Below, in pieces: positions 1 to 64,000 of a stretch of 64,000 bases of DNA. The position numbers and the translations under genes were made by a program. The notes below the pieces were generated by a model, which saw only the letters and a list, made by a program, of their open reading frames with translations, was not told the origin of the DNA and ran no database searches. The DNA comes from Halosolutus halophilus (GTDB lineage Archaea > Halobacteriota > Halobacteria > Halobacteriales > Natrialbaceae), in NCBI RefSeq assembly GCF_022869805.1, contig NZ_CP094974.1, positions 1-64,000 on the forward strand. Direction: 5' to 3'. Each line of letters begins with the position of its first letter. Position 1 is the first letter of the stretch.

Positions 1-375
1 CCGCCGGGACATTCGTCAGTGACTCCCGCCTCTCGCCGATGTGGGCGTCCGAACTCATTACTCGTTGCAACCAGTGCAAGGGGGATAAGCCCATTTCCAA
101 AACGATTTGGGTTGTGAATGTGACATTACTCTATCCGTACGGCAGTAGTCCACCAATACCCTCGAAATCGGCCCGTAACGCGCTCGTTACAACTCTCGTG
201 ACCGTCACCCGTCCGCAGTAGTATCGAATCCCGTCCAATAGTTGGCCGATCGTACGCGTGGTCGCGGCGATCGGCGGGCGCAGTAGCGGTCGATTTCCCG
301 ACCGCGGTCGCGGTCTCGGCTGGCGATCCGCTGGACTCCACGCCCTTTTTGCGTCCACGGCCCGTACGAGACCGC
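1..375. other. Leading intergenic stretch, no gene seen
   Basis: No open frame here has haloarchaeal coding character; the frames antisense to the following gene are arginine/serine-rich shadows. The part around 60-150 is less GC-rich than the rest of the window and could carry the promoter of an upstream neighbour or of the gene starting at 376, but no clear TATA box at leaderless distance from 376 is visible. Confidence 0.4.
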
Positions 376-720
376 ATGCTCTTGGTACGCGGCCGCGCGG
401 GGGGAACCGAACTCACCGGGACGCTGTACGAACGCGGTGAACGGGCCCCAACCTTTCGCGGCGCACCCGACGAAGACGCCGCGTACGTCTGGGTCTGTGA
501 CGAGTTCTACGAGGTCGACAGCGGTGGGACGACCCAGCTCGTCGACGGGCGGGAGGTCAACGTCGCGTTCGAATCCCCGATGCCGCGGGGGTTCGACACC
601 CGCGATCAGGCGCTCGAACGGGCCAAAGAACACGTCCGGACGCAGTTCGCCCGGATCGGCGTCGATCCGGAAGCGGTCGAACTCGAGGTCGAGAAGGACG
701 AGCCCGGCGATACCGACTGA
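376..720 (+). CDS. Conserved haloarchaeal protein (DUF7113-like)
   Basis: A 114-residue acidic soluble protein with no signal peptide or membrane segment. The frame is open nine codons further upstream, but the ATG at 376 (MLLVRGRAGG) is preferred because the upstream residues are arginine-rich and out of character. The sequence mixes beta-strand-like segments (YVWVCDEFYEV, EVNVAFESPMP) with a helical C-terminal half ending in an acidic tail. It resembles, from memory, the haloarchaeal family DUF7113; no function is known to me. It converges on the nurA gene encoded on the other strand. Confidence 0.7.
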   Translation: MLLVRGRAGGTELTGTLYERGERAPTFRGAPDEDAAYVWVCDEFYEVDSGGTTQLVDGREVNVAFESPMPRGFDTRDQALERAKEHVRTQFARIGVDPEAVELEVEKDEPGDTD

Positions 721-792
721 TACCGTCGGACGTCGACACAGGCTCCGAATCGCGCTCGGCAGTGCACGTCTCCCCTCCGTTCTCGATAGCGA

Positions 793-2070
793 CTAGCGAT
801 ACTCCGCGTCCCAGCGGTGATCGTCGTACGTCCGATCCCGGCTCGTATCGAACTGGATCTCGAGCGTGTCCCGGAGCGATCGCTTCTCCGCCCTCCCGAT
901 CCGGGCGAGTTCGTCCGCTTTCTCGACGATCGTCGGCGGTCCGTGGGCGATGGCCACGTCCTGGAGGAGTTGCATCGTCAGCCGCTCGCGGGTGTCCGGG
1001 TCGCGGGTGAACGCGTACGGGGCCTCGATCCGGTAGCACAGATCGTCGCGCGGGTCGTAGACGACGAAGAACGTCACCTCGTACCCCTCCGGGTCGAGTT
1101 CGCGGTCGACGCCGAGCGCGTCGCCGTCGATCGACAGGGGCCGATCGACGCCGCCGCGAGACCGGAACCAGTTCGTGTAGGTCAGACACGACGTGTCACG
1201 CTCCCAGCGTTGCCCCTCGACGTCGGGGACGTACTCGCCGCGCTCGAGGAGGCGGGTGAACAGGGCGGAGTCGTCGGCCCACGGAGCGCTAACGTCGGCG
1301 TCCCGCCTGGACTTCAGCGTCCGCGTGATGACTCGCGTCGCCGGGTTCTTGACGAAGCCGACCAGCGGTCGGCCCCGGTCGACGAACGTCTCGACCAGGC
1401 GGACGTAGTTCTCCAGGACTGTCTTCGGCTGCGGGTTCTCGAGCAGGAAGTCGGCGAGGTCGGGGTGCTGGTCGGCCCAGCGAAGCAATCCGCGCGGGTA
1501 GAGCGGCCCATCGAGCACGAGCAGGTCGTCGACGTCGTCGGCGTGGTCGCGGGCGTGGGTACTCTCGGCGAGGTACAGCGCCAACGCGTGGACGACGCCC
1601 TCGGCGAACCGCGGGAGCGGCGGGATCTTGACCGCTCGGCTCCGGCTGTAACCCTCGTCGAACTTCCCCCACGTCTCGTCGACCGTCATCGTCTCGTCGT
1701 TCGAATGGACCGTCATCACGGTGGTCCGCGATCGATGGAGGTCGAGGTCGCTCGGCGTCGCACTCATCGCGGCCTGTGCGATGTCGATGACGAGCCCGTT
1801 CTTGAACGTCGTCGGGTTGATCGTGCCCGCGTCGAGTCCGTGTTCGGTCGGGAACGGTCGATCGCGGAGGGCGACGTCCTCGCAGTCGACGAGTCGGCGG
1901 GACTGCTCGTCGACCGGTTCGACGATCGTCCGGCCCTCGTGGGCGAGGGGATCGAGGAACTCCGCCCAGACCGTCTCGGCGAAGGCACGGCGGTCGCGCT
2001 CGTCGGCACCGTGGTCGATCCGCCGTGCGAGGCGGGCGATGCCGTCGAAGTGGACCGGATCGAGTGTCAT
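793..2070 (-). CDS. nurA: DNA double-strand break repair nuclease NurA
   Basis: A 425-residue NurA-domain protein. NurA is the 5'-3' nuclease that works with the HerA translocase and Mre11-Rad50 in end resection. Visible hallmarks are an acidic motif near residue 96 (GLVIDIAQAAM, a candidate first metal-binding Asp), the segment LLVLDGPLYPRG at about 184-194, and a C-terminal strand CYRIEAPYAFTRD. The ATG at 2070 (MTLDPVHFDG) is chosen over a start nine codons upstream whose extra residues are basic. The usual partners herA, mre11 and rad50 are not in this window. The length fits haloarchaeal NurA proteins. Confidence 0.85.
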   Translation of the reverse strand: MTLDPVHFDGIARLARRIDHGADERDRRAFAETVWAEFLDPLAHEGRTIVEPVDEQSRRLVDCEDVALRDRPFPTEHGLDAGTINPTTFKNGLVIDIAQAAMSATPSDLDLHRSRTTVMTVHSNDETMTVDETWGKFDEGYSRSRAVKIPPLPRFAEGVVHALALYLAESTHARDHADDVDDLLVLDGPLYPRGLLRWADQHPDLADFLLENPQPKTVLENYVRLVETFVDRGRPLVGFVKNPATRVITRTLKSRRDADVSAPWADDSALFTRLLERGEYVPDVEGQRWERDTSCLTYTNWFRSRGGVDRPLSIDGDALGVDRELDPEGYEVTFFVVYDPRDDLCYRIEAPYAFTRDPDTRERLTMQLLQDVAIAHGPPTIVEKADELARIGRAEKRSLRDTLEIQFDTSRDRTYDDHRWDAEYR

Positions 2071-2194
2071 GCCCGGTGGCTCCCGGCGCACCCGCAAAAA
2101 TCCAGTGGTCGCCGGTAGCCCGTGGTTAACTCGGGAGCGGGTAAATTATCATCAGAAAAATTATATGAGGCGATCGCATGGATGCGGATACCCG

Positions 2195-2455
2195 ATGTCA
2201 AAGCGAGGTCTGGAGACGGCCGACTCGACCGACGATTCGATCAACTGGCGACAGACCAACTCCGGCGTGACGGTCTACGACGAGGACAACCCCGAGGCCT
2301 GGGTACACATGGAGTTCGAGGCCGGTGTTTCGCCCGAACACCGGCTGTTCATGATCTGTAACGAGTGTGGTGCCGTCTTCGCCCAGCGGAGCAAACCCGG
2401 AAGCGGCACCGTCTGTGGCGACTGCGGGACGACGTTCGATCACGACCACGCCTGA
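2195..2455 (+). CDS. Small zinc-ribbon protein (DUF7129-like)
   Basis: An 86-residue protein with two CxxC knuckles, CNEC at about 55-58 and CGDC at about 74-77, typical of a zinc ribbon, and a histidine-rich end (DHDHA). The N-terminal half is acidic and unstructured-looking. It resembles the haloarchaeal zinc-binding family DUF7129 (recalled, not searched). The start at 2195 lies about 30 nt after an AT-rich stretch at 2155-2165 that could serve as TATA box, so the transcript may be leaderless. It is divergent from nurA, with 124 nt between them. Function unknown; such proteins may bind nucleic acid or partner proteins. Confidence 0.75.
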   Translation: MSKRGLETADSTDDSINWRQTNSGVTVYDEDNPEAWVHMEFEAGVSPEHRLFMICNECGAVFAQRSKPGSGTVCGDCGTTFDHDHA

Positions 2456-2523
2456 CGACGTGCCCGGATCGGATCGCGCCGGCGGACGACTCGCGATCGA
2501 TCGACGCGACACGGTAGTCAAAT

Positions 2524-2533
2524 TTCTTATACG
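2524..2533 (+). promoter_or_regulatory. Putative TATA box upstream of gpmI
   Basis: AT-rich TTCTTATACG in otherwise GC-rich DNA, about 100 nt before the gpmI ATG. This would imply a 5' leader of roughly 75-80 nt. Confidence 0.4.
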
Positions 2534-2633
2534 TTGGGTTCGTGCGATAGACTCGCCGCCCGTTTCGATTCACCGGTCCCGGGCCTGAATCGACAACGAC
2601 AGCTAGTTACGCCCGGGTCCGTTCCCGTCGCAC

Positions 2634-4157
2634 ATGGACGCTGCGTTGATCATCCTCGACGGCTGGGGACTCGGCGACGGCGAGGGACGGAACGCGATCG
2701 AGGCGGCCCGGACGCCCGTGTTCGATCGGCTCGCCGACGCCGGCGCGTACGGGTCCCTCGAGGTGGCCGGCCGACGCGTCGGCCTCCCCGAGGGCCAGAT
2801 GGGCAACAGCGAGGTCGGTCACCTGAACATCGGTGCCGGCAGAGTCGTCTACCAGGAGTACACCCGAATCTCCGACTCGATCGCGGACGGTTCGTTCCGG
2901 AAGAACGACGCGATCAACACGGCATTTACGAACGCCCGCGAGAACGACGGGAAGATCCACTTCGTCGGCCTCGTCAGCGACGGGGGCGTGCACTCGGACC
3001 ACGAGCACCTGCACGCGCTGATCGAACTCGCCGGCGATCGGGACGTCGAGGCCGTCACGCACGCGATCACGGACGGCCGCGACACCTCGCCGACCGGCGG
3101 CCGCGACTACCTCTCGACGCTCGCGGACGTCGTCGACGAGCACGGGACGGGCGACGTGGCCACGGTGACGGGCCGGTACTACGCGATGGACCGCGACCAG
3201 AACTGGGACCGCACGAAGCGGGCCTACGACGCGATCGTGAACCGGGCGGCCGACCACGAGGCCGCGTCCGCGGTCGAAGCGATCGAGGAGTCGTACGACC
3301 GGGGCGAGACCGACGAGTTCGTCGAACCGACCGTTATCTCGGGACAACCGGCGCTCGAGGACGGCGACTCCGTCGTCTGGTTCAACTTCCGTTCCGATCG
3401 CGCCCGACAGCTCACCCGGATGCTCGCGGACATCCGACCCGGAGACTGGGCGGACGTGTTCGAGACGAGTCCGCCCGACGCCGAGGTCGTCATGTTGACC
3501 CAGTACGACAAGACGTTCGACCTCCCCGTCGCCTACCCGCCGACCCAGCCAAAGCAGGTGCTCGGCGAGGTGCTTTCCGACGCTGGCAAGACCCAGCTCC
3601 GGATCGCCGAATCCGAGAAGTACGCCCACGTCACCTACTTCCTGAACGGCGGTCGCGAGGTCGAGTTCGACGGCGAGATCCGAAAGATCGTCGAGAGCCC
3701 CGACGTCCCGACCTACGATCTCCAGCCCGAGATGAGCGCCCCCGAGGTCACGGATACGGCGATCGAAACGATACGATCCGACGACCCGGACGTGCTCGTG
3801 CTCAACTACGCCAACCCGGACATGGTCGGCCACACGGGCGATTACGAGGCCGCGATCGAGGCCGTCGAGGCGGTCGACGCACAACTCGGCCGACTCGTCG
3901 AGGCCCTCGAAGAAGCCGGCGCGGACGTCCTGATCACCGCTGACCACGGTAACGCCGACGACATGGGGACCGAGGAGGACCCGCACACGGCCCACACGTA
4001 CAACGACGTGCCCTTCGTCTACGTTTCAGCCGACGACACGGCGGACGATCGGGACCTCCGCGAGGGCGGCACGCTCGCGGACATCGCGCCGACGATCCTC
4101 GAACTGATCGACGTCGATCAACCTCCCGAGATGACGGGTGAACTGCTGCTCGAGTAG
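2634..4157 (+). CDS. gpmI: 2,3-bisphosphoglycerate-independent phosphoglycerate mutase
   Basis: A 507-residue cofactor-independent phosphoglycerate mutase that interconverts 3- and 2-phosphoglycerate in the cytoplasm. It belongs to the alkaline phosphatase superfamily and uses two Mn2+ ions. Residues 9-12 (DGWG) give the first metal ligand. The catalytic serine is S59 in GQMGNSEVGHLNIGAGR. The C-terminal part carries the second metal-site motif TADHGNADDM and the downstream DPHTAHTYNDVPF. The phosphate-binding RSDRARQL is present in the middle. Length matches the family (about 505-515). No frameshift or missing residue is seen. It stands alone as a transcription unit. Confidence 0.96.
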   Translation: MDAALIILDGWGLGDGEGRNAIEAARTPVFDRLADAGAYGSLEVAGRRVGLPEGQMGNSEVGHLNIGAGRVVYQEYTRISDSIADGSFRKNDAINTAFTNARENDGKIHFVGLVSDGGVHSDHEHLHALIELAGDRDVEAVTHAITDGRDTSPTGGRDYLSTLADVVDEHGTGDVATVTGRYYAMDRDQNWDRTKRAYDAIVNRAADHEAASAVEAIEESYDRGETDEFVEPTVISGQPALEDGDSVVWFNFRSDRARQLTRMLADIRPGDWADVFETSPPDAEVVMLTQYDKTFDLPVAYPPTQPKQVLGEVLSDAGKTQLRIAESEKYAHVTYFLNGGREVEFDGEIRKIVESPDVPTYDLQPEMSAPEVTDTAIETIRSDDPDVLVLNYANPDMVGHTGDYEAAIEAVEAVDAQLGRLVEALEEAGADVLITADHGNADDMGTEEDPHTAHTYNDVPFVYVSADDTADDRDLREGGTLADIAPTILELIDVDQPPEMTGELLLE

Positions 4158-4233
4158 CGGCGTTACGCTCGACCGGTGCGAGAGAATCGCTGCGAATTAG
4201 GACGCCAGTTCGGTTATAGAAATCCCGTCACGC

Positions 4234-4382
4234 ATGTCCCAGCGCGTCGAAAACGAACCGACGGGAATGACAGCTACTCCATCACCGTCCTGGCCGCCGT
4301 CAGACGACGAGCGGACGTCGAGGCCGGAGACAAACTCCGATGGGTCGTCGACGAGGAGGGGGTTCTTTGCGTCGGCCGCTAG
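4234..4382 (+). pseudogene. Decayed AbrB/SpoVT-type antitoxin-like gene
   Basis: From the ATG at 4234 one frame reads MSQRVENEPTG, the usual opening of haloarchaeal AbrB-like swapped-hairpin proteins. The typical continuation (NDSYSITVLAAVRRRADVEA, then GDKLRWVVDEEGVL) lies in another frame, so a small indel has occurred near 4268. That second frame then stops at 4380-4382, before the expected C-terminal segment. Both a frameshift and a truncation are therefore present. Intact relatives are DNA-binding antitoxins or transcription factors. A TATA-like TTATAG lies at 4213. No toxin partner is seen next to it. Confidence 0.55.
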
Positions 4383-4717
4383 CTCACGTTCGACGGCCAA
4401 CGGTGACAGCTCCACCGGAAGCAGCCGGTATTCCCGGTGACGGATCGTCGGCCGCTATCGCGACTACCGATCGAACTGTCAGTAACGGATAGTGCGTCGG
4501 GCGTGGATTTTCGCGTCCGGTGAGGACGATCGCACTCCCGACAGTCGTTCTCCCCGCCGATCGCGAATCGCCGATCGCTGTCTTCCGGTTCGAGCGGCCG
4601 TCGGTTCGGCCGGACGGTCACCGTTCGCGGCCCCGAATCAGTTCGGGGAGAGCCGGGATAGCGACCGATTTTGCGGCTACTGGGAAGATTATCACCCTCC
4701 GGTGGCAGGGTCCGGCT
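4383..4717. other. Intergenic stretch, no gene seen
   Basis: 335 nt between the AbrB-like remnant and metY. Open frames here are extensions of metY or antisense shadows without haloarchaeal amino-acid bias. The AT-rich segment GAAGATTATC at about 4684-4693 is the likely metY TATA box. Confidence 0.45.
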
Positions 4718-6004
4718 ATGGGAGACCATCGCGACGATCACCGATTCGCCACACGAAGTATTCACGCCGGTCAGGAGTCGGACCCGACGACGGGGGCGCG
4801 AGCACCGCCGCTCTACCAGACCACCTCCTACGAGTTCGAGGACACCGAGCACGCTGCCGCCCTGTTCGGACTGGAGGAGTTCGGCAACATCTACTCGCGG
4901 ATTATGAACCCGACGAACGCGATGCTAGAGGAGCGCATCGCGACGCTCGAGGGCGGGGTCGGTGCGCTCGCCACGGCCTCGGGGATGGCCGCGTTCGACC
5001 TCGCGACGTTCATCCTCGCGGAGGTCGGGGACAACATCGTCTCCTCCTCGGCACTGTACGGCGGCACCTACACCTACCTCACCCACACCGTCGCGAAACG
5101 CGGGATCGAGACGAAATTCGTCGACACGCTCGACTACGAGGCCTACGCGGAGGCGATCGACGACGACACCGCCTTCGTCCACCTCGAGACGATCGGCAAT
5201 CCCGCCCTGGTGACGCCCGACATCGAGCGCATCGCCGACATCGCCCACGACCACGACGTGCCGCTGTTCGTCGACAATACGTTCGCGACACCCTACCTGT
5301 GCCGACCGCTCGAACACGGCGCGGACCTCGTCTGGAACTCCACGACGAAGTGGATCCACGGTGCGGGCTCGACCGTCGGCGGAATCCTCGTCGATGGCGG
5401 CTCGTTCCCGTGGGACGAGGGCGATTATCCCGAACTCACCGAACCCAATCCGGCCTACCACGGCGTCAACTTCCACGAGACCTTCGGCGAGCGGGCGTTC
5501 GCGATCGCCGCGCGCACCCGCGGCCTGCGGGATCTGGGGAACCAGCAGTCCCCGTTCGACGCCTGGGTCACCCTGCAGAAACTCGAGTCGCTCCCGCTCC
5601 GGATGGAGAAACACTGCGAGAACGCCATGGCAGTCGCGGAGTACCTCGAGGACCACTCGAAGGTCTCGTGGGTCAACTATCCCGGCCTCGAGAGCCACGA
5701 GACCCACGCGAACGCCCGCGAGTACCTCGACGGCGGCTACGGTGGCATGATCACGTTCGGCCTCGACGGCGGTTACGATGCCGCCGAGACGGTCTGCAAC
5801 GAGGTCGACCTCGCGAGCCTGCTGGCGAACGTCGGCGACGCGAAGACCCTGATCATCCACCCCGCGAGCACGACCCACCAGCAACTCACCGAGGAGGAGA
5901 AACTGGCCAGCGGCGTCACGGACGACCTCGTACGCCTCTCGGTCGGCATCGAGGACGTCGACGACGTGATCGCGGACCTCGATCGCGCGATCGAGCAGGC
6001 CTGA
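4718..6004 (+). CDS. metY: O-acetylhomoserine aminocarboxypropyltransferase (sulfhydrylase)
   Basis: A 428-residue PLP-dependent enzyme of the Cys/Met metabolism family, forming homocysteine from O-acetylhomoserine and sulfide. The PLP lysine is K211 in NSTTKWIHGAG. The PLP-ring aspartate is D186 in FVDNTFATPY. The N-terminal signature YSRIMNPTNAMLEERIA lies at about 59-75, and the phosphate-binding TASGMAAF at about 87-94. The C-terminal TLIIHPASTTHQQL is typical of MetY. The frame is open 66 codons further upstream, but ATG 4718 (MGDHRDDHRFATRSIHAGQ) matches the family start and has a TATA-like sequence about 28 nt upstream. A metX homologue is not adjacent. Cystathionine gamma-synthase is a less likely alternative because of the length and the N-terminal signature. 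Confidence 0.93.
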   Translation: MGDHRDDHRFATRSIHAGQESDPTTGARAPPLYQTTSYEFEDTEHAAALFGLEEFGNIYSRIMNPTNAMLEERIATLEGGVGALATASGMAAFDLATFILAEVGDNIVSSSALYGGTYTYLTHTVAKRGIETKFVDTLDYEAYAEAIDDDTAFVHLETIGNPALVTPDIERIADIAHDHDVPLFVDNTFATPYLCRPLEHGADLVWNSTTKWIHGAGSTVGGILVDGGSFPWDEGDYPELTEPNPAYHGVNFHETFGERAFAIAARTRGLRDLGNQQSPFDAWVTLQKLESLPLRMEKHCENAMAVAEYLEDHSKVSWVNYPGLESHETHANAREYLDGGYGGMITFGLDGGYDAAETVCNEVDLASLLANVGDAKTLIIHPASTTHQQLTEEEKLASGVTDDLVRLSVGIEDVDDVIADLDRAIEQA

Positions 6005-6121
6005 GTCCACGGCTGTCGCGGTCGATCGCGTCGACAGTTCCCCGCGGTCGGACCGATCCACCCCGTTACGTCCGCCGGGTTTCCCCTCGCCGGTAAGGTC
6101 TCCCGGCGCGACTGGTCGGTC

Positions 6122-6520
6122 ATGACTACGGGACCCCTCACGTCCGACGCCGTCGATCGGTTCGTAACCACCTGCCTGGATTCCGTCGGGGAGGAACTGC
6201 GGTCGGTCACCTGCTTCACCCGCGACGACTTCGAGCAGGTGTACCTGCGCGAGGGCCTGGAGCGCAACGCCGATCTCGACACGTTCATCGGCAACGAGTG
6301 GTGCGGCTTCAAGGTCACCCAGGCCGCCAACGAGGGGTCGGAACTCGGGGCGTACCGGTACACCATCCGCGTCTTCGAGAACGGCAACCGCCTCCGTGTC
6401 ACTTCCGAGCGCGAAGGCGTGTTCGTCACGACCGACGACCTCACGCTCGAGGAGTTCGCGGACCTCGCGTCCGTGCTGGGCGACGAACTCGAGCGTCGGG
6501 CGCTCGAGCGACCGGTCTAG
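6122..6520 (+). CDS. Conserved haloarchaeal protein, unknown function
   Basis: A 132-residue protein beginning MTTGPLTSDAVDRFV. It has a helical N-terminal region, a beta-rich middle (YRYTIRVFENGNRLRVTSE, about 78-96) and a helical C-terminal region (TLEEFADLASVLGDELERRA). Two cysteines (CLDS, VTCFT) are not arranged as a metal site. It resembles a set of short haloarchaeal proteins catalogued as DUFs (possibly DUF7522, from memory). It lies 117 nt after metY in the same direction and may have its own promoter. No function can be assigned. Confidence 0.65.
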   Translation: MTTGPLTSDAVDRFVTTCLDSVGEELRSVTCFTRDDFEQVYLREGLERNADLDTFIGNEWCGFKVTQAANEGSELGAYRYTIRVFENGNRLRVTSEREGVFVTTDDLTLEEFADLASVLGDELERRALERPV

Positions 6521-6690
6521 CGATCGCGCGTCCGCTCCGCTCCGTCCTCGGACTCGGACTCGGACCGCGCGGTCGCTGGCTGATCCGCGCTCGACTCGGA
6601 GCCGATCGGGAGACCCGACCCGAGTTCCCCGTGGATACCGAGCAATCGTGCGAAACGCTGGCGCTCTGCGGCGTGTCTGTCGAGAGACAT
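6517..6690 (-). CDS. Possible small acidic protein
   Basis: A 57-residue frame beginning MSLDRHAAERQRFARLLGIHGE. The N-terminal half is an amphipathic basic/hydrophobic helix and the C-terminal half is an acidic Ser/Glu-rich tail. A second ATG lies four codons upstream. The composition is more like a haloarchaeal protein than the arginine-rich shadow frames in the same region. The gene overlaps the last codons of its convergent neighbour by 4 nt. No family is recognised and it could be spurious. Confidence 0.4.
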   Translation of the reverse strand: MSLDRHAAERQRFARLLGIHGELGSGLPIGSESSADQPATARSESESEDGAERTRDR

Positions 6691-6863
6691 GCTGACCAGC
6701 ATGCCTGGATCCGTTGTAGTAATGCGGAGCGTTTCCCCTGGAAATCCACGACTACCGTCGTGAAACGATCCCCGCGCCGACCGGCGGTTTCACGATCAAG
6801 CATCGACAACGACGGACCCCTACAGCGTAACACCCTTCTCCGCCAGGCCCGTCTCCCCTCTCG

Positions 6864-7394
6864 ATGACCGACTTTCCAGCGCCCGTCGAGCGCGAACTCG
6901 ACGCCCACGACGCCTTCACGCCAGCCGACGACGGCTACGAACTCACGACGACGGTCTTCGACGCGACCGTCACCGCCGACGAGGCGGAGGGGAAGCGCGA
7001 CGGCCGTTTCACCGCCACCGTACTCCTGCCGGCCCTCGACGCTGCGGTGGCCGGGGAGTCCGTCGCGCCCGTCGTCGAAGACGGCTGGTTCGAGACGCTC
7101 GAGCGCCGGCTGCAGGACGTTTTCACTGTCGCCCACACGAGCACCCACGATGAGCCCGTCGTCGATCGGGACGGCGACGAAGTCACCGTTACCCTGGAGT
7201 ACGTCGCCTGGAACGCCGGCGAGGGCGTCGAGGACGCCAAGGCTCTCATCGAGTTCGTCGAGGGAACGTACGCACAGGGAATCATTCCGGGCTACGAGTA
7301 CCGCGGCGAGGCGGCGACGCTGCTCGAGAACGCTCAGAACCGCGGTCAGCAGGCTGCGGACGGAGACGGGAGTAGCGGCGGGATGCCGATGTAA
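6864..7394 (+). CDS. DUF5813 family protein
   Basis: A 176-residue acidic cytoplasmic protein. It opens MTDFPAPVERELDAHDAF and has a beta-rich body with TTTVFDATVTADE and GRFTATVLLPALDAAV. The conserved-looking stretch YVAWNAGEGVEDAKALIEFVEGTY (about 112-135) is followed by IIPGYEYRGEAATLL. The tail is Gly/Ser-rich (GDGSSGGMPM). I recognise it as the haloarchaeal DUF5813 family, of unknown function. It is followed downstream by a repeat element, not by a co-oriented gene. Confidence 0.8.
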   Translation: MTDFPAPVERELDAHDAFTPADDGYELTTTVFDATVTADEAEGKRDGRFTATVLLPALDAAVAGESVAPVVEDGWFETLERRLQDVFTVAHTSTHDEPVVDRDGDEVTVTLEYVAWNAGEGVEDAKALIEFVEGTYAQGIIPGYEYRGEAATLLENAQNRGQQAADGDGSSGGMPM

Positions 7395-7485
7395 CTCGTT
7401 GCCGGCGATTGCCAGCGATTGCTGTGGCCGGGAACGCGGTTCTCGACTTTCTCGAGCCGCGTTCCCCGGGGAAGGGCGGGTTTAA

Positions 7486-7639
7486 CACCCGATTACCGAC
7501 CGCGAGCGACCAGCGGGAGCGAGCGGGCCGACGACTGACTCGGAGTGAGCATTGCGAGCGGAGCGGAAGGAGGAGTGCTTTTCATCCAGGTTTTGCCGCG
7601 GGCGCGGCTTCGCCGCACCCGCAGCGCAAAAGTCGGGCT
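7486..7639. repeat. Inverted-repeat copy A, downstream of the first lrp-like gene
   Basis: About 150 bp lying immediately 3' of the minus-strand lrp-like gene. It is similar, in opposite orientation, to 8917-9090, which lies immediately 3' of the second lrp-like gene. The best block is a perfect 22-bp match (7490-7511 against the reverse complement of 9063-9084). Further shared words are CGAGCGGGCCGACGA and GGAGTGCTT. The copy also holds a hairpin built on GCGGCTTCGCCGC near 7600. Alternating gcgagcg-type words give an open but non-coding frame. It looks like a dispersed non-coding haloarchaeal element. Confidence 0.6.
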
Positions 7640-7870
7640 CTAGTCCATCGCGATGTACGTCTGCGTGTCCTCGATCCCGCTGATGCCCTGGATCTGGGTC
7701 GCCGCGATCTCCTTGACTGCGGCGGGCGTCTCGACCTGCGCTTTCGCGATGATGTCGACGTCGCCGGCGACGATGTGGGCCGACTGGACCCCCTCGATCG
7801 ATTCGACGCTGTCTCTGAGCCGATCCGCCTCGCCCGTGTTCGCTTTGATCATGACGAATGCCGTAACCAT
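7640..7870 (-). CDS. Stand-alone Lrp/AsnC ligand-binding (RAM) domain protein
   Basis: A 76-residue protein consisting only of the Lrp/AsnC effector-binding alpha-beta-beta-alpha-beta domain, without the N-terminal HTH. Visible features are MVTAFVMIKANTGEADRL, the turn SAHIVAGDVDIIAKAQV (about 30-46) and the terminal DTQTYIAMD. Such RAM-only proteins form oligomers and bind small ligands. The start codon shares one base with the stop codon of trkA (TGATG), so the two are translationally coupled and the protein may be connected with potassium transport control. A paralogue (8686-8916) lies on the other side of trkA and ends in almost the same residues (DTKTYIAMD). Confidence 0.9.
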   Translation of the reverse strand: MVTAFVMIKANTGEADRLRDSVESIEGVQSAHIVAGDVDIIAKAQVETPAAVKEIAATQIQGISGIEDTQTYIAMD

Positions 7871-8571
7871 CAGTTGACACCTCCGGCGTCCGCGTTGGCG
7901 GCCGCGAGATCGGGATTCTCACCGACCAGCAACTGTCTGACGTCGCTCAACACCTCGAAGTCCGCGAGCACGACGAGCCGATCGCCGTCCTCGAGCGAGA
8001 GGTCCTCACTCGGTATCTCGAGGGGCTGGCCGCGTTTGCCGAACGCGAGGACGGTCGCGTCGGCCGGGAGATGCAGTTCGCTGATCGTGTAGCCGTTGAC
8101 GGGTGCGCTGTTGGTGATCGTGAGTTCGACGACCTGCAGGTTCTGGGCGATGTCCGCGATCGCGCGGATGGTGCCGCCGAGGAGGGCGTTCTTGGCGCCG
8201 ATCGCGCCGAGGCGTTCGGGGTAGATCACCTCGTCGACCTCGTGGGCGTACTTCCGGTAGATCCCCTCGCGGTAGGCCTCGTCGATGCGCATGATCGTCC
8301 GGGCGCCGTAGTGGTCCCCGATCATGCAGGCGGTGAAGTTGACGTTCAGGTCGCCGGTCAGCGCACCGAGTGCGTCGGCCTCCGCGATGCCGGCCTCTGC
8401 GAGGAGGTCTTCCCGGGAGCCGTCACCGACGACGACGGAAAATCCCTGTTCCCGGGCTCGTTTGACCTTCGTTTCATCGCGCTCGATGATCGTCACCTCG
8501 TGGCCCTCCTCGCGTAAGACACGCGCTGTGCGCAGACCGACCCGTCCTGCGCCGATGATCACGAACCGCAT
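7870..8571 (-). CDS. trkA: TrkA family potassium uptake regulatory protein
   Basis: A 233-residue TrkA protein with an N-terminal RCK Rossmann domain (GAGRVG at 7-12, acidic end of strand 2 in IIERDETK) and a C-terminal TrkA_C domain (about 145-225, with LPADATVLAFGKRGQPLEIPSEDLSLEDGD spanning it). It gates Trk/Ktr potassium channels from the cytoplasmic side in response to nucleotides. No membrane TrkH subunit is adjacent. The ATG at 8571 (MRFVIIGAGRVG) is chosen because the 18 upstream codons do not fit the family. It forms an operon with the RAM-domain gene and is divergent from the second RAM gene, with 114 nt between them. Confidence 0.92.
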   Translation of the reverse strand: MRFVIIGAGRVGLRTARVLREEGHEVTIIERDETKVKRAREQGFSVVVGDGSREDLLAEAGIAEADALGALTGDLNVNFTACMIGDHYGARTIMRIDEAYREGIYRKYAHEVDEVIYPERLGAIGAKNALLGGTIRAIADIAQNLQVVELTITNSAPVNGYTISELHLPADATVLAFGKRGQPLEIPSEDLSLEDGDRLVVLADFEVLSDVRQLLVGENPDLAAANADAGGVN

Positions 8572-8685
8572 GGACAGGGGTACGCTCGCCCCCGTGAATA
8601 AGTTTGCCCCGGTGTAACATACCACTCGTTCGAAGATCGACCAAAGGCTTTAGTCGTGTGAGGGAGTACCACACCAGCGAGACAG

Positions 8686-8916
8686 ATGGTTCACGCGTTT
8701 ATTATGGTGAAGACGGCCGCCGGGAAGTCCGAGGGGCTGCTCGCGTCGATAAGGGGCCTCGAGATGGTCACCGACGCCCACATCGTCGCCGGCAACTACG
8801 ACATCATCACGGAGGTCGACGCGGAGCAAGTCTACGACGTTCTCAAGGTCGTCTCTTCGAATATTCAGAGTCTCGAGGGCGTGACCGACACGAAGACGTA
8901 CATCGCGATGGACTAG
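8686..8916 (+). CDS. Stand-alone Lrp/AsnC ligand-binding (RAM) domain protein
   Basis: A 76-residue RAM-only protein, paralogous to the one at 7640-7870: same length, same fold pattern (HIVAGNYDIITEVDAEQ) and the same ending (TKTYIAMD). It lacks a DNA-binding HTH. The TATA-like CTTTAGTCG lies at about 8648-8656, 30-40 nt before the ATG. It is divergent from trkA, and the two RAM genes with their flanking repeats form a rough mirror image around trkA. A role in sensing amino acids or other effectors for potassium uptake is inference from context. Confidence 0.9.
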   Translation: MVHAFIMVKTAAGKSEGLLASIRGLEMVTDAHIVAGNYDIITEVDAEQVYDVLKVVSSNIQSLEGVTDTKTYIAMD

Positions 8917-9090
8917 ATGCCAGCTTGTACCGAGGGACGCTGCGCTGTGTGCGCAGACACTAGCGCGGCAAACTGCAGCGTAAAAGCTGGACCAGAAGCA
9001 CTCCTCTCCGTTTCGTTCACTGCGTTCACTTCACGTCGGTCGTCGGCCCGCTCGTACCCGCCGGTCGCTCGCGGTCGGTAATCGCCCGGA
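8917..9090. repeat. Inverted-repeat copy B, downstream of the second lrp-like gene
   Basis: This stretch follows the TAG of the second RAM gene and matches, in inverted orientation, copy A at 7486-7639. Conserved blocks are the 22-bp identity at 9063-9084, GTCGGCCCGCTCG and AGCACTCCTC. The segment next to the gene is more diverged than the distal half, but both copies contain a GC-rich hairpin (here around GCTGCGCTGTGTGCGCAG) followed by AGCGTAAAAGCTGG or its equivalent. Confidence 0.6.
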
Positions 9091-9346
9091 TAGAACACCG
9101 ACATCGATTTCGGGCGAGCGGTCGGTCGATGGCTGATCCGTGGATGCGACCGTTCGGAAGAGTTCTCCTCGAGTAGAGACCCATTCGTCGACGTACTCGT
9201 GATGGAGGCTACGGTAGTGTCGGTAGGCATCGACCGTCGCCGTCGCAATCCGATCCCTGAGGGCGGATCCGGCGAACTCATCAGCGAGCGCATCGGCCGT
9301 TGTGACGCTGGCGTCGTCGAATAGCGAAAAGCGACTACTGAACGAT
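9090..9346 (-). pseudogene. Coding-like remnant cut by an IS end
   Basis: On the minus strand, a frame without a start codon reads FSLFDDASVTTADALADEF, then AGSALRDRIATATVDAYRH, then YRSLHHEYVDEWVSTRGELF and an acidic Ser/Thr/Asp tail. Its composition is haloarchaeal (Asp/Glu/Ala/Val-rich), unlike the registered shadow frame. Its 5' end stops where the conserved right end of the TnpB element begins (about 9347), so the rest of the gene was probably lost or displaced by the element. No family is recognised. Confidence 0.35.
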
Positions 9347-9355
9347 CGACCTCCT

Positions 9356-9392
9356 CCCCCGCGTGAACACGGGGGAATCCCACCATGGGATT
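9356..9392 (-). ncRNA. Right-end hairpins of the TnpB element (omega-RNA-like)
   Basis: Two adjacent perfect hairpins just 3' of the TnpB stop codon: CCCCCG (9356-9361) pairs with CGGGGG (9370-9375), and AATCCCA (9376-9382) pairs with TGGGATT (9386-9392). This is the usual right end of haloarchaeal IS1341-type elements, and the position where omega-RNA (reRNA) scaffolds of TnpB are encoded. The guide segment would start just outside, at about 9346 on the minus strand. Because TnpB is broken, the RNA is probably non-functional unless served in trans. Confidence 0.5.
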
Positions 9393-9420
9393 TCAGGCCG
9401 AGTGTCGCGGCCCGTTGGTT

Positions 9421-10531
9421 TCAAGACGCGTACGTTCCATGTGTCACCTGCTGGGTTTCAGCATCGGCATGGCTGTCTTGTGGCCCGGTCAATGAGGTCG
9501 TTCGAAAATCGAAGATTTTCGTGATCACGAGAGACGAAGTCTCTCGAACGACCCCATCCGTAGCCGAGTCATCGTCACCGGCCTTCTGTCGGGAATACTG
9601 GTCGCTTTGGCGGTGACTCTCTCCACTACGGTAGCGGTCTGCGATGTTTATCGCCCCGTTCACGTCCGCTTGGTACTCTGTAACCCAACAGTCGTCGTTC
9701 GAACAGCGGAACGTCGACTGTCGTGGTCGATAGCCGATCTCGCCGCAGGCGTGGCATGCTTTCGACGTGTTCCGAGGATCCACCGTCTCGACGGGAATCC
9801 CCTTCTCGACAGCTTTGTACCGGATCTGTGCGTAGTTTCGCGAAGCCCCATCCGTGCAACCGTCGGTTCATGTATTCGCCGTAGTCCATGTTCTCACGGA
9901 TGTACGTCAGGTCTTCCAGCACCAGCACAGGATTCTCAACAGACTCAGCGTATTTGACGACTTCACGGGTCACACGGTGGAACACGTCGTCGATCTGGTT
10001 CCACAGTGCGTGACCGTAGGACTCGGCAATTCGTTTACTGCCACGCTTCTGAAGTCGCCGTGTGGCAGTGAAGTAGGTTTTTCGGAGCCGCCGAACGGCT
10101 TTGCCGTCGTCGGCCCACAGTTTGGGGCGAACCGGAGATCCGTTCTCGTCGCGGTGACACACCGTGACGAGACTCGCTTCTCCGACGTCCACACCGATCG
10201 GTGTCCGCTCGTCGGCAGTCATCGACGAGTGATCCACTACGTCGCGGGTAGCGGTGACGTGAAAATACCACGTTTCGTCCCGCTCGACGAGCCGACACTC
10301 TCCCATTTCCGCTCCACCCGCATATAGGGCTTCCAACCACTCCCGCTGTTCTGGATTCGGTTGTGCGGGCACCCAGAGGTGGTAGTCGTCGTGGTGCGGG
10401 ATTTTGACGTACCATTCAAGAGCGTTCTGGGGCTTGTGGTCGAGCTTCGGGCCTTCGTTCGTGAAGCGGACGGGATGGTCGTCGTGAAGTTCTTTCGCGT
10501 CGTAACTACCGCCACAGAGCTGTGGGATGTA
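9421..10531 (-). pseudogene. tnpB: TnpB (IS1341/IS200-605 type), truncated and frameshifted
   Basis: Remnant of an RNA-guided TnpB nuclease. The frame from about 10531 down carries the middle region (KELHDDHPVRFTNEGPKLD, then NALEWYVKIPHHDDYHLW) and the RuvC-like part with the first acidic motif IGVDVGEASLV and VLVLEDLTYIRENMDYG. Near 9828-9836 a deletion of 2 nt shifts the frame from GFAKL to QIRYKAVEKGIPVETVDPRN. The zinc-finger motif KACHACGEIGY...CSNDDC and the last catalytic Asp region (YQADVNGAINIADRY) follow in the second frame. The first roughly 60 codons are missing, and a TAG stands at 10532-10534. A 58-bp palindrome is inserted near the C-terminus. No tnpA is present. Confidence 0.85.
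9496..9553. mobile_element. 58-bp double-hairpin palindrome inserted in tnpB
   Basis: A highly ordered element. Outer arms GGTCGTTCGA (9496-9505) and TCGAACGACC (9544-9553) are exact inverted repeats. Inside are two 8-bp-stem hairpins, 9503-9521 and 9528-9546, each with the loop GAA and separated by the palindrome TGATCA (9522-9527). The whole can fold as a three-way structure on either strand. It adds about 19 codons in frame between TDG and SLTGPQ of the TnpB tail, where relatives that I recall have no such insert. It looks like a miniature, non-autonomous repeat. Confidence 0.6.
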
Positions 10532-10819
10532 CTATTCCTCGCTGTTCGGGAGCAGGACGTCACTCACTGGGAGGCGTTCTTCGAGTCGTTCGACCTGCCC
10601 ACTGCATTCGAGCGCCAACCGAGAGAAGAGCTAGCGGGGCCGCTGCAGATCGTGCTCGATCCTCAACCATCGCTCGAGATCGACCACGTCGGAGGCTATC
10701 CGGTCATTCCACGGGCGGAGACGATCGAGTATATGCGTGACCATTACGTGCAGTTCCAGTCAGCCCTCGCGATGGTCGACCGAATGTACGACGACCTCGG
10801 TGTTGCCTACCGAGAGTGA
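10532..10819 (+). pseudogene. C-terminal fragment of the gene preceding a nucleotidyltransferase toxin
   Basis: From the junction with the TnpB remnant, the plus frame reads LFLAVREQDVTHWEAFFESF and continues to the TGA at 10819 with DHVGGYPVIPRAETIEYMRD and a helical end (VDRMYDDLGVAYRE). It is well-formed haloarchaeal protein sequence but has lost its start and N-terminal part, which would hold any DNA-binding domain. It is followed after 12 nt by the nucleotidyltransferase remnant, an arrangement like MNT/HEPN or AbiEi/AbiEii-type toxin-antitoxin pairs. The specific family is not certain. Confidence 0.5.
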
Positions 10820-10831
10820 GAGAGCCCAATC

Positions 10832-11190
10832 ATGAGTTTCCACAATCGGAGTGACGCACTCATCGAACTCTCGGGGAACTCACCCAGAGTAACCACGAGT
10901 ACGTGCTCGTCGGCGGCTACGCTGTGTCCGCATTCGACGCACGCTTTTCGACAGATCTCGATATCGTCGTTGCACCGAACTCTAAAGAGGAATTCGTCGA
11001 CTTTCTCGAAACTCGTGGATTCGAGGAAACAGATAGTCACGCCAAGCAGTGGTTCTACGATACGGAAGTGATCGAGTACGAAAAGCGACTCGCACCCCAG
11101 CAGCCGATCGGTTTCGATTTGCTGGTGAATGGGCTCGGCTGTCGACAGACGGAGGCACAGTGGTCGTTCGACTATCTGTTCGATCGGGTC
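10832..11190 (+). pseudogene. Nucleotidyltransferase (AbiEii/MNT-like) remnant, frameshifted and truncated
   Basis: From the ATG at 10832 the frame reads MSFHNRSDALIEL. One missing base near 10872 moves the frame to LGELTQSNHEYVLVGGYAVS, followed by AFDARFSTDLDIVVAPNSKE. GGYAVSAF and the spaced acidic pair DLD are the nucleotidyltransferase core (GG/S motif and metal-binding Asp). GFDLLVNGLGCRQTEAQWSF follows, and the homology ends around 11190, directly at the 3' end of the opposite-strand E1-alpha gene. The gene is thus broken twice. Intact relatives transfer nucleotides to tRNA or protein as toxins. Confidence 0.65.
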
Positions 11191-11196
11191 AGGAAC

Positions 11197-12243
11197 TCAG
11201 TACTCGAGTTCCCGCGCCGATTCCTCCGCGGCGAACTCCTCGAGCCGGGCCCGCTGGTCGGCCAGCCTGGGCGGAACTTCGTCGTAGACGGGTTCGAACA
11301 CGTCGTCCGGATCGGGCAGGGGCGTCGATTCGGCGATTTCGACCGCCTCCTCGAGTTCCCGTTCGGTCTCGGCTTCGATCTCGCCGACGAGGTCGTCGTC
11401 GAGCACCCCTTGCTCGCGGAGGTAGGACTCGTACCGATCGAGCGGATCGCCGGTCCGCCAGTCGGGCAGGTCGTCGCTGTCGTCGCGGTACCGCGAGGGA
11501 TCGTCGCTGGTCGTGTGGGCACCCTGCCGGTAGGTCAGGCTCTCGACGAGGACGGGGTTGCCCTCGCGAGCAGCGTCGAGCGCCTCGCTGACGACCTCGC
11601 GGACCGCGAGCGGGTCGTTGCCGTCGACGCGGACGCCCTCGAAGCCGTACGCCTCGGCCTTCTGGGCGATGGTCGCGCTCGCGGTCTGGCGCTCGCGAGG
11701 GAGCGAGATCGCCCAGTGATTGTTCTCGCAGAAGAAGACGACCGGGGCGTCGAAGACGCCGGCGAAGTTCAGTCCCTCGTGGAAGTCGCCCTCCGAGGTC
11801 GCGCCGTCGCCGAAGTAACAGCAGATTGCCTCCCCGGAGTCCGTGTAATTGGCGGCCATTCCCAGCCCCGCTGCGTGGGGGATCTGGGTCGCGATCGGCA
11901 CCGACTGCGGGAACACGTTCAGGTCGTGGTCGGAGGTGTACTCGGGGTAACCCCGTCGAAAGAGGAGGATGTCGCTCATCGGCACGCCGTGGGCGATCTG
12001 CATCGCGTTCGATCGATACGTCGGGACGAGCCAGTCGTCCGCGGCGAGGGCGTGGGCAGCCCCCACCTGCGAGGCTTCCTGCCCCTTGAACGGCGGATAG
12101 CCGCTCATCCAGCCCCGTCGCTGGAGGGCGAGTGCCCGTTCGTCGAACCGGCGCGCCCGCACCATATCCCGGTAACACGCGAGGGCGTCCTCGACGGGTA
12201 CTCGGCTCGCTGCAAGCGACGTCTCACCAATGACGCGGTGCAT
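11197..12243 (-). CDS. pdhA: Thiamine-diphosphate dehydrogenase E1 component, alpha subunit
   Basis: A 348-residue E1-alpha subunit of a 2-oxo acid dehydrogenase complex (pyruvate or branched-chain). The ThDP-binding motif runs from GDGATSEGDFHEGLNFAG (GDG at 145-147) to N175 in FFCENNHWAIS. The phosphorylation-loop-like HTTSDDPSRYRDDSD is conserved. WLVPTYRSNAMQIAHGVP is the usual substrate-region segment. No E1-beta, E2 or E3 gene is adjacent, so its partner must be encoded elsewhere or it is an orphan paralogue. Substrate cannot be told from the sequence. Its 3' end abuts the decayed toxin gene. Confidence 0.9.
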   Translation of the reverse strand: MHRVIGETSLAASRVPVEDALACYRDMVRARRFDERALALQRRGWMSGYPPFKGQEASQVGAAHALAADDWLVPTYRSNAMQIAHGVPMSDILLFRRGYPEYTSDHDLNVFPQSVPIATQIPHAAGLGMAANYTDSGEAICCYFGDGATSEGDFHEGLNFAGVFDAPVVFFCENNHWAISLPRERQTASATIAQKAEAYGFEGVRVDGNDPLAVREVVSEALDAAREGNPVLVESLTYRQGAHTTSDDPSRYRDDSDDLPDWRTGDPLDRYESYLREQGVLDDDLVGEIEAETERELEEAVEIAESTPLPDPDDVFEPVYDEVPPRLADQRARLEEFAAEESARELEY

Positions 12244-12378
12244 GGAGGCACGTCACTGGCGGCGGTGAAAGTGATTGCGAAGTAAGCTAATCCGCTGACT
12301 TTAGTCGTGGGTTTCCGCGCTGTTCGACCTGCGACCTCCGGACTGAACGCGCGTCCACAGCGGCCGCCGATCGACGGC

Positions 12379-12990
12379 CTACTCGTCCGTCTCGAGCGCC
12401 GACGCGAGGACGCGTTCGACCCGATCGAGCACCGCCTTCGGCTCCTGGCTCGCGTCGACGCGGACGAACCGATGGGGGTCGCGCTCAATCAGTCGCTCGT
12501 AATTGTCCCGGACTGCCGCGAGGTACTCGGCCCGTTCGAACTTGTTCGTCGTCCCGGCCCGCTCGGCGGCCGTCTCGGGGTCGAGATCGAGGTAGATCGT
12601 CAGGTCGGGTTCGATCGAGAACGGGTCGTGGACGTCGACGACGTACTGGAGCGGGTCGTCGAGTCGGTCGTCGAGACGTTCGGTCGCCGCGAGCGTTGCC
12701 CCCTGGTAGGCGAAGCGGGAGTCCGAGTATCGATCGGAAACCACGAGGTCGTCGCGCTCGAGGGCGGGTTCGATCACCCGCGAGAGGTGGTCGGCGTGGT
12801 CCGCGGTGTACAGAAAGAGTTCCGCGAGCGGGTCGGCGTCGTCGTCCGAGATCGATCGAGAGACGGCCTCGCCGTACCAGGAATCGTCCGTGGGCTCGCG
12901 GGTGAACACCGCATCGGGATAGCGCTCCTGCAGGGCTTCCCAGACCGTCGTCTTCCCGCTGCCGTCCAACCCCTCGAGCGTGACCAGCAT
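12379..12990 (-). CDS. tmk: Thymidylate kinase
   Basis: A 203-residue dTMP kinase (dTMP + ATP to dTDP). The P-loop GLDGSGKT is at 7-14, and the DR(Y/F) motif is in [18 protein letters not shown] (about 86-103). The segment [22 protein letters not shown] contains the LID/adenine region. [11 protein letters not shown] corresponds to the family's (T)REPG-like segment. The length is typical. The ATG at 12990 directly precedes [10 protein letters not shown]. Encoded alone between pdhA and the SDR gene. Confidence 0.94.
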
Positions 12991-13102
12991 GTTCGCACCT
13001 CGTCGTGACGAGTACTACAATCTGTCGAGAGGCCGCGTCGCGACGGCGACCCCCACAGCGTAGCCGATCAGCTATTTACCGTCTCGCGTATACGTTCCCG
13101 GT

Positions 13103-14020
13103 ATGAAGGTCCTCGTTGCCGGCGGTACGGGTTTCATCGGGACGAACCTCTGTACGGAACTGCAAGAGCGCGGCCACGACGTCACGGCGCTGTCCCGCGA
13201 TCCGGACGGGAGCGACCTTCCGTCCGGCGTCGACCTCGCGATGGGCGACGTCGGCGCGTACGACTCGATCGTGGACACCGTCGCGGACCACGAGGCCGTC
13301 GTCAACCTCGTCTCGCTGTCGCCCCTGTACAAGCCGCGAGGCGACCTGAGTCACGAGGACGTCCACCTCGGCGGGACCGAGAATCTCGTCCGCGCCGCCG
13401 AGGCGGGTGACGTCGATCGATTCCTCCAGATGAGCGGCCTCGGCGCCGATCCGAACGGCGAGACCGAGTTCCTCCGGGCCAAGGGGAAGGCCGAAGACGT
13501 CGTCAGGGAGTCGGATCTGGCGTGGACGATCTTCCGGCCGTCGGTAGTGTTCGGCGACGGCGGCGAGTTCGTCGAGTTCACGAAGACCCTGACGACGCCG
13601 TTCGTCACGGCGCTCCCTGGCGGCGGCGAGACCCGGTTCCAGCCCATCTGGGTCGGCGACCTCGTCCCCATGCTCGCCGACGCGCTCGAGGACGAGGCCC
13701 ACGTCGGCGAAATCTACGATGTTGCCGGCCCACAGATCGTCACGCTCGCGGACGTGACGGAACTCGCCTACGAGGCCGAGGGGAAGTCCGTCACCATCCT
13801 GCCGATTCCGATGTCGGTCGCGAAACTCGGACTCACGGCGGCGGACGCGCTCCCGTTCGTCCCGTTCGGCCCGGATCAGGCGCGATCGTTAGAGATGAAC
13901 AACACCGTTGTCGACAACGACGTCACGGCGTTCGGCGTCGATCCGGAGGAACTGCGGACGCTCCGGTCGTATCTCGATATCGAACCCCGGCCAGTTCGTG
14001 AGTCGCGACAGTCGACGTGA
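13103..14020 (+). CDS. NAD(P)-binding atypical SDR (complex I NDUFA9-like)
   Basis: A 305-residue Rossmann-fold protein with GGTGFIG at 7-13, the diagnostic atypical-SDR nucleotide motif. HLGGTENLVRAAEAGDVDRFLQMS follows the usual SDR pattern, but the YxxxK catalytic pair is replaced (EFLRAKGKAEDVV), as in NmrA/NDUFA9-like members. WTIFRPSVVFGDGGEF and PIWVGDLVPMLADAL are typical of the complex-I-NDUFA9 subfamily. It probably binds a dinucleotide and serves a redox or assembly role; the substrate is unknown. Leaderless start possible: TATTTACC lies about 27-30 nt before the ATG. Confidence 0.88.
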   Translation: MKVLVAGGTGFIGTNLCTELQERGHDVTALSRDPDGSDLPSGVDLAMGDVGAYDSIVDTVADHEAVVNLVSLSPLYKPRGDLSHEDVHLGGTENLVRAAEAGDVDRFLQMSGLGADPNGETEFLRAKGKAEDVVRESDLAWTIFRPSVVFGDGGEFVEFTKTLTTPFVTALPGGGETRFQPIWVGDLVPMLADALEDEAHVGEIYDVAGPQIVTLADVTELAYEAEGKSVTILPIPMSVAKLGLTAADALPFVPFGPDQARSLEMNNTVVDNDVTAFGVDPEELRTLRSYLDIEPRPVRESRQST

Positions 14021-14258
14021 CCGATCGACCGGCCGTGAGCCACGACAGTCGGCGCGACCGGCCGATCGGTGAGCGTCGAGCGATCGCTCGCGGAGACGCA
14101 GCGGTTACTGGCGGGGATCGGCCCAAAGACTTACCATAAAGGGCTGTACCTCTGATAGTAATACCCGTTTTCACGACCGAAGTAACCCCCCGAATAGCGG
14201 TGCTGTCGTGTGGTTTCGAGTAATACAAAATTATGCGAGAAATTCACATAATCAGAAG

Positions 14259-14268
14259 ATTTATATTC
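14259..14268 (+). promoter_or_regulatory. TATA box of the cetZ promoter
   Basis: GATTTATATT inside an AT-rich patch (14226-14280) that stands out in a GC-rich region, about 45 nt upstream of the cetZ ATG. The 290-nt gap before cetZ contains a second AT-rich patch around 14134-14165, so more than one promoter is possible. Confidence 0.55.
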
Positions 14269-14311
14269 TTAATACCACTGTTACCAATCCAACGGAGCCC
14301 CCTGACAAACA

Positions 14312-15493
14312 ATGAAGCTGGCGATGATCGGATTCGGACAGGCCGGTGGCAAAATCGTCGATCGATTCCTCGATTACGACGATCGCACCAACAGCGGGAT
14401 CGTCCGAGCGGCGATCGCGGTCAACTCCGCGAAGGCGGATCTCATCGGTCTCGAGAATATTCCACAGGAGAATCGCGTACTCATCGGCCAGGCCCGCGTG
14501 AAGGGCCACGGCGTGGGTGCTGACAACGAACTCGGCGCGGAAGTCGCCGAAGAGGACATCGACGAGGTCCAGAACGCGATCGATCAGATCCCGACCCACG
14601 AGGTCGACGCGTTTCTGATCGTCTCCGGCATGGGCGGTGGCACCGGCTCGGGTGGTGCGCCCGTCCTCGCGAAGCACCTCAAGCGCATCTACACGATTCC
14701 CGTCTACGGGCTGGGCGTCCTGCCGGGCACGGACGAAGGCGGGATCTACACGCTCAACGCGGCGCGATCGTTCCAGACGTTCGTCCGCGAGGTCGACAAC
14801 CTGCTCGTTTTCGACAACGACTCGTGGCGACAGACCGGCGAGTCCGTCGAGGGCGGCTACGAACAGATCAACGAGGAGATCGTCCGCCGCTTCGGGATCC
14901 TCTTCGGTGCCGGCGAGGTGGGTGACGGCCAGGAGGTCGCCGAGAGCGTCGTCGACTCCTCCGAGATCATCAACACGCTCTCCGGCGGTGGTGTCTCCAC
15001 CGTCGGCTTCGCGAGCGAGGAGGTCGAACTCAACAGCGGGGGCGGACTCCTCTCGCGGTTCACCGGCGATGCCAGCGCCAGCGACGACGATCTCGACGCC
15101 GCGAACACGACCAACCGCATCACCAGCCTCGTCCGCAAGGCCGCGCTCGGCCGGCTCACGCTCCCGTGTGAGATCGAGGGCACCGAGCGAGCCCTGCTCG
15201 TGCTCTCCGGGCCCTCGGAGTACCTGAACCGGAAAGGCATCGAACGCGGCCGCAAGTGGCTCGAAGAGGAAACCGGGAGCATGGAGGTCCGTGGCGGCGA
15301 CTTCCCCCGGAGCGAGCCGGAAGTCGCTGCTGCCATCCTGCTGTCGGGCGTGACGAACGTCCCGCGGATCAAGCGGCTGCAGCAGGTCGCGATCGAGGCA
15401 CAGGACAACATCGACGACATCCAGTCCGAGAGCGAGGAGAACCTCGAGGAACTCGTCGAGGACGACGAGGACGAACTCGAACCGCTGTTCTGA
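14312..15493 (+). CDS. cetZ: CetZ tubulin-like cytoskeletal protein (probably CetZ1)
   Basis: A 393-residue tubulin/FtsZ-superfamily GTPase. The tubulin signature GGGTGSG is at 108-114, preceded by FLIVSGMG. The N-terminal GFGQAGGKIVDRFL starts the Rossmann GTPase domain. The C-terminal domain ends in a Glu/Asp-rich tail (EENLEELVEDDEDELEPLF). CetZ proteins control cell shape and motility in haloarchaea instead of division. The neighbourhood cetZ-cofC-cofG is, from memory, that of CetZ1 in Haloferax, which supports this subgroup. FtsZ1/2 are less likely given the N-terminal MKLAMIGFGQAGGKIV and the lack of their extensions. Confidence 0.92.
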   Translation: MKLAMIGFGQAGGKIVDRFLDYDDRTNSGIVRAAIAVNSAKADLIGLENIPQENRVLIGQARVKGHGVGADNELGAEVAEEDIDEVQNAIDQIPTHEVDAFLIVSGMGGGTGSGGAPVLAKHLKRIYTIPVYGLGVLPGTDEGGIYTLNAARSFQTFVREVDNLLVFDNDSWRQTGESVEGGYEQINEEIVRRFGILFGAGEVGDGQEVAESVVDSSEIINTLSGGGVSTVGFASEEVELNSGGGLLSRFTGDASASDDDLDAANTTNRITSLVRKAALGRLTLPCEIEGTERALLVLSGPSEYLNRKGIERGRKWLEEETGSMEVRGGDFPRSEPEVAAAILLSGVTNVPRIKRLQQVAIEAQDNIDDIQSESEENLEELVEDDEDELEPLF

Positions 15494-15632
15494 GCCACCG
15501 GCGTCGTTGCGACGTCGGGCTCCGACAGCAGTTGCACCCGTCTCGGGAGAGGGGAACCGGACCGTCGCGCCGCCGGGCCTCGCGCCAGCCACTCCGACGT
15601 GTTTTTGAGCGCGTACCGGCTACGTCCTGCAG

Positions 15633-16268
15633 ATGCAGGTCGTCGTCCCGTTCGCCGCCGAAACCCCGAAGACGCGGCTCGAGCCCGTGCTCGATCCCGA
15701 CGAGCGGTCCACGTTCGCGCGGGCTATGCTCGCGGACGTCGTGACGACCGTCGTGGACGCGGGCCACGAGCCGATCGTCCTGTCGACGTCGGCCCTCGAA
15801 CTCGGGGTCGACGCCGCGACGATCGCGGTCGACGACCGGCCACTGACGCCCGCCGTCAACGCACGGCTCGCGACCGCGGACGGTCCCGTTGCGATCGTCA
15901 TGGCCGACCTCGCGCTGGCGACGCCGGCGGCGCTCGAGCGACTGTTCTCCCGGGACGGCGACGTCGTGATCGCGCCGGGACGGGGCGGCGGAACGAACGC
16001 ACTCGTCGTTCGCCACCCCGGGTTCCGGGTCGACTACCACGGCGCGTCCTATCTCGATCACCGTGCGATCGCCCGCGAAGTCGGGGCGGACGTCGAGACG
16101 ATCGACTCGTACCGGCTCGCGACGGACGTCGACGAACCGGCGGATCTCGTCGAGGTGCTCGTCCACGGCACCGGGCGGGCCCGGGACTGCCTCCGTGAGT
16201 TCGGATTCGAACTCGAGACGTCCGCGGGTCGGGTCGACGTCACCCGCGTCTCGGCGGCGCGGGACTGA
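15633..16268 (+). CDS. cofC: 2-phospho-L-lactate guanylyltransferase CofC
   Basis: A 211-residue nucleotidyltransferase of the GT-A/MobA-like fold that activates 2-phospho-L-lactate (or phosphoenolpyruvate) with GTP in F420 side-chain synthesis. The opening [20 protein letters not shown] carries the nucleotide-binding loop (K in PKTRL). [10 protein letters not shown] has the metal-binding Asp. [15 protein letters not shown] (about 115-129) is the characteristic glycine-rich CofC motif. [15 protein letters not shown] is also typical. Position directly before cofG supports the assignment. Confidence 0.93.
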
Positions 16269-16322
16269 CACTGCGCTGGTGATCGTCGACCGCGAGCACG
16301 GTGTCGGACGGCCAAAGTGAAG

Positions 16323-16330
16323 CCTTATGT
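16323..16330 (+). promoter_or_regulatory. TATA-like box of cofG
   Basis: CCTTATGT lies 25-32 nt before the ATG at 16355. This spacing fits a leaderless transcript and supports 16355 as the start, against an in-frame GTG/ATG 18 codons upstream. Confidence 0.45.
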
Positions 16331-16354
16331 GCGCCGCGACGACACTCCGACGTG

Positions 16355-17512
16355 ATGCTTCCCGGGGCGAGCGAGTACGGTATCGACCTGTCGATCGACG
16401 ACGCGGCCGTAGCGACGCTGCTGGACGTCGGGCCGGAGGACGTCGCCGGCCCGTCGGAGCTGACGTTCGCACGGAACGTCTTCGTTCCCCTGACGACGGC
16501 CTGCCGGTACACCTGTACCTACTGTACGTACTTCGATCCGCCGGGACGGGCGTCGCTGCTCTCGCTCGAGGAGGTCCGGGAGATCTGCCAGCGCGGAGCC
16601 GACGCGGGCTGTACTGAGGCGCTTTTCACCTTCGGGGACGACCCGGACGATCGCTACACGGAGATCCACGATCAGCTCGCGGAGTGGGGCCACGACTCGA
16701 TTCACACCTACCTCCGCGAGGCCTGCGAGGTCGCCCTCGAGGAGGGACTGCTCCCCCACGCCAACCCCGGCGACCAGACCCGCGAGCAGATGGCCGAAGT
16801 CGCGGCCGTCAACGCCAGCATGGGCGTCATGCTCGAGTCGACCGCCGCAGTCGACGCCCACGCCGGCCCGCGAAGGAAGGAGCCGGCCCAGCGCCTGCGA
16901 ACGATCCGGAACGCCGGCGAACTCGACGTCGCCTTCACCACGGGCATTCTGGTCGGTATCGGCGAGACGTGGCGCGATCGGGCCGAGAGCCTGCTCGCGA
17001 TCGCCGAGATGCACGACAGGTACGATCACGTACAGGAGGTGATCGTCCAGCCGGTGGTGGAGAACGAGCGCTGGTCCGACGGCTCGCCCGCCCTCGAGAC
17101 GATGCGCCGCGTGACGGCGATGGCTCGCGTCGCTTTGCCGGAGGACGTCTCCGTGCAGGTCCCGCCGAACCTCGCGCCCGCCCGGGACCTGATCGACTGC
17201 GGCGTCGACGACCTCGGCGGCGTCTCGCCGATCACCGACGATCACATCAACCCCGACTACGAGTGGCCCGCCCTGCGGGAACTCGAGGAGATCGCCGAGA
17301 CAGCGGGGCTCCCCCTGCACGAACGCCTGCCCGTCTACGAGCGGTTCCTGCCCGCCGACCTGCGACCGACGGACTTCGACGGGGTGCCCGCGGAAGGGGC
17401 GGACGACGGCGACCGGGAGTGGATCTCCCCGACGATCCGATCAGCCCTCGCGGCCGACGACGCGGCCGGTGACCGCTACCGGGGCGTGCTCCGGGACGGC
17501 ACTCCCGGTTGA
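16355..17512 (+). CDS. cofG: 7,8-didemethyl-8-hydroxy-5-deazariboflavin synthase subunit CofG
   Basis: A 385-residue radical SAM enzyme which with CofH makes the F420 chromophore Fo from tyrosine and the ribityl-pyrimidine precursor. The CX3CX2C cluster motif is C50-C54-C57 (ACRYTCTYCTYF). GDDPDDRYTEIHDQLAEWG and LLPHANPGDQTREQM are CofG-type segments. VIVQPVVENERWSDGSP and LGGVSPITDDHINPDYEWP are diagnostic. The C-terminus WISPTIRSALAADD is followed by a short tail. CofH lies 1.2 kb downstream on the opposite strand. Length fits the separate archaeal CofG subunit, not the fused FbiC. Confidence 0.96.
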   Translation: MLPGASEYGIDLSIDDAAVATLLDVGPEDVAGPSELTFARNVFVPLTTACRYTCTYCTYFDPPGRASLLSLEEVREICQRGADAGCTEALFTFGDDPDDRYTEIHDQLAEWGHDSIHTYLREACEVALEEGLLPHANPGDQTREQMAEVAAVNASMGVMLESTAAVDAHAGPRRKEPAQRLRTIRNAGELDVAFTTGILVGIGETWRDRAESLLAIAEMHDRYDHVQEVIVQPVVENERWSDGSPALETMRRVTAMARVALPEDVSVQVPPNLAPARDLIDCGVDDLGGVSPITDDHINPDYEWPALRELEEIAETAGLPLHERLPVYERFLPADLRPTDFDGVPAEGADDGDREWISPTIRSALAADDAAGDRYRGVLRDGTPG

Positions 17513-17681
17513 CGATCGTCACAGCCGTTTTTCCGCGCGTCGCGGCCGCTTCTCCGCTACGTCGCGACCGTTCTCCTTCTCGCATCCGACGACTTATTGT
17601 GGGCTGACCACTACCTCCTGGTATGGTGTGCCACAACGTACCAATTCAATCCGTCCCTCGCATCTGCGGTGGTGAGCCGGC

Positions 17682-18188
17682 GTGAGCGACGACCGACCGC
17701 CGACGGAGGACGACTCCACTGCGGAGGGGACACCCGACGACGGCGACGATCGAACCGGCGCGAGCGGATTCCGCTTCGAGGCCGGACTCCGGTCGCTCAC
17801 GGACCTCCTCGATGCCCTCGTCGACGTGACGGTCACCGACGTCCTGCCGCCACCGGCCGAACGGACTGATCGGTCGACTGACCGACGACGTCGGTCGGGT
17901 GACGACCCCCTCGGCTTTCACGCGACGCGTCGGCGGCCATCATCGGCTGCCGGACCCCTCGTCGACACCCGGCGCGCCGACGGCGAGTTCGTCGTCACCG
18001 CCGACGTTCCGGACGCGAGCAGGGACGACGTCTCGGTCGGTATCGATCCGCGGACCAGCGAGGTGGTGATCACCGTCTCGGGGGTCGTCCTCGAACGGGT
18101 CGCGACGCCGTGGCGATCGGTCGAGGCGACCAGGGTTCGGTTCAACAACGGCGTGCTCGAGGTCAGGCTGCGGCCGGACGACTCCTGA
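17682..18188 (+). CDS. Hsp20/GvpH-like protein
   Basis: A 168-residue protein starting at GTG 17682 (MSDDRPPTEDDST), with a disordered acidic N-terminus. The segment FRFEAGLRSLTDLLDALVDV (about 30-49) is typical of GvpH-like proteins. From about 95 an alpha-crystallin-like beta domain follows (GEFVVTADVPDASRDDVSVG, then TSEVVITVSG and RVRFNNGVLEVRLRP). GvpH-type Hsp20 proteins stabilise gas vesicle proteins, but no gvp genes are here, so a general small chaperone role is equally likely. The last base of its stop codon is the first base of a palindromic repeat. Confidence 0.75.
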   Translation: MSDDRPPTEDDSTAEGTPDDGDDRTGASGFRFEAGLRSLTDLLDALVDVTVTDVLPPPAERTDRSTDRRRRSGDDPLGFHATRRRPSSAAGPLVDTRRADGEFVVTADVPDASRDDVSVGIDPRTSEVVITVSGVVLERVATPWRSVEATRVRFNNGVLEVRLRPDDS

Positions 18189-18267
18189 TACGGACTGCTG
18201 TACCGATGTACCGGGCAACTACCGACGGATCGCTGTTGCGCCGAAACTGACGGTCAGCAGTCCGTAT
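18188..18267. repeat. 80-bp palindromic repeat, copy 1
   Basis: The ends are exact inverted repeats, ATACGGACTGCTG (18188-18200) and CAGCAGTCCGTAT (18255-18267). Inner parts are imperfectly complementary (TGTACCGGGCAAC against CTGTTGCGCCG). Copy 2 at 18614-18695 shares the termini and the GTACCGG/GCAACC core. Both copies flank one small gene. The length and structure suggest a miniature transposable element or a structured RNA-level terminator. Confidence 0.6.
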
Positions 18268-18288
18268 GACTCCGACTCGATCGGCGGG

Positions 18289-18570
18289 CTATCGGGACGC
18301 GGTGATCCCGAACCGATCGTCGTCGGTCCGCTCGAGGGTCGCTTCCTCGCGGAGTTTCACGACCCGTCCCGTCGGATTCGACTCGACCGCGGCGCTGGCG
18401 TCGATCGACTCGAGGGTGCCGAGCAACTGCGCTTTCGGCGGCTTCTGTGCGGCGGCGCAGTCGTAAATCGTGAGCAGTCCGCGATCGCTCGCCTCGCGCT
18501 CGTAGACGACGATCTGGGCGTGGTTCGGCAGGTGCCACCGGTCGTCGTCGATCGGGACGAGATGATTCAT
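18289..18570 (-). CDS. Small conserved protein, unknown function
   Basis: A 93-residue protein beginning MNHLVPIDDDRWHLPNHAQI. It contains IVVYEREASDRGLLTIYDC, then AAAQKPPKAQLLGTLESIDA, and a beta/acidic C-terminus ending GITASR. An in-frame ATG 15 codons upstream (18615) lies inside palindromic repeat copy 2, so the downstream ATG at 18570 is preferred. The fold looks like a small beta-rich domain. It has no recognised family. It lies between an Hsp20-like gene (convergent) and cofH (same strand, upstream), and is bracketed by two related palindromes. Confidence 0.6.
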   Translation of the reverse strand: MNHLVPIDDDRWHLPNHAQIVVYEREASDRGLLTIYDCAAAQKPPKAQLLGTLESIDASAAVESNPTGRVVKLREEATLERTDDDRFGITASR

Positions 18571-18613
18571 ATCGGGGGAACGGTCGGGGCCGGGAAAAAG
18601 CTGATCCGGCGTC

Positions 18614-18695
18614 ATACGGTTTACTGTAAGTCATTTCCGGCGCAACCGCCGCCCGGATCGCGGTTGCGCCGGTACATCGGTACAGCAATCCGTAT
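18614..18695. repeat. 82-bp palindromic repeat, copy 2
   Basis: Related to copy 1 at 18188-18267. The arms read ATACGGTTTACTG... on the left and, reverse-complemented, ATACGGATTGCTG... on the right. They continue through a long perfect central stem, CCGGCGCAACCGC (18638-18650) against GCGGTTGCGCCGG. It begins within an upstream ATG of the small minus-strand gene and ends at the last base of the cofH stop codon, filling the intergenic space exactly. Confidence 0.65.
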
Positions 18696-20068
18696 CAGTC
18701 GTCGGCCGGCATCGGTCGCTCCTCGTCAGTCAGCAGCGGCGTCCCGTCCGCCTTCGGCCCGAGGCGCGGCCCGAACGGCGGGTCGTCGGGGTCGACGACG
18801 CGCCGTTCGTCGTAGCCGGTCGATCGCTCGACCGGGACGCGGCCGATCGAGGCGATCATCTCCACGTAGTCCGCGAACGACCGGTACTCGCCGTACTCGC
18901 CGCCGGCGCGTTTGGTGATCTCTTCGGAGAGAATCGTCCCCATGAAGTCGTCCGCGCCGCAGTTGAGCATCTTCAGCCCGCCCTCGTCGCCGTACTTGAC
19001 CCACGAGGACTGGACGTGGTCGATGTTGTCCAGAAAGAGCCGCGAGACGGCGATCATGAGTTCGTCCTCGGCCTGCGAGGCCCCGCCCGAGACGACGTCG
19101 TGTTCGAACAGCGGCGTGTTCTGGTGGATAAAGGACAGCGGGACGAACTCCGTGATCGCGCCGTCGACGCGCTCTTGCAGGTCGCGGACCCGTTTCAGGT
19201 GCAGCGCGCGGTGGGCCTCGTTCTCGACGTGGCCGTACATGATCGTCGCCGTGAGGCCGAGACCGACGTTCGCGGCGGCTTCCATCGCTTCCAGCCAGTC
19301 CTCGGTGCCGATCTTGCCGGGACAGATGACGTCGCGGACTTCGTCGACGAGGATCTCGGCGGCCGTGCCGGGGACGGTGTCGAGGCCCGCCTCCTGGAGT
19401 CGGCCGTAGACCTCCTCGTAGGACCAGTCCGTGCCGCGGCGGGCGTGGTACCCCTCCTCGGGCGTCATCGAGTGGACGTGGACGCCGTCGACGCTCATCG
19501 CCGACATCTGGTCCGCGTACGTGCCGGGGCTGGTCTCGTAGACCTCGGGCGACTTGTAATTGACCGCCTTCGGCTCCGGGTGGGCCTCGAGGATCTCCCG
19601 GTGTTCATCGTCCAGCGCGAACGCGGGGTGGAGTCCGGAGACCGAGGTGACCTCGTAGATACCGCGATCGACCGCGTCGGAAACGATCTCGCGGGACTCG
19701 CTCGGCGTCTTCGTGAAGCCGGCGGTCTCCACCTCGGCGTCGCGTTCGAAGGTGTGGGCGGCGTCCTTGAAGTTGCAGAACAGACAGCCCACGTTACAGG
19801 CCGTCGTGACGTTGTTGTTCAGGTTCGCGACGAAGGTGACCTCCTCGCCGACTACCTCGGCGCGACGCCGATCGGCCGCCTCGAGCACCCGCTCTTTGCG
19901 GTCGCGGCGGATGCCGTCGACGTCCGTTCCCGTCGTCAGTAACTCGATCGCGTCGTCGACCGTGAGGCGGTCGCCGGCGCGGGCTTTCGCGAGTGCGTTC
20001 TCGAACGACTGGTCGGTCTCGGGAACGTAGTCGAACGTGAGGTCGGCGTCGGTCACCGGTCGCTCCAT
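18695..20068 (-). CDS. cofH: 7,8-didemethyl-8-hydroxy-5-deazariboflavin synthase subunit CofH
   Basis: A 457-residue radical SAM enzyme, second half of the Fo synthase pair with CofG. The cluster motif CX3CX2C is C91-C95-C98 (TACNVGCLFCNF). VTSVSGLHPAFALDDE and HVHSMTPEEGYHARRG, with GTAAEILVDEVRDVICPGK, are typical CofH segments. TATIMYGHVENEAHRALHL and FVPLSFIHQNTPLF are also conserved in the CofH/MqnC family. ATG 20068 (MERPVTDADL) is preferred to an upstream ATG whose 23 codons do not fit. The TGA is covered by the palindromic repeat copy 2. Confidence 0.95.
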   Translation of the reverse strand: MERPVTDADLTFDYVPETDQSFENALAKARAGDRLTVDDAIELLTTGTDVDGIRRDRKERVLEAADRRRAEVVGEEVTFVANLNNNVTTACNVGCLFCNFKDAAHTFERDAEVETAGFTKTPSESREIVSDAVDRGIYEVTSVSGLHPAFALDDEHREILEAHPEPKAVNYKSPEVYETSPGTYADQMSAMSVDGVHVHSMTPEEGYHARRGTDWSYEEVYGRLQEAGLDTVPGTAAEILVDEVRDVICPGKIGTEDWLEAMEAAANVGLGLTATIMYGHVENEAHRALHLKRVRDLQERVDGAITEFVPLSFIHQNTPLFEHDVVSGGASQAEDELMIAVSRLFLDNIDHVQSSWVKYGDEGGLKMLNCGADDFMGTILSEEITKRAGGEYGEYRSFADYVEMIASIGRVPVERSTGYDERRVVDPDDPPFGPRLGPKADGTPLLTDEERPMPADD

Positions 20069-20197
20069 CGTCGTACCGATGCTGGTACAGTGAGAAAAGG
20101 GTGATGGATCGTCCTTTCGTTCGATCGAGCCGATCACGTCTCGGTCAGGACGATCGATCGCTCCGTCTCACTCGCAGAATCCCGCTGCCCGACGTGC

Positions 20198-20995
20198 TCA
20201 CGACGCGTCCTTCTCGTTGCGGGCAGTGGCGACGAGGATCACCCGTGCGGCCTCGTCGGGGGCATCCCAGTGGGGGTAGTGCCCGCACCCCTCGAACCAG
20301 TACACCTGTGCGCTGGGGAACCGGTTCACGGCGCGTTTCGCCTGCCGGGGAAGGGTGACCCGATCCTTGCTCCCCCATCCGATCACGACGGGTCCCGGTG
20401 TGGAGTCAGTCCCCGGCTGGCCGGGACCGAAGGCTAATCGACGCAACAGTTCGTCGAACGAGGGTGAGCCGGCGAAGGTCCGCAGCTCTTCGCGGGCGAC
20501 GTCGGCGGACAGCTCCCAGGGGCGCGCCGAGAGCTGGGCCAGGAGTAGGGTTCGACCCACGGCACTGGCGGTCAGTCGGTCCATCACCGGCTGCAGCGCG
20601 CGGACGAGACGGATCGACGGGGCGAGCGTCGCGTAGAAGAAGTACCGCTCCCAGCCCGTCCAGAATCCACCCGGATCGAGCGCGACGGTCGCGCCGACGG
20701 TCCCCCGGCGCGCGAGTTCGAGAACGAGCCGCCCGCCCATCGAGTTCCCGACGACGTCGACCCCTTCGAGATCGTGTGCGTCCAGAAACGAGGTGACGGC
20801 CCCGGCGAGGGTGTCGATGGAGACCTCGCCGAACAACGGCGGCGTCTCACCGTGGCCGGGGAGATCCACCGCGATCACCTCGCGTTCGGCCGCCAGTTCG
20901 TCGAGCACGGGCGTCCACGTCCGCCAGCTTCCGCCGAGCCCGTGAACGAGAAGGAGCGGCTCCCCGGTGCCTCGCCGGATGTGGTGCATCTCCAT
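20198..20995 (-). CDS. Alpha/beta hydrolase
   Basis: A 265-residue alpha/beta-hydrolase-fold protein. The oxyanion-hole segment LLLVHGLGGSWRTW is at about 14-27, the nucleophile elbow GNSMGG at 83-88 (S85), and the catalytic histidine in FEGCGHYPHWDAPDEA near the C-terminus. The acid is probably the Asp in VVIGWGSKDRVTLP. The substrate is unknown; esterase, lactonase or haloperoxidase-like activity are possible. The start at 20995 (MEMHHIRRGTG) replaces an upstream ATG of poor context. It is divergent from purC, and the AT-rich 21037-21051 patch between them may serve both. Confidence 0.88.
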   Translation of the reverse strand: MEMHHIRRGTGEPLLLVHGLGGSWRTWTPVLDELAAEREVIAVDLPGHGETPPLFGEVSIDTLAGAVTSFLDAHDLEGVDVVGNSMGGRLVLELARRGTVGATVALDPGGFWTGWERYFFYATLAPSIRLVRALQPVMDRLTASAVGRTLLLAQLSARPWELSADVAREELRTFAGSPSFDELLRRLAFGPGQPGTDSTPGPVVIGWGSKDRVTLPRQAKRAVNRFPSAQVYWFEGCGHYPHWDAPDEAARVILVATARNEKDAS

Positions 20996-21036
20996 ACGCT
21001 TCGATCGGCTGCCAGCCGTGTAGGGCTTCTGCACCG

Positions 21037-21051
21037 GATTTTATATAAAAC
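21037..21051. promoter_or_regulatory. AT-rich promoter patch between hydrolase and purC
   Basis: GATTTTATATAAAAC is nearly palindromic and could serve as a TATA box in either direction. It lies 42 nt from the hydrolase ATG and about 97 nt from the purC ATG. Confidence 0.5.
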
Positions 21052-21147
21052 ATACACGGGCTGGCCCGATACTGAAACCTTCTTACGGTCCGGACACGGC
21101 AACTGGGATATGAACTGCGGCGGCGGACAGATCCTGGGGTGGTCCGT

Positions 21148-22260
21148 ATGACGAGTGTCAAAGAGTTTCGAATCGAAGACGAAGCGACCGCCGACAACCT
21201 CGGTCGCGGCTCGTTCGTCTTCACCGACGACTACTCCGTCTTCGACTGGGGGAAGATGCCCGACCAGATCCCCCAGAAGGGGGCGAGTCTCTGTTCGATG
21301 GGCGCGTTCAACTTCGAACTGCTCGAGTCCGAGGGCGTCCCGACCCACTACCGCGGTGTTGTCGAGCGTAGCTCGACAGACCGTCGGACTGCGTCCGACG
21401 AGGACGTCGAGGACGGCGACGTCGTCCCGCTCGCGGACGTCGAGAACCCGCCCCGGGAGATGGCGATCGACCTCACGCAGGTGCCCGACCTGCCACACGA
21501 GGGCCGGGAGTACGACTACGAGGCCTACCACGCCGACGCCGGCTCGAACTATCTCGTTCCGCTGGAGATCGTCTTCCGCAACCGCGTCCCCGTCGGATCG
21601 AGTCTGCGCCGGCGGACCGACCCCGCAGACCACGGTCTCGACCTCGCGGAGTGGCCCGACGAGGCCGTCGACCTCGACGACCCGATCGTCGAGTTCTCCA
21701 CGAAGTACGAGGAGAGCGACCGCTACCTCGATCGCGAGGAGGCCGACTCCATCGCTGGCGAGGCCGACATCGACGACCTCGAGTCGATCGCCCGCGAGGT
21801 CAACCGGATCGTCACCGAGCAGGCCGACGCGGCCGGACTGGTCCACGAGGACGGCAAGATCGAGTGTCTCTACTACGATGGGGCGGCTGCTGCCGCGGAC
21901 GGTGAGCGGGCTAGCGGGCCCGCGAACGGCGAGATCCGCGTCGGCGACGTCGTCGGCACGTTCGACGAAAATCGCTTCAGCTACGAGGGGACCCAGCTTT
22001 CGAAGGAAGTGATTCGCCAGTACCACAAGCGCACCCAGCCGGAGTGGGTCGAGGCCGTCTCCGAAGCCAAGGCGGAGGCGAAACGAACGGACGTCGCCGA
22101 CTGGAAGGGGCTGTGTGACGTCGATCCCGAGCCCCTCGACGAGTCGGTGATCGAGACCGCCCGTGACATGTACTGCGCCGGGGCCAACGCCTACACGGGT
22201 CGCGAATTGTTCGACGCGCCGCCGCTCTCCAGCGCGATCGGAGCGGTCCAGCGTCTCTGA
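21148..22260 (+). CDS. purC: Phosphoribosylaminoimidazole-succinocarboxamide synthase
   Basis: A 370-residue SAICAR synthetase (CAIR + Asp + ATP to SAICAR) of purine synthesis. The N-terminal ATP-grasp-like motif [19 protein letters not shown] (about 27-45) matches the family's (K)DxxSAxDG-type segment in its haloarchaeal form. [21 protein letters not shown] contains the conserved EVVVRN-like motif. [13 protein letters not shown] and [16 protein letters not shown] follow. It is longer than bacterial PurC (about 240) through haloarchaeal acidic insertions. The frame opens at 21139, but ATG 21148 ([13 protein letters not shown]) is the likely start. Purine genes purU, purS and purQ are elsewhere in the window. 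Confidence 0.92.
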
Positions 22261-22429
22261 TCCGGCCACCCCGGCGGCCCGCCGGCGGGCCTCGTCCGCG
22301 CGAATTCCTCCCCGTCGTTCGTGAGACGTGATACCACGTTTCGAGCGTCAACGGCGGCGGTTTGCTACAATACTCGACGAACAAAGTAACCCTCATATGG
22401 TGGGAGTAACGAGTGGCTGGTGAGCACAA

Positions 22430-22645
22430 ATGACGGCTCCCATCGGTGGACTCGCAGCGAGTATCGTCCCGACCAGTCCGACCGGCGCGATCGCGATCGT
22501 CGCCAGCGTCATGCTGACCCTCACCATCGCGGTATTCGCGTTCCTCGCGATCGCACCCCTCGTCTCCGAGACGTGGACGGAGCAACTGAACGCCACCCCG
22601 AACGGCGGCCCGTCGATCGAGCGGACCACCGACGAGGCCGACTGA
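22430..22645 (+). CDS. Small single-span membrane protein
   Basis: A 71-residue protein with a hydrophobic N-terminal segment. About residues 18-45 (GAIAIVASVMLTLTIAVFAF and LAIAPLV) form one long or two short membrane helices, followed by a polar tail (TEQLNATPNGGPSIERTTDEAD). AT-rich DNA at 22366-22395 before it could hold the promoter. No family is recognised; many haloarchaea encode such small membrane proteins. It is preceded by about 170 nt of intergenic DNA after purC. Confidence 0.65.
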   Translation: MTAPIGGLAASIVPTSPTGAIAIVASVMLTLTIAVFAFLAIAPLVSETWTEQLNATPNGGPSIERTTDEAD

Positions 22646-22868
22646 ATTCGCTGCCCGACGCGAATCGTTCTTCGGTCGCTGCGAATCGAGAGGGGTCCGT
22701 TTCGCCCCGCGACGAGCCCGTAACTCGGTACGATCGCCGGAACGAGCGCTCGACGGTCGCATCGACGAGTACGCGGCGGTTCGAGCGTTGTATACGCACG
22801 TTCCGCCGGATCGCTCTAGCCCCTCAGATGTATGTCGTTCGCGGTGGTACGGCATCCGAGTTGATCTC

Positions 22869-23195
22869 ATGACCGACCACCACGCAGAACGGACCCGCGA
22901 ACTCGGGGTCGAATTCGGCGAACTCCACTCGAAACTCGGCGAGCACGGCTATCCGGCCACGAACGAGGAACTCGTCGACATCTACGGCGAGTACGCGATC
23001 CAGCTCCCGTCGGGGTCGACCCTGCTCGAAGAGGTGCTCGGCCCGGTCGCCACCGAGACGTACGATTCCCCCGCGGAGGCCCGCGAAGCGATCTTCAACA
23101 TGGTCGACAGCAGGGCTATCGGGCGAAAGTACTACTCCGATCGAACGCCGCCGGCCCTCGGTGAACGACGGCCGGACGAGCAACTGTCGTTTTGA
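22869..23195 (+). CDS. DUF5789 family protein
   Basis: A 108-residue protein. The C-terminal core ELVDIYGEYAIQLPSGSTLL, then GPVATETYDSPAEAREAIFN and MVDSRAIGRKYYSDRTPP, is characteristic of the haloarchaeal DUF5789 family (IELPSGxExLxxVL...YxSxxExxxAIxNMVxxxAIGRKxYSDR). The N-terminal 40 residues are a charged helix. ATG 22869 follows an in-frame upstream stretch without family resemblance. Function unknown. It converges on the acetamidase gene. Confidence 0.85.
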   Translation: MTDHHAERTRELGVEFGELHSKLGEHGYPATNEELVDIYGEYAIQLPSGSTLLEEVLGPVATETYDSPAEAREAIFNMVDSRAIGRKYYSDRTPPALGERRPDEQLSF

Positions 23196-23330
23196 CGGGC
23201 CGGCTTCACAGGGGCGGCTGACTGCCCGTTCGCCGCCGTGGGTGATCAGCGTCGGTTCACCCGATCGCTCGAGAGGACGAGCGCCCCGTCACTCCCCTGC
23301 CCTGTCCAATTCGGGGCGGAGAGACTGACG

Positions 23331-24638
23331 CTACAGATCGTACTGTTCGCGCACCAGGTGTGCCATCCCGCGCTCTTCGAGGACGTCCATCGGCGCGAGC
23401 ATGTCCAACTGGACGACGCCCGGAAGCCGGCCGATCTGGACGCCGCCGGTGAAGGTACACCGCGATCGGACCTCGCCCTCGCTCATGTCGAGCAGTTTCC
23501 CGGCTCGATCGAAGGCGTTCTCGGTCGCGTCGTTGATCGTCGCGCCCGAGCCGATGACCTGGATCGGCCCCACGTCGTCCTCGATGTCGACGCCGTGCTT
23601 TGCGGCGAGTTCCCGGCCGGTCTCGAGTTCGTCCTCGCTGTAGGGTTTGCTGATGAACGGGAGGTCCTCCTCGTTGGGCAGCAGGATCGGGCCGTCGACG
23701 TCGAGCCCCTTGATGACCTCGACGTCCAACGTGACGGTGCCGCTGACGTCGGTCGTGTGCAGGGAGAGCTCGCCGTCGCCCTGGTTGGCGTGCAGGTCGC
23801 CGACGTAGACGCCCGCACCGTCGACCTTGACGGGACAGATGAGCGTCGCGCCCGCCCGGACCTCCGGGACGTCCATGTGACCGTCGGTGCGCTCTTCGAG
23901 ATCGGCCTCGCTCTCGAGCCCCCAGTCGTGTTCCGCGCCGACGAGGAACTGGCCGAAGTCGCCCGCGTTGTGCGAGTCCGGCAGTTCGACGGGCGGCGTC
24001 GTGCCGACGTTCCCGATGAACGGTCGCAGGCGGCCGAGCGTGCCGGGCATCTCCGAGGGCTCGTACAGCAGGATCGGGTGCTGGCGGGAGTTTTCGGGGA
24101 TGTCCATCACGTCCTCGGCGTCTTCCGCGAGTTCGTGGGCTCCCGCCTCGTCCATCGTGAGGCCGACGGTGTGGTCGTCGTCGAACGCGACGGTGTAGCC
24201 GTACTCGAAGCCGAACGCCGACGCGTTCGCGCCACACTCCGCACAGCGGATGGCGTCCTCGCCGGTGCCCTCGACGACGGAGTCGGGCCACTCCGTCCCG
24301 CACTCGGGACAACGGTGATCGACGAACGGATCGTCGCTGAAGGCCCCCTCGCGCTCGCGCATCGAGCCCGTACTCGTCGCGAGACTCGTCACGTCGATCT
24401 CTCGAATCCGCAGCGCGACCGCGTCACCGACCTCGGCGTTCTCGACCCGGATCGGTCGCGTTACCTCGTGGCCGCCGCGGAACTCGGGGGTGATCATCGG
24501 CCCCCAGCAGGCCGGGGGCGTGTACGTCTCGATCGTGCCGCCGTCGGCCACGGTTCCCGCCCACTCCTGGTCGGGACCCACGAGGCCGAGCGTGTACTGG
24601 TCGACGGACAGCTCTTGCTGGATTTCTCGTTGTGCCAT
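23331..24638 (-). CDS. Acetamidase/formamidase family protein with zinc-ribbon insert
   Basis: A 435-residue FmdA_AmdA amidase that hydrolyses short amides to acid and ammonia. Family features include FVGDLHANQGDGELSLHTTD-like VYVGDLHANQGDGELS (here the expected H-A-x-Q-G-D-G-E motif) and the N-terminal CWGPMITPEFRGGHEVT. The DVSGTVTLDVEVIKG region follows. Unusually, residues 110-135 hold two CxxC pairs (C110/C113 in RCPECG, C132/C135 in RCAECG), a probable zinc ribbon inserted in the N-terminal half. Encoded alone. Physiological substrate unknown. Confidence 0.9.
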   Translation of the reverse strand: MAQREIQQELSVDQYTLGLVGPDQEWAGTVADGGTIETYTPPACWGPMITPEFRGGHEVTRPIRVENAEVGDAVALRIREIDVTSLATSTGSMREREGAFSDDPFVDHRCPECGTEWPDSVVEGTGEDAIRCAECGANASAFGFEYGYTVAFDDDHTVGLTMDEAGAHELAEDAEDVMDIPENSRQHPILLYEPSEMPGTLGRLRPFIGNVGTTPPVELPDSHNAGDFGQFLVGAEHDWGLESEADLEERTDGHMDVPEVRAGATLICPVKVDGAGVYVGDLHANQGDGELSLHTTDVSGTVTLDVEVIKGLDVDGPILLPNEEDLPFISKPYSEDELETGRELAAKHGVDIEDDVGPIQVIGSGATINDATENAFDRAGKLLDMSEGEVRSRCTFTGGVQIGRLPGVVQLDMLAPMDVLEERGMAHLVREQYDL

Positions 24639-24877
24639 ACCACACCAGACTACGACGTCCCCGTCGATAAACCCTGCAGTAGCACGCGTGTCTGCCGCTT
24701 ACGTTCCGGATTCGTGATGCGAAGCGAGACCGATCGCGGCTTCGATCGGGTCACGAGTCGAGGCGACCGTCGCGCTCGCCTCGCCGGCCTCGCGTTCACC
24801 GCGAGCGAGAGCGTCGGGTAGCGATCCTTGCAACTGAGTGCCCAATCCCGAAACCGTCCACCGTCGAAGTCGGTCGT

Positions 24878-25285
24878 ATGCAGGACACCGAGTTCTACGG
24901 ACTCGTCCGGGAAGCGGGCCACCTGGACACGACCGATCGTGCACAGGTTGCGACCGAAGCCGTCCTCGAGACGCTCGGCGAGAGCCTGACGGGCGGCGAA
25001 GCCGGGGACGTCGCCAGGCAGTTGCCCGACGAACTGGCAGCGATCGTCGAACACGCGGCCCACGACGCCGCCGGCTACGACGGCGACGAGTTCATGGAGC
25101 GCGTGAGCGAACGACTCCGCGGAACGGACGTCGAACCGGACGACGCGGAACGCTACGCCGATGCCGTCACCGACGCCATGGCGGTCGCGCTCACCGACGG
25201 GCAGTTGCAGGACCTGAAGGCACAACTCGACGACGACCTCCACCCGCTGTTCGAGGGCGTGATGATCGATCGGGAGAACGTCTGA
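24878..25285 (+). CDS. DUF2267 domain protein
   Basis: A 135-residue, all-helical acidic protein of the DUF2267 family, about full domain length. It opens MQDTEFYGLVREAGHLD. The repeated pattern AQVATEAVLETLGESLTGGE and GDVARQLPDELAAIV is the family signature, with EFMERVSERL and AVALTDGQLQDLKAQLDDDL in the second half. Function unknown; in other genomes such proteins are often found near stress genes. It starts 28-30 nt after an AT-poor region and is divergent from the acetamidase. Confidence 0.88.
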   Translation: MQDTEFYGLVREAGHLDTTDRAQVATEAVLETLGESLTGGEAGDVARQLPDELAAIVEHAAHDAAGYDGDEFMERVSERLRGTDVEPDDAERYADAVTDAMAVALTDGQLQDLKAQLDDDLHPLFEGVMIDRENV

Positions 25286-25372
25286 GTTCGCGGTCCGGGC
25301 GCGAGTTCTCTCGGGTGGCCGAATCCGCCGCAACAGGTTCGTTGAAGTGTGTCTCGTTCGTCTTGCCACCCG

Positions 25373-25531
25373 ATGATCGATTCGACGGACGAAGACGGAC
25401 CCGACTGTCACCGCTGTGGTGTGGCTGTCGCGTCGACGGGCGAACAGCGAGTCGTGAGCACGGTCGAGGACGGAGAGGCGATCCACACTCACTTCTGTAG
25501 CGACGATTGTCTGACGGCCTGGGAATCCTGA
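25373..25531 (+). CDS. Small zinc-finger protein (DUF7576-like)
   Basis: A 52-residue protein with cysteine pairs CHRC (about 12-15) and FCSDDC (about 42-46), separated by about 26 residues including HTHF. It is a treble-clef or MYM-like zinc knuckle. The ORF opens eight codons earlier, but ATG 25373 (MIDSTDEDGPDC) is preferred. The terminal CLTAWES recalls TRASH/MYM-type fingers that bind metals or proteins. The family number is from memory. It follows the DUF2267 gene by 87 nt in the same orientation. Confidence 0.7.
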   Translation: MIDSTDEDGPDCHRCGVAVASTGEQRVVSTVEDGEAIHTHFCSDDCLTAWES

Positions 25532-25630
25532 TCCGGACCTCGCCTTCCGTGGCCGCGAAACGACCACGGTGTGACGTGCATAACGTGCGATCGAACGACC
25601 GCGCTTTCGCGTCGGTCGCGCGTCCTGTGA

Positions 25631-26578
25631 CTACTCGTCGGCGACCGCCGTCCCGATCCCGTCGACCGGCCGGTCCGGCGTGACGTCGTCCATCTCCTCG
25701 GGCAGTCCGAGCTGGTAGCGATCGCCGTTCTCGCGGACGCTCGTGCGGCCGCGGTGGACGGAGACGTCGCCGTTCAGGTGGAGTCGGACGGCCTCCAGCA
25801 GGGCGTCGGCCTCCAGCGGCTGGCCGCGGCGTTTCATATCCTCGAGATCGGCGTCGTCCGGGACGTCGAACGCTCGCTGGGTGATGATCGGTCCCTGGTC
25901 CAGGTCGGTCGTGACGTAGTGGGCGGTGACGCCTGCGACGCGGACGCCCTCGTCGAGGGCCTGTCTGTAGGCCTCGGCACCGGGGAACGCCGGTAGCAGG
26001 GAGGGATGGACGTTGATGATGCGGTCCTCGTACCGGAAGACGACGTTGGGGGAGAGAATGCGCATGTAGCGCGCGAGGACGATCAGGTCGACGTCGTACT
26101 CGCCGAGCACCTCCAGCAGTCGCTCTTCGTTCTGTTGTCCGCCGTCGTCGCCGACGTCGTGGAACGGCACGTCGTAGTGCTCGGCCAGCGGCTGGAGGTC
26201 GTCGTGGTTGCCGATGACGACGCCGATGTCGGCCCCGAGGTCGTCGTTGGCCCAGGCCTCGAACAGCGCCTCGAGACAGTGACTCTCCTTCGTCACGAGG
26301 ACGGCGATTCGCTGGTGGTCCCGATCGGCCGGGAACCGAACCTGCACGTCGAGTCCGAGGTCGTCACCGAGGTCGTGGAGGTCCGCGCGTAGCGTTTCCT
26401 CGGTACAGACCATCTCCGAGGTATCCACGGCGAGATACATCCGGAAGACGCCGTCCCGGACCGCCTGGTCTAAGTCCTCGATGTTGATCCCGCGCTCGAA
26501 CAGGAGGCTCGTGACGCGAGCGATCAGTCCGGTGTCGTCGTCCCCGATGACCGTGATTTCGGTCAGGTCAGTCGTCAT
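25631..26578 (-). CDS. purU: Formyltetrahydrofolate deformylase
   Basis: A 315-residue enzyme that hydrolyses 10-formyl-THF to formate and THF. An N-terminal ACT domain (about 6-80, ITVIGDDDTGLIARVTSLLF) is followed by the formyltransferase domain. That domain includes KESHCLEALFEAW, GVVIGNHDDL, INVHPSLLPAFPGAEAY (catalytic His) and HYVTTDLDQGPIITQ (catalytic Asp). The C-terminal 40 residues beyond the usual end (VHRGRTSVRENGDRYQLGLP, then an acidic tail) are an extension. In an organism with formate dehydrogenase in the same region it may feed or balance the formate/C1 pool; this link is inference. Confidence 0.93.
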   Translation of the reverse strand: MTTDLTEITVIGDDDTGLIARVTSLLFERGINIEDLDQAVRDGVFRMYLAVDTSEMVCTEETLRADLHDLGDDLGLDVQVRFPADRDHQRIAVLVTKESHCLEALFEAWANDDLGADIGVVIGNHDDLQPLAEHYDVPFHDVGDDGGQQNEERLLEVLGEYDVDLIVLARYMRILSPNVVFRYEDRIINVHPSLLPAFPGAEAYRQALDEGVRVAGVTAHYVTTDLDQGPIITQRAFDVPDDADLEDMKRRGQPLEADALLEAVRLHLNGDVSVHRGRTSVRENGDRYQLGLPEEMDDVTPDRPVDGIGTAVADE

Positions 26579-26906
26579 CCCGCCACCTCCGCTCGAGCGA
26601 ATGTCGATCCATCAGTACGGCACCAGTCTACCGGCGGCTAAAAGTCCTGCTTTCCGTGGACGCGTGTGAGAACGATGGACATCACCCCTCGATCGGCCAG
26701 TCGAGCGGAGACGAACCGCCGACCTCGACGACTACCCTGGCCGTTCGGGACCGCTATCGCGGCCTCGTCGACCGTATTCGTCGCGTCGATCCGCCCGTGA
26801 TCGCGGACCGCGTCCGGTCGCGGCAGGGGTCCGCCGTGTCTGACGTACGCATGACGATCGATGTCTGACATCCGGATGACTTCTCCCCCTCCCACGTCTC
26901 CCGATC
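26579..26906. other. Intergenic stretch between purU and the HalOD1 gene
   Basis: About 330 nt. Several overlapping frames of 70-85 codons exist on both strands (for example 26638-26895 on the minus strand and 26656-26868 on the plus strand). None has convincing protein character, and each opposes another of similar quality. Nothing else is recognised here apart from the promoter at its right end. Confidence 0.4.
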
Positions 26907-26916
26907 GATATATTTT
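26907..26916 (+). promoter_or_regulatory. TATA box upstream of the HalOD1 gene
   Basis: GATATATTTT in GC-rich surroundings, about 100 nt before the preferred ATG (27018) and 39 nt before an upstream ATG (26955). The AT-rich neighbourhood continues to about 26960. Confidence 0.5.
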
Positions 26917-27017
26917 CGTCGTACAAATGCGTGCAAAATGTCTGACAGGGTTTTATGACTTCGACTGTGGTGGACCTTTGTGTCACGTTGCGTGACGATC
27001 TCTGCACGGTGAACACA

Positions 27018-27332
27018 ATGACTGCAACACGAACGAACCACGGCGGAGCTGGGATCGACCCCGAGATGGAGACGGCAGTCGTCGCCCACGACTGGGAGAA
27101 CGACACGTCGCTGTCTACGACCATCGTCTCGACCATTGCCGACCTCTCGGGGCGGGACCCGGCGGAACTCGATCGACTCTACGACCGGATCGATCCGGAC
27201 AGCCTCGAGACGATCTTCGAACCTGCGAACGGGAGTACTCACCGGAACGGCGGTCGCGTCTCGTTTCGGCTGGACGCATACTCGATTACGGTGCACGCGA
27301 GCGGAACCGTCGTCGTTACGAAAGCGGGGTAA
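27018..27332 (+). CDS. HalOD1 output domain protein
   Basis: A 104-residue protein built around the HalOD1 domain. LSTTIVSTIADLSGRDPAEL and DRLYDRIDPDSLETIFEPAN give the helical half, and GRVSFRLDAYSITVHASGTV the beta half. HalOD1 is a haloarchaeal output domain often attached to response regulators; here it is stand-alone. The frame is open to ATG 26955, but the 21 extra residues are cysteine-rich and atypical, so 27018 (MTATRTNHGG) is preferred. Probably a small signalling adaptor or output module; its partner is unknown. Confidence 0.85.
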   Translation: MTATRTNHGGAGIDPEMETAVVAHDWENDTSLSTTIVSTIADLSGRDPAELDRLYDRIDPDSLETIFEPANGSTHRNGGRVSFRLDAYSITVHASGTVVVTKAG

Positions 27333-27588
27333 CCGATCCGCGAGCCGCGCGTGGCGGTCGACGCGTCGTCCGACTGATAGCCTGGATGCGATCGACGACC
27401 AGTCGCGCGACCCGAACTGAGCGGTGATCGGCCCGATAGCGATCTTCTCGGACGCTGCCGACGCGTACTCGCCAGTAGAGCCCGCCGTCGCCGTTCCAGA
27501 CGATCGGATCCAGCGGATCCGCGTCGCTCACCCGGACTCGCGGTCGCCGTCGGGCGATATCCGAATCGTTTTGCACACGTGTCGAGTA

Positions 27589-27969
27589 ATGGGACTCGTG
27601 AGCAAGATTCGCCCCGAGGATCTGGACGAGAAGCTCTCGAACGGTGACTCGCCGTACGTTCTCGACATTCGACCCCGTGACGCGTACCAGCGGGATCGCA
27701 TCGACGGGAGTCACAACGTCCCGGTTTACGGCCAGTTGCGACGGGGCGACGAGGACGAGTTCCGTCGATCGCTCGCGGACGTTCCCGACGACGCGACCGT
27801 CGTCACGGTCTGCAAGGCAGGAATCGTCGCACGCCGCGCGACGGCGGTACTCGAAGAAGAGGGGTACGACGCTGCGACGCTGGCCGGCGGCATGCGGGGC
27901 TGGAACGGGTACCAGAATGGATCGATCGGCTACCGCGTGGCGTCCGTGCTCGGTCGACTCCTCCCCTGA
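27589..27969 (+). CDS. Rhodanese-like sulfurtransferase
   Basis: A 126-residue single rhodanese domain. LDIRPRDAYQRDRIDGSHNVP (about 25-45) is the CH2A-like region, and the active-site loop is VTVCKAGIVARRA with C75. GGMRGWNGY is the usual C-terminal motif. The extra C-terminal helix (SIGYRVASVLGRLLP) may be amphipathic. ATG 27589 (MGLVSKIRPEDLDE) fits the family; the 55 open codons upstream do not. Rhodaneses transfer sulfane sulfur, for example in thiolation reactions. It precedes purS-purQ by 76 nt but is functionally unrelated as far as can be seen. Confidence 0.9.
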   Translation: MGLVSKIRPEDLDEKLSNGDSPYVLDIRPRDAYQRDRIDGSHNVPVYGQLRRGDEDEFRRSLADVPDDATVVTVCKAGIVARRATAVLEEEGYDAATLAGGMRGWNGYQNGSIGYRVASVLGRLLP

Positions 27970-28045
27970 CGACCGGATATCCACGTACGTGCATTACACC
28001 GCAAAGCCGAAAGCGTTTTTGAGCACGGATACGGGATTCAATGTA

Positions 28046-28297
28046 ATGACCGCCTACACCGCGACGGTGACGGTTCGACTCAAACGCGGCGTTCTGGATC
28101 CCGAGGCCGAGACCACGAAACAGGCCCTAGAGCGCCTCGGCTTCGAACTCGAGGCCCTCCGGTCGGCCGATCGATTCGAGGTCGACCTCGACGCGACCTC
28201 CGCGGAGGCCGCCCGCGAACGTGCGAGCGAGATGGCAGAACGGCTGCTCGCGAATCCGACCATCCACGACTACGACGTGGAGGTCGACGAACGGTAG
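28046..28297 (+). CDS. purS: Phosphoribosylformylglycinamidine synthase subunit PurS
   Basis: An 83-residue PurS subunit which with PurQ and PurL makes formylglycinamidine ribonucleotide. TATVTVRLKRGVLDPEAETT and KQALERLGFELEALRSADRF are the family core, and ANPTIHDYDVEVDE closes it. It is translationally linked to purQ: the TAG at 28295-28297 is immediately followed by the purQ ATG. PurL is not in the window. The TATA-like AAAGCGTTTTTGA region lies about 25-40 nt upstream. Confidence 0.96.
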   Translation: MTAYTATVTVRLKRGVLDPEAETTKQALERLGFELEALRSADRFEVDLDATSAEAARERASEMAERLLANPTIHDYDVEVDER

Positions 28298-28984
28298 ATG
28301 ACGGTCGCAATACTCAGATTCGGCGGCTCGAACTGCGATCGCGACGCCGAGCGCGCGCTCGAACACCTCGGGATCGACGCCGAGATCGTCTGGCACGAGG
28401 ACGGCCTGCCCGCAGAGACGACGGGCATCCTGCTTCCCGGTGGCTTCTCCTACGGCGACTACCTCCGGGCGGGGGCGATGGCCGCTCGATCGCCGATCAT
28501 GGCCGAGGTCCGCGAGGCCGCCGCCGACGGCGTCCCCGTCCTCGGGGTCTGTAACGGGGCCCAGATCGGCTGCGAGTCGGGACTGACCGAGGGCGCGTTC
28601 ACCACCAACGAGAGCGCCCGCTTCCAGTGTGAACGCGTCTTCCTCCGCGTCGAGCGGGACGACACGCCCTGGACCGACGCCTACGAGGAGGGAGCGGTCA
28701 TCGAGGTGCCGATCGCCCACGGCGAAGGCCGGTACGAGATCGACGACGATCGGCTGGCCGAACTCGAGGACGACGATCGGATCCTCTTTCGGTACTGTGA
28801 CGAGACCGGCGAGACTGGCCCGGACGCGAACCCGAACGGCTCGAAACACGACGTCGCGGGCATCCTCGGCGAGACCGACTCCGTCGCGGTCCTGATGCCC
28901 CACCCCGAACGCGCGACGCTGCCGGACGTCGGATCCACGGACGGACAGGGCGTCCTCCGTGGCTTCGAGTCGACTCGACGATGA
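28298..28984 (+). CDS. purQ: Phosphoribosylformylglycinamidine synthase subunit PurQ
   Basis: A 228-residue class I glutamine amidotransferase that supplies ammonia to PurL. The nucleophile is C85 in VLGVCNGAQIG, and the His-Glu pair is in LMPHPERATLP. N-terminal VAILRFGGSNCDRDAERAL and GGFSYGDYLRAGAMAARS are PurQ hallmarks. Directly adjacent to purS with no gap, so it belongs to the same operon. A small GTG-started frame overlaps its 3' end. Confidence 0.97.
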   Translation: MTVAILRFGGSNCDRDAERALEHLGIDAEIVWHEDGLPAETTGILLPGGFSYGDYLRAGAMAARSPIMAEVREAAADGVPVLGVCNGAQIGCESGLTEGAFTTNESARFQCERVFLRVERDDTPWTDAYEEGAVIEVPIAHGEGRYEIDDDRLAELEDDDRILFRYCDETGETGPDANPNGSKHDVAGILGETDSVAVLMPHPERATLPDVGSTDGQGVLRGFESTRR

Positions 28985-29108
28985 GTCCCTCGTGGCGCGA
29001 CTGGTCGAATTCGCCCTCGAGTCTGATCGCACGGAGCGCGCCGACGTCGAATCGGTTCGATCGGGGGTCGCCGGGACGGAGACGAGCGAGGGATCGGGTC
29101 GGTCCTGA
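28959..29108 (+). CDS. Possible small protein overlapping the purQ 3' end
   Basis: A GTG-started frame of 49 residues: MASSRLDDESLVARLVEFAL, then ESDRTERADVESVRSGVAG and an acidic tail. It overlaps purQ by 26 nt. The composition (Asp/Glu/Val/Leu, helical) is that of a real haloarchaeal protein, and the overlap suggests translational coupling in the purSQ operon. A hairpin (29109-29123) follows the stop immediately. No family is recognised with certainty. Confidence 0.45.
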   Translation: MASSRLDDESLVARLVEFALESDRTERADVESVRSGVAGTETSEGSGRS

Positions 29109-29123
29109 GGCCCCGACGGGGCC
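29109..29123 (+). terminator. Hairpin after the purSQ operon
   Basis: GGCCCC (29109-29114), loop GAC, GGGGCC (29118-29123): a perfect 6-bp GC stem directly after the TGA of the small overlapping frame. No T-tract follows, so termination is only suggested by position. Confidence 0.3.
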
Positions 29124-29201
29124 CGGTTCGGAGTGGGCACCCGAGGGGCGCGGGCCGTCCGATTTCGGAACGCTTGTTGCTGATTGTCGGAACTAGTGAC
29201 T

Positions 29202-30359
29202 GTGAGCCGTGCTCGACTCTTCGCATCCCTCTGTGGACTCGTCTTTCTCCTCAATCTCGCCAGAATCATCTTCGCACCGCTCCTGAACGTGTTTATCGAG
29301 GAGTTCGCGATCGGCGAGGCGACTGCTGGACTCATCGTGACCCTCGCGTGGGTCGGCAGCGCGTCCCTTCGGCTCCCCACCGGGTGGCTGCTCACGAAAG
29401 TCCCGCGATACTACGTGGTGGTCGGGTCCGGAGCGATCCTCACGGGGTCTGCCGCGCTCGCCGCGACCTCGACGACGGTTCCACACCTCATGATCGGAGC
29501 CTTCCTCATGGGTCTCGCCTCCGGCGTCTACTTCGTCTCGGCGAATCCGCTCCTGAGCGAACTGTACCCCGAACGCGTCGGACGCGTCGTGGGGATCCAC
29601 GGGGCCGCCAGTCAGATCGCCGCGGTGATCGCCGCCCCGTTCGTCTTGCTCACGCTCCTGATCGACTGGCGACTCTCGCTGTGGGCGATCGCCGCCGGTG
29701 CGGCGGTGGTGACGGCCTACACGTGGCTCGCCGCGAGGCGAACCGAGATGCCGACGGCGGGGCAGTCCGATCGCGACTTCGTCGCCGGCGCGCTGTCGGA
29801 GTGGCGGCTCATCGTGACGGCGCTGGCGATCGTCGGCGCGGCGTCGTTCGTCTGGCAGGGCGTGTTCAACTTCTACGAACTGTACATGCAGTCGAAGGGA
29901 CTCTCCGACCGGGCGGCGGGGACGATGCTCACGATAGTCTTCGCCGCCGGCGTTCCCGCGTTCTTCTTCGGCGGCGACCTGGCCGACAGGTTCCCGCAGG
30001 TCCCGTACCTGCTCGGGATCGTCGGGATGTTCTCCGCGAGCCTGCTCGCCTTGACGATGATCGACAGTCTGGTCGCACTCGTCGCGATCAGCGCGGTCAT
30101 CGGCTTCGTCATTCACGCGCTGTTCCCCGCTACCGACACGTACCTCCTCGATACGCTCCCGGATTCGACCCGGGGGAGCGCCTACGCGGTGTTCAGTTCG
30201 ATCTGGATGCTCACCCAGGCGATCGGCTCGTCCGTCCTCGGCCTGTTCATCGAACGCGACTACTCCTACGACGCGGTGTTCGCCAGCGCCGCACTCCTTC
30301 TGGGTGCGATGATCGTCGTTCTCGTCCTCCTCGAACGGACGGGACGGTTGCCGAGTTGA
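29202..30359 (+). CDS. MFS transporter
   Basis: A 385-residue major facilitator with about 12 membrane helices, in two halves split near residue 190 (the RRTEMPTAGQSDRDF loop). The first helix is LFASLCGLVFLLNLARIIFA. The loop 2-3 motif is GSASLRLPTGWLLTKVPRY. Loop 8-9 contains FGGDLADRFPQVP. The substrate is unknown; NarK/NNP-like or sugar-phosphate-like features are absent, and it resembles general CynX/antiporter-type MFS proteins. The start is uncertain: GTG at 29202 (MSRARLF), GTG 29196 or TTG 29184. A single TTTCGGAAC lies at 29163-29171. Confidence 0.85.
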   Translation: MSRARLFASLCGLVFLLNLARIIFAPLLNVFIEEFAIGEATAGLIVTLAWVGSASLRLPTGWLLTKVPRYYVVVGSGAILTGSAALAATSTTVPHLMIGAFLMGLASGVYFVSANPLLSELYPERVGRVVGIHGAASQIAAVIAAPFVLLTLLIDWRLSLWAIAAGAAVVTAYTWLAARRTEMPTAGQSDRDFVAGALSEWRLIVTALAIVGAASFVWQGVFNFYELYMQSKGLSDRAAGTMLTIVFAAGVPAFFFGGDLADRFPQVPYLLGIVGMFSASLLALTMIDSLVALVAISAVIGFVIHALFPATDTYLLDTLPDSTRGSAYAVFSSIWMLTQAIGSSVLGLFIERDYSYDAVFASAALLLGAMIVVLVLLERTGRLPS

Positions 30360-30437
30360 TCCGTCGAAATTCGCCGATCGGCGCTCGGCGATCGTCGCGG
30401 CGAGGCAAAAGACGCTCCGCCGGTGACCGGGGCCCGT

Positions 30438-31538
30438 CTACCGCGTCAGCGGCTGGTTGAAACTCCGCTCGCGCTCCATCACGACCTCCCACGTCCGCTC
30501 GCAGTCACAGGAGACCTGCTCGAACACGGAGGGGTCCTGGCGGAGATCGAAGTCCTTGATCGCCTTCTGGACGAGGTCGTCGCACTCCCCGCAGTTGTGC
30601 GGCCCCCGATCGGAGCCGTGGCCGACCGGATCGGAGACGACGATGGCGTCGACGTCGGCGGTTTCCTCGAGGACGTGGGCGACCGACCAGAGCCACGGCG
30701 GCCGGTAGCCGTCGTTGAAGTAGAGTTCGTCGACCATGGTGTAGCGCTGAACGTTACACGGGTTCATCGAGACGGTGTGACAGCCCGCGACGTCGGCACA
30801 GCGCTCGATCGAGGAGCGCATGTCCTCGACCGCCTCGGATTCGGTGAGGAAGGGCGGCTTCATCAGGAGGTAGGCCTTGATCCCCGCCTCGGCGTCGCTG
30901 CCCGCGTCCGCGTCGGCTGCTGCGGCCTCCGCGCAGGCGTCTTCGAAGTCCGCGAAGTCGAAGTACTTGTTCACGCAGTCGTGGCGCACGCGATCGGTCG
31001 CCGTCTCGAGGCCGATCGCGACGTCGGTGTCGATCCCGCGTCCGGTGAAGTCCCCGATCTTCTCCCGGTCGACGAAGTCGGGCAGGGACTCGACGACCAT
31101 CCGCTCGCGGTCGGCGAAGGTCTCCCCGATCGCCCGACGGGTCTCCGCGCCGACCTCGCGCTCGTCGAGGAAGGAGCCGGAGGTGTAGATCTTGATGAGA
31201 TCGGCTTGCTCGTCTGCATTTTCCGCTTCGTGGTCGAGACAGACGTCGATCTGGTCCATCAGGGCCTCGTGGCTGACGCTCCCGCCGTCGACGCTCTCGG
31301 CGACGTAGCCACACATCGTACAGCCGCCGGCGCGGGCCCAGCGACAGCCGCCCGTGTTGAGAATGATCGTCAGGCTCCGTTTGACCCCGGTCGGCGTGTT
31401 GTCCTCGTCGAGCCAGACGCGGGTCGGCTCGTGGGGATCGTAGCTCGCCTCCTTGCGCGAGCGGATCTCCCGCATCACCTGGTTGTGGGCGTCCATGCCC
31501 TTGCCCTGCTCGTAGACCTCGGGCGTGGGTTTACTCAT
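30438..31538 (-). CDS. Archaeosine synthase radical SAM subunit RaSEA
   Basis: A 366-residue radical SAM protein of the COG1244/Elp3-like group. The cluster cysteines are C65, C73 and C76 (GGCRWARAGGCTMCGY), the CX7CX2C arrangement of RaSEA. DLIKIYTSGSFLDEREVG and DTDVAIGLETATDRVRHDCV, then HTVSMNPCNVQRYTMVDELY, are typical. In archaea RaSEA acts with ArcS to convert the lysine-modified preQ0 base to archaeosine at tRNA position 15. ArcS is encoded in this same window at 61053-62810. The start at 31538 (MSKPTPEVYEQGKGMD) is preferred to an ATG four codons upstream. Confidence 0.9.
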   Translation of the reverse strand: MSKPTPEVYEQGKGMDAHNQVMREIRSRKEASYDPHEPTRVWLDEDNTPTGVKRSLTIILNTGGCRWARAGGCTMCGYVAESVDGGSVSHEALMDQIDVCLDHEAENADEQADLIKIYTSGSFLDEREVGAETRRAIGETFADRERMVVESLPDFVDREKIGDFTGRGIDTDVAIGLETATDRVRHDCVNKYFDFADFEDACAEAAAADADAGSDAEAGIKAYLLMKPPFLTESEAVEDMRSSIERCADVAGCHTVSMNPCNVQRYTMVDELYFNDGYRPPWLWSVAHVLEETADVDAIVVSDPVGHGSDRGPHNCGECDDLVQKAIKDFDLRQDPSVFEQVSCDCERTWEVVMERERSFNQPLTR

Positions 31539-31718
31539 TGTACGGGGCAAGCGGTCCAGCGCGTAAAGCGCCTTCGTCTGGCCACGATCGCGCCACTCGC
31601 GGGGTCGAGGGCCAACAGAAGCGCGACTCGCTAGTCGCCCGGTTCGATGAGCGAACTCGATCGTCCCCGTTCGAGGACCGGGCTCGATCGTAATCTCTGG
31701 TACGCCGGGGCTGGCCCC

Positions 31719-31910
31719 TCACTCGAGACGCATCTCTCTGGTCTCGACGGCGTTGCAGGTCGGACAGGCGAACTGGTACCGGACGCGGCTTCCGGCGGCG
31801 GTGACGCGCCAGCCGCCGTCCTCGACGACGTAGCCACACTCCCCACAGCGGGCGTCCGACGCGTCGAACTTCGTCCGGAAGCGCTCGAACGGCGATCGGC
31901 GGATAGACAT
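31719..31910 (-). CDS. HVO_0649-type zinc finger microprotein
   Basis: A 63-residue protein with two CxxC knuckles, C22/C25 (RCGECGY) and C49/C52 (ACPTCNA), and a basic N-terminus (MSIRRSPFERFRTKFD). It matches the pattern I remember for the HVO_0649 family of haloarchaeal zinc fingers: FxxFRxxFDxSxxxCxxCGYxxxxGxWxxxxxGxxVxYxxxCPxC. AT-rich DNA just upstream (31911-31930 on the plus strand) likely holds its TATA box. A nucleic-acid or protein-binding role is inferred only from the fold. Confidence 0.75.
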   Translation of the reverse strand: MSIRRSPFERFRTKFDASDARCGECGYVVEDGGWRVTAAGSRVRYQFACPTCNAVETREMRLE

Positions 31911-32007
31911 ATGTTATCATATAACGTATGGCAGTATAACAATCGGGGTGGATCGACCGGGCCGAGGTGGGGCGTCTGGGGATGCCCCGTCGCTCGAATC
32001 ACCGTGG

Positions 32008-32017
32008 TTCTTTAGGG
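32008..32017 (+). promoter_or_regulatory. TATA-like box of the LOV-Bat regulator
   Basis: TTCTTTAGGG lies 22-31 nt before the ATG at 32039, fitting a leaderless transcript. The HTH_10 regulator at 41813 has the same TTTAGGG core at a similar distance. Confidence 0.45.
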
Positions 32018-32038
32018 ATGCCCTTCCTATGTAGGCTT

Positions 32039-33925
32039 ATGGACACTGTCGACGCGGGAGGCGGCGGGACGGACGCGACGGCAGCGACTGCTCTTGCACA
32101 CGTCGTCGACCCCATCGTGGCGATCGCCGACGGGACGATCACGTACGCGAACGCGGCGGCCCGGGAGGCGTTCGACCTGTCGGCGGCCGACGACGGGACC
32201 GGTGAGAACGGAACGGGTCGCTGGGACGCGTCGTCCGCGTTCGCCCCCTTCTGGGACGCTCTCGAGGCGGCGATCGTGGAGACGACGGTCGGGACCGCTC
32301 GCGACGTCTCGATCGACCACGACCAGTACGACGCCCGCGTTCACAGGGGGGACGACGGGGTGACGATTACCTTCGAGTCCGCGGCGGACGACGAGACGCC
32401 GACGAGCGATCGCGCCGTCAAAGACCGGGCGATCAACGAGGCGCCGGTCGGGATCTCGATCTCCGATCCCGATCGCCCCGACAACCCGCTGGTCTACATC
32501 AACGACGCCTACGAGGAGTTGACCGGCTACGGCTTCGACGAGGTGGTCGGTCGGAACTGTCGGCTCCTGCAGGGCGAAGAGTCGGATCCCGACGCGATCG
32601 CCGAGATGCGGGCGGCGATCGACGGCGAGCGGCCCGTCACCGTCGAACTGAAGAACTACCGGAAGGACGGCACCGAGTTCTGGAACGAGGTGACGATCGC
32701 GCCCGTCCGCGACGACGCGGGCGAGGTCACCAACTACGTCGGCTTCCAGAACGACGTCACGGCGCGCAAAGAGGCCGAACTCGCACTCGAACGCCGGACC
32801 GAGGAACTCGAGTACATCCTCGATCGGGTGGAGGGGCTGATCCAGGACGTCACGGACGTCGTCGCGGGGTCGACCTCGCGATCGGAACTCGAGGCCGCGG
32901 TCTGTGACCGGATCGCCGCCGAGGCGGCCTACGACGGCGCGTGGATCGGGGAACGGAACCCGGCGATCGGGACGATCGAGGTGCGATCGAGCGCCGGCGT
33001 CGACCCCGACGACGTGTCGGCCGACGCGGATCATCCGGCCGCGGAGACGCTCGGGGCGAACGAGGCCACCGTGGGGACGGCCGGCGGGACGACCCACGCG
33101 GCGTTCCCGCTGACCTACAACGGCATCGAGTACGGCGTGTTGACGGTCTGTACGGACCGCGATCGTCCCGTCGACGAGCGGGAGGCGGTCATCCTCTCGG
33201 CGCTGGCCCGCGCCGTCGCGAGCGGCGTCAACGCACGCGAAACGAGCCGTATGCTCGCGACGGACGCCGTCGTCGCCGTCGACCTCGAACTCACCGATCG
33301 ATCGGTCGCGCCGGTCGCCGTTTCGGCCGCAACCGGGAGTCACCTGGAGTATCGCCGATCGGTCCACCGCACCGGCGACGAGACGGCGTCGCTGTTTACG
33401 GCCACCGGTGTCAGTGCTGCGGATCTCACCGCGGCCGCGGACGACCTTTCGGGGGTCGACCTCGACGTGCTCGTCGAGCGCGACGAGGCCGACGGCTGCC
33501 TGGTCGAGTTGACCGGCGACGACGACCTCGTCGGGTGGCTCTCCGAACGCGGCGTCCGGACGCAGGCGATCGAGAGCGAGGACGGCCGCGCCCGACTGAC
33601 CCTCGAGATCCCCCGATCGGCCAACGTGCGATCGATCGTCGAGGCCGTCGAGGACCGGTACGAGGGGACCGACGTCATCTCGTTCCAGCAGCGGGAACGC
33701 GAGGGTGAGACCCGCCAGGAGTTCGCGGCCCGCCTGGAGGAGCAGTTCACCGATCGGCAGTTCGGCGCGTTACAGCGGGCCTATCTCGGCGGGTACTTCG
33801 AGTGGCCCCGCCCGACGACCGGCGAGGAACTGGCCCAGACGATGGGCGTCTCCCGGCCGACCTTCCACGAACACCTCCGGACGGCCGAGGCCAAACTGTG
33901 CCGGGCGTTCTTCGGGGACGAGTGA
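32039..33925 (+). CDS. LOV/PAS-GAF bacterio-opsin-activator-type regulator
   Basis: A 628-residue cytoplasmic regulator. Domains in order are an N-terminal degenerate PAS (about 20-115), a LOV-type PAS (about 130-245), a GAF domain (about 285-420), the Bat-associated beta domain (about 425-560) and a C-terminal HTH_10 (about 570-625, TDRQFGALQRAYLGGYFEWP). The LOV domain carries GRNCRLLQG at 171-179, with C174 at the flavin-adduct position, so blue-light sensing with FMN is likely. Bat-like proteins regulate bop and carotenoid genes in Halobacterium, but no bop gene is seen here. Targets are unknown. Confidence 0.9.
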   Translation: MDTVDAGGGGTDATAATALAHVVDPIVAIADGTITYANAAAREAFDLSAADDGTGENGTGRWDASSAFAPFWDALEAAIVETTVGTARDVSIDHDQYDARVHRGDDGVTITFESAADDETPTSDRAVKDRAINEAPVGISISDPDRPDNPLVYINDAYEELTGYGFDEVVGRNCRLLQGEESDPDAIAEMRAAIDGERPVTVELKNYRKDGTEFWNEVTIAPVRDDAGEVTNYVGFQNDVTARKEAELALERRTEELEYILDRVEGLIQDVTDVVAGSTSRSELEAAVCDRIAAEAAYDGAWIGERNPAIGTIEVRSSAGVDPDDVSADADHPAAETLGANEATVGTAGGTTHAAFPLTYNGIEYGVLTVCTDRDRPVDEREAVILSALARAVASGVNARETSRMLATDAVVAVDLELTDRSVAPVAVSAATGSHLEYRRSVHRTGDETASLFTATGVSAADLTAAADDLSGVDLDVLVERDEADGCLVELTGDDDLVGWLSERGVRTQAIESEDGRARLTLEIPRSANVRSIVEAVEDRYEGTDVISFQQREREGETRQEFAARLEEQFTDRQFGALQRAYLGGYFEWPRPTTGEELAQTMGVSRPTFHEHLRTAEAKLCRAFFGDE

Positions 33926-34059
33926 GTTGCCCGCTCGACCCCGGTCCGCTTTTCGGAGGCGCTGTAACCCGTTGAACGGCTCCTTAACAGGGTGTAGTCG
34001 CCTCTTAGAGGAAAAGACGGTCGCCCCCGTTTATGTATCCCGACGTGGCAGCCGGGTTC

Positions 34060-34254
34060 ATGCTCGAACTCGCAACAGCGACTCCGTTACAGGTCGGCGG
34101 CGGTGGGTTCCTGTACTGGGCAGTGATCTTCTTCGTGCTCGCGATCGTGGCCGCGGCCGTCGGTGCCCGTGGCGTCGCCGGCATCTCGATGGAGATCGCC
34201 CGGATCTTCGTGCTGATCTTCATCATCCTCGCGGTCGTCGCCTTGCTACTGTAA
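34060..34254 (+). CDS. DUF1328 small membrane protein
   Basis: A 64-residue protein with two predicted membrane helices: FLYWAVIFFVLAIVAAAVGA, containing the GARGVAG turn, and IARIFVLIFIILAVVALLL. The pattern W-A-x-x-F-x-x-x-A-x-x-A-x-x-x-G-x-x-G-x-A is the DUF1328/YtjA signature. An in-frame ATG nine codons upstream is less likely. The AT-rich CCGTTTATG before 34033 gives a promoter at leaderless distance from 34060. Function unknown; often stress-related in bacteria. Confidence 0.85.
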   Translation: MLELATATPLQVGGGGFLYWAVIFFVLAIVAAAVGARGVAGISMEIARIFVLIFIILAVVALLL

Positions 34255-34534
34255 CCCGGGGCTCACCGGCACACGCGCCGTAGTGCGCCTACCGCTCGTC
34301 GGGTCGCGAGTCGACCGTTCGTCGCCCCCGGCCGTCGCGCTCCGATCGAGACTCCTCGAGGCGGCCGACCGCGATCGGTTGTGGTTTCGAGTTCGCAGGA
34401 TTTGCCTGCGCCCGGTGTCGTCCCGAACCGGTGACGTTTCGTCCCTTCGCCGCGTCGATCGCTCGTCGCGGTCGAAGGTGGCGTAACCGATCGTGGTTAC
34501 ACTACGTTGGGAACGACTAACACCTTCCACAGCA
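34255..34534. other. Intergenic stretch before the AOR gene
   Basis: About 280 nt with no convincing frame on either strand. The only recognisable signal is the AT-rich promoter patch at its right end. Confidence 0.4.
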
Positions 34535-34548
34535 TAGATAATAGATAG
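34535..34548 (+). promoter_or_regulatory. AT-rich promoter patch of the AOR gene
   Basis: TAGATAATAGATAG, 9-22 nt before the ATG at 34557. If it is the TATA box the transcript would start within or just before the start codon. Confidence 0.4.
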
Positions 34549-34556
34549 GGTTTACC

Positions 34557-36494
34557 ATGACAGAACTCGGCGGTTTTCAAGACAGGGTCGCCCGCATCGA
34601 TCTCTCGGACGGGGAGGTCGCGTACGAGTCGATCGACGACGAGGACGCGAAGAAGTATATCGGTGCACGCGGCCTGGGGGTAAAGCACGTCTTCGAACAG
34701 GGGCCGGACGTCGATCCGCTGGGGCCGGAGAACCTGCTGGCGTTCATGAACGGGCCGCTGTCGGGGACGCAGGTGACCATGAGCGGCCGGATCGCCGTCT
34801 GTACGAAGTCGCCGCTGACCGGGACGGTCACCGACAGCCACCACGGCGGCTGGTCCGGTGCCCGGCTGAAGTGGGCGGGCTTCGACGGCTTGCTGTTCGA
34901 GGGGCAGGCAGACGACCCGGTCTACGCCTACGTGGAGGACGGCGAGGTCGAACTCCGCGACGCGTCGGACCTCTGGGGCAAGGGCGTCCACGAGACCCGT
35001 GACGCGCTCGAGGAGGAGGTCGACGGCTCCTACGGGAAGAATCTGAGCTTCATGGGGATCGGCCCCGGCGGCGAGAACGAGGTCAAGTACGCCTGTATCA
35101 TCAACGAGGACGACCGCGCCTCGGGCCGCGGCGGCACCGGCTGCGTGATGGGTAACAAGGGCCTGAAAGCGGTCGTCGTCAAGTCCTCGACGAAGATGCC
35201 CCAGCCGGCGGACCAGGAGACGTTCACGGAGGGCCACCAGCAGGCGATGCAGGCCATCCAGGAGTCGGAGGTCACCGCGCCCAACGAGGGCGGCCTCTCG
35301 ATGTACGGGACGAACGTCCTGATGAACGTCACCGAGGAGATGTCCGGCCTCCCGACCAGGAACGGCAAGTACACCTCGACGCGCGACGCCGTCGATGACG
35401 GCTTCGCCGACGCCGACTTCGACGCCGAAAAGGTCTCGGGTGAGAACGTCCGCGAGAACATCCTGGTGGACGAGCCGACGTGTCACTCCTGTCCAGTCGC
35501 CTGCAAGAAGGAGGTCGAGGTGCAGACGATGCACAAGGGCGAGGAGATGAACGTCCGCATGGAGTCCTACGAGTACGAATCGGCGTTCGCCCTCGGTCCC
35601 AACTCAGGGCATACCGAGCGCGACGACATCGCCCTCATGATCGATCGGTGTAACGACATGGGCATCGACACGATCGAGACGGGTAACATGATGGCGATGG
35701 CGATGGAGATGACCGAGGAGGGCAAACTCGACGACCTCGACGACGATCTGGAGTGGGGCGACTCCGAGACGATGATCGAGATGATCGAGCGGATCGGTCA
35801 CCGCGAGGACGACCTCGCCGACTTGCTGGCCGAGGGCCCGCGCAGAGTCGCCGAGAAGCGAAACGCCGAGGACAACTCGCTGGCGGTCAAAGGCCAGACG
35901 ATCCCCGCGTACGATCCCCGGTGCATGAAAGGGATGGGGATCGGCTACGCCACCTCGAACCGCGGGGCCTGCCACCTGCGCGGGTACACCCCGGCGGCCG
36001 AGATCCTCGGCATCCCCGAGAAGGTCGATCCGTACGAGTACGAGGGGAAAGGCGAACTCACCGCGGAGTTCCAGAACCTCCACGCGATCAGCGACTCGTT
36101 CGACATCTGCAAGTTCAACGCGTTCGCCGAGGGCATCGAGGAGTACGTCCTCCAGTATAACGGGATGACCGGACTGGACGTCTCCGAGGAGGAACTGATG
36201 GAGGCCGGCGAGCGGGTCTACAACCTCGAGCGGTACTACAACAACCTCGCGGGCTTCGACGGGAGCGACGATTCGCTGCCGGAGCGCTTCCTCGAAGACG
36301 GCATCCGCGGTCAGGGTGCCAGCGAGGGCGAGTACTGCGAACTCGAGGAGATGAAAGCGGAGTACTACGACTACCGCGGCTGGGTCGACGGCGTCGTCCC
36401 CGACGAAAAACTCGCCGACCTCGGGATCGAGATCGGCCCCGGCACCGGCGTCAGTGCCGACGAGGGCGGTGCGGCGGCTCCCAGCGACGACTGA
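34557..36494 (+). CDS. aor: Aldehyde ferredoxin oxidoreductase (tungsten enzyme)
   Basis: A 645-residue AOR-family protein, a tungstopterin- and [4Fe-4S]-dependent aldehyde oxidoreductase. The N-terminal domain includes YIGARGLGVKHVFEQGPDVD and GPLSGTQVTMSGRIAVCTKS, the pterin-binding region. ASGRGGTGCVMGNKGLKAVVV is a hallmark motif. The cluster cysteines include TCHSCPVACKKEV (C at about 305, 308, 312) and a later C in SDSFDICKFNAF. The C-terminal acidic tail is haloarchaeal. The electron acceptor is probably ferredoxin. The substrate cannot be told. A formate dehydrogenase-like molybdo/tungsto-enzyme lies 0.8 kb downstream, separated by an opposite-strand gene. Confidence 0.94.
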   Translation: MTELGGFQDRVARIDLSDGEVAYESIDDEDAKKYIGARGLGVKHVFEQGPDVDPLGPENLLAFMNGPLSGTQVTMSGRIAVCTKSPLTGTVTDSHHGGWSGARLKWAGFDGLLFEGQADDPVYAYVEDGEVELRDASDLWGKGVHETRDALEEEVDGSYGKNLSFMGIGPGGENEVKYACIINEDDRASGRGGTGCVMGNKGLKAVVVKSSTKMPQPADQETFTEGHQQAMQAIQESEVTAPNEGGLSMYGTNVLMNVTEEMSGLPTRNGKYTSTRDAVDDGFADADFDAEKVSGENVRENILVDEPTCHSCPVACKKEVEVQTMHKGEEMNVRMESYEYESAFALGPNSGHTERDDIALMIDRCNDMGIDTIETGNMMAMAMEMTEEGKLDDLDDDLEWGDSETMIEMIERIGHREDDLADLLAEGPRRVAEKRNAEDNSLAVKGQTIPAYDPRCMKGMGIGYATSNRGACHLRGYTPAAEILGIPEKVDPYEYEGKGELTAEFQNLHAISDSFDICKFNAFAEGIEEYVLQYNGMTGLDVSEEELMEAGERVYNLERYYNNLAGFDGSDDSLPERFLEDGIRGQGASEGEYCELEEMKAEYYDYRGWVDGVVPDEKLADLGIEIGPGTGVSADEGGAAAPSDD

Positions 36495-36575
36495 TCGGTC
36501 GAACGGTCATCGCGAACCCGCAGTCTCCGACGGATAGCGCGACGCGACCGCCCTTCTCGATTCGATCGGCACCGC

Positions 36576-37133
36576 TCAATTCTTCCACAACCGCCAGCAC
36601 GCGCGGTACAGCGTCCACATGTCACAGTCGAGGCGTTCCGCGAGCGAGCGACAGGTTTCGAGGTACGTCCAGTACTCCGAAACCGACGGCGGATCCGGGT
36701 AGGGATCGGTGAGTCGGCCGTGATCGCGAAGCACCGTCCACTCGCGCTCGCCGACGACGATGCACGCGTCGGGATCGGCAAACAGCAAGAACGCGGACGC
36801 GATCGGGACGTCGACGCCGTCGAGGGCCGTCAACCGATCGATCCGATCGGCCGGGTCGATCGCCGAGGTGACGTCGTCGAGCGCGTCCCGGACGTCTTCG
36901 AAGTCGTTCCGACCGAACCGCTCTTCGCGCTCTCGGCGCTCGGCGTTCGGAACCGAACCGAGAAACCGCCGGTAGTACCACTGGACGACCCACTCGACGT
37001 CTCGCCAGCCGAATTCGCCGGCCTCGAAGGCCGCCGGGAGCGTCTCGATTCCTTCCTGCTCGACGGCGTACAGGGGCTCGCGCTCCCGGTACTCGTCGGC
37101 TTTCGTCGTGACGGTCGACCGAGTGAGCGCCAT
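36576..37133 (-). CDS. Uncharacterised haloarchaeal protein with HhH-like segment
   Basis: A 185-residue all-helical protein. The segment DRIDRLTALDGVDVPIASAFLLFADPDACIVVGEREWTVL, read in parts, looks like the helix-hairpin-helix core of HhH-GPD proteins (L-GV-xx-ASA-LxFxDPxxxxVxD). The usual downstream catalytic Asp/Lys pair of a glycosylase is not evident. WVVQWYYRRFLGSVPNAERR precedes it, and DMWTLYRACWRLWK closes the protein, aromatic-rich. ATG 37133 (MALTRSTVTTKADEY) is chosen; the upstream 43 codons are basic and atypical. It may be a DNA-binding or repair-related protein, but no function is asserted. Confidence 0.7.
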   Translation of the reverse strand: MALTRSTVTTKADEYREREPLYAVEQEGIETLPAAFEAGEFGWRDVEWVVQWYYRRFLGSVPNAERREREERFGRNDFEDVRDALDDVTSAIDPADRIDRLTALDGVDVPIASAFLLFADPDACIVVGEREWTVLRDHGRLTDPYPDPPSVSEYWTYLETCRSLAERLDCDMWTLYRACWRLWKN

Positions 37134-37262
37134 CGTCCGCGAGGCTACGCGGCGACGATCCGTGAGCGTTTCCCCGTACCGGGTTTCGCGCGAGTGGTCG
37201 TGGCGATCGGCCCCGTCTCGCCGACTTCGCATGCCAGAAAGACTCATACCAATGGACACCAA

Positions 37263-37271
37263 CTATATACG
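37263..37271 (+). promoter_or_regulatory. TATA box of the formate dehydrogenase gene
   Basis: CTATATACG, 42-50 nt before the ATG at 37313, in an otherwise GC-rich context. Confidence 0.5.
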
Positions 37272-37312
37272 TGGAACTCGGCCCGCGGTCCGAAACCTAG
37301 AAAACCAGAACA

Positions 37313-39454
37313 ATGTCCAGTGACGAACACGATCCAGTCAAGACGATCTGCCCGTACTGCGGAGTCGGCTGCGGGATTCAGGTCCAGCAGGGCGAGGAGC
37401 CAGGTGACGTACAGTTCATGCCGTGGGGTGACGCGCCGGTCAACGAGGGCCGCATCTGCATCAAAGGTGGCGCGGCGACGGAGGTCGTCGACCACGAGGA
37501 TCGACTCACCGAGCCGCTGATAAAGGACGACGGTGAGTTCCGCGAGGCGACCTGGGAGGAGGCCTACGATCGAATCGTCGGCGAACTCGAACGGATCCGC
37601 GCGGAGTACGACCCGGACGCGATGGGCTTTTTCGGCTCGTCGAAGACGATGAACGAGGAGAACTACCTCCTCCAGAAGCTGGCTCGCCGCTACGGCACCA
37701 ACAACGTCGACAACTGCACGCGGATGTGTCACGCGTCGACCGTCTGGGCGCTCCGTACGAGTCTGGGGGCGGGCGCGATGACCAACAGCATGCGCGACCT
37801 CAGGGAGGAAGGCGACGTGTTCTGGATCCAGGGGGCGAACCCGGGCGAACAGCACCCGATCGCCAACAGCCAGTACTTCCGGCAAGCCGTCCTCGAGGGG
37901 GCGACCGTCATCCAGGTCGATCCGCACGCGAACAAGACGACGCGATCGTTCCAGATCGACGACACCGATCGCCACATGCACCTCCAGTTGAACCCGGGAA
38001 CGGACATCCCGCTCCTGAATATCGTCCTCAAGACGATCCTCGAGAACCACGAGGAAAACCCCGACGAGGGGTGGATCGACGAGGAGTTCATCGAGGAACG
38101 TACGGACGGGTTCGACCACCTGACGGAGACGCTCGAGGACTTCGACAAGGAGGCGGCGGCCGAGGAGTGTGGCGTCCCGCTCGCGGACATCGAACTGGCG
38201 GCCGAGAAGTACGCCACGGCGGACAACGCGGCCATCTTCACCGGGATGGGGATGAGCCAGCACGCCTGCGGCGTGGATAACGTGCAAAACGAGATCAACC
38301 TGGCGCTGATTACGGGGAACGTCGGCCGCCCCGGAACCGGCGTCAATCCGCTTCGCGGGCAGAACAACGTCCAGGGCACCTGTGACGTCGGCGCGATGCC
38401 GAACGTCCTGCCGGGCTACCAGCTCGTCGACGACGACGAGGCCCGCGAGGCCGTCGAGGACGTCTGGGGGTTCGACGTGCCCGACGAACCCGGCCTGACC
38501 AACGTCGAACTCTCCCACGAGTTCGGCGAGTCCGTCCACGGCCTGTACGTCATGGGCGAGAACCCCGTCATGTCGGAACCCGACGCCAACCGCGTCGCCG
38601 AGCGGATCCAGCGCCTCGAGTTCATGGTCGTCCAGGACATCTTCATGACCGAGACTGCGAAGTACGCCGACGTCGTGCTCCCGGCGACGACCTGGGCCGA
38701 GCGCGACGGCACAGTCACCAACACCGATCGCCGCGTCCAGCGGATGCGCGGCGTCGACAAAGTCCACGAGAACACGAAACACGACCTCGAGATCCTCTCG
38801 ACGGTGGGGAGTCGCCTGTTCGGGAGCGAGGATTTCGAGTTCGACGATCCCGAGGACGTCTTCGAGGAACTCCGGCAGGTCTGTCCGATCTACCACGGGA
38901 TGACCTACGACCTGCTCGGCGAGGAAGGGCTCCACTGGCCCTGCTACGAACCGGGCGACGAGGGCGATCCGTACCTCTACGAGAACGAGTTCGACACCGA
39001 GAGCGGCCTGGGACACATCGAGGGGGTCAGTCACCAGCCGCCCCGGGAGACGCCGGACGACGAGTACCCGCTGATCCTGACGACCGCTCGCCTCGAGGAG
39101 CACTACAACACGGGGACGATGAGCCGCCGATCGCCGACGCTGAACCGCCAGACGCCCGAGAATTTCGTCGACGTTCACCCCAACGACGCCGAACGGTACG
39201 GCATCGAGGACGGCGAGGACGTCGTCCTCAAATCCCGCCGTGGCGAGATCACGGTCGCGGCACAGGTCACCGACGACATCAAGGAAGGATCGGTCTGGAC
39301 GACCCCGCACTTCGCGGCCGCCTCGGCCAACAAACTCACGAACGACGTCCTCGACGAACGGGCGAAGATCCCCGAGTACAAGGCCGCAGCCGCGGAGATC
39401 GAGGTCGGGATCGAGCCCGCCGACGCGGACGCGGAATCGGCGGCCGACGACTGA
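37313..39454 (+). CDS. fdhF: Formate dehydrogenase alpha subunit (molybdopterin oxidoreductase)
   Basis: A 713-residue bis-MGD enzyme. The N-terminal [4Fe-4S] site is C13-C16-C20 and C49 (ICPYCGVGCGIQV ... RICIKG). The metal-ligand position is C139 followed by H140 in NCTRMCHAST, matching the Sec/Cys-His pair of FdhF, so this is a cysteine-type enzyme. LRGQNNVQGTCDVGAMPNVL and YVMGENPVMSEPDANRV are the MGD-binding segments. The C-terminal MopB_CT domain contains EHYNTGTMSRRSPTLN. Formate dehydrogenase is favoured over nitrate reductase by these motifs. Accessory subunits are not adjacent. It may act with AOR and PurU in C1/formate metabolism (inference). Confidence 0.93.
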   Translation: MSSDEHDPVKTICPYCGVGCGIQVQQGEEPGDVQFMPWGDAPVNEGRICIKGGAATEVVDHEDRLTEPLIKDDGEFREATWEEAYDRIVGELERIRAEYDPDAMGFFGSSKTMNEENYLLQKLARRYGTNNVDNCTRMCHASTVWALRTSLGAGAMTNSMRDLREEGDVFWIQGANPGEQHPIANSQYFRQAVLEGATVIQVDPHANKTTRSFQIDDTDRHMHLQLNPGTDIPLLNIVLKTILENHEENPDEGWIDEEFIEERTDGFDHLTETLEDFDKEAAAEECGVPLADIELAAEKYATADNAAIFTGMGMSQHACGVDNVQNEINLALITGNVGRPGTGVNPLRGQNNVQGTCDVGAMPNVLPGYQLVDDDEAREAVEDVWGFDVPDEPGLTNVELSHEFGESVHGLYVMGENPVMSEPDANRVAERIQRLEFMVVQDIFMTETAKYADVVLPATTWAERDGTVTNTDRRVQRMRGVDKVHENTKHDLEILSTVGSRLFGSEDFEFDDPEDVFEELRQVCPIYHGMTYDLLGEEGLHWPCYEPGDEGDPYLYENEFDTESGLGHIEGVSHQPPRETPDDEYPLILTTARLEEHYNTGTMSRRSPTLNRQTPENFVDVHPNDAERYGIEDGEDVVLKSRRGEITVAAQVTDDIKEGSVWTTPHFAAASANKLTNDVLDERAKIPEYKAAAAEIEVGIEPADADAESAADD

Positions 39455-39527
39455 CGGCTCGACGGGGTCGTTTCCCCGATCAGTCTCACCCCTCCGGACG
39501 CTACTTTCAGCCGATACCAGTCACACG

Positions 39528-39540
39528 ATAAATATTTATA
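39528..39540 (+). promoter_or_regulatory. TATA box of the Yip1-like gene
   Basis: ATAAATATTTATA, a strong AT-rich palindromic box 23-35 nt upstream of the ATG at 39563, consistent with a leaderless transcript. Confidence 0.6.
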
Positions 39541-39562
39541 CTTTCGTTTGACTTTGGGCAGT

Positions 39563-40156
39563 ATGGGATTCGCGAATCAGTGGAAGGGTGTCAACCGGTA
39601 TATGATACGGGATCCGGGGGTGTTCTTTACGGAGTACGACGAAACGCACGGGATCGGCTATCCGATCGCGTTCATGCTGGTCTCGTTCGTCGCCGTCATG
39701 GTACCGCTCGCGGTGCTCTCTGCTGTACTGAACGTCACGGCACCGGGCGAGGCGGCTATCGGTCTGGTGGCCTTCCTGGTACTCGGGGTCGTGTTCTGGA
39801 TCCTGGGACTCATCGAGGCGCTGCTCGCGCACGCAATCGCGTATCTGTTCGGTGCACGGGGGGTGGCGAGAACGCTCGAAGCGTACGCGTTCCCGACCGT
39901 CGTCCGGTACGGTCTGTGGTGGATTCCGCTCGTCAACTTCGTCGGTCTCTACGGGTTCTACCTCCAGATCAAGGGAGTGGCCGAGTTCCACGACATTTCG
40001 ACCGGAAAAGCCGCGATCGCCGGCCTTTTCGCGTCGGTCCTGTATTTCCTCCCCGTCATCGTCGTCCTCGCCGCCGTGATCGCCACGTTCGTCCTCGACC
40101 TCGGCGAACCGGCTAACCCGGCGCCGGCCATGCTCCTGTTCGAGCACGTCGCGTAG
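39563..40156 (+). CDS. Yip1-type membrane protein
   Basis: A 197-residue protein with about five membrane helices: FMLVSFVAVMVPLAVLSAVL, GLVAFLVLGVVFWILGLIEA, the region YGLWWIPLVNFVGLYGFYLQ, and AIAGLFASVLYFLPVIVVLA. The N-terminal RYMIRDPGVFFTEYDETHGIG and the helix pair are typical of haloarchaeal YIP1 family proteins. Function unknown; eukaryotic Yip1 proteins act in membrane trafficking. Monocistronic, with a strong own promoter. Confidence 0.85.
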   Translation: MGFANQWKGVNRYMIRDPGVFFTEYDETHGIGYPIAFMLVSFVAVMVPLAVLSAVLNVTAPGEAAIGLVAFLVLGVVFWILGLIEALLAHAIAYLFGARGVARTLEAYAFPTVVRYGLWWIPLVNFVGLYGFYLQIKGVAEFHDISTGKAAIAGLFASVLYFLPVIVVLAAVIATFVLDLGEPANPAPAMLLFEHVA

Positions 40157-40315
40157 CCGACGCGTACGGGGCTCTCGATCGGCGGCAGTTTTCCGGGGCT
40201 CGAGGGGGACCTGTAGCGATCGATCGGGCCGCCCGTCGCCGGAGTCCGGTCCCGGACCCTGACCCGGCCCGAGCAACGAGCATATGCCGGTTCCACCCCT
40301 ATGCCGGGTATCGTG

Positions 40316-40945
40316 ATGGCCACCACCCACGTCTTCGCCGGGCTCGTGTTCGCGGCCGTCGTCGCCCTGGTCGCGCCGCAGTTCGCGGTCGTGGTCGCCG
40401 TCGCGGCGATCGTCGGCGGGCTCTTCCCCGACTTCGATCTGTACGCGGGCCACCGGAAGACGCTGCACTTCCCCGTCTACTACTGGCTGCTCGCCCTCCC
40501 GACGGCGCTCGCGGCGGTGCTCGTTCCGACCGAGACGACCGTCGCCCTCGCGGTCTGTCTGGTCGCCGCCGGCCTCCACTCGGTAATGGATCACTTTGGA
40601 GGCGGTCTCGAACGCAAGCCGTGGCTGGGAACCTCGGAGCGGGCGGTCTACAGTCACTACCACGGCCGCTGGCTTCCGCCGCGTCGCTGGGTCGGCTACG
40701 ACGGGTCGCCGGCGGATCTCGCACTCGCCGGCGTGCTCGCGCTGCCCGCCCTGACCGTCTTCGACGGCAGCGTCCGGCGGGTCCTGCTCGCGTTGCTCGC
40801 GATCTCGATCGGGTACACGCTCGTTCGAAAACCGCTGGTGAGCGTCGGCGAGTGGCTGGTCGATCGCGCCCCCGCGTCCGTCCTGTCGGCCGTCCCGGAG
40901 CGGTTCGTGCCGATCGACGACGAGCGCGATCACGCGGCCGACTGA
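40316..40945 (+). CDS. Membrane-bound metal-dependent hydrolase (YdjM/DUF457-like)
   Basis: A 209-residue membrane protein. The starting MATTHVFAGLVFAAVVALVA has the early histidine of the family. GGLFPDFDLYAGHRKTLHFP contains the PDxD/H metal-binding motif (PDFDLYAGHRKTLH), and GLHSVMDHFGGG carries the HxxxDH motif. About four to five hydrophobic helices are present. An in-frame ATG lies five codons upstream (40301). Predicted activity is inferred only from the family (LexA-binding, inner membrane-associated putative hydrolase). Confidence 0.85.
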   Translation: MATTHVFAGLVFAAVVALVAPQFAVVVAVAAIVGGLFPDFDLYAGHRKTLHFPVYYWLLALPTALAAVLVPTETTVALAVCLVAAGLHSVMDHFGGGLERKPWLGTSERAVYSHYHGRWLPPRRWVGYDGSPADLALAGVLALPALTVFDGSVRRVLLALLAISIGYTLVRKPLVSVGEWLVDRAPASVLSAVPERFVPIDDERDHAAD

Positions 40946-41113
40946 TCCGGCACTGCCGATCGGGGCGAAATAGGGCACAGGAGAAGCCGTCAGCCCGGCG
41001 GAATCAGTGCAGGAGGGCGCTCGATGTCGACCCGGTTCGGAGCCGGTTCGACGCTGCCCGCGTCGATCGGCGCTGGAGCGGACGAGCGCGTCCCCGAACG
41101 CACGCCGGGTCGA

Positions 41114-41506
41114 TCAGTCACCGGCGACGGCGGGCATCGACTCGGAGTCGGAGCCGGTGTCCGGCTGCGTCAGTTCGATCTCGACGCCGCCGGTATCGCC
41201 GACGGAGACGACGACGTCGTCGAAGCACCGGTGATACTCCGTGGCGTGCTTGCCGGAGGTGTTGATCCGGACCCGCTCTTCGACGAGGTCGGCGTCGGCC
41301 AGTTTCTCGACTTTCCGGTAGGCGGTCGAGGTCGGGATGTCACACTGCTCGGCGAGTTCGGTCGCTGTCAGGGCCTCGCCGGTCGTCGCTTCGAGGATCG
41401 CACGGCAGCCGTCGTCGTCCAGTGCGGAGAGGACCGCCTGCGCGTCGAGGTCGTCGTCGGTTGGCCACCCTGGCTGCTTCGTGGGACTGCGTTTCATCGG
41501 TGACAT
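41114..41506 (-). CDS. Winged-helix transcriptional regulator (ArsR-like)
   Basis: A 130-residue protein with an N-terminal charged arm (MSPMKRSPTKQPGW) and a winged HTH. AVLSALDDDGCRAILEATTG is helix 1-2, TATELAEQCDIPTSTAYRKV the recognition helix, and LVEERVRINTSGKHATEYHR the wing. The C-terminal part DDVVVSVGDTGGVEIELTQP is beta-rich. Members of this haloarchaeal type regulate neighbouring genes. It is divergent from an HTH_10 regulator, with 306 nt between them. AT-rich AATAAATACAG at 41555-41565 is a candidate TATA box on its strand. Confidence 0.85.
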   Translation of the reverse strand: MSPMKRSPTKQPGWPTDDDLDAQAVLSALDDDGCRAILEATTGEALTATELAEQCDIPTSTAYRKVEKLADADLVEERVRINTSGKHATEYHRCFDDVVVSVGDTGGVEIELTQPDTGSDSESMPAVAGD

Positions 41507-41569
41507 CGGTTTCTATCCGTTACTTCCGGCCGGGCCCCCTCCAATTGAGTCCCAATAAATACAGGGTGC

Positions 41570-41579
41570 TTTATATGGT
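41570..41579 (+). promoter_or_regulatory. Plus-strand TATA-like box without an assigned gene
   Basis: CTTTATATGG points rightward but lies 234-243 nt before the HTH_10 gene, which has its own box (41780-41789). A GTG-started 51-codon frame begins 18-28 nt after it (41598-41753). Confidence 0.4.
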
Positions 41580-41597
41580 GGTCCGGAATTCGGGCGT

Positions 41598-41753
41598 GTG
41601 AACCTCACACAGTGGCGTCTCGCGCTCCGCGCCAGCGATGACTGGCCACCGTTCGAACGACGGGTCCGGCCGGACGGGAATCGTCGAGAACGATGCGGGC
41701 CCGGAGACGCAGAACTCGATATGGGCTCGAGACACCGATCGCCAGCGCGGTGA
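41598..41753 (+). CDS. Possible microprotein
   Basis: A GTG-started frame of 51 residues, MNLTQWRLALRASDDWPPFE, then basic residues (RRVRPDGNRRERCGPGDAEL). It is supported mainly by the TATA-like CTTTATATGG at leaderless distance. The first 20 residues look plausible as protein; the rest is less convincing. It could be a decayed gene or chance. Confidence 0.2.
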   Translation: MNLTQWRLALRASDDWPPFERRVRPDGNRRERCGPGDAELDMGSRHRSPAR

Positions 41754-41779
41754 CGGCTGAACGGAGACCGATCGGCGGT

Positions 41780-41789
41780 GGGTTTAGGG
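41780..41789 (+). promoter_or_regulatory. TATA-like box of the HTH_10 regulator
   Basis: GGGTTTAGGG lies 24-33 nt before the ATG at 41813, so the mRNA is probably leaderless. The core TTTAGGG is shared with the LOV-Bat gene promoter (32011-32017). Confidence 0.4.
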
Positions 41790-41812
41790 TCGCGGCCTCC
41801 GAAGCACCGACA

Positions 41813-42469
41813 ATGCCGTCGGGAATTCGTGCGGAGATCCGGATCGACGATCCGGACGGGTGTGTAGTCGCGCAAGCGGCTGCGGAGGTCGACGGAACGG
41901 CACAGTCGGTGACGAAGAGCGTCGACCCGACCTCGCCCGACCGGATGACCGAGGAGTTCATGCTCGAGGCCGAGGAATCCCCCGACGAGTTCGACACCGA
42001 CGTCGACCTCGCGGAGATCTTCTCCTACGGTTCGAACTCGGTCTACCGGTACCAGCGCGACCTCGAACGCGGCTGTCCCTGCGAGGCGATCGAGCAGTTC
42101 GACTGTCCCGTCGTCGACGTCCGCGCGCAGGGATCGGCGCTGTACCTCACGTTTCACGCTCCGGACATGGAGGGGCTACAGGCCATCATCGGTGCGCTCC
42201 AGGATCGTCACTCGAACCTCGACGTCCAGCGACTCCTCCAGTCCGAGCAGGACCACGCCGAGCAACACCTCGTGTTCGTCGATCGAAACACGCTGACCAG
42301 CCGCCAGCTGGAAGTCCTCGAGACGGCCCACGAGATGGGCTACTTCGACCACCCGAAACGGGCGAACGCCGGCGAGGTCGCGGCCGAACTCGAAATCTCC
42401 GGGACGACGTTCACCGAGCACCTCGCTGCCGCACAGACGAAACTTCTCGACGCGATCCTCGACGCCTGA
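41813..42469 (+). CDS. HTH_10 (bacterio-opsin-activator type) regulator
   Basis: A 218-residue transcription regulator. An N-terminal beta-rich sensor-like domain (MPSGIRAEIRIDDPDGCVVA) and a middle CPCEAIEQFDCPVVDVRAQG region (three cysteines, CPC and C) may bind a ligand or metal. The C-terminal HTH_10 is TSRQLEVLETAHEMGYFDHP, then EVAAELEISGTTFTEHLAAA. Proteins with this architecture (DmsR-like, Bat-like) control respiration or pigment genes in haloarchaea. ATG 41813 has a TATA-like box at leaderless distance. Divergent from the ArsR-like gene; targets unknown. Confidence 0.9.
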   Translation: MPSGIRAEIRIDDPDGCVVAQAAAEVDGTAQSVTKSVDPTSPDRMTEEFMLEAEESPDEFDTDVDLAEIFSYGSNSVYRYQRDLERGCPCEAIEQFDCPVVDVRAQGSALYLTFHAPDMEGLQAIIGALQDRHSNLDVQRLLQSEQDHAEQHLVFVDRNTLTSRQLEVLETAHEMGYFDHPKRANAGEVAAELEISGTTFTEHLAAAQTKLLDAILDA

Positions 42470-42588
42470 CTCTGCTCCCGTAAGAACGCTTCGGGAACTA
42501 CTACCCGATAGTACCGAACCGCAATCCTATATATAGTGGACGCACAGCTATTACGTAGGCAATCAACAGTTCGTCAACACACCCCGTC

Positions 42589-42738
42589 ATGAGCAGATAC
42601 GAGTTTACGTGTCCCGAATGTGGGCAAGAGATCGAGGTCAACGAGTCGATGCGTGAGGCGACTCTCTCTCACGGCTGTCCGGTCTGTGGTGCGAACGTCT
42701 CCCCGGCGGACTTCGTCGCCGAACAGCCGACGAACTGA
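42589..42738 (+). CDS. Zinc-ribbon microprotein (DUF7560-like)
   Basis: A 49-residue protein, MSRYEFTCPECGQEIEVNES, with CPEC at 8-11 and CPVC at 30-33, a complete small zinc ribbon ending ADFVAEQPTN. It fits the haloarchaeal DUF7560 zinc-ribbon pattern (recalled). The AT-rich CCTATATATAG near 42527-42537 is a good TATA box about 52-62 nt upstream. It converges with the pyridoxamine-oxidase-like gene. Confidence 0.75.
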   Translation: MSRYEFTCPECGQEIEVNESMREATLSHGCPVCGANVSPADFVAEQPTN

Positions 42739-42776
42739 CCTCGGCTGCGCCGGCGCGTCAGTTCCGTGTTCGTACG

Positions 42777-43229
42777 CTACTCGTCCCGATCGACTTCCGT
42801 TCGGCGTCCGTCGAGCGTCTCCGGGTCGAGTCGGTAGAGTTCGATGCTCAGCGCGTCTTTTCCCTCGGCCCAGATTTCGAACAGCGGCCGTTTCGCATCG
42901 CCGTACTGGGCGATCTGGCCCGGCGTGAGATCGTTCGGGTCGATGCTCTCGAGGGTTCCCTTCGCGATGACGCTCCGGTAGGTCGATTCGGCCTCGTCGT
43001 AGACGACGAGTCGGCTCTGGGGCGTCGATGCCAGGAACTCGCGTTTTTCGCTCTCCGGCGTCGACACAAGTCGCATGTAGAAGACTCGGCTTTCCTCGTC
43101 GTAGCCGTAGGAGATCGGAATCGCGTACGGCTCGTTGTCCCGGGCCAGCGATAGCACTCCAGTTTCGCGATGACCGAGGAACTCGTCGATTTCCGCGTCG
43201 GTCATGTCGGCTTCCTTGTCGATAGCCAT
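42777..43229 (-). CDS. Pyridoxamine 5'-phosphate oxidase family flavoprotein
   Basis: A 150-residue split-barrel protein of the PNPOx-like/FMN-binding class. It contains the N-terminal helix MTDAEIDEFLGHRETGVLSL, NEPYAIPISYGYDEESRVFY (strand pair with the nucleotide-binding region) and the second half SRLVVYDEAESTYRSVIAKG. It could bind FMN or F420. Haloarchaea carry many such proteins with unknown substrates. ATG 43229 (MAIDKEADMTDAEID) is preferred over an upstream start that would include 23 atypical residues. Confidence 0.85.
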   Translation of the reverse strand: MAIDKEADMTDAEIDEFLGHRETGVLSLARDNEPYAIPISYGYDEESRVFYMRLVSTPESEKREFLASTPQSRLVVYDEAESTYRSVIAKGTLESIDPNDLTPGQIAQYGDAKRPLFEIWAEGKDALSIELYRLDPETLDGRRTEVDRDE

Positions 43230-43294
43230 CGTCTCGTTGCTTTGCCAAAGGAGAAACACTATCTTTAGAGTTGCCATCGTCACCGACGGGTCCC

Positions 43295-43313
43295 GCACGG
43301 CCGCTGGCCGTGC
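43295..43313. terminator. GC-rich hairpin between two minus-strand genes
   Basis: GCACGGCC (43295-43302), loop GCT, GGCCGTGC (43306-43313), with outer TCCCG/CGGGA complementarity. It lies just 3' of the gene 43345-43716 (minus strand) and upstream of the next. A terminator or processing site is possible. Confidence 0.35.
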
Positions 43314-43344
43314 TCCACGGGATCGTCCCGGCGGATATCGGCCC

Positions 43345-43716
43345 CTACTCGCTCTCGTCGTCGGTCCCGACGAGGATCGGTTCGCGAATCTCGAGGGCCG
43401 TCTCGAACTCCGGTTCCCGATCGAGCCGGCGTCCGACCCGTAACAGCTGTTCCTCGTGCGCCCGGCGGACGGCCGACAGTTCGCGGTCCTCGAATCCGAG
43501 TTCGTCGCCGATCGCCTCCCAGTGACCGGGATCGACGAGAAACGCCTCGAACGTCTCTCCGTCGTGGACCCGCTCGTACTCGCGACGGTACCGCTCGCGT
43601 TCCGCCGCCAGTAGCTCCTGCGTGAGGTCGACGAGGTCGGGGAGCCGGGTCCCCGGCACGCTCGCCTTCGCGGCCGTGAGCAAGAGCACCTGCCCCTCGA
43701 TCGGTTCGCCCGCCAT
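43345..43716 (-). CDS. Conserved haloarchaeal protein, unknown function
   Basis: A 123-residue helical protein. VDLTQELLAAERERYRREYE is a long charged helix, EAFLVDPGHWEAIGDELGFE follows, and the end is EIREPILVGTDDESE. Its start overlaps the stop codon of the upstream gene by one base (ATGA-type), indicating translational coupling. No domain recognised. It forms an operon with the two small genes upstream (43716-43976, 43982-44188). Confidence 0.65.
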   Translation of the reverse strand: MAGEPIEGQVLLLTAAKASVPGTRLPDLVDLTQELLAAERERYRREYERVHDGETFEAFLVDPGHWEAIGDELGFEDRELSAVRRAHEEQLLRVGRRLDREPEFETALEIREPILVGTDDESE

Positions 43717-43976
43717 CAGCCACCCGCGCGCATCGCTTTCCGTGCGAAGTCCTCGACGAGCGGGTCCAGCGTTTCCGCCTCGCCCTCGAAGACGACCGTC
43801 ACTTCCGTCAGCGTCAGCGAGGGGCCGATCCCGACGGATTCGGAGGATATCGACGCCGACCAGTCCTCGCCCTCGACCGTGCTGTCGTCGACGCGCTCGC
43901 CGCCCAGGTTCGTCAGGTACCGGATCGCGAGGCGTTCGGAGATGCCGCGAAAGGAGCGCTCGATACGTGTTCCCAT
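43716..43976 (-). CDS. Conserved small haloarchaeal protein
   Basis: An 86-residue protein: MGTRIERSFRGISERLAIRY, LTNLGGERVDDSTVEGEDWS, then a beta-rich region (SLTLTEVTVVFEGEAETLDP) and a C-terminal helix DFARKAMRAGG. Similar short proteins occur in many haloarchaea; I cannot name a function. Its stop overlaps the start of the next gene, and its start is 5 nt from the end of the preceding frame. Confidence 0.65.
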   Translation of the reverse strand: MGTRIERSFRGISERLAIRYLTNLGGERVDDSTVEGEDWSASISSESVGIGPSLTLTEVTVVFEGEAETLDPLVEDFARKAMRAGG

Positions 43977-43981
43977 GCCGG

Positions 43982-44188
43982 TCAGTTGGGCACCTGGCCG
44001 GTTAAATTCGCCTGTCGTTCGATCGTCTCGCTGCCGCCCCTGGACTCCGGAGTCGGCCCGTCGAGATCCGGATACTGGCCGTATAGCTCCAGTACGGTCC
44101 CGACGATCGCTACGGCGAGTCCAGCCCGGCTACCGGTGGAGACGGGACTCCAGGCCGCGAGCAGGAGACGGCCGATCCCCAGGACCAC
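43982..44188 (-). CDS. Possible small membrane-associated protein
   Basis: A GTG-started frame of 68 residues: MVLGIGRLLLAAWSPVSTGS, a hydrophobic stretch RAGLAVAIVGTVLELYGQYP, and a polar tail. The upstream codon series contains a stop, so the start is defined. The 5-nt distance to the next gene supports an operon. Confidence is limited because the N-terminal part is short on haloarchaeal acidic character. Confidence 0.4.
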   Translation of the reverse strand: MVLGIGRLLLAAWSPVSTGSRAGLAVAIVGTVLELYGQYPDLDGPTPESRGGSETIERQANLTGQVPN

Positions 44189-44337
44189 GCACGCTCACTC
44201 GATCCTCGATCGGGTCTCGTTCCGGCCGGACAGGACGTCGATCAGCCCGTCGACGTCGAGGCGGAGCACGGATTCGAGCATACGGGTTCGTGTCAGCCAG
44301 GGGTAACAAGCGTTCCGGTGGACCCGGGACCGATCGG

Positions 44338-44628
44338 CTACGCCGTGCCGCCGGCGACCGGCGGGAACACCGACACGACGTCTCCGTCGGATAGCTCCGT
44401 CGCCGGGCCTGCCATGTGGGCCACGTTGCGCCCGTTCTTGAGGACGCTTAGCTGTGGCCGGACCGCGTCCCCGTCGTCCGACAGGAGTCGCCCGTCGAGT
44501 CCGTCGTACTCGTCCTCGAGGGTCTCGAGGACGTCTCCGACGGTCGTGTCGTCCTCGACCGTCCGACTGTGCTCTTTGGTTCCGACGGCGTCGCGAAAGG
44601 TGGCGAAAAACCGAAGTTCGATCTCCAT
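44338..44628 (-). CDS. Ubiquitin-like small archaeal modifier (SAMP1/MoaD-like)
   Basis: A 96-residue beta-grasp protein of the MoaD/ThiS superfamily. It has FFATFRDAVGTKEHSRTVED (strand-turn-strand), TTVGDVLETLEDEYDGLDGR (central helix) and SVLKNGRNVAHMAG. The C-terminus is FPPVAGG followed by two further residues, T and A, before the TAG. In SAMP1 and MoaD the GG is terminal and is adenylated by the E1-like UbaA. The extra TA would need to be removed or would block activation. It may be a SAMP1 paralogue working in molybdopterin synthesis or protein modification. Confidence 0.85.
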   Translation of the reverse strand: MEIELRFFATFRDAVGTKEHSRTVEDDTTVGDVLETLEDEYDGLDGRLLSDDGDAVRPQLSVLKNGRNVAHMAGPATELSDGDVVSVFPPVAGGTA

Positions 44629-44713
44629 ATCGGATTCTCGGCTCGTGACGACATAAACGTAGGTCCGGACGGCCGAGCAGCCGATCGGGACGGCACGGCC
44701 GGCCCCGATCGGC

Positions 44714-45064
44714 TCAGGTCGCCGACGTCGCGGGCGCGGAGGTGTACGAAACGGCGTCGACGCCCGCGTTCTCGAGCGCGTCGTCGATCGCGCTCGCGCC
44801 GATTTCCGTCGCCCTTTCGGGGTCGTCGGCCTCGACGGTGACGGTCACGGTAAACGCGACCGTGATCGTGTAGGGGTCGAACGGGGCGGTCGGGTGTTCG
44901 TACACCTCGGCGTCCTCGATCGTCCAGCCGGCGATCCGTCCTTCGGCTTCGAGCGACTCGAGATTCGCGGTCAGTTCCGCAGTGGCGGCGTCACAGGCAG
45001 TCGTGTCGGTTCCCTCGTGCAGCGTCACGAGCGTCGTCCCGTCACGCGAGACGGCAAACTCCAT
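44714..45064 (-). CDS. Conserved haloarchaeal protein, unknown function
   Basis: A 116-residue protein rich in Thr/Ala/Glu: MEFAVSRDGTTLVTLHEGTD, an amphipathic helix ATAELTANLESLEAEGRIAG, and beta strands (YTITVAFTVTVTVEADDPER). The ATG at 45064 follows a short AT-poor gap. No cysteine or motif suggests a cofactor. Probably a small alpha/beta cytoplasmic protein. It is a single gene between the SAMP-like and DUF2071 genes. Confidence 0.65.
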   Translation of the reverse strand: MEFAVSRDGTTLVTLHEGTDTTACDAATAELTANLESLEAEGRIAGWTIEDAEVYEHPTAPFDPYTITVAFTVTVTVEADDPERATEIGASAIDDALENAGVDAVSYTSAPATSAT

Positions 45065-45154
45065 GGCTGCCTCTAACGAGGCCGGGGATTTGAACGCTTG
45101 GGCTGGGATGGCAGCCGTATCGTGTCTCCGATCGAATCCGGGGGCCGGGCGCGA

Positions 45155-45856
45155 TCAGGCTCGCTCCTCCCACTGCTGGCTCCGCGAGGCCGCCACGTCC
45201 AGGCCCGGACTGTAGTAAGTGACCGGCTCCGAAGCCGGTCGCCGGAAGCCGTTGGCCGTCAACAGGGTGTTCGTCTCGACGTCGGCGGCTGCCGGATAGA
45301 GCGTCCACGGGTCGTGGTCGACCTCGGTGTATCGGAGGGTGCCGTCGGAGGCTTCCGTGTAAAACCGGTACCGCTCGACGAGGAACCGTGCCAGTGGCTC
45401 CTCGGGTGCCGAGAACGGTTCGCCGGTCGGCCAGTACGCGGCCTCGTAGTGTGCGGGGCGCGCGCCGGGATGTCGTCGGCGACTCGAGAACTGTACTCGC
45501 CCGTCGTCCCAGTCGAGCGAGATGCGAGCGTAGTAGTACGGCAGGTGGTGGAACAGGCGTGCGCCGGTTACGCTCGCCAGCCCCTGTGCATCGAGACTGA
45601 AGAAGTAGACCCCGGGTTCGCCGTCACAGGTGACGTACGTCCGCAAATTGAGTTCGGGCAGTGGGATGCCGACCCCGGCCGGGAACCCCCGCGGTCGAAC
45701 GGCCACGTTGGTGAACGGCACCGCCGAGAGCCACCCGCTCCCGTCGTGTTCGTCGACGGTGAGCCTGTCGGGAAGGTGTGCGTCGATCACGCTCGCGTCG
45801 ACGGGCCAGTTCTCGAACAGCAGGTGTCGCCATCCCATCTCCAGCGGGAGGACCAT
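45155..45856 (-). CDS. DUF2071/YqjF family protein
   Basis: A 233-residue protein of the YqjF/DUF2071 family (acetoacetate-decarboxylase-like fold). It shows MGWRHLLFENWPVDASVIDA and HLPDRLTVDEHDGSGWLSAV, then ELNLRTYVTCDGEPGVYFFS (the RTYV motif) and LFHHLPYYYARISLDWDDGR. It ends DVAASRSQQWEERA. Function unknown; no decarboxylase catalytic lysine is identified. ATG 45856 (MVLPLEMGWR) is the first plausible start in a frame that is open further upstream through the glycosyltransferase gene. Confidence 0.9.
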   Translation of the reverse strand: MVLPLEMGWRHLLFENWPVDASVIDAHLPDRLTVDEHDGSGWLSAVPFTNVAVRPRGFPAGVGIPLPELNLRTYVTCDGEPGVYFFSLDAQGLASVTGARLFHHLPYYYARISLDWDDGRVQFSSRRRHPGARPAHYEAAYWPTGEPFSAPEEPLARFLVERYRFYTEASDGTLRYTEVDHDPWTLYPAAADVETNTLLTANGFRRPASEPVTYYSPGLDVAASRSQQWEERA

Positions 45857-45959
45857 AGTGACGACATGTCGGCAAGCGTGAAAACTTGTTTCCTCTCGCT
45901 GCGCGCTCGTCCCGCACGGTCGGCGGACCCGGCCGGCGAGACACACCCCTCGCTCCGTC

Positions 45960-47069
45960 TCACGAGTGCAGCGCGTCGTAGACCGTCGCCAGTTGCTCGA
46001 GCGAGTGTTCGACCGAGAGCATCGCCCGCCGCCGGCGACAGAGATCCGAGAGCCGATCGTTCTCCGCGAGCGTCCGGTGGATCGCCCAGCGGAAGCCCTC
46101 GAGATCGCCGGGTTCGTACCGATAGCCGGTCTCGCCCGCGATGACGCTGTCGGTGAGCGCGCCCGCGTCGACGGCGACGACCGGCGTTCCGCAGGCGGTC
46201 GCCTCGAGCGCGACCAGACCCTGGGTCTCCACCGGACTCGGGAAGACGAAGACGTCGAGAGCCGAGTACAACGCGGGCAGGTCCTCGCGATCGAGAAAGC
46301 CGAGGAATCGGACGTCGGCGTCGACGTCCGCGGCGTACGCTTCGAGGTCCTCGCGGGCGGGGCCGTCCCCGGCCAGGACGAGCGTGTGACCGGTCCCTTC
46401 GATCGCGTCGATCGCTTCCTCCAGGTTCTTCTCGGGGCTGTGCCGACCGCTATACCCCAGCAGCGGTCCCTCGGGCAAGTCGTACCGGTCCCGGAACGCC
46501 GTCGCATCGACCGGCCGGAAGAACTCGGTGTCGATGCCGTTCGAAACGACGCTCACGTCGCCGTCCACCCCGATGTGGTGTTGCAGGTGGCGTCGGGCGA
46601 ACGACGTCGGGGTGACGACGTGGTCGACGCGTTCGAAGAACGATCGTTCGTACGCCCGGCAGACCCGCTGGAACCCACCGACTAACCGGTCGGGAACGTG
46701 CTGGTCGGCGCGGTCGTCGAGCAGGGTGTGGTAGGAGGCGACGACGGGAACGTCGTGTTCGCGGGCGAACCGGAGCCCGGCGATGCCGACGGTAAACGGC
46801 GTGTGAAGGTGGACGACGTCGGACGCGGGCACTTCGTCGGGAACTGTCGGGAGTCCGAGTCGGTACCGGGAGTACAGCGGTGCGCGAACGCTCGGAATCG
46901 CGTACTCCCCCTCTCCGGGCACGTAGCCGTCCATCTGCGGGAAGACGACGGTCATCGAATCCCGACACCGGGGCCAGCGCTCGCGCCAGAGCGACACCGT
47001 GTACGAGACGCCGTTGATCGTCGGCAGGTAGAGGTCCGTAAACGCGGTGACGGACGCCGTTCTGGCCAT
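45960..47069 (-). CDS. Glycosyltransferase family 4 protein
   Basis: A 369-residue GT-B glycosyltransferase. The N-terminal domain opens FTDLYLPTINGVSYTVSLWR with the glycine-rich acceptor loop and HLHTPFTVGIAGLRFAREHD. The C-terminal nucleotide-sugar domain includes VVSNGIDTEFFRP, GYSGRHSPEKNLEEAIDAIE and the EX7E motif in PSPVETQGLVALEATACGTP. It resembles GT4 mannosyl/glucosyl transferases acting on lipids (PimB/UgtP-like). The acceptor is unknown. ATG 47069 (MARTASVTAFTDLYLP) replaces an upstream start. Confidence 0.92.
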   Translation of the reverse strand: MARTASVTAFTDLYLPTINGVSYTVSLWRERWPRCRDSMTVVFPQMDGYVPGEGEYAIPSVRAPLYSRYRLGLPTVPDEVPASDVVHLHTPFTVGIAGLRFAREHDVPVVASYHTLLDDRADQHVPDRLVGGFQRVCRAYERSFFERVDHVVTPTSFARRHLQHHIGVDGDVSVVSNGIDTEFFRPVDATAFRDRYDLPEGPLLGYSGRHSPEKNLEEAIDAIEGTGHTLVLAGDGPAREDLEAYAADVDADVRFLGFLDREDLPALYSALDVFVFPSPVETQGLVALEATACGTPVVAVDAGALTDSVIAGETGYRYEPGDLEGFRWAIHRTLAENDRLSDLCRRRRAMLSVEHSLEQLATVYDALHS

Positions 47070-47157
47070 CGATCGACGATCCAACGGCCTCGAACAAACC
47101 AGTTCCGGAACCGACACGTCCGCCGCGGGGTCGGGTGAGCCCGGTGAAAACTGCCGG

Positions 47158-47643
47158 TCAGTCGATCCGGAACGTCACGTCGTGGCTCGATAGCAGCGAT
47201 CGCATTCGCTCGACTCCGCTGGTCGTGTCCCAGCCGTCGCCCCGGTAGTGTTTGAGCGGATGCCGGAGCCACGAGTACTCGCGGTGGGCGAACACGTCGG
47301 TCGCGTCGGCTCCGTTCTCGAACAGCGCGACGTGGAGTTGCCACGTCGCGAGCGGCCGTTTCCGCCGGACCCAGCTTCCGGCCGAGAGGCGGCCGTCTCG
47401 ATGAACCTTCAGCGACGCGATCGGTTCCGGTTCGAACGCCATCTCATCGAGGTCCGTCCGGAACTCACGGAGTCCGGACTGGACGGTGCCGACGTACTCG
47501 TCGGGATGTTGAACGCACTGTGCGAACCCACCGAGCGGTTCCTTGATGCGGTGGAGGGTCGGGAGAACACGACGGCGGACGCGCGTCGTCAGGTCGATCG
47601 CGCTCGAGCGGTCGTCGTCGGATCGATCGTTCCTCGTCGCCAC
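47158..47643 (-). CDS. Conserved haloarchaeal protein, unknown function
   Basis: About 161 residues if translation starts at GTG 47643 (MATRNDRSDDDRSSAIDLTT); an in-frame GTG 17 codons upstream (47694) gives 178. Conserved-looking blocks are RRVLPTLHRIKEPLGGFAQC, PDEYVGTVQSGLREFRTDLD, ASLKVHRDGRLSAGSWVRRK, and the aromatic stretch REYSWLRHPLKHYRGDGWDT. The closing region is GVERMRSLLSSHDVTFRID. No family or motif recognised. Encoded next to a glycosyltransferase but with its own probable promoter. Confidence 0.6.
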   Translation of the reverse strand: MATRNDRSDDDRSSAIDLTTRVRRRVLPTLHRIKEPLGGFAQCVQHPDEYVGTVQSGLREFRTDLDEMAFEPEPIASLKVHRDGRLSAGSWVRRKRPLATWQLHVALFENGADATDVFAHREYSWLRHPLKHYRGDGWDTTSGVERMRSLLSSHDVTFRID

Positions 47644-47808
47644 AGTAGGGGGTACCGCGGACGAGAGCAAAACCGTTGTGGGTTCCGGTCGCACACGACC
47701 CCGGTCACCCCGGTCGCGATCGGCCCGCCGATCGGTCCGCGTCTGTCCCGTCTCCGGGGAACTGACCCACTGCCGACGTCGGTCAGTCGGCGGCCCGCGC
47801 CCCGATCG

Positions 47809-48195
47809 TCACAGGTCCTGCAACCGGATCCCGTCCTCGACGATGCGCTGGTTTCGTTCCCGCTCGAGGTGCTCCGCAAGATCCTCGTGCTCGTAGAGCT
47901 GGGCGATCACGTCGGCGTACAGCGTCCGCCACGCGATCGCGTAGATCGGGGACTGGCCCCACGCGCGCAGTTCCGGCACGAGGTCGTCGTAGGTCTCGTG
48001 ACGGGCCTCGAACCGATCGATCGCGTCGAGAACGATCGCGGCCGCCTCGCGGTCGTCCTCGGCCCCCTCGATCGCCTCGTTCAGGCGCTGCTCCCAGCCC
48101 GTAACCGCCTCCTGCATGTCCGCGGCGGCGGCATCGTCGTCGTCGGGCAGTCGATCGAGCAATGGCTGTGGTACACCGAGCGATAGCTCGTCCAT
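47809..48195 (-). CDS. Conserved haloarchaeal protein, unknown function
   Basis: A 128-residue acidic helical protein beginning MDELSLGVPQPLLDRLPDDD. DMQEAVTGWEQRLNEAIEGA and REAAAIVLDAIDRFEARHET are long helices, and LRAWGQSPIYAIAWRTLYAD is conserved-looking. It ends RNQRIVEDGIRLQDL. Start chosen at ATG 48195 over one nine codons upstream, which is basic. It is 31 nt from the GNAT gene upstream on the same strand and may be co-transcribed. Confidence 0.65.
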   Translation of the reverse strand: MDELSLGVPQPLLDRLPDDDDAAAADMQEAVTGWEQRLNEAIEGAEDDREAAAIVLDAIDRFEARHETYDDLVPELRAWGQSPIYAIAWRTLYADVIAQLYEHEDLAEHLERERNQRIVEDGIRLQDL

Positions 48196-48226
48196 GCGGC
48201 GGTGTAGACGGGCCACCCGCAAGTAA

Positions 48227-49078
48227 CTACGGCCACGTCGCCAGCAGGACCTCGTCGACGAACTCGTCGTCGATCAGATACTGTTCTTCGCGCGTGCCCT
48301 CGCGGTTCCAGCCGTTGGCCTCGAGGAACGCGATCGCCTCCTCGTTGGTCGCGGGGACGCTCTGATAGATCTTCCGGTAGCCGGCGTCGGCGGCCCACTC
48401 GATGCCGTCCTCGAGCAGCGTCGATCCGATCTCGTTCCGCCGGAAGTCGGGCCGCACGCCGACCGTCACCTCGGCGGTGTGTCGCAGCGACGGGAGTTCG
48501 GGGGCGTCGACGTGGAGCCAGCCGACGATCTCCTCCGCATCGGTCGCTTCCGCCCCCGTTTCGGCGTCGGACCCGTCCTCGTCGTCCGCCGCCGGTTCGA
48601 ACGCGGCGACGAAGAACATCCGCGATCGTTCGTCGTTCGCCCGGATCAGCGCCGACTCGCGCTCGAGTTGCGCCGCGACGTTTTCGGCGACGATGTACGT
48701 CCCGTCGTCTGCCACCGTCCGCATCGTCTCGACCACGCCAGGGCGGTCCTCCTCGCGTGCCGGGCGAATCGTGACGGTCCCGTCCCCGAGGTCGAGTGCG
48801 GTCGGACTCCCCGCGACGGCGATCCGGAGTTTGCCGTTCGTTTCGGTCAGGTAGCCCTGTTCTTTCAGGACCTCGAGACACGATCCGAGTTCCTCCGGGG
48901 AGAGCGGCTTCTCGTCGGTGTAGGTGGCCGATCGAGCGGGTTTGGAGTGGCTGGGACCCGTATCGACACGGATCGATCGGGCCAGTTCGTCGGCCGTGAC
49001 GGCACCGTGTCGTTCGACGTACTCGTAGATCGTCCGCTGTATCGGCTCGTCGAACGACAACGTGGAGTAGACGCTCAT
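48227..49078 (-). CDS. Winged-helix/GNAT N-acetyltransferase fusion
   Basis: A 283-residue protein. The N-terminal winged-helix-like part (about 1-75, LSFDEPIQRTIYEYVERHGA, VTADELARSIRVD, ELGSCLEVLKEQGYLTETNG) precedes a GNAT domain (about 95-283). The GNAT domain contains TIRPAREEDRPGVVETMRTV, the acetyl-CoA loop VTVGVRPDFRRNEIGSTLLE (R/Q-x-x-G/A-like) and FLEANGWNREGT. An acidic, low-complexity insert (AADDEDGSDAETGAEATDAE) is present in the middle. It may acetylate proteins or small molecules and bind DNA or partner proteins through the wHTH. ATG 49078 (MSVYSTLSFDEPIQ) is preferred to an upstream start. Confidence 0.88.
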   Translation of the reverse strand: MSVYSTLSFDEPIQRTIYEYVERHGAVTADELARSIRVDTGPSHSKPARSATYTDEKPLSPEELGSCLEVLKEQGYLTETNGKLRIAVAGSPTALDLGDGTVTIRPAREEDRPGVVETMRTVADDGTYIVAENVAAQLERESALIRANDERSRMFFVAAFEPAADDEDGSDAETGAEATDAEEIVGWLHVDAPELPSLRHTAEVTVGVRPDFRRNEIGSTLLEDGIEWAADAGYRKIYQSVPATNEEAIAFLEANGWNREGTREEQYLIDDEFVDEVLLATWP

Positions 49079-50465
49079 ACGGCCATCGGCACCGACGCTC
49101 CCCATTATTATGCTTCCCCTATCGGCGCTCGTCGATCGCGCGCGGCCGCGAATCGCGTCATTGCCGGCGGCCCCGGAACCGTTTCGGCCCGCCGTCGTGG
49201 CCGTCACGTCCCGCTAATACCTCGTTGGGCCTGTCGCGCCGTCGGGTCGAGTCGGCGTCCTCCCGATTCCGGCCCCGAACGAGGGGATTTGATATAGCAG
49301 TATGGACTTCACCATCCGACGCTCTCGGCTGTCTGCACCGTTTCCTCCCGGATTCGCCGCCCGGACACCGGTCGTCCGGGCCGTACCGAGTGGTCTCGGT
49401 AGCCGTCGCCGTGGCCGATCACGCACGCCGGTTCGAGGCGATCGACACGCCCCGGATCCTCGCACTGGTGTGCCAACCGATCGGTTCCCGGACCGCATCG
49501 CTGGCAGCCCGAACACCTGGGGCCCGTGAACGGCCGGCCGTTTCGGTCAGCTCGCTTTTCCATCGATTCGCCCCGCCATCTCGTCGGCTCGGACTCACCG
49601 GATCCCGACCTGTTGGCGGTTCGCTACGACAGAGACGATCGCAGGCCGGTCGATCGCATCCGAGGACTGCGGGACGGATTCGATTGCGCCGTCGCGGGAC
49701 TCCGGTGCACCTGCGTTCGATGTCCCTCGTCTCCGTTCGATCGGGCCACCTCTCTGGCCCCGTGACGATCGGGTCCCGAACACGAGCCCTACCTGACGCG
49801 TGGAACCGGTTTTCGACGGCTAGAACCAGGGGTTCGTGGCCTCCGATCCCCAGTCAACGACCGGCCGATCGTTACGACGGGTGCCGGGTTCGGCTCTCGG
49901 ACGACAGATATCACGGTTCCACTGGCTCGCTCACGATACGGGGGGCGCCAGAAGACGACCCCACGCGCACCGCTCCATCCTCGACCGATCGCGCTCTTGA
50001 TCGATCGCGCGCGGCGACGTGCACTCGATTCGGCTACGGGTGGCTCGGTTCGAGGATCGATTCGGCTCCGATCGCCCAGCGGGTGGCCGACCGATCGGGT
50101 GTTGGCATCCGGGTCCGCCTGCGCTGTCGCTCGGTCCCGTCTATCGGTCAGCACGACCACTGCCGATCGGTCGGCGTCGGGGTCGGCAGTCGACGCTCCG
50201 GGCCTGTCTCGGTCGCAGGCTCCCCGCCGTCGGACGGCCGAGCGGTGTCGCTGGATCTCGCCAACTGCCGCGAGCATCGGCGAGGACGCCGTTTCCTTCC
50301 AGACCGACCAGTACCCAAACAGTAAATCACATATTGCGATATAGAATTGGGGGCTGCCAACCCAGTACTGAACCGGCTTGCCGAGAGTGGCCGTTCGGAC
50401 CACCGATCGACGGCCGGCACCGTCGTACGCACAGCCCGCGTCACGTACGCGGCACCTGGACTGAC
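49079..50465. other. Long region without a convincing gene
   Basis: About 1.4 kb. Frames of up to 366 codons are open on the plus strand and 301 on the minus strand, but their products are Arg/Ser/Pro-rich and lack the acidic character of every real gene here. The region is rich in GATC/CGATCG words. AT-rich DNA occurs at 50318-50346 (ATCACATATTGCGATATAG and flanks), a possible promoter. Though it lies next to an orc/cdc6-type gene, no typical origin-recognition repeats were recognised by eye. Confidence 0.45.
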
Positions 50466-50483
50466 TTTCGGAACTTTCGGAAG
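50466..50483. promoter_or_regulatory. Tandem TTTCGGAA repeats upstream of the orc gene
   Basis: Two exact 8-bp tandem units on a 9-bp period: TTTCGGAAC (50466-50474) and TTTCGGAAG (50475-50483). They are followed after 13 nt by the TATA-like CTTAAGG (about 50497-50503) and, 25 nt further, the GTG start at 50528. The same layout (TTCGGAAG, 13 nt, CTTATGG) occurs upstream of the polymerase operon. The two units also match ANTTTC (gACTTTC, aACTTTC), the hexamer reported for the crenarchaeal Orc1-2 damage regulon; that link is a hypothesis. Confidence 0.6.
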
Positions 50484-50527
50484 CGGCCCGCCGTGGCTTA
50501 AGGGGATCCAGCCAAAACAGGATACCC

Positions 50528-51553
50528 GTGATCGTCGACGGCCGCGTGCTGCGCGAGGACTTCGTCCCCAGCGAGGTGGTCCACCGCCACGACGAGGTGA
50601 ACCTCCTCTCGGAGACCCTGGAGCCGCTGCTGTACGATCGACGCCCGGATCCGGCGTTCCTGTTCGGGCCGACGGGCGTCGGCAAGACCTGCATCGCCCG
50701 GTACGCGCTCTCCCAGTTGCGCGAACAGGAGCCGTCGGTCGCGGTCGCCTACGTCAACTGCTGGCAGGAGTACACCCGGTTTCGCGTGCTCTACAGCCTG
50801 CTCGACTCGATCGGCCGGGCGGTCGACGTCCACCGATCGACGCCGAAGGACGAACTGTTCGGACGGCTGGACGAGGCGACCGACCGGCCGATCGTCGCGA
50901 TCCTGGACGAGGTCGACCAGCTAGAGGAAACGGCCGCGCTCTACGACCTCCACCGGCTCCGGCACGTCTCGCTCGTGTTGATCGCCAACCGCGAGGAGGA
51001 ACTGTTCGCGAGCTTCGACGATCGAGTCCGGTCGCGGCTGCGGGCCGGGACCCGGGTACAGTTCGACCGCTACGGCACCGACGAACTCGTCGCGATCCTC
51101 GCGGAACGGGCGAATCAGGGGCTCGAACCGGACGCGATTTCCGACGATCAGTTGCGGACGATCGCCGAGGCGGCGTCCGGCGACGCTCGCGTCGGCATCG
51201 GTATCCTCCGGTCGGCCGCCCGCCGCGCGGAGCGAGACGGGTGCGAGTCGATCACGGACGAGGTGCTCGAAGCGGCGATTCCGGACGCCCGGACGGCCAT
51301 TCGCCGCAAGACCGTGGAGGGACTGATCGAACACCAGCGCGTCCTCTACGACGTGATCGCCGAGGAAGGCGAGATCGAACCCGGTGACCTCTACGCCGAG
51401 TACGAGCGGCGGGTCGCGGACCCGAAGACGAAACGGACGCTACGGAACTACCTGACGAAGATGGTCCACTACGACCTGATCGAGGCCGTCGGCGAACGTC
51501 GCGGCCGAACCTACCGGCTCGTCGAGGACGAGGTCGACCGCGACTCGGACTAG
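50528..51553 (+). CDS. Orc1/Cdc6-family AAA+ ATPase
   Basis: A 341-residue AAA+ protein of the Orc1/Cdc6 family, starting at GTG 50528 (MIVDGRVLREDFVPSEVVHR). It has the N-terminal VPSEVVHRHDEVNLLSETLE (box II-like), Walker A GPTGVGKT (47-54), Walker B VAILDEVDQLE (about 123-133), sensor SLVLIANREEEL, and GDARVGIGILRSAARRAERD (sensor 2/lid). The C-terminal winged helix includes GEIEPGDLYAEYERRVADPK and TKRTLRNYLTKMVHYDLIEA. It is shorter than replication-type haloarchaeal Orc1 proteins. Together with the following operon and shared promoter repeats, it may act as a DNA-damage transcription regulator instead of an initiator. Confidence 0.88.
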   Translation: MIVDGRVLREDFVPSEVVHRHDEVNLLSETLEPLLYDRRPDPAFLFGPTGVGKTCIARYALSQLREQEPSVAVAYVNCWQEYTRFRVLYSLLDSIGRAVDVHRSTPKDELFGRLDEATDRPIVAILDEVDQLEETAALYDLHRLRHVSLVLIANREEELFASFDDRVRSRLRAGTRVQFDRYGTDELVAILAERANQGLEPDAISDDQLRTIAEAASGDARVGIGILRSAARRAERDGCESITDEVLEAAIPDARTAIRRKTVEGLIEHQRVLYDVIAEEGEIEPGDLYAEYERRVADPKTKRTLRNYLTKMVHYDLIEAVGERRGRTYRLVEDEVDRDSD

Positions 51554-51645
51554 GGGCGGCGATCGGCTCTTTTCGGAAATGCCGACCTCGATCAGCGAAT
51601 CGACCTACGACCGCCGGACAGCCGCTCACGTCGGTTTCCGACGAG

Positions 51646-51671
51646 TATCGGAATGTCGGAAGGTTCGGAAG
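51646..51671. promoter_or_regulatory. TCGGAA repeats upstream of the RecA-like/PolB operon
   Basis: Three units in tandem: TATCGGAAT (51646-51654), GTCGGAAG (51655-51662) and GTTCGGAAG (51663-51671). They are followed after 13 nt by the TATA-like CTTATGG (about 51685-51691), 24 nt before the ATG at 51715. A further TTTCGGAAA stands at 51571-51579, just after the orc gene. Spacing and surrounding bases (CGGCC...) match the orc promoter, pointing to one regulator for both. Confidence 0.6.
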
Positions 51672-51714
51672 CGGCCGTCCGACGCTTATGGACCGTCCGC
51701 GCGACCGTTCGCGT

Positions 51715-52368
51715 ATGCATCAGTTCGAACTCGACCCAGGGTTGACGCTCCTGCGGACGGAGTCGCCCCGATCGACGATCGTACACCGGCTGGCGTGCGG
51801 CCGGCTGGCCAACGCCGACGGCCCGGCCTACTGGATCGACGCGCGAAATACGGCCGCGACGCACGCACTGTACGACTGCGTCTCCCGGCCGCGCGTCCTC
51901 GACGACCTGAAGATCGCGCGAGCGTTCACCGCCTACCAGCACCACTCGCTGGTCCGGACCGTCACGCGGCGGGCGAGTCCCGACACCGACCTGCTCGTCG
52001 CGCCGAACGTCGCCGCCCTCTACCGGGACGACGACGTGGCCGAGTGGGAACGCGAGGACCTGCTGGCCGCGAGCCTGGAGACGCTGTCCGAACTGGGGCG
52101 GGTGCTCGACTGTCCCGTCCTCGTCACGAGCGCGACCGACGCCGACGGGAACCGGATCGCCGAGGTCGCCGAGACGACGATCGAGTGCGTCCGCACCCGC
52201 GAGGGCGTTCGCCTCGAGTCCGCGGACGGTGACCGGGTGACCGAGGGGTACTGGCACGGGGACTACTGGCAGACGACGATCCCCTACTGGGTCGATCTCT
52301 GCGGCGCCGTCGACGCGATCGATCCCGTCGCCGCCCACGATCGGGGGCTGCTGGAGGTGACCGGCTGA
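51715..52368 (+). CDS. RecA/RadA-like protein lacking the P-loop
   Basis: A 217-residue protein with the beta-alpha pattern of the RecA/RadA core. PAYWIDARNTAATHALYDCV resembles the strand after the P-loop (ALYIDTEGTF in RadA). VLDDLKIARAFTAYQHHSLV matches RNLEVARAYNSDHQ. LLVAPNVAALYRDDDVAEWE corresponds to LVVVDSLTALFR, and PVLVTSATDADGNRIAEVAE to the L2-like region. No GxxxxGKT is present, so it probably does not hydrolyse ATP. It may be a polymerase accessory, comparable in position to ImuA next to mutagenic polymerases. First gene of a three-gene operon. Confidence 0.7.
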   Translation: MHQFELDPGLTLLRTESPRSTIVHRLACGRLANADGPAYWIDARNTAATHALYDCVSRPRVLDDLKIARAFTAYQHHSLVRTVTRRASPDTDLLVAPNVAALYRDDDVAEWEREDLLAASLETLSELGRVLDCPVLVTSATDADGNRIAEVAETTIECVRTREGVRLESADGDRVTEGYWHGDYWQTTIPYWVDLCGAVDAIDPVAAHDRGLLEVTG

Positions 52369-52646
52369 TGGGCCGGACGAACTCCACCTACCGCGACGCC
52401 GTCCGGCGGATCGAGTCCGACTGGGAGCCGATGCGGCGGGCGCTGCGCCGGGAGTACCAGTCGGACTTCGATCGGCTCTTCGATCGGGCGCGATCGATCG
52501 CCGACGCGGCGGGCTACGCGAACCCGCGAGAACCCGAGCGGGCCGTGCTGCTGTCGGTCTTGCTCGCCCACGAGATCGAACTGCGACGGCTCCGGGCGGA
52601 ACTCGAGACGCATCCGGAAAGCGAACTCCCTGTCCCGGACGAATGA
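52368..52646 (+). CDS. Small coiled-coil protein (DUF8156-like)
   Basis: A 92-residue helical protein: MGRTNSTYRDAVRRIESDWE, PMRRALRREYQSDFDRLFDR and ARSIADAAGYANPREPERAV, ending with a heptad-like helix (HEIELRRLRAELETHPESEL). The ATG overlaps the upstream stop (TGATG) and its own stop overlaps the polymerase ATG (ATGA), so all three proteins are translationally coupled. It resembles the haloarchaeal DUF8156 family (recalled). It probably bridges the RecA-like protein and the polymerase, or binds DNA; this is inference. Confidence 0.75.
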   Translation: MGRTNSTYRDAVRRIESDWEPMRRALRREYQSDFDRLFDRARSIADAAGYANPREPERAVLLSVLLAHEIELRRLRAELETHPESELPVPDE

Positions 52647-54919
52647 GCCCGTACACGTTCGAGTTCGAGGACGGCATCGTCCGGCAGTGGCAACTCACCG
52701 AGACCGGTGCCAGGCCCGCGATCGTCGAGGACTACGCCCCGTCGCTGTTCGTCGGCGGCCCGAACGACGCGCTCGCGGACCTGCGGGACCGGCTCGGCTC
52801 GGATCCGAAGGTCGTCGCGACGGATTTCGAGCGGTGGGCGACCGACCTCCACGAGGCGCACGTCGACGATCGGTCCGAGGTGCTGCGCGTCGCCCTCGAT
52901 CGCGTCGGCGAGGTGCGGACGCTCGCCCGGGAGATCCGCGGCGTCTACGAGCGCGAAACCCACGCGCCCGGCACGTTTCGCCTGTACGACGTCGATCTCG
53001 CGCCCGGCTTTCGCTACTGTCTCGATCGGGGGCTCGATCCGGCACCCGGCCGCGACCTGCGAACGGTGCGACTCGCGCTCCCCGAGCCCGCGTTGGCCGA
53101 CGGCGTCGTCTCCGCGCTGGACGTCGACGGCGAGCCGATCGCCGCCGGCGGCACCGGCGACTCCGGCGACTCCGGCGCCGACGCGGGCGTGAACGCCGAC
53201 CCGGAACACGTGCTCCGCGCGCTCGCGAATCGTCTCGATCGCCGGGATCCGGACGTGCTCGTGGTGAGCCACGCCGACCTGATTCCGCTCCTCGACGAGC
53301 GGGCGTCGGAACTGGGTCTCGACGGGTTTCGGCTGGGCCGGCTCCCCGGCGTGACCCGACTCGCGAGCGAGAACACCTACGAGAGCTACGGACAGGTGGG
53401 TCACTCGCCGGCGCGGTACCGGGTTCCGGGCCGAGCGATCGTCGACGCGTCGAACAGTTTCCTCTGGCACCAGTCGGGGCTCGAGGGGATCCGCTACATG
53501 ATCGGACGGACGGGCCGACCGCTGCAGGAAGCCGCGTGGGGCAGCATCGGCACACTGCTGACGTCCCGCCAGATCCGGCTGGCGCGCACCGAGCGGGGCG
53601 TGCTCGCACCCTGGAACAAGTGGGACCCCGAGCGGTTCACCGACGTCGAGACGCTGCACGCAGCCGATCGGGGCGGATTCACGTTCTCGCCGGACGTCGG
53701 CTTCCACGAGACCGTCCACGAGATCGATTTCGCGTCGCTGTACCCGCGGATCATCTGCGAGCACAACGTGAGCCCGGAGACGGTCGGCTGTCGCTGCGAG
53801 GGCGCGATCGACTCGCACGCGGTCCCGGAACTGGGGTACGAGATCTGCGAGCAGGACGGCTTCCTTCCCGCAGTGCTCGACCCGCTGCTCGACGATCGGG
53901 CGGCGATCAAGCGGGAGTTGCGCGAGGACCCGCCGGAGGCGGCGGCCGATCGGCTCCGCGCGGAGTCGGGCGCGATCAAGTGGGTGCTCGTCTCCTGCTT
54001 CGGCTACCAGGGGTATCGCAACGCCAAGTACGGTCGGATCGAGTGCCACGAGGCTATCAACGCCTACGCGCGCGAGATCGCCCTCACGGCGAAGGCGCGT
54101 CTCGAGCAAGCCGGCTGGCAGATCGTCCACGGCATCGTCGACAGCCTCTGGGTGACGCCACGGTTCGACGACCCGGAGCCGATCGAGTCGGTCGTCGCCG
54201 CGGTCTCCGAGGCGGTGGGGATCCCGCTCGAGCACGACGGCCGCTACGAGTGGGTCTGTTTCGTTCCGCTGCGCGACTCGATCGCCGGCAGTGCGAACGG
54301 GACTCGACCGGGTACCGGTACCACGGACGGGGCGGGACCGAGTGCGGGTCCCCGGGGCGGCGTCGCGTCCGGCCCCGCGGGTGCGCTCACGAGGTACTTC
54401 GGCAAGCGCGAGGGCGGCGACTATCGGTTCCGCGGCATCGAACTCCGCCAGCGCAGCACGCCCGAGTTCGTCGCGGCGAGTCAGCGAGCCTTCGTCGAGA
54501 CGCTCGATCGGGAGCGCGATCCCGAGGCCGTCTGTGACGTGCTCGACCGACGGCTCGGCGAACTCCGGCGCGGTGCGGTCGATCCGACCGCCCTCGAGAT
54601 CACGAACCGCGTCTCGAAGTCTCTCGAGGCGTACCGTCAGCGGACCCACACCGTCGCGGCACTGCGGCGGTACGATCGCCACGGGATCGATCGGCGGCCC
54701 GGCCAGTCGGTCCGGTACGTCGTCGTCGACGACGACGCGCGCGGTCCCGAGCGGGTTCGCCTGCCGTTCGAGGACCCATCGACGTACGATCCGGGCTACT
54801 ACGCCGCCGCCCTGGTGCGAGCCTGCGAGAGCGTCGTCTCGCCGCTGGGCTGGGATCGGGCCCGGATCCGGGACTACCTGCGAGACGGGACGCCGGTACG
54901 ACTGTCGAGTTTCGCGTAG
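52643..54919 (+). CDS. polB2: PolB2-type family B DNA polymerase, exonuclease-deficient
   Basis: A 758-residue family B polymerase. Motif A is DFASLYPRI at 362-370 (D362), motif B lies at about 445-464 (IKWVLVSCFGYQGYRNAKYG, K446), and motif C is HGIVDS at 496-501, where the usual DTDS is changed to IVDS. The catalytic D500 remains, the first Asp is lost. In the exonuclease region no DxE (Exo I) or clear YxxxD (Exo III) is visible. Gly/Ser/Ala-rich linkers occur at about 168-184 and about 548-580. PolB2 proteins are divergent, damage-associated polymerases in archaea. Last gene of the RecA-like/DUF8156/PolB2 operon. Confidence 0.9.
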   Translation: MSPYTFEFEDGIVRQWQLTETGARPAIVEDYAPSLFVGGPNDALADLRDRLGSDPKVVATDFERWATDLHEAHVDDRSEVLRVALDRVGEVRTLAREIRGVYERETHAPGTFRLYDVDLAPGFRYCLDRGLDPAPGRDLRTVRLALPEPALADGVVSALDVDGEPIAAGGTGDSGDSGADAGVNADPEHVLRALANRLDRRDPDVLVVSHADLIPLLDERASELGLDGFRLGRLPGVTRLASENTYESYGQVGHSPARYRVPGRAIVDASNSFLWHQSGLEGIRYMIGRTGRPLQEAAWGSIGTLLTSRQIRLARTERGVLAPWNKWDPERFTDVETLHAADRGGFTFSPDVGFHETVHEIDFASLYPRIICEHNVSPETVGCRCEGAIDSHAVPELGYEICEQDGFLPAVLDPLLDDRAAIKRELREDPPEAAADRLRAESGAIKWVLVSCFGYQGYRNAKYGRIECHEAINAYAREIALTAKARLEQAGWQIVHGIVDSLWVTPRFDDPEPIESVVAAVSEAVGIPLEHDGRYEWVCFVPLRDSIAGSANGTRPGTGTTDGAGPSAGPRGGVASGPAGALTRYFGKREGGDYRFRGIELRQRSTPEFVAASQRAFVETLDRERDPEAVCDVLDRRLGELRRGAVDPTALEITNRVSKSLEAYRQRTHTVAALRRYDRHGIDRRPGQSVRYVVVDDDARGPERVRLPFEDPSTYDPGYYAAALVRACESVVSPLGWDRARIRDYLRDGTPVRLSSFA

Positions 54920-54999
54920 TGATCGCGGACCCGAACGGTCGATTCTCCAGAACTGTGTTTTTCGGCGAATACTCGCCCGTGATGGCGGGTTGAGCACTA

Positions 55000-55008
55000 C
55001 ATTTATAC
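55000..55008 (+). promoter_or_regulatory. TATA box of the histidine kinase operon
   Basis: CATTTATAC, 32-40 nt before the ATG at 55040. A second AT-rich word (ACTACTTATGG) overlaps the start codon. Confidence 0.5.
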
Positions 55009-55039
55009 TCGTCAATCGGCTTTTGCATACCAACTACTT

Positions 55040-57901
55040 ATGGCTGCTTCCGATCCGTCTGCGAGCCATCTCCGGTCGCGCGTCCGCCAGCAGGAGGTCG
55101 TCGCCGAACTCGGACAGCAGGCCCTCGAATGCGACGACATCGATCGGCTGTTGCACGACGCGACCGTCGCCGTTCGAGACGCGCTCGAGGCGGAGTACTG
55201 CAAGGTCCTCGAGCGGTGTCCCGGCGGCGACGAGGTCCGTCTCAGACGGGGCGTCGGCTGGCAGGACGGACTCGTCGGCTCGGCGACCGTCCCGACGGAC
55301 CGGGACTCGCAGGCGGGATACACGCTGCTCGTCGAGGAACCGGTCGTCGTCGACGACCTCGCGACGGAAGAGCGGTTTTCCGGACCCGACCTGCTGCTCG
55401 ATCACGACGTCACGAGCGGCATCAGCGTCGTCATCGGCTCGCTCGAGGATCCGTGGGGCGTCCTCGGCGTCCACACGACGGATCACCGCGAGTTCACGGA
55501 ACACGACGCGACCTTCGTCCAGAACGTCGCGAACGTGCTCGCGTCGGCGATCGACAACGCACAGACCGAACGCAACCTTCGGGAGGAGAAAGCCCTGAAG
55601 GACCGGCTCGTCGAGACGAGTCCGATCGGGATCACGCTGATCGACGCCGACGGCACGAACGTCTTCGCGAACGAACGGGCCGAGAACCTCCTCGGCAGAC
55701 CGCCCGACGAACTCCGGAGCTACGACCACGACGACGACCGGTGGAACCTCGTCGACGAGTACGGCGAGCCGATGGCGAGCGACGAATTACCGTTCTCGCG
55801 GGTCCGAGAGACCGGCGAACCGGTGTTCGACGAGATCGTCGGGATCGACCACCCCGACGGGACGCGGGTATGGCTGGCGACACACTGTGCGCCGCTGACC
55901 GACGACGACGGGGCCTTCGACGGCGCGGTGTACGCCTTCGAGAACATCACCGAGCAGAAACGGCTCGAGAGCGAACTCGAGACGACGTTCGATCGGATCA
56001 CGGACGCGTTCTTCGGGCTCGACGCGGACTGGACGTTCACCTACGTCAACGATCGCGCGGCGGAGTTGATCGATCCCGACGGAGCGGGCCTGGTCGGCGA
56101 GAACGTCTGGGAGGCGTTCCCGACGGCGGTCGACTCGACGTTCGAACGGGAGTACCGTCGCGCGATGGAGCGACAGGAGGCGACGTCGTTCGAGGAGTAC
56201 TTTCCGCCGCTCGACGCCTGGTTCGAGGTACACGCCTACCCGTCCGAGACGGGGCTGTCGGTCTACTTCCGCGACGTCACCGACCGCAAGCGGATGGAAC
56301 GCGAACTTCGCGAGACCAACCGGGCCCTCCAGCGGCTCTACGAGATCACCGCCGATCGAGACCGCTCGTTCGACGAAAAGGTCGGTCGCCTGCTCGAACT
56401 GGGCCGCGAACGGCTCGGGGTCGACGTCGGCTATCTGGCGACGATCGACGAGGGCGACGACGACGTCGAAATCGCACACGTCAGCGACGCCGACGGCAAT
56501 CTCACGGCTGGGACCACCATGCCCCTGTCGGACACCTACTGCCACTGGACGACCCAGCAGGACGAACTCCTCGGCTTTACGGAGTCGCCGACCGACCACG
56601 GCATCGACGAGGACGTCTACGAGACGTACGAACTCGACTGCTATCTCGGCGGCCGGGTAAACGTCAACGGCGAACGCTACGGCGCGCTCTGTTTCGAAGA
56701 CGAGTCGCCGCGAGAGACGCCGTTTACGCCCGCCGAGCGATCCTTCGTCGAACTCGCCACCCAGTGGGTCAGCTACGAACTCGAGCGCCAGCGATACCAG
56801 GACGAACTCGAGCGGTACAGGGAGTACACGGACGACGTCCTCGACGCGATCGACGACGTCTTTTACGTGCTCGACAGGGACGGCACGATCAAACGCTGGA
56901 ACGAGAGCGTCCCCGCGGTGACGGGGTACGCGGACGGCGAAATCGAGTCGATGCACGCGCTCGAGTTCTTCCACGAGGCCGATCGGGACGCGATCGCGAG
57001 CGCGATCGGAGACGCCTTCGAGACCGGGGCCACGCGCGTGGAGGCACCGATCCGGACGAGTGACGGCGAGTCGATCCCCTACGAGTTCGTCGCGTCGGCG
57101 CTCGAGGACCCCGGCGGGAACCCGGTCCTGACGGGGGTCGGCCGGGACATCACCGAACGGAAGGCGAATCAGCGCAGGCTCGAGGAACTCGTCGCGGACC
57201 TGGAGGAGTCGAACGACCGGCTCGAGCAGTTCGCCTACGCCGCCAGCCACGACCTGCAGGAGCCGTTACGGATGGTGTCGAGCTACCTGACGCTCGTCGA
57301 GCGACGATACGCCGACGAACTCGACGCGGACGGCAGGGAGTTCATCGAGTTCGCCGTCGACGGTGCCGAGCGCATGCAGGAGATGATCAACGGCCTGCTG
57401 GCGTACTCGCGGGTCGACACGCAGGGAGCCCCGTTCCAGCCCGTCGAGACGGACGCGGTCCTCGCGGACGTCCTGACGGACCTCGAGGTCCGGATCGAGG
57501 AGACCGGTGCCGACGTCGACGTCGACTGGGAGGCGCTCCCGGCGGTCTCGGGCGATCCGGGACAGCTCCGGCAGCTGTTCCAGAACCTGTTGGACAACGC
57601 GATCACGTACGCTGGGACGGAGGCCCCACGTATATCAGTGTTCGCAGCGAAGGATGGTACAGAGCGAATCGTATCCGTCCGTGACCAGGGTATCGGCATC
57701 GATCCCGACGACACAGACGACATCTTCCAGGTGTTCAATCGTCTCCACAGCATCGACGAGTACACCGGGACCGGCATCGGACTCGCGCTCTGTGAACGCA
57801 TCGTCGAACGACACGACGGAACCATCGAGGTCGACTCGGAACTCGGTGAGGGATCGACGTTCTCGGTGAGACTCCCAGCACCTACTGAAGCCAATGACTG
57901 A
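55040..57901 (+). CDS. Multi-sensor histidine kinase (GAF-PAS-PAS-GAF-PAS)
   Basis: A 953-residue soluble kinase without membrane segments. Domains in order are GAF (about 20-175), PAS (about 185-310), PAS (about 320-420), GAF (about 430-585), PAS (about 590-710), HisKA and HATPase_c. The phosphoacceptor is H737 in [16 protein letters not shown]-site motifs are the N box [10 protein letters not shown]1 [10 protein letters not shown] and G2 [13 protein letters not shown]. It overlaps the response regulator gene by 8 nt. From about 57610 to the 3' end the base composition drops noticeably (words such as ACGTATATCAG), unlike the upstream 2.5 kb, suggesting recombination with another kinase gene. 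Confidence 0.92.
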
Positions 57902-58355
57902 GCCAGAATCGTTTCGACCGGAGCCAGCACAGATACTGTTAGTCGAAGACAACCCGGGTGACGTCCGGTTGACGAAGGAGGCGTTCAAACAGGGACGTAT
58001 CGAGAACGATCTCCACACCGTCTCGGACGGGACACAGGCGCTCGACTTTCTCGAACAGCGCGGCGAGTACGCGGACGCACCGCGCCCGGATCTCATCCTG
58101 CTCGATCTCAACCTCCCGCGAACGGACGGCGAGGAGGTACTCGAGCAACTCAAGGGGGATCCGGATCTTCGATCGATCCCCGTGATCGTCCTGACGAGTT
58201 CGCGGGCCGAGGAGGACGTCGTCAGGTCCTACGAACTGCACGCGAACGCCTACCTCACGAAACCCGTCGATCCCGACGAGTTCATCGAGACCGTCCGCGC
58301 GTTCGAGAAATTCTGGTTCTCGGTGGTCAGGCTGCCGCCGGAGGGGAGCCGATAA
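57894..58355 (+). CDS. Single-domain response regulator
   Basis: A 153-residue CheY-like receiver with no output domain. The acidic pocket is E18/D19 (LVEDN), the phospho-acceptor is D71 in LILLDLNLP, the Thr/Ser switch lies in [10 protein letters not shown], and the lysine in [12 protein letters not shown]. The C-terminal [17 protein letters not shown] is the common haloarchaeal Rcp1-like ending. Cotranscribed with the kinase (8-nt overlap) and the following regulator (1-nt overlap), so it likely receives phosphate from the kinase. Confidence 0.95.
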
Positions 58356-60058
58356 TGAGCGAGTCCGACGGCCGAACGGAGTGGGACTGGGACCAGGAGC
58401 GGGTCCCCGAGGAAACCGGCACCCTCCGGCTCCTGTTGATCGAGGACAACCCGGGCGACGCGCGGCTCATCCAGGAGATGCTCCGGGACTCCGACGAACT
58501 CACACGGCGCGTCAACCCGGACGAGTCGTCCAGCCAGACGCCTGACGTCGTCCGAGAGAACCGGCTCGACGACGGGCTGGAGGTCCTCGACTCCGAGCCC
58601 ACGGACCTCGTCTTGCTCGACCTGAACCTCCCCGACAGCACCGGGCTCGAGACCCTCGAGACGGTCAGCGAGGCGAGCGACGAGACTCCGATCGTCGTGC
58701 TGACCGGCCTGCGCGACCAGGAAGTCGGCGTCCAGGCGATTCAACGCGGTGCCCAGGACTTCCTCGTCAAGGACGAGGTGACGAGCGAACTGCTCGTGCG
58801 GACGATCCACCACGCGATCGAACGCGCCAAACAGGAGCGCGAGCGCCTCCGCCAGCGCGAGCAACTCGAGGCGCTGAACCGCCTCAACCGGATCGGCCAC
58901 GACATCACGCACGCGGTGATCACGACCGAGACGCGGGCGGAACTCGAACAGCAGGTCTGCGATCGGCTGGTCGAGCCCGACGGCTACCGGTTCGCCTGGA
59001 TCGGGAGCGTCGATCCGGGGAACAGCGACGTGGTTCCGAAGGCGGCGGCCGGCGTCGAGGAGGGATACCTGGACGAGATCGAGGTCACCACCGACGAAGA
59101 CGAACCGACCGGTCAGGGGCCGGCGGGAACGGCGATCCGTACCGGGTCGGTCCAGGTCGTGAACGATGCGACGATCGATGCCGAATTCGAGCCGTGGCGC
59201 GAACCGGCACGCGAACGCGGCTACCGCTCGACGGCGGCGATCCCGATCGTCCACGAGGACCTCGTCTACGGCGTGATCGGCGTCTACTCGTCGTCGCCGC
59301 GCGCGTTCACGGGGCCGGAGACGACGATCCTCGCACGGATCGGCGACGTCATCGCTCACGCGATCACCGCGATCGAGCGACGAGACGCGCTGGTGAGCGA
59401 CGCCGTCATCGAACTCGAGTTCCGGGTCGGGGAGATGGCCGAGGAACTGGTCGAACTGTCGGTGACCGAGGAGTGTACGATCGAGTTCGAACAACTGGTC
59501 CAGGGCGACGAGACGCTGCTGGCGTACGGCTCGGCCACCGACGTCTCGGAAGAGGCGTTCCGCGACGCGGTCGACGAGACGGACGGAATCAGCGACGTCC
59601 GGGTGCTCGCGGCCCGCCGCGAGGCGTTCGAGTTCGAACTCGTCGCTCCGGCTGCCGTCTCACTGTTCGAGACGATCGCGACCCACGGCGGTCGCGTCGC
59701 GTCGGCGACGATCGCCGACGGCGAGTTCCGGTTCGTCGTCGAACTCCCACGGGGCCGCGACACTCGGCAGATGATCGAACTCATCAGGGACCAGCACGCC
59801 GACACCACCTATCTCGCACAGCGAACCACCGAACGAAGCGAGCGGGGCCGCTCGGGATCCACGTCGGTCGTCGAGGAGGAACTCACCGAAAAACAGCGGG
59901 CGGCGATCGAGACGGCCTACTTCGCGGGCTACTTCGACTGGCCTCGCGAGAGCACGGGCGAGGAGATCGCCGAACGCCTCGGTATCTCCCCGGCGACGTT
60001 CAACCAGCACCTCCGGACGGCCGAACGGAAGTTCTTCGACTCCGTGTTCGGGGAGTGA
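58355..60058 (+). CDS. Response regulator with GAF, Bat and HTH_10 output
   Basis: A 567-residue regulator. The receiver (about 25-150) has the phospho-acceptor D89 in LVLLDLNLPDSTG. It is followed by a coiled linker (RAKQERERLRQREQLEALNR), a GAF domain (about 180-340), the Bat-associated beta domain (about 345-500) and a C-terminal HTH_10 (LTEKQRAAIETAYFAGYFDW, then EEIAERLGISPATFNQHLRT). The receiver has an unusual acidic Ser-rich insert (DESSSQTPDVVRE, about 56-68). It completes a kinase-regulator operon and probably gives the transcriptional output. Related to the LOV-Bat protein at 32039. Confidence 0.93.
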   Translation: MSESDGRTEWDWDQERVPEETGTLRLLLIEDNPGDARLIQEMLRDSDELTRRVNPDESSSQTPDVVRENRLDDGLEVLDSEPTDLVLLDLNLPDSTGLETLETVSEASDETPIVVLTGLRDQEVGVQAIQRGAQDFLVKDEVTSELLVRTIHHAIERAKQERERLRQREQLEALNRLNRIGHDITHAVITTETRAELEQQVCDRLVEPDGYRFAWIGSVDPGNSDVVPKAAAGVEEGYLDEIEVTTDEDEPTGQGPAGTAIRTGSVQVVNDATIDAEFEPWREPARERGYRSTAAIPIVHEDLVYGVIGVYSSSPRAFTGPETTILARIGDVIAHAITAIERRDALVSDAVIELEFRVGEMAEELVELSVTEECTIEFEQLVQGDETLLAYGSATDVSEEAFRDAVDETDGISDVRVLAARREAFEFELVAPAAVSLFETIATHGGRVASATIADGEFRFVVELPRGRDTRQMIELIRDQHADTTYLAQRTTERSERGRSGSTSVVEEELTEKQRAAIETAYFAGYFDWPRESTGEEIAERLGISPATFNQHLRTAERKFFDSVFGE

Positions 60059-60156
60059 CCGCCGTTGGCCGTATCCGAACGGATCGTCGTCTACTCCGAG
60101 TTCGTCGAAACCACCGATCCGAAACGGCGAGGTGGCTCGATCGCGTCCGTTCGAGC

Positions 60157-60270
60157 GTGACCGACGATCCGTCAGACGAGCAGCCACGACGCGAGTGTGC
60201 AGTCTGTGGTGCCGACGTTCCGATTGCGATCTATCGTGAGCACCTGCTCAAGGAGTGTCCCGGTCCCTAG
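60157..60270 (+). CDS. Zinc-finger microprotein
   Basis: A 37-residue GTG-started protein, MTDDPSDEQPRRECAVCGAD, then VPIAIYREHLLKECPGP. C14/C17 with H29 and C34 form a CCHC-type knuckle. The frame lies about 100 nt after the HTH_10 regulator and is the only well-formed protein sequence in that gap. It is comparable to other haloarchaeal zinc microproteins. Function unknown. Confidence 0.5.
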   Translation: MTDDPSDEQPRRECAVCGADVPIAIYREHLLKECPGP

Positions 60271-60292
60271 TCGACGGGGAAAAATCGTGGGT

Positions 60293-60892
60293 TCAGGCCC
60301 CGCGCGGTTCGGTCGCGGGCTGGTCTGCCTCGCCGACCGGCCGGCCGGCGTAGGCGACGACCGCCATCGAGATGCCGGTCATGAAGAGGCTGATGCCGAC
60401 GAGCAGTCCGATCGCCCAGGCCGCACTGGCCGGGAAGCCGGCCCAGAGGAGGCCCGCGAGGACGATCGAGATGACGCCGCTGACGGCGACTGCCGCGCGA
60501 CCGGGCTGGTCGGCCATCCGCACCGCCATCGCCAGTTCCGCGACGCCGTCGACCAGCAGGTACGCGACGAGCAGAAGTGTCAGCGTTACCAGCGCGACGA
60601 CCGGGTTGACGAGCAGAGCGAGACCGGCGATCACCGAGACGACGGCGAGGGTCACCTGCCAGAGCGACCCCTTCCAACCGCGTGCCGTGAACGCGTGCGC
60701 GCCGTGGACGAGACCGCTCAGGACGAGCAGGCCGCCGAGAACGAGCGCGATCGAGATCCCCGCGACGAACGGGAGGGCGATCGCGAGGAGGCCGATCAAT
60801 CCGACGACGCCGCCGGCGATCGCGAGCGTGCGCCATCCACGCTCGACGGTGTATTCCGCGGCCGAGTCGCTATCGGTTGTAACTGAGTTCAT
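60293..60892 (-). CDS. HdeD/DUF308 family membrane protein
   Basis: A 199-residue protein with six predicted membrane helices in three repeated pairs. Examples are LAIAGGVVGLIGLLAIALPF, IALVLGGLLVLSGLVHGAHA and VTLAVVSVIAGLALLVNPVV, then the region ALVTLTLLLVAYLLVDGVAE and the last pair (VSGVISIVLAGLLWAGFPAS, AIGLLVGISLFMTGISMAVV). This is the HdeD/DUF308 pattern. Bacterial HdeD helps in acid resistance; the archaeal role is unknown. The start is MNSVTTDSDSAAEY at 60892; an AT-rich AAGATAAACAC patch at 60926-60936 lies upstream on its strand. Confidence 0.88.
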   Translation of the reverse strand: MNSVTTDSDSAAEYTVERGWRTLAIAGGVVGLIGLLAIALPFVAGISIALVLGGLLVLSGLVHGAHAFTARGWKGSLWQVTLAVVSVIAGLALLVNPVVALVTLTLLLVAYLLVDGVAELAMAVRMADQPGRAAVAVSGVISIVLAGLLWAGFPASAAWAIGLLVGISLFMTGISMAVVAYAGRPVGEADQPATEPRGA

Positions 60893-61052
60893 TGTAGTCT
60901 CCGTCACACCCTACGTCGTGTGAGAAGATAAACACGTCTTCACGATTTGCCGGTCTATCCGATCGCCGAACCGGTCCGCGATCGGGAAGAAGATCGGTCC
61001 GATCGCGGTTGCGACGCTTCTGTGGGGTCTCGGCGTGTGCGGTCCGGGCCGA

Positions 61053-62810
61053 CTACTTCTCCTCGACGTGGCGGATCTCGCAGGCGATCCCGCGCGTGCT
61101 CTCTCTCATCTCGCGGCCGAACATCTCGGCGCGGCCGACGCCGAAGGCCTTCGGCCCCTCGACGACGACCTCGTCGCCCACGCGGACGTCCTCGTCGGCG
61201 TCGACGACGCCGGGCGCGAGCACGCTCCCGTGGGGGACGAAGCCGTCGATCTCGACGCGCTTCGTGGGGGCGTCGCTGTCGACCCACCGCTTCGCACCCG
61301 CCAGCGTAAAGGAGAGGGTCCCGTACTGGGGCACCATCGTGGCGAGTTGGGTGTCGTCGCGATCGCGAACCTGGATCTTCGGGTAGCGGCTGGTCGTCCG
61401 AATGTCGTCGAAGAGGTCGTCGCCGGCCCCGTCGCCGAACAGGTAGTCCGCGATTGCGCGGACGGTGTTGTGCTCGCGGTCGCGCTTGGAGTACTTCAGT
61501 TCGCCCGCGAGCGCCTCCGAGAGGTTCGAGATCGACTCGTCGTCGGTGGGGTGACCGCCCTCGGGAACGGTGTAGGTGATATCGAGATCGAGGGCGTCTT
61601 CGACGCGCTCGACGATGTCGCGGTAGCCCTCGTCGGGGACGTGGGCGACGATCGACGGGTACTCGTTGCGCTCGAGGTACCGCTGCAGCACCTCGCTCAC
61701 GAACTCCTTCTCGTCTTCCGACCAGCGCCCGGTCACCACGGTGTCGTAGTGCTGGGCCGGATAGGTCGTTTCCAGTTCCTGCGGGACGACGCCGATCGGA
61801 CTGGTCATCGAGACGAGGTGGCCGCGCCACTGGATGGCGTCGTGAAACTGGCGGTGGCTCTGAGACTCGCTGTAGGGTTTCGTCGCCGAACACGGCACGA
61901 GCACGAGCGGGTTCGCAAAGCGGTTCCGGTAGCGCGTGGTGACCCGATCGGCGAACCGCTGGATTTCCACTCGCCGGAGCGTGTCCTCGGTCGCCGCGCT
62001 GATCTGCGAATCGCGGAGGATCGGGGTTCGTTCCTCGAGGTAGCCCCACTGGGAGTCCAGTTCCCGCATCGCGGCGGTGAGCCACTGGTCGTGGCGGGCC
62101 TGTCCCTCCACGTAGTCGCGAAGCCGGCCGTCCCGGATCCGCCGGCGGACGATCCCCAGTTCCGCTCGCAGAGCGTTGACGTTGTGCTCGGCGCAGTCCT
62201 CGCGGGTAAATTCCTCGCGCGGTTGCTGGCAGGCCGGGCAGGAACACGGCAACTCCTCCAGGTCTTCGAGGAAGTACGCCTCGTCGGTCGTGAGGTACCG
62301 GCCCTCGGTGCCCTTCACGACGGCCGCGGTCTCGTCGAACAGGTCGACGCCGGCGTAGGCGAGCAGGGCGACGTTCCGGGGGGTCGCGACGCCCGAGAAG
62401 AGGAGGGCCGTGTCGGTGGGAATCGCCTCGCGGACGTTCACGACGGCCTCGACGAGCGCCGCACCGTGGCCCGTTACGGACTGGCCGTTCGAGAGCGCGT
62501 AGGCGTCGGTGCCCTGGGCTTCCGCACCGTCGCTCGAGACGACGGCGACGCTGGGGTAGTCGACGTCCGGGTGCTCGACGGCGAACGATTCCCGGACCTC
62601 CGCGGCGGTGCCGCCGGGAAACGCCCGGTGGGGCAGGACGGTGAGCGTCGACTCGTCGCCCTCGGGGACCTCGCGGGCCGCCGACCAGAGCGATCCCGCG
62701 TCCTCGAGGACGTCGTCGACGAGCGCGGGCGTCGTCCGGGGCGACGCGAGGCGGAGTTCGCCCACGCGCGCGGCCCCGTCGCGTGCGTGTACTTCGAAGT
62801 ACTCGGTCAT
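61053..62810 (-). CDS. arcS: Archaeosine synthase ArcS (alpha subunit)
   Basis: A 585-residue protein homologous to tRNA-guanine transglycosylase. The TGT-like N-terminal half includes FSGVATPRNVALLAYAGVDL, and the zinc-binding motif is SCPACQQPREEFTREDCAEHN (C, C, C and H). The characteristic ArcS segment LVLVPCSATKPYSESQSHRQ is followed by a PUA domain at the C-terminus (VEIDGFVPHGSVLAPGVVDA, KAFGVGRAEMFGREMRESTR). With the radical SAM partner RaSEA (30438-31538) it makes archaeosine at G15 of tRNA. ATG 62810 (MTEYFEVHARDGAARVGELR) is selected; the frame is open 116 codons further but basic. Confidence 0.95.
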   Translation of the reverse strand: MTEYFEVHARDGAARVGELRLASPRTTPALVDDVLEDAGSLWSAAREVPEGDESTLTVLPHRAFPGGTAAEVRESFAVEHPDVDYPSVAVVSSDGAEAQGTDAYALSNGQSVTGHGAALVEAVVNVREAIPTDTALLFSGVATPRNVALLAYAGVDLFDETAAVVKGTEGRYLTTDEAYFLEDLEELPCSCPACQQPREEFTREDCAEHNVNALRAELGIVRRRIRDGRLRDYVEGQARHDQWLTAAMRELDSQWGYLEERTPILRDSQISAATEDTLRRVEIQRFADRVTTRYRNRFANPLVLVPCSATKPYSESQSHRQFHDAIQWRGHLVSMTSPIGVVPQELETTYPAQHYDTVVTGRWSEDEKEFVSEVLQRYLERNEYPSIVAHVPDEGYRDIVERVEDALDLDITYTVPEGGHPTDDESISNLSEALAGELKYSKRDREHNTVRAIADYLFGDGAGDDLFDDIRTTSRYPKIQVRDRDDTQLATMVPQYGTLSFTLAGAKRWVDSDAPTKRVEIDGFVPHGSVLAPGVVDADEDVRVGDEVVVEGPKAFGVGRAEMFGREMRESTRGIACEIRHVEEK

Positions 62811-62920
62811 ACCCGATATGACCGCGGCGCGCGAAAGAGGTTGTCGATAGCCGTCGCGCCCCGATCGCCGACTGCACGCGGTCTCGAGTGCGCGATCGCT
62901 CGTGACGTCGCGACGGTGAC

Positions 62921-63316
62921 TCACGCACTCGCCGATCGGCGGGACCGCGGCCAGATCGCGACGAGCACGTAACAGAGACCGAGCAGTCGGGTCGCGGGGA
63001 CCACCCACGGCTTCGGCTCGATCTCGTCGGGGTTCTCGTAGGCCGTTCGCAACGCAGCGTCGAGGAACGCCTCCGGGAGCACGAGCGCCGGCAGCCCGAC
63101 GGTGCCGAACAGGGGCCGCAGGCCGGGCCACGCCGACTCCCAGTTCCACGCGAGCCACAGTCCGACGACCCCCTCGACCCGGGCTATCGGGAGCGTCCAG
63201 ACCCGCAGTCGGGCGGTCCCGGGGTTCTCGAACGCGAGCAGTTCGCCCCGGGTCACGATCCGATCAGGGGCGGCGATCTCGACGGTGGCGAGGAGCGCGA
63301 GCAGCAGTCGTCTCAT
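62921..63316 (-). CDS. Conserved membrane protein, unknown function
   Basis: A 131-residue protein with an N-terminal hydrophobic helix (MRRLLLALLATVEIAAPDRI) and further hydrophobic segments: VEGVVGLWLAWNWESAW, FGTVGLPALVLPEAFLDAAL and TRLLGLCYVLVAIW. Tryptophan-rich spacing and basic C-terminal end (RSRRSASA) fit a three- to four-helix membrane protein with the positive end inside. Start at ATG 63316. No family recognised. It is 110 nt upstream of arcS on the same strand. Confidence 0.7.
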   Translation of the reverse strand: MRRLLLALLATVEIAAPDRIVTRGELLAFENPGTARLRVWTLPIARVEGVVGLWLAWNWESAWPGLRPLFGTVGLPALVLPEAFLDAALRTAYENPDEIEPKPWVVPATRLLGLCYVLVAIWPRSRRSASA

Positions 63317-63420
63317 AGGGGGAGGGACACCGCCCGGAAGGAAAATACCTCCACCCATCCCCGGGTCCGATCGACTGGCGCATCCCGCGAGTTCAACAGC
63401 AGCGGACTCGTACGGATCGT

Positions 63421-63681
63421 ATGGCCCCAGCATCGAATCGCGGTTCGGACGGCGACCGTTCGGGCCAGCCGATCGATCCGGATCGAATCGTCGCGACGAT
63501 CCGTGCCGCTCCGCGGCCGGTCGTGAACACGCGATACCTCGCGAACGAACTCGACGTCCCGGTGGATGTCCTGTTCGATCGGCTCGAGTCGATGGCCGAC
63601 GACGGCCGTCTCGAGACGTTCGAGATCCGGGACCGGTTCCACTGCTGGTATCTATCGCTCGACGAGGACCTCGAAGCATAG
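63421..63681 (+). CDS. Small winged-helix protein
   Basis: An 86-residue protein with a disordered N-terminus (MAPASNRGSDGDRSGQPIDP) and a winged-HTH core: DRIVATIRAAPRPVVNTRYL, then ANELDVPVDVLFDRLESMAD and the wing RLETFEIRDRFHCWYLSLDE. Such single-wHTH proteins may be transcription regulators or partners of larger proteins. It is divergent from the membrane-protein gene, with 104 nt between them, and convergent with the TRAM gene. Confidence 0.75.
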   Translation: MAPASNRGSDGDRSGQPIDPDRIVATIRAAPRPVVNTRYLANELDVPVDVLFDRLESMADDGRLETFEIRDRFHCWYLSLDEDLEA

Positions 63682-63717
63682 CGAGCGGTGGCCCTCGTGC
63701 TGGTGCCGACAGCGGTC

Positions 63718-64000
63718 TCAGTCCCGATCGACGAAGGTCGCCGTCGCGGAGGTGTGCCCGCGGTTGAACGAGAGAATCTTGGCCCGGATCACGTCCGTCT
63801 CGGCGAGTCCGCCGGGCAGGTCCTCGACGAAGACGACGAACCCCTCGACCTTGCAGACGGCCTGGCGCTCGCCGGAGTGGTGGGTGGTGAACTCCTCGAT
63901 CGCGACCGTCCGGACGTCGCCGATCTCGACCGGCGGGTCGCGTTCCTGGGCTTCCCTGTGTCGGTCCCAGGACTCCCGTTGCTCTCCGGATCGTCCGCCG
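63718..64000 (-). CDS. TRAM domain protein (partial, cut by window end)
   Basis: The C-terminal 93 codons or so of a minus-strand gene whose start lies beyond the window. The visible part reads ...SWDRHREAQERDPPVEIGDV, a TRAM beta-barrel (EEFTTHHSGERQAVCKVEGF, VVFVEDLPGGLAETDVIRAK, ILSFNRGHTSATATFVDRD). The pattern G-ExxxVxVEDLxxGDxVxxxIxxxxxxxAxA is typical of TRAM domains, which bind RNA. Small TRAM proteins are common in haloarchaea and methanogens, where they act as RNA chaperone-like cold-shock proteins. Confidence 0.85.
   Translation of the reverse strand, partial: GGRSGEQRESWDRHREAQERDPPVEIGDVRTVAIEEFTTHHSGERQAVCKVEGFVVFVEDLPGGLAETDVIRAKILSFNRGHTSATATFVDRD

Follow-up and report, generated by a model that had tools for sequence, protein, structure and literature searches.

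A tandem GGAA promoter element shared by an orc gene and the PolB2 operon of haloarchaea

Introduction

The bacterial mutasome ImuA-ImuB-DnaE2, a part of the LexA-controlled SOS response, places a RecA-like protein and the components of a polymerase for damaged templates under a regulator that also controls itself. To our knowledge, euryarchaea lack LexA and no general damage regulator has been established for haloarchaea. The closest described archaeal system is Orc1-2 of Sulfolobus, which turns on damage-responsive genes, occupies its own promoter as well and has ANTTTC as its element (PMC9738581). Among the polymerases of Sulfolobus, PolB2/Dpo2 alone is damage-inducible (PMC7390963). A neighbourhood of PolB2, an inactivated RadA with degraded ATPase motifs and, between them, the helical arCOG07300 protein of ~90 aa, joined in many euryarchaea by arORC2, is known from the sections of Makarova et al. 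(2014; PMC4104785) that deal with these families.

The locus described here lies in the window, the 64,000-nucleotide stretch that was analysed, which is the first 64 kb of a genome consisting of one contig of 5.06 Mb. It appears to contain the same four families as the published neighbourhood, and the likeness apparently extends to an additional two-gene RadA-like/arCOG07300 operon; in the sections mentioned, PMC4104785 describes gene linkage rather than a shared cis-element or spacing, or unlinked operons joined by a box. In the open-licence literature that we searched, we found no description of the cis-element or its spacing rule, of its occurrence across the class, of its presence on unlinked operons or of its split into chromosomal and plasmid types.

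By analogy, the Orc protein of this locus would resemble Orc1-2 of Sulfolobus and Saccharolobus in being a non-initiator Orc1/Cdc6 paralogue with a winged helix that acts at promoters, including its own, and has a link to damage (PMC9738581). In contrast to the ANTTTC element of Orc1-2, the haloarchaeal box is a GGAA-N5-GGAA repeat held at a constant 14 nt from the TATA box, and in place of a global response we find about three promoters in this genome. The likeness is one of way of working; we do not claim membership, as ANTTTC fails as a conserved core. The likeness to the ImuA-ImuB-DnaE2 mutasome is one of logic only, since neither the regulator family nor the box is common to the two. If the model presented below is correct, an origin-binding protein has been turned into a gene regulator beyond Sulfolobus and, in the most extended form of the model, euryarchaea would have a counterpart of the SOS response built on a replication initiator, which bears on how they turn on lesion-tolerance genes. 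The combination of a precise cis-element, an adjacent candidate regulator and a regulon of three promoters makes the model directly testable in genetically tractable haloarchaea.

Genes and promoters of the locus

The features of the locus are listed in Table 1. The orc product is a complete Orc1/Cdc6 protein, comprising an AAA+ ATPase and a winged helix in the Orc1 fold. It matches TIGR02928 with 192 bits (cut-off 181) as well as Cdc6_lid (PF22703), and its Walker residues (G50-G52-K53-T54 and D127-E128) are invariant in 32 alignment rows. In the AlphaFold2 model (mean pLDDT 92) the AAA+ and winged-helix domains are intact, with the recognition helix at residues 302-314. The best Foldseek matches of the model are the DNA-bound archaeal Orc1 structures 2qby_A (E=6e-21) and 2v1u_A (E=2e-20), and the S. 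solfataricus chains among the PDB matches carry the names Cdc6 homologs 1 and 3. The other Orcs of the genome differ in sequence from the one at this locus and lie on very long tree branches.

Table 1. Coordinates of the genes and promoter features in the window
Feature	Position	Strand	Remarks
Tandem Orc boxes before orc, TTTCGGAAC + TTTCGGAAG	50466..50483	+	Period 9
orc box 1, TTTCGGAAC	50466-50474
orc box 2, TTTCGGAAG	50475-50483
orc TATA-like box, CTTAAGG	50497..50503	+	14 nt past the last GGAA
orc	50528..51553	+	Orc1/Cdc6 family, 341 aa, GTG start at 50528, candidate regulator
Distal box, TTTCGGAAA	51571..51579	+	75 bp, measured between GGAA motifs, upstream of the first proximal operon box
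Three tandem Orc boxes of the operon promoter, TATCGGAAT GTCGGAAG GTTCGGAAG	51646..51671	+
Operon box, TATCGGAAT	51646-51654
Operon box, GTCGGAAG	51655-51662
Operon box, GTTCGGAAG	51663-51671
Operon TATA-like box, CTTATGG	51685..51691	+
RadA-like protein gene	51715..52368	+	217 aa from ATG 51715; start set by alignment with relatives
Small-protein gene	52368..52646	+	92 aa, position of arCOG07300; kept at that place in relatives
PolB2-type DNA polymerase gene	52643..54919	+	758 aa

The first protein of the operon gave weak, below-cut-off matches to Rad51 (PF08423, E=7e-4) and RadB (TIGR02237, E=2e-6), and no Walker A motif was recognisable on reading its sequence. The 92-aa protein had no match in Pfam and NCBIfam searches. 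The polymerase is well supported as PolB2 by NF004418 (E=2e-251; 836 bits versus a cut-off of 692). The closest named relatives in the searches came from Natrinema, Haloterrigena and other Natrialbaceae.

A sequence-only reading of this DNA had proposed that orc and the polymerase operon share one promoter architecture. The repeats, spacers and TATA-like boxes that it gave are exact in the sequence: the last box lies 13 nt from the TATA-like box in both promoters, and the CGGCC that follows the last box is indeed common to the two. We add two refinements, namely the operon start codon at ATG 51715, from which relatives align, and the extra upstream box TTTCGGAAA. A start at 51688, taken from a mechanical list of open reading frames, was rejected because it falls within the TATA-like box and relatives align from the later ATG. 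Since the start codons lie 30-31 nt past the first base of the TATA-like box, both orc and the first gene of the operon are predicted to be leaderless. Upstream of the orc boxes we also note a stretch, GATAAAYC-N-ATA-GCGATAY-GAAT (window 50318-50346), which is conserved in many relatives at a variable distance from the boxes and may represent a divergent promoter or a small RNA.

The distal box of the operon promoter, with its GGAA at 51575, was absent from the earlier reading. At least one copy of TTTCGGAA is present distally in 29 of the 34 operon promoters with a recognisable tandem, and for 22 of these copies the distance to the TATA-like box is exactly 101-102 nt. Over all the fetched loci, TTTCGGAA has a frequency of 0.5 per kb, a value raised by real sites. 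In the window the distance to the TATA-like box is 110 nt because of the extra third repeat, and the 75 bp to the first proximal box match the relatives and amount to about seven helical turns. This constant spacing suggests bridging or wrapping: a box held at a near-fixed distance would let copies of Orc bridge or wrap the operon promoter.

Conservation of the element

The exact pattern TCGGAAN{2,3}TCGGAA has six matches in the 5.06 Mb genome, three of them inside the two promoters; the reversed pattern has none. A 33-mer, TCGGAA-N2-W-TCGGAA-N14-YTTA, was found with at most one mismatch in 63 of 121 genomes of the family, compared with 0/121 for the reversed control. When the orthologous loci from the family were fetched, oriented and placed in an anchored alignment, the boxes had 1.77 bits per position before orc (0.14 in the upstream flank) and 1.47 bits per position before the operon (0.27 in the upstream flank).

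Across the class the element takes the form GGAA-N4/5-GGAA-N14-NTTA, with the start codon about 30 nt further on. We surveyed 80 named haloarchaeal Orc loci, which span Haladaptatus, Halorientalis, Halorubrum, Halorussus, Haloferax, Natronomonas, Halosimplex and others. In 62 of them, the 80 nt that precede orc contain GGAA-N4/5-GGAA-N13/14-NTTA, against 13 of 10,338 control windows drawn from the same loci. Among these 62 boxed promoters the spacer is 14 in 59 and the gap is 5 in 54. RadA-like operons show identical geometry in many of the sampled loci and genera, and the orientation of the element is always the same. The shared architecture proposed from the sequence is thus fully supported and conserved class-wide, and the judgement that two such promoters are unlikely to arise by chance is borne out by the genome scan, the family scan and the class sample, all of which exceed their controls. 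We regard the tandem boxes as almost certainly a real promoter element.

The box is found before orc in most genera. It is missing, with orc itself kept, in genus g6 (four genomes), Natrialba, Halovivax KZCA124 and Natronoglomus, and in g6, Halovivax KZCA124 and Natronoglomus the operon is still boxed despite this loss. One feature of the earlier reading did not hold up as a conserved one: the match of the orc copies to ANTTTC recurs in 16 of 25 core orc promoters and 9 of 34 operon promoters, and outside the core clade in just 4 of 43 orc promoters. ANTTTC was rejected as the core of the element.

The regulon in the genome

The class-wide consensus has four exact matches in the 5.06 Mb genome (control, 1). 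Three are promoters, those of orc, of the PolB2 operon and of a second RadA-like/small-protein operon at 4,031,020, which was identified by tblastn. The fourth, at 641,433, is in a setting that is not promoter-like. An enrichment of damage genes had been predicted from the sequence, but the strict scan adds only the paralogous RadA-like/small-protein operon and the one non-promoter-like match. A global damage regulon was likewise rejected, as exact, relaxed and TATA-spaced scans return only orc, the PolB2 operon and the paralogous operon. The other tandem matches in the genome concern the bacteriorhodopsin gene, the vicinity of a tRNA or coding-like sequence, and single TTCCGGAA boxes gave nine scattered matches. 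With so few consensus promoter sites, the regulon is narrow, at about three promoters.

The probable regulator

We regard Orc as the probable regulator because the boxes lie in its own promoter, because it co-occurs with PolB2, because a plasmid-type Orc clade has its own boxes and because residue 314 is associated with box sequence. A close Orc is present in 67 of 70 PolB2-positive genomes and in 24 of 51 PolB2-negative ones (p=6e-10, with relatedness ignored). The plasmid-type clade is about 50% identical to the Orc of the locus, and its recognition helix and wing are changed; its boxes are TTTCCGGAAAC before orc, 14 nt from the TATA box, and a TTCCTGAAA..CGGAA pair before the RadA-like gene, also 14 nt from the TATA box. 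In 95 of 100 cases the residue at position 314, where the recognition helix ends, goes with the base at position -2 of GGAA, H being paired with T and Q with C. This covariation was rejected as independent proof, since the Fisher value (p=6e-18) ignores relatedness and there are two base switches on the tree; about two independent switches on the Orc tree indicate co-divergence by clade and do not prove contact.

The proposal that Orc regulates itself and the operon therefore has indirect support, from the boxed orc in most genera and from clades in which box and recognition helix have changed together, and this support is qualified by there being only about two independent switches and by the lineages that have lost the orc box and kept the operon boxes. 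Taken with the co-occurrence of the operon and the Orc1 fold with its winged helix, these data make Orc a likely regulator, with autoregulation. In our view the neighbouring Orc quite probably binds the boxes. For the fuller statement, that the adjacent Orc binds at the tandem boxes and acts as a promoter-specific regulator, our confidence is lower, and on balance we favour it.

The main alternative is that the boxes bind an unlinked transcription factor, either a general haloarchaeal regulator or a TFB variant, and that Orc is merely one of its targets. Such a factor would account for genomes G014 and G016, which keep a boxed plasmid-type operon and in which no Orc was found at E<=1e-70, for the persistence of the operon boxes where the orc box has been lost and for the presence of the element at SNJ2-type integrase loci. 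However, the targets in this genome are confined to orc and Orc-linked modules, Orc and the operon co-occur, and the box type tracks the Orc clade, even for plasmid copies that share a cell with the chromosomal type (for example in G115, with L063 and L245). We therefore consider an unlinked factor unlikely.

Several further observations concern the plasmid-type and other Orc genes. Plasmid-type Orcs are up to 99% identical between Natrinema, Haloarcula, Halorientalis, Haloplanus and Halobacterium (L243-L258 and plasmid records), which indicates that the Orc/PolB2 copy spreads by plasmids. At one locus (L179, genome G108) orc is a disrupted relic and PolB2 just a fragment, a joint decay of regulator and target. 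Another distant Orc-like gene, of 32% identity, has a perfect boxed promoter (L177; G115:C1:231150-233650).

Proposed mechanism

The data suggest that the Orc of this locus is a gene switch rather than a replication starter. Its winged helix would contact the repeats, at about -40 to -57 on the upstream side of the BRE/TATA region, and the protein would most likely activate by aiding TBP/TFB assembly; in most lineages this would include its own gene, in a positive feedback loop. Activation is favoured because the core promoter is not covered by the boxes and because the TATA boxes (CTTAAGG and CTTATGG) are poor; judged from this promoter layout, an Orc that does bind would probably activate rather than repress.

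The converse arrangement, in which Orc represses both promoters and is released on damage as LexA is, appears distinctly improbable. Autoregulation and a small regulon with a lesion-tolerance polymerase do resemble SOS logic, and some bacterial PolB2 operons carry lexA (PMC4104785). Against this, the boxes are upstream of the BRE/TATA region and overlap neither the core promoter nor the start, the TATA boxes are weak, and Sulfolobus Orc1-2 is an activator (PMC9738581).

It is highly improbable that the boxes are elements of a replication origin, similar to origin recognition boxes (ORBs), rather than promoter elements. Orc proteins bind repeats near their own genes, and the haloarchaeal ORBs resemble the boxes of this locus as repeated short GGAA-containing elements beside orc genes, with one reported ORB-like element containing CGGAAAC (PMC3528665). 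However, those ORBs are long inverted elements with a G-string at their end (PMC3528665), whereas the boxes of the locus are short direct repeats locked to a promoter, with a fixed spacing of 14 nt to the TATA box, some 30 nt from there to the start codon and a constant orientation. The element also occurs far from orc, ahead of RadA-like operons, and inverted G-string repeats are absent near orc. A search for an ORB family in the 1.3 kb before orc (49205-50530) gave only short or weak repeat pairs, and without repeated inverted ORB-like elements there is no sign of an origin there. Coincidence or a recent promoter duplication within the locus, which the 1.2 kb separation of the promoters and the identical stretch of sequence at the last box might suggest, has a negligible chance in view of the class-wide conservation and the absence of control matches in the family scan.

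Returning to Orc as an activator, its output would be Orc, the RadA-like protein, the arCOG07300-like protein and PolB2 made together, presumably as a lesion-tolerance module for stalled forks. DNA damage is our first guess at the signal because of the analogy with Sulfolobus Dpo2, and we rate the chances that Orc responds to DNA damage or stalled forks as about even. The table of UV-induced genes of Halobacterium NRC-1 contains radA1, rfa (RPA) and nrdJ, while orc and polB2 are absent from it (PMC1224876). The best model is that Orc activates itself and the PolB2 module in the manner of Sulfolobus Orc1-2 and through a different box. In its most extended form, which is put forward tentatively as somewhat less than an even prospect, this model makes an Orc1/Cdc6 paralogue the dedicated activator of a lesion-tolerance regulon found throughout the haloarchaeal class, with chromosomal and plasmid box specificities and a box adopted by SNJ2-type integrase loci.

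Other loci carrying the element

A further tandem, of period 8, lies at 4,521,586 at the head of a locus in which a conserved GC-rich leader is found together with a tyrosine integrase that shares 61% identity with the integrase of virus SNJ2. This SNJ2-type integrase locus (L190:8587-10314; genome 4,521,586-4,523,313) has the geometry of tandem box and TATA box. Thirteen integrase loci of other genomes carry the box (L150, L158, L159, L161-L163, L165, L169, L171, L172, L182, L187 and L188), and most share a GC-rich hairpin leader ending GTCCGCGGTCCCA...GAGACCATG. The integrase regions of five SNJ2-like viruses contained no element within four mismatches. Free viruses were rejected as carriers, as the 34 IMG/VR matches look like chance, come from phage contigs of lower GC content and lack the leader signature in every case. 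The SNJ2-type integrase loci are possibly mobile elements tuned to the Orc switch of the host.

The element was also observed at Orc loci of Natronorubrum, Halobellus and Haloferax (L304:2212-2856, L312:1073-1717 and L334:1271-1915, minus strand). There, a gene for a 215-aa exonuclease-like protein with the RNase H fold (PF13482) starts about 30 nt past GGAA-N5-GGAA-N14-NTTA, as does an ISH3-like transposase-like gene in the Orc loci of these genera. Exonuclease-like and transposase-like genes behind the same element indicate that other Orc clades may control other genes.
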